NCBI RefSeq assembly: GCF_008326305.1 | Contig: NZ_BIXY01000064.1 | Coordinates: 1-41,154, forward strand | Source: Dictyobacter arantiisoli | GTDB taxonomy: Bacteria; Chloroflexota; Ktedonobacteria; Ktedonobacterales; Ktedonobacteraceae | Length of the DNA stretch: 41,154 bases | Reading direction: 5' to 3' | Part shown: positions 1 through 41,154 of the stretch, in pieces | Position numbering within the stretch: the first letter of the stretch is position 1 | Layout: every line of letters begins with the position of its first letter | Position numbers and translations under genes: made by a program | The notes under the pieces: generated by a model | The model's database searches: none | Told to the model about the DNA's origin: nothing | The model's input: only the letters and a program-made list of their open reading frames with translations

Positions 1-2
1 GC

Positions 3-113
3 AGTCGTCGCAAGCAGCGAGAGCATCAAGAGAGTGCTATTCGCCGTATGCTCTGCCGCCAGTTTGGTTTGGATGAGTCTCTTCTTTTCAATTGTTCAGG
101 TACGGTAAGTTAA
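3..113 (+). other. Possible C-terminal remnant of an unidentified protein
   Basis: An open frame runs from the window edge to a TAA at 111-113. Its translation is basic and ends in ...FGLDESLLFNCSGTVS. I do not recognise it. It is in the same frame as the truncated protease that follows, and its stop is what cuts that protease off from any upstream start. It may be the tail of a neighbouring gene or a mobile element that replaced the 5' end of the protease gene. Confidence 0.2.
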
Positions 114-134
114 CGCGTATGGGCACATGCCCTG

Positions 135-1049
135 GTGGCGCGTGCGCGTGGTCTACATGTTAACAGTATTACGCTGTTTCTCTTTGGCGGGGTCTCTAAT
201 ATTGAACAGGAGCCTTCGGCACCAGATATTGAGTTTCAGATGGCAATGGTGGGACCCCTGATAAGTCTGGCCCTGGGCGGACTGTCCTGGCTGCTACTAT
301 TGATCATGGGAGACAAAGCATCTCCTCTGAGCGCTATCCTTGGTTATCTAGCTCTGGCCAATGTTTTCCTGGGGGTCTTTAACCTTATTCCAGGCTTTCC
401 ATTGGATGGAGGTCGGGTATTGCACTCAATCATCTGGAAGTTGAGTGGAAGTGTACGCGCCGCTACGCGGATTGCTACTCAGGTAGGACAATTGATTGCA
501 TACTTTTTTATATTTATTGGCCTGCTAGCCTTCTTTCGTGGCAATTTTCTGGATGGCTTATGGATAGGTTTTATTGGTTGGTTTTTACTGAGTGGAGCGG
601 CCACGGCCAACACACAGAGTATGTTAGAGACGATGTTCAAAGGAGTGCTTGTAGGTGATGTCATGAATCATAGTCCTGCCATGGCACCTGCCAATATCTC
701 CGTACAAAAATTAGTGGATGAATTTTTGCTGCCCCATGGTTGGCGCAGCGTTTTTATTATGCAGCAGGATCATCTAGCTGGTTTGATCGCACTCAGTGAT
801 ATCCGCCATGTCCCCCGTGAACAATGGAACCAGACGCCAGTAGGCATGGTGATGGTGCCAATGGAGCGTTTGCATGCCGTTACTGCAGAACAAAGCCTCA
901 ATGATGTTTTACCTCTGATGGTTCGCCAGGATCTTAATCAGTTACCAGTGGTGCAGGAGGGTCGGTTGGTAGGATCGATCAGCCGTGAGAATATTATGAG
1001 CTTCGTTGAGATTAAGCGCGGCCTGGGTCTGGATCAAGGGAATGCATAG
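135..1049 (+). pseudogene. Site-2 protease (M50 type) with paired CBS domains, 5'-truncated
   Basis: Intact relatives are intramembrane zinc metalloproteases of about 370 residues, with HExxH in the first membrane helix, a second metal ligand in an LDG motif, and a C-terminal CBS pair that probably senses adenine nucleotides. Here the GTG start gives 304 residues beginning just after the expected HExxH position. Residues upstream in frame read WAHALV, like the tail of an ELGHALVAR motif, but an in-frame TAA lies at 111-113. The second metal motif is kept (PGFPLDGGR, Asp91). Membrane segments fall around residues 37-60, 65-85 and 117-155. CBS repeats cover about 172-228 and 236-292. Without HExxH it cannot be a normal protease. 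It is either a pseudogene or a membrane CBS protein without protease activity. Confidence 0.75.
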
Positions 1050-1152
1050 CCGTGTTTATTGCATGATGCCTTTCTCCTTCTACGGAGCATGTATGCTAAG
1101 AATGTGTCGGACTCCCAGTACCATCGGGATCTTACTGTTTGACCTGCTGGCA

Positions 1153-1178
1153 GGCGCATGCGCACCTGCGCCCTTTTT
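1153..1178 (+). terminator. Rho-independent terminator candidate after the M50 gene
   Basis: A GC stem, ggcgca (1153-1158) paired with tgcgcc (1167-1172), is followed by CTTTTT. It lies about 100 bases after the protease stop codon, on the same strand. The stem is only 6 bp. Confidence 0.45.
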
Positions 1179-1185
1179 AGTGTGT

Positions 1186-1318
1186 AGTGTCGGAAAACTG
1201 AACCGATAGCCGACAATCATCCGACTGTAATCATCTTCGATAGCCGTGAGGTAGGGCTTGTTCGGCTTGCCTGCTTCATCAAGCAGAAGAATGGGAAACT
1301 TGCAATGATCCGCTCACG
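1186..1318 (-). pseudogene. Fragment of a DDE transposase (rve integrase core)
   Basis: Reading the minus strand from about 1312 to 1186 gives ADHCKFPILLLDEAGKP, then PYLTAIEDDYSRMIVGYRFSF. This is the core of the rve/DDE integrase fold, with the first catalytic Asp in ADH and the second in EDDYSR. Full transposases of this type exceed 350 residues; here only about 40 are readable. A TGA lies just upstream in frame, and downstream homology stops near 1186. It is a dead insertion-sequence fragment, with no terminal repeats that I could pair. Confidence 0.6.
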
Positions 1319-1344
1319 AAATTCCAAAATTTACACCTCAGTGA

Positions 1345-1474
1345 CTCAAATTCTCTATTTGAGCCCCTCCAAAATCGGGTCAATTCCAAGTTTTAATCGA
1401 CACCGATGGTACTGTTAAATTGACTTTCATCATGTCTTGCGGACTCCTTTTTAAGAAAGAGCCTGCAAGACATG
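1345..1474. repeat. Two inverted repeats in the 1050-1515 gap
   Basis: The first is ctcaaat/atttgag at 1345-1351 and 1357-1363 with a 5-base loop. The second is catgtcttgc (1431-1440) paired with gcaagacatg (1465-1474). Its inner bases also pair with two mismatches, giving a stem near 16 bp around a 12-base loop. The second lies 42-85 bases beyond the GH5 stop codon on the minus strand and could end that transcript, but no T-run follows. Apart from these, the terminator and the transposase fragment, I see nothing coding in the gap. Confidence 0.5.
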
Positions 1475-1515
1475 ACCCAACATTTCACTACCACCTATCC
1501 TTAGAGCGCTCTTTT

Positions 1516-2952
1516 TTAAATCACACTACAAGGCTGTCCATTAAGCGTAAACGCAGTGGGATTGGTGTTGGTCCCGTTCCAGGATGCATTATAGCCTGGA
1601 CTGACAGAAGCTCCAGGAGCAATGGATGCATTATAGGAGACATTGACAATCGTAACAGAACTGCCTAATTGGGAGAAGGTCCCATTCCAACCTTGCGTAA
1701 TCGTCTGCCCGTTGGCGAACGAGAATTGCAAACTCCAACCATTAATAGCCGTGCTTCCCGTGTTTGTGATGGTCAGGGTACCACCAAATCCCCCAGGCCA
1801 CTGGCTAGTTACCGCGTAATGCACAGAACACTTCGCACCAGAAACCGGTGTTGGTGTTGGCGTCACCGTCGGTGTTGGCGTTGGCGTTGGCGTTGATGTT
1901 ACGCCACCCCAGCCGTACTGGAGCCGATCGAGACCGGACTGGTTGGTGATGCTCAGTGAGAGATTGGTACCACTGCCATTGAGTGACGTGATCGCACACG
2001 ATGCGTTCTCACAAGGGCCAGGGCCACTCGTTTGTGTAGCTTGCTTGACGCCAGTCCACAGGATCGAACCCATGCCCAGGCTGCGTACGGTATCAGTGAT
2101 CCCATACAGGTACGACAGATCGTTGTTCCCATCCCTGGGACCATCGTAGTTAACGCCAGTATTCATCGGGACACCGAACTCAGTCAGCACTGCGCGGCTG
2201 GCGTAACCACAGAGTGCGTTCTGGAAGTCGGTGACCCAACCTGCCTCGGTGGTGTGCGAGTCACCAAACATACCATAGATATGGATCGATAACAGGGTCC
2301 CGCTCAGGCGCGAGTCAGCACCCACCGCGCACAGGTTGGTGTCAGAGTACAGACCTGGAACGATTACCCGACCACGAGGCAAGCCAGGATAGCGTGCCAG
2401 CCAGGCGGCCTCGAAGTTGGTCAGATTTGTGGCACTATAGGCATAAGGCTCGTTCATGATATCGAAGTAGAAGTTGCTGTTCCCGCTGTACTTGTTGATC
2501 ACGGTGTCCCACATAGTGTAGAACGATGTGGTATCGCTGACGGTGCCGCCCTGTAGCCACGGCGCGACGACGACATTCATGCCCAGCGCCGAGGCGGCAT
2601 CCCACGCTGCCGTGTAGCTGCCCCACCAGGATCCTGACGTGGTTGCCGCGTTGAACGGCAACCGCACCGTGTTGGCCCCCAGACTCTGGAATCCCTTCAG
2701 GATCGCGGTCGCCTTCGTGTATGTGGTCGCGTAACTATCTGATGCTGACAGACCCACCGGGACGAGGTTGCCAGTGATAAAGTTGTCATTCGGGTTTGCC
2801 CAGTTCACTCCGTGGAACTGATTGGTGTTACTCGCTGCCTGAGCAGCAGGCATATTTCCTGCCTGCGTCGTTCCAAGTAGCGCGACAATCGCAGCTACCA
2901 TAAGTAACGCACTAAATATACAACTCAGTCGCATCGTGCGTGAATTAAACAT
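1516..2952 (-). CDS. Secreted GH5-type endo-beta-glycanase with C-terminal CBM2
   Basis: This is a predicted secreted hydrolase of beta-1,4-glucan or mannan. The order is signal peptide (about 1-40, hydrophobic, ending AQAAS), a GH5-like (clan GH-A) barrel at about 45-345, a Thr-Pro linker (about 352-370), then CBM2 (375-477). The barrel shows the acid/base Glu168 in FDIMNEP and the nucleophile Glu258 in LTEFG. The CBM2 begins at CSVHYAV and ends in PCSVI, so it has the usual pair of end cysteines, and it keeps tryptophans expected for crystalline polysaccharide binding. The chosen ATG has the Shine-Dalgarno AAGGAGGA 8 bases upstream (2961-2968). The gene is separated from the next hydrolase by about 150 bases, so it is probably transcribed alone. 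Whether the substrate is cellulose or mannan cannot be told from the motifs. Confidence 0.88.
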   Translation of the reverse strand: MFNSRTMRLSCIFSALLMVAAIVALLGTTQAGNMPAAQAASNTNQFHGVNWANPNDNFITGNLVPVGLSASDSYATTYTKATAILKGFQSLGANTVRLPFNAATTSGSWWGSYTAAWDAASALGMNVVVAPWLQGGTVSDTTSFYTMWDTVINKYSGNSNFYFDIMNEPYAYSATNLTNFEAAWLARYPGLPRGRVIVPGLYSDTNLCAVGADSRLSGTLLSIHIYGMFGDSHTTEAGWVTDFQNALCGYASRAVLTEFGVPMNTGVNYDGPRDGNNDLSYLYGITDTVRSLGMGSILWTGVKQATQTSGPGPCENASCAITSLNGSGTNLSLSITNQSGLDRLQYGWGGVTSTPTPTPTPTVTPTPTPVSGAKCSVHYAVTSQWPGGFGGTLTITNTGSTAINGWSLQFSFANGQTITQGWNGTFSQLGSSVTIVNVSYNASIAPGASVSPGYNASWNGTNTNPTAFTLNGQPCSVI

Positions 2953-3002
2953 GCCATTGCTCCTCCTTGTTAATCAGGCATCATCTATGTGCCTTTGAGT
3001 AT

Positions 3003-3098
3003 GAAGAGCGTGCTCTTCTTCTCTGTTAGAGATAATTCTTTTTCTGGGGAATAGGACGCTGTGGCGCTGTTGTTGATATCAACCTCGCTTCAGCGTCC
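3003..3098. repeat. Inverted repeats between the GH5 and GH27 genes
   Basis: Three dyads fall in this short gap. They are gaagagc/gctcttc at 3003-3018 (2-base loop), a perfect palindrome gttgatatcaac at 3072-3083, and ggacgctg (3054-3061) with cagcgtcc (3091-3098). The last lies just after the GH27 stop and could help end that transcript. The others lie in the 5' region of the GH5 gene and could bind a regulator. Confidence 0.4.
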
Positions 3099-3105
3099 GG
3101 CTTGC

Positions 3106-4872
3106 TTACACCGTTGTACACGTCTTCCCGTTGAGAGCAAAAGATGTGGGTACCGCGTTGCTGCCATTCCAGGCACCATTAAAGCCAAAGTTAGTATTGC
3201 TTCCAGGAGAGATCGTGGCATTGTAGGAAACATTGGTCACCGAGACCGATGCCCCGGACTGGGTAGGAGTGCCATTCCAAAGTTGGGTGATCGTTTGCCC
3301 ATTGGCAAAGGTCCAGGTCAGGGTCCATCCATTGATCGTGGTGGTTCCTGTATTGTTGATCGTCACGCTGGTCCCAAAGCCGCCAGCCCACTGATTGGTG
3401 ATCGCGTAGTTTACTGAGCAAGCTTGTCCTCCTGTCACTGGCGTTGTCGTAGGTGTCACGGTTGGTGTTGTCGTAGGCATGACAGTTGGCGTTGGTGTTG
3501 GCGTCACAGCCGAACCGGGCGTGACTTTCAGCAATCGGGAGGCATGCGCATTGAGCGTCGCACTGAAACTGTTCGTTATTGTGCCCAGATTCGTATGGCT
3601 CCAGAGATCGCGCACGCTGGCCGGTCCACTGAAACCAAGGCTACTCCAATTGACGCTCACCGTCGCCGTTGAACCGCCCAGATTGAACAGTCCTACTGTA
3701 TAGGAACCATCGCCATTATCGGCAAACCAGACCTGCTGCGAACTCGCTTGAGAGATCGGATGCGCCTGGTGACCTGCCTGATCAACTGCGATGACCTCAG
3801 TATTGGTAAGCAACGAAAGACCATAGCTGTCCAATGAGGTGAGATTATCTCCAATCGAGAGAGGCGCAGACTCGATAGACCAGAGGGTCATATATGTCTG
3901 GCGCTCGTCGTTGCTCAGACCATCCCGTGAGCCATTGCCCACATCCAACGAATCAAGGTCATTCCATCCCCCAGGCTTCCCATCTCCCACCCATCGCGGT
4001 GCGTCATTAAAGCGGGACAAAACACTATTCCAGGTTACGAGCGTGGAACAATAGCACTCGACATCCCCATCAATGCGCCAGCCGTTGGTATTCTGTTGCC
4101 AGATGCTCACGTTATTGACATCCAGGTTATTCGAGAGGCTGAAGTAAATATTGCGTCCTGACTGTTTCAAGGCGGTTGACCACGCCTGGATATCAGAAAT
4201 GTCCGCGTCACCCACTCCATCTATCTTGAGAAAATCAACCCCCCAGGATGCTAACTCGTTGGCCCATGAGTTAATAAATGCCTGTGCTCCTGGTTTGCTG
4301 TAATTAATGTAGTACATCGCGCTGTTGCCATAATTGTAATTGACCTCGTGCCTGCTTGTATCAGCAATATCAGCCGCGTGATAGCTGGTTCCCTGGATCG
4401 GCGTATTCTGATTGACAGCAGCGACTGGAATGCCTGGAGTCAGGTAGATACCAAATTTCAGGCCTAGATTATGCATATAGCTGGCTGTGGCTGCAATGCC
4501 ATCGGGAAAGCGGCTCGTGTCCGTGGCCCAGCGACCATATTGATCCACGGTTGTGGTGGGATTGAGGTACCAGAAATCGTCCAGGTTGATATAGGTATAC
4601 CCATACGACTTGAGTGTGCTCGCCATCGCCTGGGCCTGGGTCTTGATCGCCGCTTCGGATGGGTTATTGCGAATGCTACTCCAACTGCTCCAGCCCATCA
4701 AGGGTGTTTGAGCCAGGCCATTGTTCTCCAGAGGGCGCACCACGCTGGCATGTACGCTGTTTGCATTGGCAAACATCAGCACTGACGAAAAAATGAAGAT
4801 GAGCAAGATAGGGAGAGCACAGTAATATCGGATACGATGGATAAAAACGCCTTGGTCTGATTTTTTTTGCAT
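3106..4872 (-). CDS. Secreted GH27 alpha-galactosidase type enzyme with CBM2
   Basis: GH27 enzymes release terminal alpha-linked galactose (some release beta-L-arabinopyranose) with retention. The N-terminus has a basic start and a hydrophobic signal segment (about 15-42). The catalytic barrel opens with NGLAQTPLMGWSSW, the GH27 hallmark. The nucleophile is Asp218 in DFLKIDG, and the acid/base is Asp268 or Asp270 in WRIDGDVE. A beta-sandwich follows at about 375-455, then a Thr-Pro linker (about 457-480) and CBM2 to the end. The CBM2 DNA is nearly identical to that of the next gene (3120-3420 against 5040-5345). GGAGA lies 6-7 bases before the ATG. Debranching of galactomannan or arabinogalactan would fit the neighbouring hydrolases. 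Confidence 0.88.
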   Translation of the reverse strand: MQKKSDQGVFIHRIRYYCALPILLIFIFSSVLMFANANSVHASVVRPLENNGLAQTPLMGWSSWSSIRNNPSEAAIKTQAQAMASTLKSYGYTYINLDDFWYLNPTTTVDQYGRWATDTSRFPDGIAATASYMHNLGLKFGIYLTPGIPVAAVNQNTPIQGTSYHAADIADTSRHEVNYNYGNSAMYYINYSKPGAQAFINSWANELASWGVDFLKIDGVGDADISDIQAWSTALKQSGRNIYFSLSNNLDVNNVSIWQQNTNGWRIDGDVECYCSTLVTWNSVLSRFNDAPRWVGDGKPGGWNDLDSLDVGNGSRDGLSNDERQTYMTLWSIESAPLSIGDNLTSLDSYGLSLLTNTEVIAVDQAGHQAHPISQASSQQVWFADNGDGSYTVGLFNLGGSTATVSVNWSSLGFSGPASVRDLWSHTNLGTITNSFSATLNAHASRLLKVTPGSAVTPTPTPTVMPTTTPTVTPTTTPVTGGQACSVNYAITNQWAGGFGTSVTINNTGTTTINGWTLTWTFANGQTITQLWNGTPTQSGASVSVTNVSYNATISPGSNTNFGFNGAWNGSNAVPTSFALNGKTCTTV

Positions 4873-4959
4873 AAAAAGTCTCCATCTCGTTCATACCAGG
4901 GTCACATACAGGCCCTGCTTTGCATGACTTTTATCAAAAATCGTACAACGGTTAATAAC

Positions 4960-5018
4960 CTTCAGGTGCCCATGCCCACGTAAGACGGTGCGAACCATCT
5001 TACGTGGGGTACTTGAAG
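4960..5018 (-). terminator. Long hairpin after the GH95-like gene
   Basis: cccacgtaaga (4975-4985) pairs perfectly with tcttacgtggg (4998-5008). Outer arms (4960-4971 and 5007-5018) extend the stem with two mismatches. It lies just after the stop of the GH95-like gene. It lacks a clear T-run, so it could be a terminator or an mRNA-stabilising hairpin. Confidence 0.5.
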
Positions 5019-5029
5019 AGGATTGAGCA

Positions 5030-7945
5030 TTAGGAGATGCTACAAGGTACACCATTCAGTGTGAACAAGGTGGGATTCGTATTACTCCCGCTCCAGGCAC
5101 CATTAAAGCCAAAGTTAGCATTGCTTCCAGATGAGATCGTGGCATTGTAGGAAACATCGGTCACCGAGACCGATGCCCCGGACTGGGTAGGAGTGCCATT
5201 CCAAATTTGGGTGATCGTTTGCCCATTGGCAAAGGTCCAGGTCAGGGTCCATCCATTGATCGTGGTGGTTCCTGTATTGTTGATCGTCACGCTGGCCCCA
5301 AAGCCGCCAGCCCACTGGCTCGTGATCGCGTAGTGCACTGAGCAGGCTTGCCCAGTGATCACACTCGTGGGCGTTGGCGTCGGCGTCGTACCTACTGTGG
5401 GCGTTGGCGTTGGCGTCGTACCTACTGTGGGAGTCGGCGTCGGCGTCGTACCTACTGTGGGCGTTGGCGTTGGTGTCGGTACCACTCCTGAGCCGGGTAG
5501 ACCGATTGTCGCCGAACCGAGTGCTTTATATGATGTGGCCGCCTGACCAGAGACCGACGCAAACGGTAAAGATGAGTTCAACGTATTCGTCTGCTCGACC
5601 AGGTACGAGTGATTGGCTTGCAGTGGGATAGTAAACGTGCCAGCCGTTGTTGGCGCAACCACCACATTCCCACTTGTATTGTCCATAACTTCCACACTCT
5701 GGCCAGACCAGGGATTGCGGATCGACTGATTTGTAGTTGAGCCTGCCTGAATGCCTACCGTAATCAATGATCCATGATGATATTGCACCGAGACCTTGCT
5801 ATTGCCATGGATATAGACCACTCCATCGGCATCCCATGTCGATGGCCACGCTGGGGTGATACGCAGGAGATCATCGTAGTCCTGCACCAGCGCTTCTTGC
5901 AACGTTGCCGCAAGAACCCCTCCCTGTTCTACATAAGGCTCCTGCGTATTGCTTGTCGACCAGAGAGCCAGACCTGATGGGAGCACTTGATATGTTTTGA
6001 CAAGGGTGGCTAGCGTCGAGGCAACTTCGCTGGATAAGCCCAGGCGTGCGGCCTGTAACGGGTCCAAACTCCAATCCGGTGAGGTCCTGGTACTGCGACT
6101 GTTGTAGGATCTGACCGCCAGACTGGTTAAGGAGCTATTGTCACCAATCAACCCATACGGCCAGACAGGCTCTAAGCCCAGATTCTCAACATTATGCCGA
6201 GATGCTGCTGGTTGATAGGACGGCGCAATCATATCATTGCCTGCTGCATCAGCACTGGGTGAGAGCAATTGTTGTTGCGTTGCGGTGTCTGTTCGAGGAT
6301 AAGAGAGAATGTGGGGAAGCGCCGCCTGCAACTGGGAAACGAGAGATGAATCACGATTGAGGATCGTCGCTGCCTTGACAACAGCAGGGAAAAGCGCCTG
6401 CATCGCCGCGATATCTGTCGTCGGATCATTAACATCCCATTGCGTCTCATGTGCATTCGAGGGCTTGGTGTGCAGATAACCATCCGATCCCATCGAAGCA
6501 TACGAGAGAAGAAACTGTGCAGCGGCTGACATGACCGGATAGTTGGTGCTCAGGAACGTCAGATCTCCGGTGTAGAGATATTGTTGCCAGATCCACAACG
6601 CGACCTCAGAACCCGATGTTAAGGTGCGTGCATTGAACGAAGGACTGATAGTCGAATCGCACGAGGCATTGGAGGCTCCATACCCTGTCCCAACACCGTA
6701 ATAGCCATTCCCATTGAAGCGCATCGTTTCGGGAATACAGGCTCCGGCGTGTCCTCCCATGTGCTGGTTGGTCCAGGTTTCGATATTCGAGAGATTCTGG
6801 CTGTACAGTTGGAAGTAAGGAGTATTGAGCGCGAAAGCTCCAGCCCCCATGTTTGCATCCACCTGCATGCGCAGATTCCATTCCCAGTAATCAGATGGCA
6901 CCCACTGATGCGAATCTTGCGAGTACGAAAACAGGTCACCAACGCCAGCTTGCGAACCGGGGAACTGCCCACGACTCTCTGCTGCGGCTGTGTAGAGATT
7001 GACCATCCGAACGTTTTCAAAGTATTGGGCCGCGTTGTCTGGAGAGGAAAGTTTCATCAGGCCAACCTGGCTCCAATAATTGTGCCACCAGCTCAAATGA
7101 GCACTTTGTAACGAGGAGGAACTCTGTTGTGCATCGTTGCTTAAAAAGCTTTGTGCTGTTGACATGGCATTACCACCGGTCCAGGCTGGTGCGCCAGCAA
7201 TCACGCGAAATGTGCCATCAGCATTCGGCTTGAAGGTGACTTGTACGGTCTCCGAATTGACCACGCTGGCCTGCACATTCTGACCGTTCGCGGTTAAGGC
7301 AGCCAGGGTTCCAAAGGTGCGACCGGATGACCCGGGGCCACCGTTATCGACCCATGTCTCAGCCAATGTGGCTAGCGAGCCACTTGCGGCAGTGCTCGGG
7401 CTACGTCCTGACCAGAGATGGACCTGGACGGTCTGCGTCTGCGTCGGATTTGCGCCCGTGACATCGACGACAAGTTCATCTTTATCTGCGCGAACATAGC
7501 TACGTGCAGTGATACCGTTGCCATGTTCAACAAACATACCATCGTACAAGTTGACCATACCTACATAGTTGCTGGCCCCGCTCATGTTTGTTAAGCTAGA
7601 AAGGACGACCTGACCAACTGCCTTCCGGTCGGGGAAGGTGTCTGTGCGATTCAACTGGACGGTCAACCCATTGGCGCTCCATGCGGCTGCGCCCAACACC
7701 CCATTGCCAAGAGGCATAGACTGATCTGGCTGGAGGTTGGGCGCTTGCAAAATAACGTTTGAGCGCTGCACGATGCCTGGAGTATCCATAGCAAGCTGTC
7801 CGTTCTGCCACGCAGTTGTATCTGTGGAAGCTTGCGCAATACTAGTCCATATTGGGAGAGATACGACCAGCACGGCTATTATGATTATGGGAATCGTGCT
7901 TTTGATACCCAAAAGGTGTAGCCACGATGAAGGGTGTTTCTTCAT
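5030..7945 (-). CDS. Secreted GH95-like glycoside hydrolase with CBM2
   Basis: The protein looks like the GH95 group (alpha-L-fucosidase/alpha-L-galactosidase, (alpha/alpha)6 barrel). An N-terminal beta domain carries MPLGNGVLGAAAW, followed by QLNRTDTFPDRK. The helical barrel covers about residues 290-740. After it come a C-terminal beta domain, a linker of four TPTPTPTVGT-type repeats, and CBM2. I could not place all the catalytic Asn/Asp/Glu residues of GH95, so activity is less certain than family. I place the start at the ATG at 7945 (MKKHPSSWLHLLGIK), because AAAGGAG (7956-7962) lies 10 bases upstream. An open frame continues to 8011 only because of a 59-bp tandem duplication of the start region. 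A hydrophobic signal segment follows 17-40 residues after this start. Confidence 0.72.
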   Translation of the reverse strand: MKKHPSSWLHLLGIKSTIPIIIIAVLVVSLPIWTSIAQASTDTTAWQNGQLAMDTPGIVQRSNVILQAPNLQPDQSMPLGNGVLGAAAWSANGLTVQLNRTDTFPDRKAVGQVVLSSLTNMSGASNYVGMVNLYDGMFVEHGNGITARSYVRADKDELVVDVTGANPTQTQTVQVHLWSGRSPSTAASGSLATLAETWVDNGGPGSSGRTFGTLAALTANGQNVQASVVNSETVQVTFKPNADGTFRVIAGAPAWTGGNAMSTAQSFLSNDAQQSSSSLQSAHLSWWHNYWSQVGLMKLSSPDNAAQYFENVRMVNLYTAAAESRGQFPGSQAGVGDLFSYSQDSHQWVPSDYWEWNLRMQVDANMGAGAFALNTPYFQLYSQNLSNIETWTNQHMGGHAGACIPETMRFNGNGYYGVGTGYGASNASCDSTISPSFNARTLTSGSEVALWIWQQYLYTGDLTFLSTNYPVMSAAAQFLLSYASMGSDGYLHTKPSNAHETQWDVNDPTTDIAAMQALFPAVVKAATILNRDSSLVSQLQAALPHILSYPRTDTATQQQLLSPSADAAGNDMIAPSYQPAASRHNVENLGLEPVWPYGLIGDNSSLTSLAVRSYNSRSTRTSPDWSLDPLQAARLGLSSEVASTLATLVKTYQVLPSGLALWSTSNTQEPYVEQGGVLAATLQEALVQDYDDLLRITPAWPSTWDADGVVYIHGNSKVSVQYHHGSLITVGIQAGSTTNQSIRNPWSGQSVEVMDNTSGNVVVAPTTAGTFTIPLQANHSYLVEQTNTLNSSLPFASVSGQAATSYKALGSATIGLPGSGVVPTPTPTPTVGTTPTPTPTVGTTPTPTPTVGTTPTPTPTSVITGQACSVHYAITSQWAGGFGASVTINNTGTTTINGWTLTWTFANGQTITQIWNGTPTQSGASVSVTDVSYNATISSGSNANFGFNGAWSGSNTNPTLFTLNGVPCSIS
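5369..5480. repeat. Tandem 30-bp repeats coding the Thr-Pro linker
   Basis: About four copies of a 30-bp unit made of gttggcgt-type steps and cgtacctactgtggg spell the TPTPTPTVGT linker on the minus strand. The units differ by a few bases. Such repeats are prone to slippage and let linker length vary. The antisense frames, rich in Val-Gly, are artefacts. Confidence 0.75.
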
Positions 7946-8013
7946 GAAACAATAGCTCCTTTGATACCCAAAAGGTGTAGCCACGATAAAGGGTGTTTCT
8001 TCATGAAACAATA
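7901..8013. repeat. 59-bp tandem duplication spanning a start codon
   Basis: A 54-base block at 7901-7954 recurs at 7960-8013 (period 59) with one difference (7929 G against 7988 A). Each copy carries, on the minus strand, an ATG and the first codons of the GH95-like gene. The upstream copy would give a peptide, MKKHPLSWLHLLGIKGAIVS, that stops at the downstream start. The near identity points to a recent event. Confidence 0.9.
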
Positions 8014-8110
8014 CCTTTTTTTGAAATTATTTAACTAGTGGTAAAAAGCAACCAGATCGCTAGATTGCTTTCGGATGGATAAGAGAACGCTGCCCAATTT
8101 CCTTCTCCAT

Positions 8111-8152
8111 GATTTGTGTATAAGAGTCAAGGATTTGTGTATAAGAGTCAAG
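8111..8152. repeat. Tandem copies of an IS50-like terminal inverted repeat
   Basis: Two exact 21-base units lie side by side at 8111-8131 and 8132-8152. On the minus strand each holds TGACTCTTATACACAA, 16 bases identical to the outside end of IS50/Tn5 (CTGACTCTTATACACAAGT). The outer tip of each copy points right, so the interior of any element would lie to the left, where no transposase is present. It is probably a leftover of an IS4/IS50-group element, or it could be a regulatory repeat that resembles one. Confidence 0.5.
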
Positions 8153-8193
8153 CCTCAACGTTGGGTCTGCAATTCTGGACGCCTTTGAAAAGC

Positions 8194-8226
8194 CATCGCG
8201 TGCTCTCCCTCCCTGAGCACGCGATG
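8194..8226 (-). terminator. Rho-independent terminator of the GH30 gene
   Basis: A perfect 12-bp stem, catcgcgtgctc (8194-8205) with gagcacgcgatg (8215-8226), has a 9-base loop. On the minus strand it is followed by GGCTTTTC. It lies 15 bases past the GH30 stop codon. The same stem sequence recurs after the GH141-like gene. Confidence 0.75.
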
Positions 8227-8240
8227 ACCGAGAAAAACGA

Positions 8241-10112
8241 TTAGACGACGCTACAAGCCGCCCCATTCAAGGTGAAGGCGGTCGGTGAGCCATTACTTCC
8301 TGCCCACGAGCCGTTAAAGCCAGGAGGCGAGTTCAAGGTTCCCCCCGCGGGAATAGAGCCATTGTAGGAGTCATTGCTAATGGTGACCGCACTGCCACTT
8401 TGCGTTACTGTGCCGTTCCAGAGTTGGGTGATCGTTTGCCCATTGGGAAACGAAAACTTCAGGCTCCAGCCATTAATGGCTGTTGAACCGGTATTGGTGA
8501 TCGTCAGACTTGCCCCAAAGCCTCCCTGCCACTGATTGGTGACCGCGTAATGCACACTACAACTGGCACCTGAGACAGGTGTAGATGTCGGTGTTGGCGT
8601 CGGGGTAACTCCCTGGGTTGGCGTTGGCGTCGGGGTAGCTCCCTGGGTTGGCGTCGGCGTTGGCGTGGTTCCGCCAGTACCACTGAGCACATAGGTGACC
8701 AGTGAGCGAGCAGGAATGGTTGTGCTGAAGGAACCACCATTGACAGAGGTAGATGCTTGCTGAGCCGTATGACTGGAATTATTGGTCAGATAGGGCGTCA
8801 CCGTTGTGCCATTTGCCACTCCCAGGTTTTGCAAGGAATAGGAGGCCGTAATTGCGTTGTTGGCGGTGTTGAGTACCACAATGGATGTTGTTCCATTGGT
8901 ATTCTTGTACGCACTCACTTGTAGGTTATTGTCTCCCGAACTGGCTCCAATGCGGACAGCGCCGGGACGAATAAAGCGGCTGTAGTTGGCAAAAGCCCAC
9001 AAACGGCCTGTTGGAACAACTGTTGTCCCGTTGAACTGGACCAGTTGCTCGTTATCGGTGCCATTAGAAGCGCCCCACCAGTAAAGAAACGCGCTCAGAT
9101 TAGCCGAGGTCAGACCAGTGGAAATGTTCTGTGCCCAGGTCAAACCGGAAGCGTCACTGCCATCGTCCCAAGCCGAATCAAAATTGTCAAATGTGGACCA
9201 CTCTGTCTCCCAGGCATGGTGGCTACCTAATCCAGTAATCGGGAAGGTCGGTCCACCGGCATACCCGTGGCTGGAGAAGATGCTGAATGAAGAATTGGCG
9301 GCAGCGTTATTTTCGAGTCCGGTGGCGTAGCTTTGCGCCGAGCTCCAACCAAGCACATCACAACACACAATCTTTGGACTCAGCCCCGCTCCCCGGACGG
9401 CTGATCCCAAAGTCCCAATAAAGTCAGCCGCTTGCGTGGGATTCATGATCATGCTGGAATAGTTCGTCGTATAATTGAGTTCGTTGAAGGCTCCGAGCTC
9501 TGTAAGGGGGACGCCAGCACTCTGGTAATCTTTAGCATACTGAACCAGGTAGTTGGCATAGGCTTGTCGCCAATCACCAGTGCTACAGGAAGATGCTCCA
9601 GGAGCGCCGCAGAGCGTGCCACCATTCGCCTCGTTCCCGTTGGTTTTCATATAACCAGGAGCACTCCATGCATCCCCATACAACTGCGTGACCCCATAAT
9701 TTTTCGCCTGTTGAGACATCCAGATCTGCCCCTCACTACTGCCATCCCACCGATATGTCGGCGTCGCACCTGGATTTCCAGGACTGTTGGGTTCGATAGT
9801 ACTCCCAGAGGCGGAAGGAAGCAGATTGCGCAAAATGGTGAAGCCTGCACCGGTGGTCGGACTGTAGAGCAAATCCAGAATCTGCTTCTGCTCACTAGAG
9901 GACAGATTTTGCAAACTCCCGGCCTGTCCAAACGCTTCTGAAAATCCAAAACCATCCATCGTTTGATAGGTAGTTGCTCCATTGATGGTGACAGCAGATG
10001 CCGCAGAGGCGCGTTGTTGGAAGAAGCTGACATTGATTACGACACTGAGCAATGCGATGCCAATCAGTACAGAGAATACGACAGGGCGTCGTCGATGATG
10101 CTGTTTCATCAT
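8241..10112 (-). CDS. Secreted GH30-type glycoside hydrolase with CBM2
   Basis: GH30 members are retaining beta-glycosidases, including xylanases and beta-1,6-glucanases. The order is signal segment (about 10-38), a barrel with flanking beta-sandwich (about 40-480), a linker of TPTPTPTQG-type repeats, and CBM2. The start of the domain, [14 protein letters not shown], matches GH30. The acid/base candidate is Glu211 in LGAFNELNY. The nucleophile candidate is Glu304 in AWETEWS (Glu302 is the alternative). Two ATG codons lie at 10112 and 10109 behind GGAAAAGGAAC. The second has slightly better spacing, so the start could be three bases shorter. The CBM2 is nearly identical in DNA to those of the next two minus-strand genes. 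The subfamily, and so xylan against other substrates, is not settled by motifs. Confidence 0.85.
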
Positions 10113-10160
10113 GTTCCTTTTCCTTCTTTAGAAGAGGCATTATAACAATGAAAGATGCCT

Positions 10161-10196
10161 CCTTCTTGCTTCTGAAACTTTCAAGAAGCAAGAAGG
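10161..10196 (-). terminator. Hairpin terminator after the GH54 gene
   Basis: A perfect 13-bp stem, ccttcttgcttct (10161-10173) with agaagcaagaagg (10184-10196), lies 40 bases after the GH54 stop. A second dyad, gaggca/tgcctc (10134-10139 and 10156-10161), overlaps its foot. The T-rich stretch after it on the minus strand is weak (ATCTTTCATT). Confidence 0.55.
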
Positions 10197-10235
10197 GTGA
10201 TCTTGCAGTCTCCTCACCTTGAACTGGCATCCACA

Positions 10236-11747
10236 TCAAACAACACTACAGGTGGCTCCATTCAAGGTAAAGGCAGTGGGTGAGCCATTACTCCCTGCCC
10301 ACGAGCCGTTAAAGCCAGGAGCTGAATTCAGGGTTCCCCCGGCAGGAATTGACCCATTGTAGGAGACGTTGCTAATGGTGACCGCACTGCCACTTTGCGT
10401 CACCGTGCCGTTCCAGAGTTGGGTGATCGTCTGTCCATTGGGAAACGAAAACTTCAGGCTCCAGCCATTGATGGCAGTTGAGCTGGTATTGGTGATGGTC
10501 AGGCTTGCCCCAAAACCTCCCTGCCACTGATTGGTGACCGCGTAATGCACGCTACAACTGGCACCTGAGACAGGTGTAGATGTCGGCGTTGGAGTTGGAG
10601 TAGCTCCCTGTGTTGGCGTCGGCGTTGGAGTAGCTCCCTGTGTTGGCGTCGGCGTTGGCGGTGGTGGAGTACTGTTGCCATAACCAGCTGCAACAATATT
10701 GGCCTGCACTGCGTTTTCGGTCGCATCCGATGGGTAGCCGGAAGTCATCGCACCTTCGAAGAAGGAACCGTCTGCACCATCGCTGTTGTCGCCGCCAGTG
10801 CCCAGGATAATCGCTCCCTGCTTGTGCATGGGGTTGTACCCCGAGGCATTGGGACGTGGTCCACTGTACATCGTGGTCAGGCTACCCGATTGCGCATTGC
10901 CCGCTTTGATCGCCCATTGATTGGGTCCGCCGTTCACCATTGCGGTGACGTAGTGAGAAGTGATGCTCTGATCGCCACTGTTGAAACCAACGTTTACTCC
11001 GGAAAAAAGACCGTTTTCGAGGTCCGCCATGACCCAGGGGCCATTGCCAGAACCGTAGCCCCACACTCTGATATTTCCGAAGTAGATGGCTTCCATGGTG
11101 CCGTTGCCGTCGTCACGGCTGTTGGTCTCGGCATTGCCGTAGTCGAAGCAACATCCACCGTTGTAGTGCGTGCCGTCGAAGATCGCGTATTCGCCCTCTG
11201 CATTATCGCCGGTTGCGATGCCATTGGTGGAGTTGTCGCGGTATCCGGTGCCAGAAGGTATATAGACGCCGTAGACGTGATGACCGCTAACTGTCAATGG
11301 TAGCGCGCTCGCGTTCGCGAGGTTATCAGGACCGGGGGCAGCCCCACCGGCGGGCGCTTGAGTGAGATTGTTGCCACGCCCGGACTGGTCGTAGATGATG
11401 GTGATGACGCAGCTCGTGCCAGCGCAGAACGAATCTTGCGCGGCTGCATTGGCATAGCCACCCGCGCTCAGGACGCCAATGTTCAACGTGGTGTTATCTG
11501 AGGCACGTCTGACCTGGTACAGGTTCCCGTTGTAGGCGCTGAATAGGGCACGCACTGTACTATGGGCAGCAACACATGGCGTACCGCCAGATGCATACAG
11601 GTCACAGGGTAGCGACCCTGCCGCCCGGGCCTGTGTGCTAGCAATGCTGAGCGCACTGGCAATAATAGTCACAACCGCAATGAGTGCCAACATGGGTCTC
11701 CACCTGCGGGAGCACAAATGTTGAGCGTATAAGAGAGATTGTTTCAC
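10236..11747 (-). CDS. Secreted GH54 alpha-L-arabinofuranosidase with CBM2
   Basis: GH54 enzymes (fungal AbfB type) remove alpha-L-arabinofuranosyl side chains from arabinoxylan and arabinan. The catalytic domain matches throughout: [48 protein letters not shown] and [14 protein letters not shown]. Numbering from the upstream TTG at 11765, the nucleophile is Glu250 ([10 protein letters not shown]) and the acid/base is Asp326 ([10 protein letters not shown]). These are spaced 76 apart, as are Glu221 and Asp297 of the Aspergillus kawachii enzyme. Cys205-Cys206 match its vicinal disulfide. The usual arabinose-binding CBM42 is absent; a Pro-Thr linker and CBM2 take its place. I prefer GTG at 11747, with AAAGGA (11757-11762) 9 bases upstream, over TTG at 11765. 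A signal segment lies at about 25-48. Confidence 0.9.
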
Positions 11748-12029
11748 GTCCTTGTGTCCTTTCAACTAGAACGTCTCATAGAGATCTTTCTCCACAAGCA
11801 TGGACAAACAGCAGTGTTGTTAGACCCGTTTCTCCGAGACGAATGTCTGGCATAGTGCCAAGTAAATGAGACGAGTTCGCGATACTGCATGAACCAGACA
11901 ACAAACACACATACAGGCTCTTGAGAGCAGCTAGAGGATAGTGACGAAAGCTGGCAAGGCACGTCCCTATGCTTGAGCTGTTCTTCATGAGCGAAAAGAG
12001 GTGATCATCCTCTCCTGGATGATGATTCT

Positions 12030-12058
12030 AGTATAATGCGTGCAGCGTGCAATATCAA
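12030..12058 (-). promoter_or_regulatory. Sigma-70-like promoter for the GH54 gene
   Basis: On the minus strand, TTGATA (12053-12058) is followed by exactly 17 bases and TATACT (12030-12035). It would start transcription near 12023 and give a leader of about 275 bases before the GTG at 11747. An atcatcc/ggatgat dyad (12004-12010 and 12017-12023) lies at the predicted start point and could be an operator. The rest of the gap (11766-12279) shows no gene; a weak gcacttt/aaagtgc hairpin lies at 12092-12114. Confidence 0.5.
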
Positions 12059-12221
12059 TGCATAATTGTTCAATTTTTCTTCACAAAAGTTGCACTTTCA
12101 TCTTTTAAAAGTGCTCGTTCGCGCATACTTGGAGCATTGCGTGATTGGCTTCGTGCGTGAACAAGATACCTTTTCTTTAGCTCTCCCAGGATCATCTGGT
12201 ATCTCTCGCCTGAAAAGGAGC

Positions 12222-12265
12222 CATCGCGTGCTCACACGTACACTCAGGAAAGAAAGCACGCGATG
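12222..12265 (-). terminator. Terminator of the GH141-like gene
   Basis: catcgcgtgct (12222-12232) pairs perfectly with agcacgcgatg (12255-12265) across a 22-base loop. CTCCTTTTC follows on the minus strand. It starts 15 bases past the stop codon, and its arms are the same sequence as those of the GH30 terminator. Confidence 0.65.
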
Positions 12266-12279
12266 CCCTACCTCTAGGA

Positions 12280-14787
12280 TCAGACGACGCTACAGGCCAC
12301 CCCATTCAACGTGAATGCGGTTGGTGGCGAGTTAGTCCCATTCCAGGTTCCGTTGAAGCCGGGTGAGGAAGAGGTCGACTGTCCCGCCGGAATGGAGCCG
12401 TTATATGAGATGTTGGTAATGGTAACCACACTGCCACTTTGCGTCACCGTGCCGTTCCAGAGTTGGGTGATCGTTTGCCCATTGGGGAATGAGAACACCA
12501 GGCTCCACCCATTGATGGCAGTTGAGCTGGTATTGGTGATGGTTAAACTTGCCCCAAAGCCCCCTTGCCACTGGTTGGTAACCGCGTAATGAACGCTACA
12601 ACCACTGCCGCCTTGGATCGGCGTGGGGGTCACACCGGGCGTTGGTGTTGGCGTCACACCGGGTGTTGGCGTTGGCGTCACACCGGGTGTTGGCGTTGGC
12701 GTCACACTGGGAGTTGGCGTTGGCGTTGAGGTAGATACGGGAGTCACGCTTGGGATTGGCGTTGTCCCCACATTCTGATAAGCAGCTTCCAGACCCGCAC
12801 TTTGTATGATACTCTGGGCAGCGGCGGGCCAATTCGCACTTGGATAGACCATGGGAAGATTCTCGACGCTATTGCTTGCAATAGGAGTATAGATGTTCCC
12901 ATTGGTTGAATAGGTGTTCGTGATTGTCAAATTTGTCTGTTCACAACAGTTGTTGGCTGAGTAGGTCAACGTGCCGGACGAGACGTTGATCACAGTATTT
13001 GTCATCGTGATACCCGCTGATCCCTCATCCATATGGACCCCTTCGGATTTCCCATGATTGGGAATACCATTGAGGTAATTATTGATAAGTGTGGTGTTTG
13101 GTTGAGCTCCAAGGGTATAGATGGCACCGGTATCCGTTAAGGCCTGCACCATATTGAAAAAGTCGTTATACGCTACAGTGTTGTTTCCTGCAACGGTGGT
13201 TGGGCGTCCAGGAAAAACGGAGTCGCTGGCTCCATTGAAATTATGCCAGCCCCACCCCATGGAAAGACCATTGTATGGCGTATTCTGGATCACATTATGT
13301 TCAAAATCAAACTTGTTGACAAAGTAAGCTGCCACTGCCGCATGGCCCAGGAAGAGCACGGCTGTATTGAGTGTTACATTGTCCTTAAATACATCGTTAA
13401 TGCAGTCACCTTCAACACCCGGAGGAAATTTCTCGTGGGTGCCTCCATCTCCAATGTAAACATGCTGCGGATAGTCAATGGAAAAGGCCGACCCGCCGAT
13501 ATCGTAAAAGTAATTGCCAATAGTTTGGGAATTGATCACATCGTTGCGTTCTGCCAGCCCATCATCTCCAGTGTGTGCAAAAGTATTGCGGGTAAAGGTG
13601 ATATTCTGGCTACTGTCCACCATGACCGCAGCAGGAATGGTATCAATGGAACGGTAGACATCGTTATGCCAGTTCGACTGGGCAAAGGCAATTGAGACGG
13701 TGTCTCCCTGGACAGAAGCTTTCCCATATGATCCGCCAACATTTTCCAGATTCCAGTCGCTGTATGCAAAGTCCAGACCAGAGAAGGTCAGATTCTGCAC
13801 GCGATTACTGGTGGAGGTTCCTTCGACGCTGAGCAAGGTGTTCAGATTATCGTTGGGCGCAATTACGGTCGCGGTAGCCATATTCTGTCCGGGCAATGCG
13901 TCATAGTAGAGGGTTTGCGCTGCCCGATCAAAGTAAAATTGTCCCGGTGTGTTGAGCAGTGAGAAGGCATTATAGACTGTCACTTGTGTGCCACTTCCAC
14001 AATTGAAACCAGCACCCCAGCCAGCCTGTTCAGCAATAGCCCCATAAGGCTGTTGCAGTTCGGCTACAGTATGACCACCACTGGTGGTAGTTCCTCGAAC
14101 CGTCACGATGACCTGGTTCCAGGTGCTACTCGTACTCATCTCGATATCGCTAATGTTACTACTTACCTGAGGGAAATCGGAAGGGTTAAATTGGAGGCCA
14201 TCAGCCTGGGAGCCACTGACCCAGGCCCAACTGGCTTGACCAGCCGTGATAGAATAGGTCCCCCAACAACCCTGGCTGGTAATGGTCTTTGAGGTCATCA
14301 TTGCTCGACGGTCATTAACATACAAACTGCGCAATTTGTCAGTACGGCTGAGATGGGCTTTATAGATGCTTCCACTGTACTGCATCCAACCCGTTACCTG
14401 TGCACCGCCACTAAGCACTGGCGTTTGACCAGAATACGCTTCATAGTATATCTGATGTCCATTTGTACCGGAATCTTTTGGGGTGAACGTGATTGTATTG
14501 TTGAGCGTATACATTCCCCCTAGCAGATAAACTACGATGTCACCGCTCATATTCCCATTGACTGTTTCTACGACCTGGCGGGCGTGGTCAATAGTGGCAA
14601 AGGGAGAATTGATGCTGGTGCCACTGTTGCTATCGGAACCAGTAGGAGAGACATAATAGGTCGCTTGGACCGCAGCATGCGCCGCCTGTGGGAAAATAAT
14701 AAAGAGGCTTCCTCCACAAAAAGCCAGGAGGAAGAAGAGCGCCAAACCGCTTCTCATATACATACCACGGATGTTTTGACGTTGCAT
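12280..14787 (-). CDS. Secreted right-handed beta-helix protein (GH141-like) with CBM2
   Basis: The mature protein opens with YYVSPTGSDSNSGTSINSPF and GGMYTLNNTITFTPKDSG. This is the entry of right-handed parallel beta-helix carbohydrate-active enzymes such as GH141, whose known members act as alpha-L-fucosidase or xylanase. Repeated NxT-rich coils run through the middle (NITFTRNTFAHTGDDGLAER, FDFEHNVIQNTPYNG, TLINNYLNGIPNHG). A linker of TPTPTPGV repeats and CBM2 follow. I cannot assign catalytic residues with confidence, and a polysaccharide lyase or epimerase on the same fold is possible. I place the start at the ATG at 14787, because AAAGGA (14795-14800) lies 7 bases upstream. A longer open frame to 14856 has no such site. 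A signal segment lies at about 12-38 from this start. Confidence 0.72.
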   Translation of the reverse strand: MQRQNIRGMYMRSGLALFFLLAFCGGSLFIIFPQAAHAAVQATYYVSPTGSDSNSGTSINSPFATIDHARQVVETVNGNMSGDIVVYLLGGMYTLNNTITFTPKDSGTNGHQIYYEAYSGQTPVLSGGAQVTGWMQYSGSIYKAHLSRTDKLRSLYVNDRRAMMTSKTITSQGCWGTYSITAGQASWAWVSGSQADGLQFNPSDFPQVSSNISDIEMSTSSTWNQVIVTVRGTTTSGGHTVAELQQPYGAIAEQAGWGAGFNCGSGTQVTVYNAFSLLNTPGQFYFDRAAQTLYYDALPGQNMATATVIAPNDNLNTLLSVEGTSTSNRVQNLTFSGLDFAYSDWNLENVGGSYGKASVQGDTVSIAFAQSNWHNDVYRSIDTIPAAVMVDSSQNITFTRNTFAHTGDDGLAERNDVINSQTIGNYFYDIGGSAFSIDYPQHVYIGDGGTHEKFPPGVEGDCINDVFKDNVTLNTAVLFLGHAAVAAYFVNKFDFEHNVIQNTPYNGLSMGWGWHNFNGASDSVFPGRPTTVAGNNTVAYNDFFNMVQALTDTGAIYTLGAQPNTTLINNYLNGIPNHGKSEGVHMDEGSAGITMTNTVINVSSGTLTYSANNCCEQTNLTITNTYSTNGNIYTPIASNSVENLPMVYPSANWPAAAQSIIQSAGLEAAYQNVGTTPIPSVTPVSTSTPTPTPSVTPTPTPGVTPTPTPGVTPTPTPGVTPTPIQGGSGCSVHYAVTNQWQGGFGASLTITNTSSTAINGWSLVFSFPNGQTITQLWNGTVTQSGSVVTITNISYNGSIPAGQSTSSSPGFNGTWNGTNSPPTAFTLNGVACSVV
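12625..12730. repeat. Tandem 24-bp linker repeats in the GH141-like gene
   Basis: Units of the form gggtgttggcgttggcgtcacacc recur about four times and encode TPTPTPGV repeats on the minus strand. They form a flexible linker before CBM2 and are not a CRISPR array: there are no unique spacers. Confidence 0.75.
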
Positions 14788-14927
14788 CGATGAATCCTTT
14801 CTTAAGCTGCAACGCTCACTGATGCGTTTATGAGTATAAAAATGCTCAGATCTCACATGGTTAAAAACAAAAAATCCTCTTCTCCTTTCTTCTGCATGGT
14901 CGTATCCAATTATCTATGCTCTATATA

Positions 14928-14955
14928 ACGAACAAACGATCCGTCCTCTGTTCGT
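14928..14955. promoter_or_regulatory. Dyad upstream of the GH141-like gene
   Basis: acgaaca (14928-14934) and tgttcgt (14949-14955) form an inverted repeat about 140 bases before the start codon. On the minus strand TTGTTC, 17 bases, then TAATTG gives a weak promoter candidate overlapping it, so the dyad may be an operator. Confidence 0.3.
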
Positions 14956-15094
14956 GCATACAAAAACTCAATCTGAACGACAAGCGGACTTCGGGATGTA
15001 AAGATAACTACCTGTTTGCATGTCATCCTTTCTATAAAAAATGGGCACTGTGTGCCGCACCACTTTTTCTTCTCTTCCCATTATTCACACAGTA

Positions 15095-15106
15095 CGAAAC
15101 GTTTCG
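15095..15106. promoter_or_regulatory. LacI-family-type operator palindrome
   Basis: CGAAACGTTTCG is a perfect 12-bp palindrome with a central CG, the usual shape of LacI/GalR-family operators that control sugar-use genes. It lies about 310 bases upstream of the GH141-like gene and downstream of a dead GH31 fragment. No regulator gene is in the window. Confidence 0.4.
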
Positions 15107-15331
15107 CGTGCATTCAGGGACGAGTATAACCAAAAAAATCAGAGAAGTCAAGGAGAGCAACTTTCCGCAACAAAAAGTTCTCACTCACAAAGCCGTCAGT
15201 GCCATGAATCAGTCGAGGTATCCACACCTGTTCCTTGTTGCGCAGAGACCAGGAGGAGAGAAAATGTTCGTGTCATGGGCATACCAGCATAAGTTCCCCG
15301 CCTTTTTCCAATACGGAGACGTTTCTTGGCA

Positions 15332-15517
15332 TCATACCATCGATCCCGTGCGTACAAACAGGGGAAGAATTTCTAATGGAGCGTTCGCCTCCACAGTTTG
15401 CGCTTCTGCGAATCGTTTCGCTATCCAGAAATCATACCAATCGCAGCCTGCTGGGAGGTTGGCCTGGCGTGTTCGGGAATGTGGAGGGAATGGTTGCGAA
15501 CCTGGAAGATAGTACAT
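15332..15517 (-). pseudogene. Fragment of a GH31 alpha-glycosidase
   Basis: The minus-strand frame reads RQANLPAGCDWYDFW, then APLEILPLFVRTGSM. This matches the segment after the GH31 barrel of alpha-glucosidases and alpha-xylosidases (LPxGxxWYDFW...PLxxIPLFVRxGS). Only about 60 residues survive. A stop follows directly after VRTGSMV, and upstream the frame runs into unrelated sequence. The catalytic barrel is gone. It suggests that an alpha-xylosidase-type gene once belonged to this hemicellulose locus. Confidence 0.65.
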
Positions 15518-15519
15518 CC

Positions 15520-15693
15520 TGTTCCCATTGTCGTTTCATCGATAACCACTCCAGCATGCCAGTTCCGCAAATAGGCAGAGTCGGAACTTGGGGCGCACGC
15601 CTGAGTATAGCGAAGCACAGCGTCCAGCACAACTATGAACCATTTCAGTAGGGCAAATAGGATCAAGTTCCTTTCCAAAAATTTGCGGAACAT
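15520..15693 (-). pseudogene. Possible N-terminal remnant of an IS6-type transposase
   Basis: The minus strand reads FLERNLILFALLKWF and later YLRNWHAGVVIDETTM. This resembles the start of IS6-family transposases, with a dxILlxxRWY entry helix and a first catalytic Asp in a DET motif. The match is weak and broken by missing residues. It faces away from the clearer C-terminal IS6 fragment on the plus strand, which would require an inversion or two separate insertions. Confidence 0.3.
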
Positions 15694-15704
15694 CCTAGCT
15701 GATC

Positions 15705-16023
15705 AGTTCATACCCGTCATGGCCGCTGTGCTCCTATCATAGCGCAGTACGCGAAACGCTGGGGAATGAGATGGCTCATCGGACCAACGTGTACCTCAAC
15801 AACCGCATAGAACAAGATCATTGAGGCATCAAACAGCGATATTACCCCTGCATGGTTTTGGAAATTTTGCATCAGCATCTCGCCTTTGTCGTGCACTTGA
15901 AGAATTACACCAGTATTTCCACCCTCGAGACATGAAAAGAGAAACAATGTCACTGGCTCAACAACGACGAATCTTCCGTGAACGCTTGGCAGCTTTGCAG
16001 GAACTGATGAGTGCCGTTTCAAT
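15705..16023 (+). pseudogene. C-terminal remnant of an IS6-family transposase
   Basis: The plus strand reads GNEMAHRTNVYLNNRIEQDH followed by a TGA at 15822, then GIKQRYYP. A frameshift near 15850 leads to HGFGNFASASRLCRALEEL and later SLAQQRRIFRERLAAL. This is the C-terminal part of IS6-type DDE transposases, with the last catalytic Glu in IEQDH. The TGA is best explained as a mutated CGA, since DHRGIKQRYYP is the expected run. The fragment ends within a few bases of the stop codon of the thaumatin-like gene, so that gene's 3' edge may be an insertion boundary. Confidence 0.65.
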
Positions 16024-16026
16024 TGA

Positions 16027-17526
16027 TCAGGGTTGGGTCCAGGAATTTGAGCCTGTATCGGTCTGCTGACCATTCTGACTAAAGGTAAACGAGTAGGTGC
16101 CACCCTGGCCTGAACCTATGCTGCTGGCCGTGTATTCCCAGCGCGAGGAGCCCGAGTTATATGTCATCTGGACATTCTGCTGCCCTAGATTCGGGTCAGT
16201 ATAGTGCACGATGACATAATCGGCTGACCAGCCATTGGGCTGGAACCAGAACAGCGTTTGCCCTCCACCGGAGGTATCCGCGCCCTGATTGTATCCCGGA
16301 CCCGACGAGGATGAACTGGCGGAAACAACCGGTGGCGGTGGTGCGCTGCCACTTCCCTGTGTCCAGGAATTTGAGCCTGTATCGGTCTGCTGACCATTCT
16401 GACTAAAGGTAAACGAGTAGGTGCCACCCTGGCCTGAATCTATGCCGCTGGCTGTATACTCCCAGCGCGAGGTGCTCGAGTTATATGTCATCTGAACGTT
16501 CTGCTGCCCCAGATTCGGGTCAGTATAGTGCACGATGACATAATCGGCTGACCAGCCATTGGGCTGGAACCAGAACAGCGTTTGCGTTGAACTGGGAGTA
16601 TCCGTACCCTGGTTAAATCCCGAGCTACTTGCTGACGATGGCGGTAAAGCAGGCGGAGTGGTCGGTACTGGTACTCGTACTGGTACTGGTATTGGTGCTG
16701 GAGGTGAAGCTCCATTAGCGGGTCCAAATGTTATAGCATAGTTCGCATTAGTATCGGTAAACGTACTGGTTGCATCGTCGTAGGCGTAGCTATATGCATT
16801 GGGACATTGGCTCTTGAAGTAGGCCGCATAATTAACGGGCCAGGTTGTAGGATTGCAGGCTGCTCCAACGTAAGGTCCCTCACAGCAATATTGGTCCGTG
16901 CCAAAGACCTCGCAGGCGCTTTTGCAGCCAACGATGCGTCCACTGGCATCCGTATCCTGTAAGGCTGCCGGGCAGTTGGGATTCAAATCGGTTCCACAGC
17001 CTGCAACGCCGCACCTGTATGGATTGTTAGGATCAGGCTGTGCGCCGCCGACCGGCGTGATTGTCATCGGGACGTTAAAGCCATCAACATGACTGACATC
17101 ATAGAAATCATTACCGCCCCACCCGCTGAGCGTAAACTCCGCCAGCGTCTGAGGTCCTACGCCAGTGGCACCGTTGCACTGGAGCACTGTGCCACAACTT
17201 CCTGTCTCACAGTTTCCCGTGCCGCTCGCGTCGAACGAGCAATAGGTGCGCCCCCAGAATCGTCCCTGCCAGTTATCGGCAACCGTCAGCGAATAGGTTG
17301 AGCCGGGATCCATGACCCAGCCACCATTGGCAGGCGTAGCAAAGCCTGCATTGGGTGCAGCCGCAGCCCAGATGGTTTCTGACGTGTTGTTCGTAAATGT
17401 GATGGTATGCCCACTCGGTGGCGTCGGTGAATCAGCATGGGCTGGTATGAGACTGACAATGAGAAAAGTAGCGATAGTTGTCAGAACTACTATTAATAGT
17501 GATAGTATCTTGCCTGGTTTTTTCAT
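16027..17526 (-). CDS. Secreted thaumatin-like protein with two beta-glucan-binding-type repeats
   Basis: The protein has a signal peptide (about 1-31, ending PAHA) and a thaumatin domain (about 38-268). This is followed by a Pro-rich linker and two copies of a roughly 85-residue module. Thaumatin signatures include ITFTNNTSETIW, FWGRTYC, CETGSCG, LAEFTL and FYDVSHVDGFNVPM, with many cysteines. Plant and fungal relatives (GH152) bind or cut beta-1,3-glucan and inhibit fungi. Each C-terminal module (FWFQPNGWSADYVIVHYT... ending QQTDTGSNSWTQ) resembles the CBM56/X25 domains of bacterial beta-1,3-glucanases. Their DNA is nearly identical, with a period of 324 bases. AAGGAG (17534-17539) lies 7 bases before the ATG. 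A role against fungal walls is inferred. The linker is rich in PVPVRVPVP. Confidence 0.85.
   Translation of the reverse strand: MKKPGKILSLLIVVLTTIATFLIVSLIPAHADSPTPPSGHTITFTNNTSETIWAAAAPNAGFATPANGGWVMDPGSTYSLTVADNWQGRFWGRTYCSFDASGTGNCETGSCGTVLQCNGATGVGPQTLAEFTLSGWGGNDFYDVSHVDGFNVPMTITPVGGAQPDPNNPYRCGVAGCGTDLNPNCPAALQDTDASGRIVGCKSACEVFGTDQYCCEGPYVGAACNPTTWPVNYAAYFKSQCPNAYSYAYDDATSTFTDTNANYAITFGPANGASPPAPIPVPVRVPVPTTPPALPPSSASSSGFNQGTDTPSSTQTLFWFQPNGWSADYVIVHYTDPNLGQQNVQMTYNSSTSRWEYTASGIDSGQGGTYSFTFSQNGQQTDTGSNSWTQGSGSAPPPPVVSASSSSSGPGYNQGADTSGGGQTLFWFQPNGWSADYVIVHYTDPNLGQQNVQMTYNSGSSRWEYTASSIGSGQGGTYSFTFSQNGQQTDTGSNSWTQP
16037..16600. repeat. 324-bp direct repeat coding the two glucan-binding modules
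   Basis: The stretch beginning gtccaggaatttgagcctg occurs at 16037 and again at 16361, and similarity continues for roughly 240 bases with few differences. The second unit includes the linker GSGSAPPPP. It reflects a recent in-frame duplication. Confidence 0.8.
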
Positions 17527-17786
17527 TATGAATCTCCTTCAGAATGAAAGCTGCGTATTTTTATACAGATACGTATAGAGTTATAGATGCCAGAAATCTC
17601 TGGTAATTACGGAAATAGTTCAATACATGCATATTTGCAATATTCTCTTATAATAGTGCATTAGACAAGGGGGATATAGGGACAGTTTTTCATCTCAATG
17701 CGACAACAGAGCAGGTGCTCGTTAAGATGTGACACACCACTCTCTTTTCCAGGACGATCTGGTGCGTCTTCATAGCTACCGCTTGA

Positions 17787-17984
17787 GTGTTCCTTGCTGT
17801 CTCACTCACCTATGCGAACGCGCCAACTTTACCAATTATGGTTGCTGTTTTTTCAAGCAATCAAGAAGTATTTCTAGCAAAAGTATCCGCACTGGCGACA
17901 ACGATTATCATTGTACCAGTGGCATCTGGCATTTACGCACAACGGTATCTGGTTCGCGGGCTCACTGGTGGCGCAGTGAAATAA
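17787..17984 (+). pseudogene. C-terminal fragment of a sugar ABC transporter permease (MalG type)
   Basis: The frame reads AVSLTYANAPTLPIMVAVFSSN and ends QRYLVRGLTGGAVK. This is the C-terminal end of carbohydrate ABC permeases of the MalG group, whose usual ending is QRYFVxGLTxGAVKG. Only about 65 residues remain of roughly 280. A TGA precedes the first readable codon, and the EAA loop is missing. It is a relic of a sugar uptake operon and fits the surrounding hydrolase genes. Confidence 0.65.
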
Positions 17985-18053
17985 AACAAAAAAACAACAC
18001 GATCATGAAGGTCATTGTAATGAATAGAGAAGAGTATAAAGGAGAAAGAAGCT

Positions 18054-18101
18054 ATGCGTGCAGTCATCATTGACAGGCCAACCGTCTTGAACCCAAATTA
18101 G
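18054..18101 (+). pseudogene. Short ORF, possibly the start of a lost dehydrogenase gene
   Basis: A strong AAAGGAGA site is followed 7-8 bases later by an ATG giving MRAVIIDRPTVLNPN and a stop. The beginning resembles the first strand of zinc alcohol dehydrogenases (MRAVxxxxPG), which are often encoded next to sugar ABC permeases like the fragment just upstream. It may also be a leader peptide. Too short for certainty. Confidence 0.25.
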
Positions 18102-18292
18102 GAGATAGCATGGAGGCACTCTCTACCTTTTTTTGAACGTGTAGCGCCATTCCTAATCACATTCACGGCCTGCTTTGGACGCAGTGACCGTTCCCTAACA
18201 AAACTCAATAAATTCTAAAACTGTAAACATTAAGCACAAAATTGAATTTATATGATATAATACGTCATTAACGACCTTTGTTAGATACCTGC

Positions 18293-18315
18293 CACAATTT
18301 ATAACCTGAATTGTG
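18293..18315. repeat. cacaatt/aattgtg inverted repeat
   Basis: Seven-base arms at 18293-18299 and 18309-18315 flank a 9-base loop. A perfect TATAAT (18256-18261) lies 30 bases upstream but has no convincing -35 box. It could be an operator in the long region before the biosynthetic genes. Confidence 0.3.
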
Positions 18316-18389
18316 CTATCAGAAAGTGAATTATGGCTGATTTTAGCATGCATGCATAGATCAGTATCTTTGTTGGGAAGAGATAAGCC

Positions 18390-18418
18390 TTGACAATCTT
18401 TTTACGAAGGTTTGTAAA
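18390..18418 (+). promoter_or_regulatory. Candidate promoter of the FAAL-PKS-NRPS operon
   Basis: A perfect TTGACA (18390-18395) is followed by 17 bases and TGTAAA (4 of 6 matches to TATAAT). It points into the biosynthetic block and would place the large inverted repeat inside the transcript leader. Confidence 0.35.
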
Positions 18419-18426
18419 TGAACAGC

Positions 18427-18630
18427 AAAAATGTTCACAAAGTGTTTGATTCCCATAGTCTTCGCCATCCTGGTGCATGAGTTTTCGCACCGATGGTGCT
18501 CAAACCCTTTTTTATGGTATGTTGCTGTAAATGTGCATAGCACATTTACAGCAACATACCATAAAAAAGGGCGCAGGTGAGCAGCAAGATCCCGCTGGGA
18601 GTGGGAATCAAACACTCTCTCAACATTTTT
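18427..18630. repeat. Nested inverted repeat with perfect 32-bp inner arms
   Basis: The inner palindrome has 32-base arms (18505-18536 and 18540-18571) that pair without error around the loop ATA. Outer arms of 29 bases (18427-18455 and 18602-18630) share aaaaatgtt and agtgtttgattccca, separated by five variable bases. The sequences between inner and outer arms also look related: both sides can be read as FDSHS(Q/L)R... followed by KPFLWYVAV or RPFLWYVAV. The structure is two head-to-head copies of one sequence, and the copies have diverged. It may be a fold-back mobile element or a structured leader of the biosynthetic operon. Confidence 0.85.
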
Positions 18631-18691
18631 ATTGGTTTTCTACGGCAATATACAATACAACTGTTTTTACAAGGTATTATTTTTCCATAAT

Positions 18692-18710
18692 TTACAGTGA
18701 CTGTACAGTC
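18692..18710. promoter_or_regulatory. Overlapping operator-like palindromes before the FAAL gene
   Basis: TACAGT-G-ACTGTA (18693-18705) and the perfect 12-bp palindrome GACTGTACAGTC (18699-18710) overlap, giving three TACAGT half-sites in 19 bases. The cluster lies about 50 bases before the likely start of the first biosynthetic protein. It is a plausible repressor site. No regulator gene is in the window. Confidence 0.4.
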
Positions 18711-18856
18711 TTAATAATCCACCTTGTACAACGAACATTGAACTCTATTTAAGTGGGGTACTGAGTACGAATATTCAAAAACCAAATCATTCTAGGGCTG
18801 ATTTTGTTGATTTACTCAGTTGGCGAGCCGAACATCAGCCTGACCAACAAGCATAT

Positions 18857-21800
18857 ATGTTTCTTACAGATGGCGAATTTCGTGAAAAGTCTTTGACCTA
18901 TGCAGAACTCCATCAGCAAGCTTGTTATATAGGCTCATTCCTTCAAGACAAAATACAACCTGGGGATCGAGTTTTACTCCTGTATCCCCCAGGTGGGCAA
19001 TATATAGCGGCAATTTTTGGCTGTTTCTATGCAGGGGCAATTGCAATCCCAGCCTATCCGCCAAAAATGAACCATAATCTGGAACGGATTGAGGCAATCT
19101 TACACGATGCACAGATAACGGTTGCTCTGACAACTCAGCCGATCCTCACGTCTCTTCGAAACAAATTCGCCGATCATGACTCTGTCCAAAACATACGTTG
19201 GATAGCGACAGATGAGCAAGAACAGCAAGCTAGCGAGCAAGATTGGAAAAGGCCAAAGATCACAAATGAAACTGTCGCTATGTTGCAATATACCTCTGGC
19301 TCTACCGGATCTCCTAAAGGGGTCATCGTTACCCATAATAATCTTATCCATAACGCTGCTTTCATTCAGAAAGGGATGAGGTTAAGATCTGATAGTTCAC
19401 TGGTAAGCTGGTTGCCTCCTTATCATGACATGGGATTAATGGGCGGAATATTGGAAGCTGTGTATCTAGGAGTTCCAATTACATTTATGCCTCCAGCAGC
19501 CTTTTTGCAACAACCTCTGCGTTGGTTACGCGCCATTTCTCGCTACCACGCTAAGGTAAGCGGAGCGCCTAACTTCGCCTTTGATCTGTGTGTGAATAAA
19601 GCTACACCTGAAAACATTGCAGAGTTAGATTTGAGTAGTTGGGAACTTGCTTTTTCCGGGGCCGAACCTATCCGACAGCAAACTCTTGAACGTTTCGCTC
19701 GTACATTTGCTCCATGTGGATTCCGTCCCGAAGCTTTCTATCCCTGTTATGGTCTTGCAGAGGCGACACTTTTTGCAGCGGGTAGCTTTCAAACTAATCC
19801 GGCACAGCGACATTACTTTGATGCATCAGCTATCGAGCAGGGACAAGTCATCGTACTTACAGCTGAAAGTGCTCAGAGCCGTTCGCTGGTAAGTAGCGGT
19901 TATACGACAGAGGGGCAAAAGATTGAAATTGTCGATCCAGAACATCTGACCAGGTGCGCCCCCAATCAGATTGGAGAAATTTGGCTGGCCGGACCCAATA
20001 TTGCTCAAGGCTACTGGAACAAACCCTTAGAAACAATGCAGACATTCCAGGGATATTTGAAGGGAAGTCACGAAGGTCCCTTTCTAAGGACTGGAGATCT
20101 AGGCTTCTCATTACAAGGGGAACTCTTTATTACAGGCCGCCTCAAAGATGTGATTATTATCCGTGGGCGCAATCTCTACCCACAAGATATTGAGGCTGTC
20201 GTTGAGAGTAGTCATCCTGCGCTACGCCAGAATTGCTGTGCTGCATTCTCATTGAGTGATGAACAAGGCGAACGCTTGATAATTACGCAAGAGATCGAAC
20301 GCCATCATCAGGGCTGGGAAAAAGCCGCTATTATTCAGGCCATACGCCAAAAGGTTACTGCTGAATTCGACATTGAAGTTGCGAGTATTGTGCTTCTGCG
20401 AGCTGGGACGATCCTTAAAACGACAAGCGGTAAAATTCAACGCAGTGCCTGTCGTCAGAGTTTTCTCGCTGAGAACCTGAATATTGTGTATCAATGGGAC
20501 CACAAAACAGCGCCATTAGAACCTGTCCAGTTACCTGATGCGAGTCAACCCATAGATGAAAGAAAATTAGCATCACTTCCCCTTTTTCTCCCCAACCAGG
20601 CATCTTCCAGTACACAAACAATCGTGAACTGGATCAGGATGCAGATCGCTCAACGCACACACCTTGATCCCAGGGACATTGATCCTTCTGCTCCATTCGT
20701 CAACTATGGACTCGATTCTGTCGCCGCCGTTAGCCTCTCAGGTGATTTAGAGCAATGGCTCCAACGCTCGCTCTCACCAACCCTCATCTATGACTATCCT
20801 TCTATCGATACACTTGCCCACTATCTTGCTAATCCAACATCTCACAAAGAACAACCACAAAAAGACGATACAGCATCTGTCTATACACATCAAACACAAT
20901 CAATAGAAACAGATGCTATCGCGATCATAGGCTTCGCCTGCCGCTTTCCTCAAGCACTCAATGCAGAGGCTTTCTGGCAGCTACTCCATGATGGAGTGGA
21001 TGCAATTTCAGAAGTTCCCGATGATCGCTGGTCACTTGATACGTGGTATCAGGCTGGTCCAACAGTTCAGAACAAGATGAATACGCGTTGGGGTGGCTTT
21101 CTCCATGACGTGGATCAGTTCGATCCTACATTCTTTGAAATCGCTCCTCGCGAAGCGGCAAAGATGGATCCTCAACAACGACTCCTCCTGGAGATTGCCT
21201 GGGAAACTTTTGAACACGCTGCAATCGCTCCCGATACATTGGCTGGGAGCCAGACTGGAGTCTTCATTGGAATCAGCAGCAATGATTACTTACTTTTACA
21301 GCAGCAAAACTCAACGCTCGACGCATATGTTGGTACAGGCAATGCTCATAGTATCGCAGCCAATCGGCTCTCTTACGCCTTTGATCTACGCGGTCCAAGC
21401 ATGGCTGTGGATAGTGCCTGTTCCTCTTCTTTGCTTGCCCTGCATCAAGCTTGTCAAAGTATACGCGCTGGCGAATGCTCATTAGCACTTGCAGGTGGCG
21501 TGAATTTACTCCTGACGCCGGAACCAACACTCACCTTCTCCCAGGCCCATATGATGTCTCCTGATGGACATTGCAAAACTTTTGATGAAACAGCTGATGG
21601 CTATGTCAGAGGTGAGGGCTGTGGTCTCGTTTTACTTAAACCTTTAGCCGCTGCACAACGGGATGGTGATCGCGTTTTCGCATTGATTCGCGGGTCAGCG
21701 ACAAATCAGGATGGTGCCAGCAATGGGCTCACAGCACCAAATGGTCCGGCTCAGGAAATGGTGATCCGTCAGGCGCTCATCAATGCAAATATACACCCGG

Positions 21801-24025
21801 AGCAGCTAAGCTATATCGAGACGCATGGCACTGGAACTTCGCTTGGTGATCCAATCGAGGTCAATGCACTCAAAAACGTTTTACTCCCACAGCGCAATGC
21901 GCAACAACTCTGTCTACTTGGTGCGGTAAAAACAAATATTGGACATTTGGAGGCGGCGGCTGGCATTGCAGGAGTCATTAAAACAATTCTAAGCTTCTTG
22001 CATCAAGAAATTCCAGCAAACTTGCATTTTCAGAAGCTCAATCCGCATATTCAGCTTGAAGGCACGCCTTTACAGCTTGCAACAAAACGACAACCATGGC
22101 CAAAACAAGAACGGCAACTGGCTGGAGTCAGCGCCTTTGGCTTTGGAGGCACCAATGTCCATTTGATTCTAGAAGCGGCCCCCGACACGATCAATGAGAA
22201 CATCAATACTAAAATTTCTCCAGAATTACCCGAACGCCCGCAACACTTGCTCACACTATCGGCGAAAAGTCCGGAAGCATTTGCCTTGCTTGCTCAGCGC
22301 TACATAACACTATTACAACAGCAACACGATTGGCTAGCACCCAATATTGCCTTTAGCGCTAATACGGGACGCAAACACTTCGCTTATAGAAAAGCATTTT
22401 CTTTCTCTTCACATGCACAGCTACTCTCACAACTCCAGGAGGCTGCTAAGATTCCTCCACAAAACACGCTTACTGCTCAGATAAGTCCACCGAAGATTGC
22501 TTTCCTTTTTTCTGGCCAGGGGACACAATACGCGGGCATGGCGAAACAACTATATGAAACGCAACCGACCTTTCGTCAGGAACTTGAACGCTGTGATGGA
22601 CTCCTTCGGGATGTTCTAGAATATTCCTTGATCGATATACTCTATGGGCACCGTGAAAAGCAGACATTACTTGATGAAACCCAATATACGCAACCCGTTC
22701 TCTTCTCACTTGAATATGCACTCGCGATGCTTTGGCGCTCCTGGGGCGTTGAGCCAGATATTGTCATGGGACATAGTATTGGTGAGTATGTGGCGGCCTG
22801 TATCGCTGGTATACTGAGTTTGGAAGACGCCCTCAAACTTGTCACAACACGTGGACGTTTGATGCAAGCGCTCCCACAGCATGGTACGATGCTTACAGTG
22901 CTGGATGCATTAAGTAATTGGACCGACCTTCTCACTCCATTTCAACAAACCATCGCTATTGCAGCAATTAATGGACCTCAGAATATTGTACTGTCAGGCG
23001 CTGAAACGGCACTCCATACGGTGGAGCAACATCTGAAACTGAGAGGTATTGCAACTCGCTCATTGCATGTCTCACATGCCTTTCACTCGCCGCTCTTAGA
23101 TCCAATCCTGGATAACTTTGAGCAGTATGCACACACAATTCCGTTCCAGCCAGCCCGCATACCACTCGTCAGTAATCTTACTGGTGAGGTCATAGCTATT
23201 GGTTCTACATTAGATGCTCATTATTGGAGACGGCACACACGTGAAACAGTACAGTTTGCAGCCGGTATCCATACACTGGTAGAACAAGATACTACCCATT
23301 TTATTGAGTTGGGTCCTCATACTACGCTTATTACTATGGCTCAGATTGGCCTTGTGAATGCTCCAGAGAAATCAGCTCGTCACACAAAGTGTCATTGGTA
23401 TACGACTTTACACAAAGAACAAGAAAATTGGCACACATTGCTCGCTACAGTCGCAGATCTTTATACCCAGGGGGTAAAAATTAATTGGCGGGGCTTTGAT
23501 CAAGATTATCAACGTCAGCGTGTTACCATACCGAATTATCCATTCATACGTCAGCGCTACTGGCTTACTACGAGTCCAAAAACTCTCCAGGAGGAGAGAA
23601 CAACGACTCAGAGCGTATCAGGAACCTCTCAAAGCAGGCACCCTTTCCTGGATAGGTATCAGTCCCAGCGTGGATCTGACACTATCCATATCTGGGAAAG
23701 TCAACTGGATGTGACACGTTTGCCACAGCTACAGCAGCATCGTATACAAGGAATAATTGCCCTACCAATGTTCACCTATGTGGAGATTGCGCTAGCTGCT
23801 GCCGCAGAAACCTTTGGGCACAACAACTATCGTTTACACGAACTGCAAATTGCCAAATTACTGTTTCTCGCAGATAAGGGCACACGAAAAATACAATTTA
23901 CGCTTGAGGAACGAGATCATCAGCAGTTGTATTTTCAACTCTGCAGTCACCTGGACACTCCTGGTACGGAAAATGAAAAGAGTACCTGGACGCTTCATGC
24001 TACTGGAAAATTACAACTTGTATGA
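18857..24025 (+). CDS. Hybrid FAAL-ACP-KS-AT-DH(N-half) polyketide synthase
   Basis: This loads a fatty acid and extends it once. The domains are: fatty acyl-AMP ligase (1-550; YTSGSTGSPKG, PPYHDMGLMGG); ACP (about 585-660, Ser621 in GLDSVAAV); KS (686-1107; Cys855 in DSACSSS, His990, His1030); and AT (about 1213-1510; Ser1307 in GHSIGE, and HAFHS at 1407-1411, the malonyl-CoA type). A dehydratase N-terminal hotdog then ends the protein (1594-1722, catalytic His1628 in HRIQGIIALP). The second DH half is missing and lies in the next gene. Homology begins upstream of the first ATG: codons from 18761 (CTG) read STNIQKPN..., then DLLSWRAEHQPDQQAY, as FAALs do, and no ATG, GTG or TTG lies in frame there. 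The true start may therefore be CTG at 18761 (1754 residues). The stop overlaps the next start as ATGA. Confidence 0.92.
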   Translation: MFLTDGEFREKSLTYAELHQQACYIGSFLQDKIQPGDRVLLLYPPGGQYIAAIFGCFYAGAIAIPAYPPKMNHNLERIEAILHDAQITVALTTQPILTSLRNKFADHDSVQNIRWIATDEQEQQASEQDWKRPKITNETVAMLQYTSGSTGSPKGVIVTHNNLIHNAAFIQKGMRLRSDSSLVSWLPPYHDMGLMGGILEAVYLGVPITFMPPAAFLQQPLRWLRAISRYHAKVSGAPNFAFDLCVNKATPENIAELDLSSWELAFSGAEPIRQQTLERFARTFAPCGFRPEAFYPCYGLAEATLFAAGSFQTNPAQRHYFDASAIEQGQVIVLTAESAQSRSLVSSGYTTEGQKIEIVDPEHLTRCAPNQIGEIWLAGPNIAQGYWNKPLETMQTFQGYLKGSHEGPFLRTGDLGFSLQGELFITGRLKDVIIIRGRNLYPQDIEAVVESSHPALRQNCCAAFSLSDEQGERLIITQEIERHHQGWEKAAIIQAIRQKVTAEFDIEVASIVLLRAGTILKTTSGKIQRSACRQSFLAENLNIVYQWDHKTAPLEPVQLPDASQPIDERKLASLPLFLPNQASSSTQTIVNWIRMQIAQRTHLDPRDIDPSAPFVNYGLDSVAAVSLSGDLEQWLQRSLSPTLIYDYPSIDTLAHYLANPTSHKEQPQKDDTASVYTHQTQSIETDAIAIIGFACRFPQALNAEAFWQLLHDGVDAISEVPDDRWSLDTWYQAGPTVQNKMNTRWGGFLHDVDQFDPTFFEIAPREAAKMDPQQRLLLEIAWETFEHAAIAPDTLAGSQTGVFIGISSNDYLLLQQQNSTLDAYVGTGNAHSIAANRLSYAFDLRGPSMAVDSACSSSLLALHQACQSIRAGECSLALAGGVNLLLTPEPTLTFSQAHMMSPDGHCKTFDETADGYVRGEGCGLVLLKPLAAAQRDGDRVFALIRGSATNQDGASNGLTAPNGPAQEMVIRQALINANIHPEQLSYIETHGTGTSLGDPIEVNALKNVLLPQRNAQQLCLLGAVKTNIGHLEAAAGIAGVIKTILSFLHQEIPANLHFQKLNPHIQLEGTPLQLATKRQPWPKQERQLAGVSAFGFGGTNVHLILEAAPDTINENINTKISPELPERPQHLLTLSAKSPEAFALLAQRYITLLQQQHDWLAPNIAFSANTGRKHFAYRKAFSFSSHAQLLSQLQEAAKIPPQNTLTAQISPPKIAFLFSGQGTQYAGMAKQLYETQPTFRQELERCDGLLRDVLEYSLIDILYGHREKQTLLDETQYTQPVLFSLEYALAMLWRSWGVEPDIVMGHSIGEYVAACIAGILSLEDALKLVTTRGRLMQALPQHGTMLTVLDALSNWTDLLTPFQQTIAIAAINGPQNIVLSGAETALHTVEQHLKLRGIATRSLHVSHAFHSPLLDPILDNFEQYAHTIPFQPARIPLVSNLTGEVIAIGSTLDAHYWRRHTRETVQFAAGIHTLVEQDTTHFIELGPHTTLITMAQIGLVNAPEKSARHTKCHWYTTLHKEQENWHTLLATVADLYTQGVKINWRGFDQDYQRQRVTIPNYPFIRQRYWLTTSPKTLQEERTTTQSVSGTSQSRHPFLDRYQSQRGSDTIHIWESQLDVTRLPQLQQHRIQGIIALPMFTYVEIALAAAAETFGHNNYRLHELQIAKLLFLADKGTRKIQFTLEERDHQQLYFQLCSHLDTPGTENEKSTWTLHATGKLQLV

Positions 24026-27000
24026 AAAGAGATGACAGAGTGCAGACAACAAAAACACAATCACGTCCATTAACTGGAGCACCATCGACAATTGATTTTG
24101 GGTTAATCTTCTTTTCGAGCAACGAGACACCAGATGAGCAAGAAAAATATCGTCTGGTGCTTGACAGTGCGAGATTTGCAGATCAACACGACTTCTCTTC
24201 AATCTGGATACCAGAACGCCACTTCACGGAGGAAGGCAGGCTCTATCCCAGTCCAGCCATTTTACACGCCGCGCTGACAGCTCAGACAGAGCGTATACAG
24301 TTGCGAGCCGGAAGCGTTGTCTTGCCTTTACATAATCCCATTCAAATTGCCGAAGAGTGGGCCATGATCGACAATCTTTCGGGCGGCCGCGTTGGCATTT
24401 CCTTTGCCTCGGGCTGGCATCCTAATGATTTTGTCTTGAATCCAGACAATTACGCGCAACGTAACGCGACCATGTACGCTGGTATCGACATAGTACGAAA
24501 GCTATGGCGCGGAGAAACCATTCAGTCTCGGGCCGGAAACGGGCAGATGGCACAGATTCGTATCTATCCCACTCCCTTGCAACGTGAACTGCCATTTTGG
24601 ATTACGGCCGCTGGCAATCCCAAAACCTTCGCAACCGCTGGTGAAATTGGGGCAAATCTGTTGACGCATATGTATAACCAGAGCGTTGAAGAACTGGCGG
24701 AGAAGATCCAAATCTACCGGCATGCACGCGCACAACATGGTTATGATCCAGCAACAGGTCAAGTTTCTGTGATGCTCCATACTTTTGTGGGAACAGATGA
24801 AGAGACAGTTCGAAAACAGCTCCAGGGCCCTTTCTGTGCCTATCTCCGCTCAGCTACCCATTTACTCGATGCGATAGCTTACAGTCGTGGACAAAAAATC
24901 GATCTAAGTACACTCACCTCGGAGGATCTCGATGAGTATCTCCTCTTCGTCTTTGAACGTCTCATCTCCGATCGCCGTGTACTCTTTGGCACGCCAGATA
25001 GTTGTCTTGATCTGGTGCTGCAGTTACAGGCCAGTGGAGTCAACGAGATAGCCTGCCAGATGGATTTCGGAGTTAAGACAGATCTTGTTCTCAACAGTCT
25101 GCCACATCTTACCCGCTTAAAAGAGCAAGCGAATTCGACCACACGCAAGCACGAACAGAACAATATTGCCATCGTGAAGAGGCTGTCTTCAGAGCCACAG
25201 ACGCAAATCACAACCCGGTTTCCTTCCCACGTTTCTCCGGCAGAATTACCAACATCTGAACTGGCCAGGATACAGCAACGTTGTCATGAGTATCTGGCAC
25301 CGGCGAAACTCTATCAGCTGCTGGAGCAGTATGGTGTGCAATTGAGTGGTACATATCAAGCCATCAGCGATATCTGGTACACCAGTAATGAAGCACTCGG
25401 TATCATTAATACAGCTGAACAAGCTGACGAAATAAACACGCTGTATCAATTGCCTCCAGCGCTTTTGGATACCTGTTGCCTTCTCCTCCTGGCTACGCTC
25501 CCCTTAGAATTATTTAGTACAACAAATGCATTCTATCTGCCTGGCGGCATGGGTGATCTCTACATTCATCAGCCTATTCCCAAACATCTCTGGAGCCATG
25601 CCCACTTAACTACGCCTCTGACAAGCGAGGGCGAACAAACAATCATAGGTGATGTGACACTGTATACAGATAATGGAATCTGTATCGCAGAGATACATGG
25701 ACTCCAATTACAGCGTGTTGAGCTTGCAGGCTCTCCATTGCTTCCAACGCTGCCAGCATCAACGCTGAAAAATCTCCTCTACAGCCTACAATGGGAAGAG
25801 ATGGCCCTCCCCATACAGACAGTGACAACAGAAAAGACTCAAGCAGCAACCTGGCTCATCTTCACAGATCAACAGGAAGTTGGGACACAACTCACAAGCC
25901 GCTTACAAACGCGTGGTGACCGCTGTGTCCTTGTTACTAAAGGGAATGTCTTTGCACGGCACTCCAAAGATCGCTATCAGATACAGGCAGCGTCATCAAC
26001 TGACCTTCAATTGCTACTGGATGAGCAAAAAAATACAGCTTTCGATCATATCGTACACCTCTGGAGCCTGGATGAACTATCACAGGAAACACAGACCGCT
26101 GACGAGCTTCTTGCCAGCCAGCAATTGAATCTCGGCAGTGTGCTACATATCATTCAAGCGACACTTACTCAAAATAGTGCTCAACTGCCCAAACTCTGGC
26201 TCATTACACGCGGTGCTCAACCAGTTGTCTCCAATGATCCTCTACCTGCAATCGCACAAGCGTCCCTATGGGGGCTGGGCAAGACCTGCGCGATGGAACA
26301 CCCTGAGTTGTGGGGGGGACTTATTGATCTCGATCCTCATACGTCCGCCTTCACATCTGCTGAATACCTGCTTGAACATATTCATGCAACACAACATGAG
26401 AATCAACTGGCATTTCGTAACAATCGTAGTTATGTTGCCCGTCTGGTTCGCAATTCATCACTTCCATCTCCGCTGACGCTCACCATTCGCGAGGACTCCA
26501 GCTATCTTATCACTGGTGGTTTAAGTGGTTTAGGGCTTGCTACTGCGCATTGGTTAATTGACAATGGCGCACGCTATCTCGTTTTACTCGGTCGTACATC
26601 ACTTCAGGTACAAGAAAAAAGGGAACAGCATCTTTCAATTGAGACACACAAAGCTGCCCTGAAAACGCTGGAGGAACGTGGGGCCTCTATTCATTATATC
26701 GCTGCTGATGTTGCTAGCACTGACCAGGTGCAGTCAGCCTTTAAAGAGCTAGACACCCAGGACTTCCCTCCAGTGCGTGGGATTCTGCATGCTGCATCTG
26801 TCTGGCAAGATAAGCAGAGTCAGTCGCTCGTACGACCATTAGCAACGATTTCAACCAGAGATCTCAGTGAAGTATTACGTCCCAAAGTAGGTGGCGCATG
26901 GAATCTGATGCAGATACTCAAACATGTACCGCTCGACTTCTTTATCTCATTCTCTTCAGGGGCATCGCTGCTGGGTTCTGCGTCACAAGGGAACTACGCT

Positions 27001-27936
27001 GCCGCAGGAGAATTTCTGGATATTCTAGCAGCCTATCAGCGTATGCAAGGTCAGCCTGCCTTGAGTATTGACTGGGGTGCAATTGCCGATGTGGGCTTTG
27101 GTGCAACCCCAGAAGGGCAACATGTCCACGCTTACTGGGAGAAACGTGGTATTCAACGTCTTACGCCACAAGTAGTATTCGAGGCACTGGAGCAACTCAT
27201 TCCACAGGCGTCCAGTCGCGTCGGCGTCATGAAAATGGATTGGGGACTTCTCACTGAGAGCTATCCTCATCTGGCGAACCTGCCGTTGCTCAGTCATCTC
27301 ATCAATACACAAGAAGATACGCTCCCAGATACGCAACACGCACATTCGCCAACAACGCTGTCACTCGATCAGGTGCTGGCGGCATCGCCACAACAACGCT
27401 ATCAACTTATTGCAGATCATCTTGTTCTACAAGTGGCTCATGTGCTACAGCTTCCACAGAACCACCAGCTTGATCCCGAACAATCACTCGCCACACTCGG
27501 CCTGGATTCGTTAATGGCTCTTGAGCTCAAACACCAACTTGACTTCGAATTTACTATCCATATATCCGTTGTGACTCTGTTACAAGGACCCAGCATAGCC
27601 CAACTCACGATGCATATCCTTACGCAACTTGCTGAAAAAGAGCAGACACAGTCAACCACAATCGCGGCCAGTCCAGAAACAATCACTGCTGATACAACGA
27701 TGGTCACTGCTGATACAGCCCTTACCCAGCAACAACAAGAACACCTTCTCCTACAACTTGATCAGCAAGCACAACAGAGTGTTGCCGAACTTGTCCAAAA
27801 CCTCCTTTCGACAACACCACAACCAGTCATTGAAAATTCAATCAATCAGCAGCAAACGCAACAATTGGATCAGCTCACCGATGAACAGATCACACTCTTA
27901 CTTCAGCAAATTGCCAGCGGAGGAAACAAGGCATAA
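24022..27936 (+). CDS. LLM-DH(C-half)-KR-ACP polyketide synthase protein
   Basis: This processes the chain extended by the previous protein. The luciferase-like FMN monooxygenase domain (about 24-371; IWIPERHF, SVVLPLHNP, SFASGWHPNDF) belongs to the MupA/Atu3671-like group. The C-terminal hotdog of a PKS dehydratase follows (about 408-566), with Asp483 in PPALLDTCC. Its GYGPAF-like motif is degenerate (QLSGTYQ). Next come a structural KR subdomain (about 585-800), the catalytic KR (827-1010; GGLSGLG, Lys955, Ser979, Tyr992) and an ACP (about 1125-1200, Ser1163 in GLDSLMAL). A Gln-rich tail probably docks to the NRPS. There is no ER or methyltransferase. The LLM sits where the linker between the two DH hotdogs should be. 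The gene overlaps its neighbours by 4 bases (ATGA) and 1 base (TAATG), so translation is coupled. Confidence 0.92.
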   Translation: MKRDDRVQTTKTQSRPLTGAPSTIDFGLIFFSSNETPDEQEKYRLVLDSARFADQHDFSSIWIPERHFTEEGRLYPSPAILHAALTAQTERIQLRAGSVVLPLHNPIQIAEEWAMIDNLSGGRVGISFASGWHPNDFVLNPDNYAQRNATMYAGIDIVRKLWRGETIQSRAGNGQMAQIRIYPTPLQRELPFWITAAGNPKTFATAGEIGANLLTHMYNQSVEELAEKIQIYRHARAQHGYDPATGQVSVMLHTFVGTDEETVRKQLQGPFCAYLRSATHLLDAIAYSRGQKIDLSTLTSEDLDEYLLFVFERLISDRRVLFGTPDSCLDLVLQLQASGVNEIACQMDFGVKTDLVLNSLPHLTRLKEQANSTTRKHEQNNIAIVKRLSSEPQTQITTRFPSHVSPAELPTSELARIQQRCHEYLAPAKLYQLLEQYGVQLSGTYQAISDIWYTSNEALGIINTAEQADEINTLYQLPPALLDTCCLLLLATLPLELFSTTNAFYLPGGMGDLYIHQPIPKHLWSHAHLTTPLTSEGEQTIIGDVTLYTDNGICIAEIHGLQLQRVELAGSPLLPTLPASTLKNLLYSLQWEEMALPIQTVTTEKTQAATWLIFTDQQEVGTQLTSRLQTRGDRCVLVTKGNVFARHSKDRYQIQAASSTDLQLLLDEQKNTAFDHIVHLWSLDELSQETQTADELLASQQLNLGSVLHIIQATLTQNSAQLPKLWLITRGAQPVVSNDPLPAIAQASLWGLGKTCAMEHPELWGGLIDLDPHTSAFTSAEYLLEHIHATQHENQLAFRNNRSYVARLVRNSSLPSPLTLTIREDSSYLITGGLSGLGLATAHWLIDNGARYLVLLGRTSLQVQEKREQHLSIETHKAALKTLEERGASIHYIAADVASTDQVQSAFKELDTQDFPPVRGILHAASVWQDKQSQSLVRPLATISTRDLSEVLRPKVGGAWNLMQILKHVPLDFFISFSSGASLLGSASQGNYAAAGEFLDILAAYQRMQGQPALSIDWGAIADVGFGATPEGQHVHAYWEKRGIQRLTPQVVFEALEQLIPQASSRVGVMKMDWGLLTESYPHLANLPLLSHLINTQEDTLPDTQHAHSPTTLSLDQVLAASPQQRYQLIADHLVLQVAHVLQLPQNHQLDPEQSLATLGLDSLMALELKHQLDFEFTIHISVVTLLQGPSIAQLTMHILTQLAEKEQTQSTTIAASPETITADTTMVTADTALTQQQQEHLLLQLDQQAQQSVAELVQNLLSTTPQPVIENSINQQQTQQLDQLTDEQITLLLQQIASGGNKA

Positions 27937-30900
27937 TGCAAAATAATGATCTCTTACAGCAACTATCAAGTCTTTCTAGTGATGCACAACGTGCCCTGCT
28001 CACCAGATTAATGCAGGCACAATCTGAGCGGACTGAACGCTGGGAGGCCTTATCATATAATCAACAAGCGCTCTGGTTCCATGCCAACCTGGCGCCTGAT
28101 AGCGCCGCCTACAATCTCCTGTACTCGGTACGTATCTTTGAGGCCATGGATAATGCAATGCTACAGCAAGCATGTCAGCAATTGGCCCGGCGCTATCCTA
28201 TCCTCACAGCAACATTTGCTGTGCATAATGAAAAACCTGCACAACATATCATCGGGCAGCAAGAGATCCCTATCCAGGAGGTCGATGCGATGGCATGGGA
28301 TAGTGATACATTGCAACAGGAAATTGTCACCATGAGCAATCAAACGATTGATCTGGCGCAAGGGCCCCTCTTCCGCGTTGTGCTCTTTCGAGACAGTTCC
28401 CATGAAACGATTCTGGCATTTATCGCACATCACATTATTGTCGACTTCTGGGCTTTCAATATTCTCATTGATGAGCTCTTTACACTCTATAACGCGGCTA
28501 AAACGCACAGCACAGTGGCACTACCACCGCTAATGGGACAACATAACGACTATGTCCAATGGCAACAGGCGCTGCTCGCCAGCGCAACTGGTGAGCAACA
28601 CTGGCACTATTGGCAAGAAACTCTCTCTGCGCCTCTACCAGTGCTACATCTGCCAACTGATCATCCCCGTCCTCCAGTACAAACCTATCATGGCTCCTCT
28701 TTTGATCTCACACTGCCTCAAACACTGACACATCGGTTGCGTGCACTCGCCAGCCAGGAAAAGGTTACACCATTCACGCTGTTATTGGCAGGATATCAGA
28801 CGCTTATCTTTCGGTATACCAATCAAAATGATATTCTTATCGGGACTCCTACTTTGGGGCGTAATGAAGCCACGTTTGAACGTCTCATCGATGATGTCAC
28901 CAATCCAGTGATGATTCGCGCCCGCCTGACTACCGGGCATTCTTTTTTACAACTCTTGCGACAAACGCAACAGAACACCTTCGATGCATTAGAACATCAA
29001 GATTATCCATTTCCTCTGCTTGTCGAACGCTTACAGCCTGAACGTAATCTCAGCTACCCTCCTCTCTACCAGACAGCCTTTACCTGGGATAAACCACGCC
29101 GCCGTACCGGTGCTACGTTGGCCTTCGAAACATTTATGTATGGTCAGCAAGGAACACTATTTGATCTCGCACTCAGTATATTCGAGCTCGATAATGAACT
29201 GGTGGCTGGCTTTCGTTACAATACTGATCTCTTTGAGTCTGAAACGATTGAACGACTGGCAAACCATTTTCTCGTTCTGCTGGAAGCAATTGTGGCACAA
29301 CCTGATCAGCTCATTCGACATCTCCCTTTGTTGACACAACAAGAACAGCTACAGACTGTGCTGGACCGAAATCGCACAGACACGCCACCCTCCCATGCTC
29401 GATCTATTCAGCAACTGATCGCAGAACAGGCACACAGCACCCCCGATGCGCTGGCACTGGTATGCACAGAAACCGCACTTACCTATCGCGATCTCAACGA
29501 ACGTGCCAATCAACTTGCTCATTACTTACGGCGAGAAGGCATAGGACCTGATATTTCGGTTGGGGTTTGTCTGGAGCGTTCATCTGAACTTATTATTATT
29601 TTGCTTGCTATTCTTAAGGCAGGTGGCTCCTATATTCCGCTAGATCCACACTATCCAGTGGAACGCATCGCCTGGATGCTTCATGATGCACAACCAGCCA
29701 TGGTGATAACCCAGAAACAGTTGCGAGCACGTATTTCGACACAAGATCACCGTATATGCTGTATCGAAGATATCTGGTCAGAATTTGCCATTGAAGCAAC
29801 AAGCAATCCCACAGAAATAACCGGGGACCAGCATACGGCTTATATCATTTACACCTCCGGGTCAACAGGCCGTCCTAAAGGAGTCATGATTAGCCATCAT
29901 AATGTGCTGAATTTCTTTGTTGGTATGGATGCAACACTCCATGAGGCAGATACCACTGCGTATAAAACCTGGCTTGCCGTTACTAGCATCTCCTTTGATA
30001 TCTCGGTACTCGAACTTTTCTGGACCCTCAGTCGTGGCTTCCAGGTAGTCCTCCAAACTGAAAACATTGCCACAATACCGATTCATCATACGGAGCAGGC
30101 ACAGGCACAACAAGTTCCGACGAAGGATATTGAGTTCAGCCTCTTTTATTTTGCCAATGCCGCTTACGAAGAAGCAGCAGAAGCAGGCTATAAACTTCTC
30201 TTAGAAGGTGCTCAGTTCGCAGACCAACACGGTTTCACCGCTGTCTGGACGCCGGAACGGCACTTTCACGAGTTTGGAGGACTTTATCCCAACCCATCAG
30301 TGATCAGTGCGGCATTAGCGACCTTAACCCAACATATTCACATTCGAGCTGGGAGCATTGTCCTCCCACTGCATCATCCAGTCCGAGTAGCCGAAGAATG
30401 GGCACTTGTTGATCAACTCTCTCACGGTCGCACAGGAGTTGCCTTTGCTTCAGGATGGCACGCGAACGACTTTGCCTTTGCTCCCGAAAAATACGCACAG
30501 CGCAAAGCCATTCTGGCCCGTGATATCGAAACGGTCCGTGCACTCTGGCGCGGTGAAAGTGTCACCGTCCAAAATGGTACAGGGGACTCCGTTGCCATCC
30601 GCACTTTTCCGCGCCCCATTCAAGCCGAATTACCTGTATGGATTACGAGTAGTGGCAACAGAGAGACTTTTCAGTTAGCTGGTGCCAGCGGTGCAAATAT
30701 TCTCACTCATCTGCTTGGTCAAAATCTCAACGAGCTGGCACAGAAAATTGCCGCTTATCATGAAGCCTGGCATCAACATGGACACGATGCTCAGGGTCAA
30801 CAGGGACATGTAACGCTCATGGTCCATACGTTCATTGGCACCGATCTGCAAACGGTCCACGATACAGTGCGTGTGCCTTTTTCAAACTATTTGCGCAGCT

Positions 30901-33900
30901 CAGCCGAACTGATGAAATCCCTGGCACAGGGATTGGGCCAGGACATCAATCAGGTAACAGAAGACGATATGAACGCCCTGGTAGCCCAGGCATTCGATCG
31001 TTATGTTGGCACGAGCGGATTAATGGGAACCGTGGAAAGCTGCCTACCTATAGTAGAACAAATTAAAGCTCTTGGGGTTGATGAAATTGCCTGTTTGATC
31101 GATTTTGGGGTTGCGGCTGATGATGTTCTTGGCAGTTTACAGCATCTCGCGGCATTAAAGGAACAGAGCAATTATCTTCCTATCCAGTCACAATATGAAG
31201 AGCTTTCGGTCTCCCAGCAACTCATCAAGTCAGGTGCTTCCTATCTACAATGCACACCATCGCTGATGAATATGCTTTTGCTCCTACCTGAAACTGCCGA
31301 TGCCTTGCGTAATGTACGCCATTTATTACTCGGTGGTGAGGCACTCCCTCTGGCGCTGATTAAAAAGCTCCAAAAGCTGACATCGGCAACGCTTCATAAT
31401 ATGTATGGTCCAACAGAGACGACCATCTGGTCTTCTACCGCTCAACTTCCACCAGATATCTCACGGATTGACCTGGGTCAGCCAATCGCCAATACACAAA
31501 TCTATATCCTGGATGATGAACTTCAACCAGTTCCCACCGGAGTCACAGGTGAACTTTACATTAGTGGTGATGGCGTTGCTCGCGGTTACCTGAATCAACC
31601 AGCATTAACGGCTGAACGGTTTCTTCCCAATCCATGGAGTACAAACGGTCAGGCACGTATGTACCGCACTGGTGATCTGGCCCGTTATCTTGCAAACGGA
31701 ACCCTTGAATACCTTGGGCGCAGCGATCAACAGGTCAAGTTACATGGCTTCCGCATTGAATTGGGTGAAATTGAAACTGTCCTACAAGCGCATCCAATGC
31801 TACAAGAGGCTATCGTGGCCGTGCATACAACAGGCGAGACAGACCCTTATCTGGTTGCATATGTCGTTATACGCGCAGGCACACAGCTAGAAACGGCAAC
31901 CTTACAAGCCTACCTACGCACACGAGTGCCCAATTATATGGTGCCCGCCCTCTTTCTTTCTCTCCCAACGCTCCCCAAAACACCAAACGGCAAAATCGAT
32001 CGTCAGGCGCTACCGGCACCAGAAAATGCCCAGGCTCTCTCATCCACCACATTTGTCGCTCCTACAACCCAACTGCAACTCCAGTTGGCAGAGCAATGGG
32101 CCCAGACTCTCCATCTCACAAATGTGGGCATCACAGATAATTTCTTCAAACTGGGGGGACATTCACTGGCCGCAGTTGAGATAACCACCCACATTCGAGA
32201 TACATTTCAGGTGGTAATCTCTCTGCGTGACTTTTTTGAAATGCCGACCATTACTGCGCTGGCACAACGGATAGAACAGGAACGCGCTCTTACACAGAAC
32301 GAAGACATCCATGCAGCGCTTTTAATACAGCCCCAAAAGCGCGATACGGACACCTTTCTACTCTCATTTGGACAACTCCGCCTCTGGCTCTTAAATCAAT
32401 TAGAACCTGAAGATGTATCCTATCTCCTTCCTATCGCTATACAACTTAACGGAAAACTGCATATTCAAGCGCTCATACAAAGCCTGAATTCAGTCATACA
32501 GCGCCACGAATTACTGCGAACGGTCTTCACAACTGACCACGATGAGCCAGTGCAACGTATTTTGCCTCACCTCACGCTCCCGATCAACGTTGTTGATCTG
32601 AGTACACTCCCTCCTCAAGCAAGACAACATACGCTAGCAACGCTTTCACAACAAGAGTCGCGGCTCCCCTTCGATCTGGAACAGGGACCGCTTCTGAGAG
32701 CTCATTTACTACGCATCAATAAGCAAGAACATATATTGCTCTTTACCATGCACCATATCATCTCGGATGGTCAAAAATCCGCCGATATCTTGATGCAGGA
32801 ACTTTCTATCTACTATCGAGCCAGGCTGACTGGACAATCTGCTACGCTTCCTGCCCTTCCCATTCAGTATGCTGATTATTCTGTCTGGCAACGTCAACAG
32901 CTACACGCTACGCTGTTAGAGAAACAGCTTTCTTACTGGCGTCAACAATTAGCTGGCAGTCCAACATTGCTTGAATTGCCTACCGATTATCCTCGTCCAG
33001 CAATTCAAACGTCGGTTGGTGCCCGCGAGGTCATTGTATTTCCACGCCTACTCACCCAACAACTTCAAGCGTTTAGCCAGCACTATAATGGAACACTCTT
33101 TATAACCTTATTGGCTGCCTTTCAAGTCTTGCTCATGCGTTATAGCAGGCAACAAGATATTGCCATTGGTACCCCTAGCACGAATCGTGGAGTGGCCGAA
33201 CTTCAGGGCTTAATTGGATTTTTTGTCAACACGCTAGTCATACGCACAAATCCAGGCAATAATCCCAGCTTTCTGCAACTCGTAACACAGGTGAAAGAAA
33301 CAGTACTACAAGCATATGAAAACCAGGATATCCCCTTCGAACAACTCGTTGATGCATTAGAAGTTGAACGTTCTCTTAGCTATACCCCTCTCTTTCAAGT
33401 TCTTTTCGCCCAACAAAATACTGCTGATGCACGCTTACAGCTTGATTTACCAGATATAACCTGGACGCGACTCAACCTTGCATCAACGACGACAAAGTTC
33501 GATCTTAGCGTCATGATTACAGAGCAAGCAGAAGGGGTACTCGTAGAATTTGAATATAGTACTGCTTTGTTTCGGGCCGAAACAATCCGGCGTATGCTGG
33601 GCCACTGGCAGGTGCTCTTAGCAGCCATTGTTGAGAAACCTGATCAAAAAATTGCAGAATTGCCTCTCTTGACACCAGACGAGCGCGAGCGTCTTTTAGT
33701 CCCGTGGAATACGACAAACAGTTCTCAAACAGCATTTCTGTCGTTCCATGAACGCTTTGAACAACAGGTGGAGGACACACCCGATGCGATCGCTCTCGTC
33801 TTTGAAGAACACACCCTGACCTATCGCGAGCTTGATCAGCGAACCAATCAACTAGCACGCTGGTTGCGTACTCAGGGTATTGGACCTGAACGCCTGGTCG

Positions 33901-36900
33901 GTGTCTATCAGGAGCGCTCGGTGGAGATGGTAGTGACGTTACTGGCGATTGTGAAAGCAGGAGGTGCCTATGTTCCCCTTGATCCAGAGTATCCAGAGGA
34001 ACGCATTAACTGGATTGTGCAACAGGCTGAGCTTACTCTGCTACTCACCCAGACACGCCTTGCTCAGCGCAATATACGCTGTTCCTGTGAAGTTATCTGT
34101 CTGGATAACGAATACCTTCATTGGACACTGGAAAGCTCCGAGCAACTGAATAACATTAGCTTGCCGGAACATCTGGCCTATGTGATCTATACCTCTGGTT
34201 CTACAGGCAGACCCAAGGGGGTAACCATTTCACGGCGCGGGATCGATAACTTCTTACAAGCGATGAGCACGCAACCAGGGATGACTGCGCGGGATCGACT
34301 CCTGGCGGTGGCAACGATTGCCTTTGATATTGCCGGGATGGACTTGTTCTTACCACTCTGGGTGGGAGCTACAGTCATCGTGAGTGCCCAGGAGGTGAGC
34401 CGGGATGCCCACCTCCTGGCGCAATTGCTGGCAGAACAGGCGATCACGATTATGCAAGCAACCCCTGCGACCTGGCATCTGTTGCTAATGACGGGCTGGC
34501 AAGGATCACCACAGTTAAAGATATTATGTGGAGGAGAAGCCTTTACTCAACGCCTGGCGCAGCAATTAGAGACGCGCAGCGCGTCAATGTGGAACGTGTA
34601 TGGACCAACCGAGACAACAGTCTGGTCTACCGTTCATCGGATCAAGGATGTGAGGACTGAGACGACGATCAGCATTGGTCACCCCATTGGGGGAATGCAA
34701 ACGTTTATCCTGGATGCAAGCCAGAATCCTGTGCCCATCGGTGTGGCAGGTGAACTCTATATGGGTGGAGTAGGTCTGGGACGTGGATATCTCCACCGGG
34801 GAGATCTAACCGCCGAACGCTATGTCCCCCATCCATGGAGTAACAATCCTGGAGCTCGTCTCTATCGGACAGGCGATCTAGCCCGCTACCTGCCTGATGG
34901 CAGCCTGGAGTATCTAGGTCGAATCGATCAGCAGGTCAAGGTCCGTGGATATCGCATTGAATTGGGAGAGATTGAAGCCGCTCTGGGAGCGCATCCAGCT
35001 GTTCAGGAATGTGTGGTATTGGCACGCGAAGATGTGCCCGGCGACAAACGTCTGGTGGCCTATGTTATAGCGCAACCGGGAGAAGCGCTCACTATCAACG
35101 ACCTGCGCACGTCACTGCAAGAACGCTTGCCCGGATATATGCTCCCCGCAGCGTTTGTCTTTCTGGACACAATACCATTGACCCCCAATGGCAAAGTGGA
35201 CCGGCGAGCGCTTCCTGCTCCAGAGCATCTACGACCTGAGCTGGCGGAAACATTTGTGGCACCTGGCAACGAGATAGAAACTACTCTGGCAAGGATCTGG
35301 TCACACCTGTTGCGGATAGAACGCGTTGGGGTGCGCGACAATTTCTTTGCGCTAGGAGGCGACTCCATCCTCAGTATCCAGGTGGTGGCTCGGGCCAGAG
35401 AAGCGGGACTACACCTGACACCCAGACAGCTCTTTCAGTATCAGACGATTGAACAACTGGCGACCATACTTGCAATCCAGACAAATAACTTGCCTGAACT
35501 TGCCTATCAACAAGCTGAAATCACTGCAGAAATTGCGCTCTCGGATTTTCCTCTGGCACAACTGACACAAGAGACCATCGATCAATTGGCGATCGAACCA
35601 GGACAACTCAGTGACATGTATCCACTCTCAGCAGTCCAGGAAGGCATGCTCTTCCATAGTCTCTATGCGCAGACTGCAGGCGTTTATATTGAACAATTCT
35701 CCTGCCTGATTACTGGTCAGCTAGAACAGGAGCTCTTTGCCCAGGCCTGGCAGCACATAGCGATGCAACATGCTGCGCTACGCACCACCTTTCGCTGGGA
35801 GGATGTAGATGAACCATACCAGATTGTCTGGTCACAGATCTCATTACCCATTGAGTCGCATGATTGGCAACACTATACTCCACAGCAACAACAGAACCTG
35901 CTAGAAACATTTCTATCTGATGATCGCGCGCGCAACTTTGATCTACAACAGGCTCCTCTTATGCGTCTGACGTTGCTTCGTCTGGACGGTGAGACAACGC
36001 GGATGATCTGGACATATCACCATCTTCTCTTAGATGGTTGGAGTCTACCACTCATCCTCCAGGGGGTTTTCGATCAATATATCTCTCTGCGTCAGACAAA
36101 AACGCCACACGATGTATCACGTCGCCCATATCGCGACTATATCGCCTGGCTGCGTCAGCAAGATGGCAAAACGGCTGAGGCTTACTGGCGGCAGCAACTC
36201 GCTGGCTTTGAGGCGGCAACGCTATTGGAGATCGCGCCAGCAGTTTCCACTCAAATCAGCTCATCAGAGCCGCTAAGCAAACAATCCTATCAGCATATCC
36301 AACGCCATCTTTCACGCGCACAAACAGCCCTCTGGCGACAGCAAACTCGTCGCCAGCAATTGACCCTCAATACACTCTTCCAGGGTGCATGGAGTATCCT
36401 TCTGGCACGCTATAGTCACCAACGCGATGTCCTGTTTGGAAATGTTGTCTCTGGTCGTCCGCCAACGCTAGCTGGCGTAGAACAAATGGTTGGCTTGTTC
36501 ATCAATACGGTACCTGTGCGGATTCAAATACCAGATCAGCTCAATGCAATAGACTGGCTCCATCAGGTACAGGCTCAACAAGCCGAACAACATCAATACG
36601 AAGTAAGCTCACTGATAGAAATTCAAGGATGGAGTGAAATACCTCGTAATCGTCCCTTCTTTGAAAGCTTGCTGGCATTTGAAAACTATCCGCTCGATGT
36701 GACAAGTCTCGGTCAACAAAGTGAGCTCACCATCACAGAGGTCTCGCTAGCAGAACAGACAAACTATCCATTAGCACTTATGGTCACTGGCACAAGCGAA
36801 CTTACGCTCCAGATCACCTATGATCATCAACGCTTTGCGACCGATGCTATGCAGCGTTTGATGGATCATTTGATAGGAATCATTGAGCAATTCGTGCATA

Positions 36901-38876
36901 CGCCCGAACTGCCACTCACACAGATCTCCTTACTTACGGCAGAAGAACGAAGGCAACAGCTCTACGCCTGGAACGATACGGATCGCACATTCGCAACGAA
37001 TATCTGCCTCCACCAACATATCGAACAACAAATGAGACGACAGCCCGACAGTATCGCCGTACGCTTCGAAGAAAGTCAGATCAGCTATCAGGAGTTGGAT
37101 GCACAAGCCAATCATCTGGCCGCACGCCTGCAACAGCACAAGATTGGCCCGGACACCCTCGTGGGTGTCTGCATGGAACGCTCACTTGATCTGGTCATTG
37201 CATTACTGGCTATACTCAAAACCGGTGGGGCCTATGTTCCGCTTGATCCCACTTATCCACAAGAGCGTCTGAACTATATGCTCATAGATGCACAGGTCAG
37301 CCTCGTTATTACGCAAGAACAATTCCATACCCGTCTGCAAACAGCAGTAACAACACCTGAAATCATCGATTTCAAAGCCAGCGCATTCACAACATCAGCG
37401 CATCCGCCACATGTACACATCAGTCCCGACAATCTGGCCTATATGATCTATACTTCTGGTTCAACAGGCAAACCCAAAGGAGTTATGAATAGTCATCGGG
37501 GACTCTGTAATCGTCTCTTCTGGATGCAAGAGGCTTACCAACTTACCGCACAGGATCGAGTTCTACAAAAGACTCCATTTAGCTTTGATGTATCCGTCTG
37601 GGAATTTTTCTGGCCACTACTTGCCGGAGCAAGTCTCGTAGTTGCTCGTCCCGGTGGGCATCAAGATCCTACGTATCTGAAAAGCCTTATTCTCGAACAG
37701 GATATCAGTACGTTACACTTCGTCCCACCCATGCTCCAGGCATTCCTGCAGGAACCAGAGCTTACAGCATGTACTAGTTTGCGCCGGATCATCTGTAGTG
37801 GTGAAGCGTTACTACCTGATCTCCAGGCTCATTTCTTTACTATTTTCTCGGCCCAGGCCCAGACCCAGGTCCAGCTTTACAATCTCTATGGTCCCACTGA
37901 AGCTGCTATTGATGTGACTCATTGGACCTGTCAATCAACCGCAACAAGTGTACCGATTGGTCATCCAATTGCCAACACACAGATCTACCTGCTTGATCCA
38001 GATCTCCATCCTGTCCCCATCGGCGTGACCGGTGAGATCTACATTGGCGGTACGAATCTCGCTCGCGGCTACTTCCAACGTTCCGAGCTGACCGCCGAAA
38101 AATTTTTACCCAACCCTTTTAGTAACGAACCTGGCACACGCCTCTATCGTACCGGGGATCTGGCTCGCCAGCACGGAGATGGTGCGATTGATTATCTAGG
38201 GCGTCTGGACCACCAGATCAAGTTACGAGGCTTTCGTATCGAGTTGGGCGAAATCGAAGCGCAGTTACGTGAACATACAGAGATCAAAGACGCTCTGGTG
38301 CTCCTCTATGAGGATGTGGTGGGACCTGCACTGATAGCCTATGTTGTGCCACACACAACGCTGACAGCCTCGACAGAACAACTACGTGCTTATCTACGCC
38401 ATTTCTTACCCGATTATATGCTACCCAGCACTATCATGACGTTAGCAGCCTTTCCATTGACCGGTCATGGAAAAATTGATCGCGGAGCATTGCCACATCC
38501 CGATCGCTATCAACAAGCGACGAAGGCAACCTTTGTTCCACCACAAACACTGATGCAACAACAACTTGCAGAGATCTGGTCTCAGCTTTTACAGCTCCCA
38601 CAGATCTCGCTACACGATGACTTTTTCGAACTCGGAGGCCATTCATTACTGATAACGAAACTCGCTACACGCATTCGGAGCACCTTCGAAGTCAAGGTAC
38701 CTTTACGCGATCTCTTTGAAGCGCCAACGCTCGCAAAGATGGCGTCATGCATCGAACAGATCCAAAATGAGCTCATTATGCAGGCGGATGATGACAAACT
38801 CATGCAAATACTTGCGGCCCTGGATGGTGAGTCGGATGATGATCTACAGCTATTACTAGAAGATAGTGAAGAATAG
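27936..38876 (+). CDS. Three-module NRPS with an LLM inserted in its first A domain
   Basis: Module 1: C1 (about 38-460, HHIIVDFW at 165), A1 (about 500-1370), PCP1 (Ser1410). A1 is interrupted between motif A4 (FDIS, near 687) and A5 (NMYGPTE, near 1155) by a luciferase-like monooxygenase at about 730-1080 (VWTPERHF, FASGWHANDF). Read across the insertion, the code is D-I-L-Q-L-G-M-I-W, a glycine code. Module 2: C2 (about 1475-1910, HHIISDG at 1606), A2 (about 1945-2430, code D-I-M-Q-L-G-V-V-W, glycine-like), PCP2 (Ser2477 in LGGDS). Module 3: C3 (about 2560-3010, HHLLLDGW at 2695), A3 (about 3035-3510, code D-V-W-H-I-S-L-I-D, serine), PCP3 (Ser3570). There is no epimerase, methyltransferase or thioesterase. 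An acidic tail (LDGESDDDLQLLLEDSEE) probably docks to the next protein. In myxothiazol MtaG a similar A-MOX domain acts on glycine. Confidence 0.93.
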   Translation: MQNNDLLQQLSSLSSDAQRALLTRLMQAQSERTERWEALSYNQQALWFHANLAPDSAAYNLLYSVRIFEAMDNAMLQQACQQLARRYPILTATFAVHNEKPAQHIIGQQEIPIQEVDAMAWDSDTLQQEIVTMSNQTIDLAQGPLFRVVLFRDSSHETILAFIAHHIIVDFWAFNILIDELFTLYNAAKTHSTVALPPLMGQHNDYVQWQQALLASATGEQHWHYWQETLSAPLPVLHLPTDHPRPPVQTYHGSSFDLTLPQTLTHRLRALASQEKVTPFTLLLAGYQTLIFRYTNQNDILIGTPTLGRNEATFERLIDDVTNPVMIRARLTTGHSFLQLLRQTQQNTFDALEHQDYPFPLLVERLQPERNLSYPPLYQTAFTWDKPRRRTGATLAFETFMYGQQGTLFDLALSIFELDNELVAGFRYNTDLFESETIERLANHFLVLLEAIVAQPDQLIRHLPLLTQQEQLQTVLDRNRTDTPPSHARSIQQLIAEQAHSTPDALALVCTETALTYRDLNERANQLAHYLRREGIGPDISVGVCLERSSELIIILLAILKAGGSYIPLDPHYPVERIAWMLHDAQPAMVITQKQLRARISTQDHRICCIEDIWSEFAIEATSNPTEITGDQHTAYIIYTSGSTGRPKGVMISHHNVLNFFVGMDATLHEADTTAYKTWLAVTSISFDISVLELFWTLSRGFQVVLQTENIATIPIHHTEQAQAQQVPTKDIEFSLFYFANAAYEEAAEAGYKLLLEGAQFADQHGFTAVWTPERHFHEFGGLYPNPSVISAALATLTQHIHIRAGSIVLPLHHPVRVAEEWALVDQLSHGRTGVAFASGWHANDFAFAPEKYAQRKAILARDIETVRALWRGESVTVQNGTGDSVAIRTFPRPIQAELPVWITSSGNRETFQLAGASGANILTHLLGQNLNELAQKIAAYHEAWHQHGHDAQGQQGHVTLMVHTFIGTDLQTVHDTVRVPFSNYLRSSAELMKSLAQGLGQDINQVTEDDMNALVAQAFDRYVGTSGLMGTVESCLPIVEQIKALGVDEIACLIDFGVAADDVLGSLQHLAALKEQSNYLPIQSQYEELSVSQQLIKSGASYLQCTPSLMNMLLLLPETADALRNVRHLLLGGEALPLALIKKLQKLTSATLHNMYGPTETTIWSSTAQLPPDISRIDLGQPIANTQIYILDDELQPVPTGVTGELYISGDGVARGYLNQPALTAERFLPNPWSTNGQARMYRTGDLARYLANGTLEYLGRSDQQVKLHGFRIELGEIETVLQAHPMLQEAIVAVHTTGETDPYLVAYVVIRAGTQLETATLQAYLRTRVPNYMVPALFLSLPTLPKTPNGKIDRQALPAPENAQALSSTTFVAPTTQLQLQLAEQWAQTLHLTNVGITDNFFKLGGHSLAAVEITTHIRDTFQVVISLRDFFEMPTITALAQRIEQERALTQNEDIHAALLIQPQKRDTDTFLLSFGQLRLWLLNQLEPEDVSYLLPIAIQLNGKLHIQALIQSLNSVIQRHELLRTVFTTDHDEPVQRILPHLTLPINVVDLSTLPPQARQHTLATLSQQESRLPFDLEQGPLLRAHLLRINKQEHILLFTMHHIISDGQKSADILMQELSIYYRARLTGQSATLPALPIQYADYSVWQRQQLHATLLEKQLSYWRQQLAGSPTLLELPTDYPRPAIQTSVGAREVIVFPRLLTQQLQAFSQHYNGTLFITLLAAFQVLLMRYSRQQDIAIGTPSTNRGVAELQGLIGFFVNTLVIRTNPGNNPSFLQLVTQVKETVLQAYENQDIPFEQLVDALEVERSLSYTPLFQVLFAQQNTADARLQLDLPDITWTRLNLASTTTKFDLSVMITEQAEGVLVEFEYSTALFRAETIRRMLGHWQVLLAAIVEKPDQKIAELPLLTPDERERLLVPWNTTNSSQTAFLSFHERFEQQVEDTPDAIALVFEEHTLTYRELDQRTNQLARWLRTQGIGPERLVGVYQERSVEMVVTLLAIVKAGGAYVPLDPEYPEERINWIVQQAELTLLLTQTRLAQRNIRCSCEVICLDNEYLHWTLESSEQLNNISLPEHLAYVIYTSGSTGRPKGVTISRRGIDNFLQAMSTQPGMTARDRLLAVATIAFDIAGMDLFLPLWVGATVIVSAQEVSRDAHLLAQLLAEQAITIMQATPATWHLLLMTGWQGSPQLKILCGGEAFTQRLAQQLETRSASMWNVYGPTETTVWSTVHRIKDVRTETTISIGHPIGGMQTFILDASQNPVPIGVAGELYMGGVGLGRGYLHRGDLTAERYVPHPWSNNPGARLYRTGDLARYLPDGSLEYLGRIDQQVKVRGYRIELGEIEAALGAHPAVQECVVLAREDVPGDKRLVAYVIAQPGEALTINDLRTSLQERLPGYMLPAAFVFLDTIPLTPNGKVDRRALPAPEHLRPELAETFVAPGNEIETTLARIWSHLLRIERVGVRDNFFALGGDSILSIQVVARAREAGLHLTPRQLFQYQTIEQLATILAIQTNNLPELAYQQAEITAEIALSDFPLAQLTQETIDQLAIEPGQLSDMYPLSAVQEGMLFHSLYAQTAGVYIEQFSCLITGQLEQELFAQAWQHIAMQHAALRTTFRWEDVDEPYQIVWSQISLPIESHDWQHYTPQQQQNLLETFLSDDRARNFDLQQAPLMRLTLLRLDGETTRMIWTYHHLLLDGWSLPLILQGVFDQYISLRQTKTPHDVSRRPYRDYIAWLRQQDGKTAEAYWRQQLAGFEAATLLEIAPAVSTQISSSEPLSKQSYQHIQRHLSRAQTALWRQQTRRQQLTLNTLFQGAWSILLARYSHQRDVLFGNVVSGRPPTLAGVEQMVGLFINTVPVRIQIPDQLNAIDWLHQVQAQQAEQHQYEVSSLIEIQGWSEIPRNRPFFESLLAFENYPLDVTSLGQQSELTITEVSLAEQTNYPLALMVTGTSELTLQITYDHQRFATDAMQRLMDHLIGIIEQFVHTPELPLTQISLLTAEERRQQLYAWNDTDRTFATNICLHQHIEQQMRRQPDSIAVRFEESQISYQELDAQANHLAARLQQHKIGPDTLVGVCMERSLDLVIALLAILKTGGAYVPLDPTYPQERLNYMLIDAQVSLVITQEQFHTRLQTAVTTPEIIDFKASAFTTSAHPPHVHISPDNLAYMIYTSGSTGKPKGVMNSHRGLCNRLFWMQEAYQLTAQDRVLQKTPFSFDVSVWEFFWPLLAGASLVVARPGGHQDPTYLKSLILEQDISTLHFVPPMLQAFLQEPELTACTSLRRIICSGEALLPDLQAHFFTIFSAQAQTQVQLYNLYGPTEAAIDVTHWTCQSTATSVPIGHPIANTQIYLLDPDLHPVPIGVTGEIYIGGTNLARGYFQRSELTAEKFLPNPFSNEPGTRLYRTGDLARQHGDGAIDYLGRLDHQIKLRGFRIELGEIEAQLREHTEIKDALVLLYEDVVGPALIAYVVPHTTLTASTEQLRAYLRHFLPDYMLPSTIMTLAAFPLTGHGKIDRGALPHPDRYQQATKATFVPPQTLMQQQLAEIWSQLLQLPQISLHDDFFELGGHSLLITKLATRIRSTFEVKVPLRDLFEAPTLAKMASCIEQIQNELIMQADDDKLMQILAALDGESDDDLQLLLEDSEE

Positions 38877-38881
38877 CAATT

Positions 38882-38949
38882 ACAGTAAGAAGAAGTCCTG
38901 AAACATTTTACTGTCTTTTTTATATTATCTACACTTAATAGATAATATA
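38882..38949 (+). promoter_or_regulatory. Two hairpins between the NRPS genes
   Basis: acagtaa (38882-38888) and ttactgt (38908-38914) form a stem followed by CTTTTTTT, a weak terminator or attenuator. Next, tatattatcta (38921-38931) pairs perfectly with tagataatata (38939-38949). They separate two genes of one assembly line, so partial termination could set the ratio of the two proteins. The first dyad carries the same TTACAGT half-site seen before the FAAL gene. Confidence 0.45.
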
Positions 38950-38974
38950 GCATTTCTCAAGGAAAATAATACCA

Positions 38975-41154
38975 ATGAGTGATCTCGCGAAACGTCTTGC
39001 AGCACTGTCACCTGAGAAGCGGAATGCCCTCCTACGTCGGTTACAACAGAATCAAGTCGATGATACTAGTACGAAACAGACCATTCTGCCGCGTCAACAA
39101 GAGGGAAATACATTTCCCCTCTCCTTTGCTCAGGAGCGGCTCTGGTTTTTGGATCAATTAGAACCGCAGAATACTGCCTACAATATCGTGTCTGCGCTAC
39201 GCCTTACAGGACAGTTTTCGCTGATGGCACTTGAGGACAGTTTAAGCACATTGGTTCAACGGCATGAGACACTCAGGACATCCTTCACGCAACAGCAGCA
39301 TACTCCAGTACAAATTGTTGCCGAGCCGCAACCTGTCCACATATCCTTGATAGATTTGCAATACTATGAACATTTCAGGCAGGAATCTCTGAGCAGAGCC
39401 CTTGTTCAACAAGAACTCCAACATCCTTTTTATCTTGAGACTGGCCCACTCTGGCAAGCTCATGTGCTACGCTTAACCAGATATGAACATATACTGCTTT
39501 TTACGATGCATCATATTATCACTGATGGCTGGTCCAATGAGATAATGATCAATGAACTGACCACACTCTATCGGGCATCTATCACCGGGCGACCCTCTAC
39601 GCTCGCGCCATTACCGCTTCAGTATGCTGACTACGCGATCTGGCAGAGGCAGTGGCTGCAAGGGGAGGTAATGGAAACTCAGCTAGCATACTGGCGTAAC
39701 CAGTTAGCGGCATCGTCACCACTTGAACTCTCCACCGATCATCCGCGCCCTGCCATGAGAACTTATCGCGGGGCAAGCCAGACATTGCAGTTGTCTCCCG
39801 AGGTATCAAAAGGCTTGCAGACACTCAGCCGGCAGCAGAATGTCACGCTATTTATGTTGCTCCTGGCTACCTTTCAGGTGTTACTGATGCGTTACAGTGG
39901 GCAGGATGATATCAGTGTCGGAACACCTATCGCTAATCGCCAGCATGCCGAGATCGAAGGAGTGATGGGATTCTTTGTCAACACGCTGGTTATGCGTGCG
40001 GATCTTTCTGATAATCCTACGTTTGTGCAGTTTCTCCAGCATGTACGCAAGGTCTGCCTGGAGGCTTACTCTCATCAGGATCTGCCCTTTGAGCGCGTGG
40101 TGGAGGCACTCGAAACGGTACGCGATCTCAGTCGCTCGCCCCTCTTCCAGGTCATGTTTGTCTTACAAAGTACGCATCCAATCACGGTAGACCTGACAGA
40201 CGTACAGATACAGCCACTGAAAATAGAGAGCGCTGTCAGCAAGTTTGATCTGACTCTCACCGTTGCGGAGACCGAGCAGGGTTTGGCTGGCACGCTGGAA
40301 TATAGTACCGAGCTCTTTGAGGCCGAGACAATCCACCGGCTGCTTGGTCACTGGAAGACCGTATTGGAGGCGGTGCTGCAGCATCCCCAGACCCCCATTT
40401 GCGCGTTGCCACTGCTGACAACCAATGAATATGCGCTCATGCTGAACCAGTGGAATGCGACCCAACATGCTGATCCGCAACCTCTGTGTCTCCATCAGCG
40501 CATTGAACAACAGGTGCAACAGACTCCCGACGCCATTGCCCTCGTTTTCGAGGAGCAATTGCTCACCTATGCAGAACTCAATCGACGGGCCAATCAGCTC
40601 GCGCACCACCTCCAGCAACAAGGGATCGGTCCAGAGGCGGTCGTCAGCGTCTGTCTGGAGCGCTGTCCCGACATGGTCATCGCCCTGCTAGCCATTCTCA
40701 AAACGGGGGGAACCTATCTCCCCATGGACCCGGCCTATCCCGTGCAACGCCTGCAGTATCTCATCCACGATGCTGCTCTCTCGCTCGTGCTCTCTCATGC
40801 CTCGCTGCAGGATCGCCTTCCCGCAGCGACGAGCCGTCTGCTCTTGCTGGATCGCGCCGCAGCACGCTGGCGTCAGGAAGCTGACGACAATCTGACCACG
40901 GCCATCCCTCTGGACCAGCTGGCCTACATCATGTATACCTCTGGCTCGACCGGGCAACCCAAAGGGGTGATGATCTCTCATCGGGGATTGAGCCACTATG
41001 TGGCCTGGAGTCGGCAGCATTATGCACAGCAGCAGGCGATCGACTCCGTTGTGCATACCTCGGTGGGCTTTGATCTCACGGTGACCAGCCTGTTTGTGCC
41101 GCTGGTGACCGGGGGAAAGGTACGCCTGCTCCCAGAGGCTCCCGGCATTGACGC
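38975..41154 (+). CDS. NRPS, C-A module, cut by the window end
   Basis: The frame is open from the ATG to the edge (726 codons), with AAGGA (38959-38963) 11 bases upstream. After a short helical start (MSDLAKRLAALSPEKRNALL, probably docking), a condensation domain runs to about residue 480, with HHIITDGW at 179-186. The A domain starts near 525 (LTYAELNRRANQL) and shows A3 as YTSGSTGQPKG near 654. A4 reads GFDLTVTS, giving D-L-T for the first three code positions (Asp700, Leu701, Thr704). D-L-T opens the usual Asn and Asp codes, so Asx is a guess on three of ten positions. By eye the DNA becomes richer in G+C from about 40400. Later domains, including any release domain, lie outside the window. 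Confidence 0.9.
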   Translation, partial: MSDLAKRLAALSPEKRNALLRRLQQNQVDDTSTKQTILPRQQEGNTFPLSFAQERLWFLDQLEPQNTAYNIVSALRLTGQFSLMALEDSLSTLVQRHETLRTSFTQQQHTPVQIVAEPQPVHISLIDLQYYEHFRQESLSRALVQQELQHPFYLETGPLWQAHVLRLTRYEHILLFTMHHIITDGWSNEIMINELTTLYRASITGRPSTLAPLPLQYADYAIWQRQWLQGEVMETQLAYWRNQLAASSPLELSTDHPRPAMRTYRGASQTLQLSPEVSKGLQTLSRQQNVTLFMLLLATFQVLLMRYSGQDDISVGTPIANRQHAEIEGVMGFFVNTLVMRADLSDNPTFVQFLQHVRKVCLEAYSHQDLPFERVVEALETVRDLSRSPLFQVMFVLQSTHPITVDLTDVQIQPLKIESAVSKFDLTLTVAETEQGLAGTLEYSTELFEAETIHRLLGHWKTVLEAVLQHPQTPICALPLLTTNEYALMLNQWNATQHADPQPLCLHQRIEQQVQQTPDAIALVFEEQLLTYAELNRRANQLAHHLQQQGIGPEAVVSVCLERCPDMVIALLAILKTGGTYLPMDPAYPVQRLQYLIHDAALSLVLSHASLQDRLPAATSRLLLLDRAAARWRQEADDNLTTAIPLDQLAYIMYTSGSTGQPKGVMISHRGLSHYVAWSRQHYAQQQAIDSVVHTSVGFDLTVTSLFVPLVTGGKVRLLPEAPGID

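Follow-up and report, generated by a model that had tools for sequence, protein, structure and literature searches.

Prokaryotic MITEs such as Correia/NEMIS, RUP and QMITE2 are non-coding elements shorter than 500 bp that carry terminal inverted repeats (TIRs) and target duplications, lie between genes, fold stably and share their ends with an insertion sequence (IS), and the element described here is like them in all of these respects (PMC10969869, PMC2229807; we follow the MITE definitions of these two papers). Inverted repeats can also be reshaped by template switching during replication, the signature of which is homogenisation of the arms with inversion of the spacer (PMC8604942), and the same process has been proposed as a source of compensatory changes in RNA stems (PMC8794818). 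The central hairpin of our element resembles such cases of quasipalindrome correction in both arm homogenisation and spacer inversion (PMC8604942, PMC8794818). The likeness of the element as a whole to an IS5-family IS (DUF4096 + DDE_Tnp_1) extends to ends of 17-19 nt, a 3-bp duplication and end-to-end tandem junctions with 3 bp between.

The element lies in the window, by which we mean the whole stretch of 41,154 nucleotides from Dictyobacter arantiisoli that was analysed. Taken together, the feature is very probably a non-autonomous IS5-type MITE, one that is probably moved in trans by an IS and whose hairpin is likely kept perfect by template switching.

Structure and dispersal of the element

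Aligning the window copy with its relatives in the genome resolved it into the following parts.

18438-18619, plus strand: whole MITE copy, 182 bp, aligned to 48-65 copies in the genome and with its ends mapped
18435-18437, no strand: left target-site duplication TCA, identical to 18620-18622
18620-18622, no strand: right target-site duplication TCA, identical to 18435-18437
18438-18456, plus strand: left TIR, CAAAGTGTTTGATTCCCAT, from genome match counts; the ends match an IS5-family IS in the same genome
18601-18619, minus strand: right TIR, from arm pairing, genome matches and end mapping
18482-18502, plus strand: conserved core hairpin, TTTTCGCACC-GAT-GGTGCTCA, from core counts and from genus genomes against reversed controls
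18505-18571, plus strand: central perfect hairpin, arms 18505-18536 and 18540-18571, loop ATA; arm homogenisation and loop flipping are family-wide
18572-18584, plus strand: what is left of the GC-rich second hairpin; by alignment, full-length copies have about 21 bp more

The first-pass annotation of this DNA had described perfect 32-bp arms around a 3-nt loop, framed by imperfect 29-bp arms. Both are present, and the outer arms (89.7% over 29 nt) are the TIRs of the element. The sequences between them had been read as two diverged head-to-head copies of one unit, a reading that the alignment does not bear out: the left flank of the big hairpin is the conserved core hairpin and the right flank is the remnant of the GC-rich hairpin, which the 203-bp copies retain, and because the flanks are different modules in all aligned copies they are not copies of each other. 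The order of modules in the family is left TIR, variable linker, core hairpin (TTTTCGCACC-NNN-GGTGCTCA), long central hairpin, GC-rich hairpin, linker and right TIR, and of these the core hairpin is the most conserved across the genus. The modal length is 203 bp among 48 aligned copies; the window copy measures 182 bp because about 21 bp of the GC-rich second hairpin have been lost. Both lengths lie below the approximately 500 bp of a MITE, and the element has TIRs of about 19 nt and no transposase gene. The element region folds with a z-score of -13, and none of 200 shuffles folds as well, while a search of Rfam returned microRNA-shaped chance matches alone, none of which reached gathering scores.

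Searching the genome with the window stretch returned 40+ long matches at approximately 70-90% identity. The core hairpin, with at most one mismatch, occurs 219 times in the 7.2-Mb genome of D. arantiisoli and 107 times in D. aurantiacus, and 13, 2 and 1 times in three other members of the genus, with none for the reversed controls. The exact core hairpin is found in none of the other 42 genomes of the order among the 47 examined, which restricts it to the genus, and among GTDB genome contigs the exact core pattern matched in D. aurantiacus only. A 15-nt core of the left TIR, with at most two mismatches, gave 217 genomic matches compared to 3 for its reversed control. Further copies in the host genome, which the first-pass annotation had proposed to look for, therefore number more than 200. 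D. aurantiacus copies share their layout and length (204 bp) with those of D. arantiisoli and differ in the sequence of the central hairpin.

Copy statistics were drawn from fetched stretches holding 117 core-bearing D. arantiisoli copies, 65 of them with both ends mapped. By crude ORF calls, 87 of 98 copies lie outside ORFs of at least 130 aa and the other 11 lie in short ORFs that are largely repeat-derived; the intergenic settings, by the same crude calls, comprise 27 convergent, 25 sense, 14 divergent and 13 antisense. The copies are thus many, dispersed and mainly intergenic. Shortened versions of approximately 105-135 bp, lacking the core hairpin, the central hairpin or both and keeping both TIRs, were also seen (L154 1128-1247, L165 1135-1241, L157 561-666 and a minus-strand copy at L042 181-307).

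Flanking duplications, which were also to be looked for, are present as TCA on both sides of the window copy, and they are in excess across the family. Left and right 3-bp flanks are equal in 34 of 65 D. arantiisoli copies, where 8.1 are expected (maximum of 19 in 10,000 shuffles), and in 9 of 19 D. aurantiacus copies, where 2.0 are expected (maximum of 8). Moving the flank windows by a single base makes this equality fall sharply. The family prefers the target C-TNA-G, and some copies stand end to end, exactly 3 bp apart. The copies with unequal flanks, about half, may be older or recombined ones, for which such flanks are expected. In the one neighbourhood compared, four relatives lack the element next to the orthologous gene, and their synteny differs as well; homologues of the FAAL operon in relatives are at best 56% identical, too distant for an empty-site comparison.

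The probable partner insertion sequence

The MITE terminal repeats match the ends of an IS5-family IS over 17-19 bp. In a further member of the genus (G004) this IS is intact and 1077 bp long (L177/L186), with two transposase frames, ends GAATGTGTCTGACTCCCAT and a target-site duplication of TTA or TTT. A D. aurantiacus (G003) protein shares 68% identity with the N-terminal frame of this IS, and the two parts of that protein match PF13340 (DUF4096, E 4e-29) and PF01609 (DDE_Tnp_1, E 3e-16), placing the partner among the IS4/5-type DDE families.

Using the G004 transposase as the query, we found the IS in D. arantiisoli as well. Six contigs end in an identical 102-nt stretch that encodes the transposase C-terminus (65% identity over 34 aa) and is followed by ATGGGAATCAAACACTATC or ATGGGAATCAAACACTCTC / ACTCTC, and three contigs begin with the N-terminal end of the IS in reverse complement (MRRSQHRVAMTGKRPAY..), bearing the left end GATAGTGTTTGATTCCCATCA. 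The IS ends at these contig ends equal the ends of MITE copies, so that ends common to an autonomous element occur both in the G004 IS and in the genome of D. arantiisoli itself. What the D. arantiisoli assembly holds of the IS is its two ends, at nine contig ends, and not its full body; most likely the IS is multi-copy in this genome and was collapsed by the assembly. Since the IS is broken at contig ends, DDE_Tnp_1 and DUF4096 matches across the whole assembly included none with MITE-like ends, and the widely spaced TIR pairs inspected for a partner were further MITEs alone. A D. aurantiacus IS with ends GAGAGTGTCAGAGTTGCG (L058, L176) was considered as the partner and rejected; although it is related, its ends agree with the usual MITE ends for about 13 nt and then diverge.

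By size, TIRs, target-site duplication, dispersal and IS-shared ends, the element is a MITE. Because its ends and duplication length are shared with the IS, the MITE is probably mobilised in trans by the IS5-type transposase (DUF4096 + DDE_Tnp_1), whose own IS has identical ends in this genome.

Several further observations concern the neighbourhood of these repeats. The draft assembly breaks within the IS5-family IS or the MITE central hairpin at the ends of contigs C24, C40 and C7, which bear the left end of the IS, of contigs C91, C148, C13, C5, C38 and C48, which bear its right end, and also of C81, C96, C113, C89, C110, C36, C4 and C12, and the MITE and IS repeats explain the breaks at these sites. 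At L058 1501-2735 (G003) the right end of a MITE copy has the sequence of the terminal repeat of an adjoining IS5-type element, with TTA between the two, possibly a recombinant end. A second small repeat (L006 1398-1494, L031 1652-1748, L007 1403-1498 and others), mostly 92-97 bp long, has the ends GCTCGACTTTGTACA..TGTACAAAGTCGAGC, is flanked by TNA-like duplications of 3 bp and often directly adjoins the first MITE; a 1469-bp element of D. aurantiacus (L145 1742-3210) has the same ends as this second repeat and encodes a 448-aa transposase-like protein.

Homogenisation of the central hairpin

The first-pass annotation had suggested ongoing conversion between the hairpin arms, and this is borne out and can be quantified across copies. 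Across 94 D. arantiisoli copies, the two arms of one copy mismatch at 1.26% of positions (0.0126 per site), compared to 38% (0.378) for arms of different copies; the figures for D. aurantiacus are 1.2% and 43%. The TIR arms, which lie about 160 bp from each other, show no such homogenisation, with a mismatch of 0.234 within and 0.297 between copies. In copy pairs that diverge by less than 6% elsewhere, both arms have changed at 39 stem positions and a single arm at 3, counts that are not independent events as copies share ancestry, and many close pairs differ by an isolated single mirrored change, transversions included. The loop occurs in both orientations (ATA 12 and TAT 8, GAA 15 and TTC 11, ACA 9 and TGT 4 in D. 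arantiisoli copies), even in the closest pair, which is 97% identical outside the hairpin.

Perfect arms might simply reflect youth, each copy having recently been made from a source with perfect arms, and some copies are indeed more than 95% identical outside the hairpin. However, the median divergence from the nearest neighbour outside the hairpin is 8.1% against an arm mismatch of 1.5%, in the same copies the terminal repeats show 23% mismatch, and both loop orientations are present among the closest pairs. Youth is therefore a very improbable explanation of the perfect arms.

Another explanation is selection on a transcribed RNA, such as an attenuator, an RNase III site or an mRNA stabiliser, in which case the compensatory changes would reflect RNA pairing. 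The fold is very stable, transcripts of other bacterial MITEs have been proposed as RNase III targets (PMC2229807), and copies between co-oriented genes show a weak bias toward sense (25 against 13 antisense). Yet RNA pairing would predict an excess of G-T over A-C among residual arm mismatches, and the 19 that we observed, a small number, comprise 4 G-T, 5 A-C and 10 others. In addition, close copies differ by mirrored transversions, for which there is no wobble intermediate, loops are found in either orientation, copies sit between genes of all orientations, and the terminal stems are not kept paired. We thus regard RNA selection as quite improbable, and the hairpin data fit replication template switching better.

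Homogenised arms together with an inverted spacer are what template switching is expected to leave, and it is the simplest agent for the conversion between arms and likely the actual one. The central hairpin would stay perfect because the nascent strand, while the near-palindrome is being replicated, switches to the other half as its template; a mutation arising in either arm would thereby be copied into its partner, and the switch would sometimes flip the loop.

Alternatively, whole hairpins could be exchanged between copies by ectopic gene conversion, with no switching inside the hairpin. Copies have clearly exchanged modules and terminal repeats, and some close pairs show 5-9 mirrored differences, but many others carry 1-3 isolated mirrored changes whose positions differ, and exchange alone does not invert loops. 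As a substitute for template switching such exchange is rather unlikely, although it probably also contributes to the double changes.

It is tempting to ask whether the central hairpin is itself maintained as a functional DNA hairpin or cruciform, with arms free in sequence but kept perfect. Such a structure may serve, for example, as a substrate for the transposase or for replication-coupled excision. We consider this improbable, but if it were true the family would represent a class of MITE with hairpin homogenisation inside its life cycle.

The FAAL-PKS locus and comparison with known systems

As the first-pass annotation had stated, a FAAL gene lies just downstream of the element; it encodes a fatty acyl-AMP ligase-type AMP-binding domain fused to a PKS and is divergent from a thaumatin-like gene. 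The latter (window 16027-17526, minus strand) adjoins the operon and encodes a thaumatin-family protein with CBM56 carbohydrate-binding modules. The N-terminal FAAL sequence, ADFVDLLSWRAEHQPDQQAY (window 18701-18857), looks conserved and extends in frame beyond the 5' side of 18857, where the first ATG/GTG/TTG stands; the open frame there is without a standard start codon, and a rare start codon or a frameshift are candidate readings.

The first-pass annotation had also placed a TTGACA promoter just upstream of the element and proposed the element as a structural attenuator of the operon. The element does sit 5' of the operon, and a stem of 32 bp could stall RNA polymerase or ribosomes or bar their passage. 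The TTGACA hexamer is present at 18390, but it has no acceptable -10 after it and is absent from the list of our promoter scan, in which the sole sense-strand promoter-like site (18691-18718) falls downstream of the element; promoter and terminator scans at the locus both gave matches no more frequent than chance or shuffled expectation. The big stem is not followed by a T run and so differs from an intrinsic terminator, which combines a GC-rich stem with a U tract, and the sole terminator-like match is a weak 5-pair stem at 18463-18475, of which about 0.6 are expected by chance. An element with more than 200 copies, found in all gene orientations, is generic rather than specific to one operon, and the TCA duplications mark it as an insertion. 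An attenuator specific to the FAAL-PKS operon is thus extremely unlikely. Our default reading is a passive insertion, with effects on the operon possible: the MITE would have inserted between the thaumatin-like gene and the FAAL-PKS operon, creating the 3-bp TCA duplication. The other role once suggested, a fold-back mobile element, was right as to mobility, given the many copies, 3-bp duplications and IS-shared termini, but the fold-back, head-to-head pair gives way to an IS5-type MITE. In this way an apparent operon attenuator becomes an annotated mobile family.

The family is new among MITEs, and its data on hairpin homogenisation are unusually clear; the literature searched on repeats in Dictyobacter and Ktedonobacter yielded no description of it. 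BOX, ERIC and REP repeats are likewise dispersed, structured, intergenic and modular. The likeness to them is one of general features, and what sets the Dictyobacter family apart is its defined TIRs, its 3-bp duplications and its partner of the IS5 type. Compared to the IS5-family ISs, the MITE is without a transposase and has little in common with them beyond the terminal repeats. Among MITEs, it differs from Correia/NEMIS, RUP and QMITE2 in being a new sequence family, seen in Dictyobacter only, and in its multi-hairpin interior with a central perfect hairpin, co-varying arms and an inverting loop. Since a change in either arm turns up again in its partner, the family is a natural laboratory for arm homogenisation, and its many natural copies of one hairpin form an unusually large data set for weighing RNA-stem selection against DNA template switching. 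In contrast to the described cases of quasipalindrome correction, a single mobile hairpin here repeats the process in dozens to hundreds of copies within a bacterial genome.
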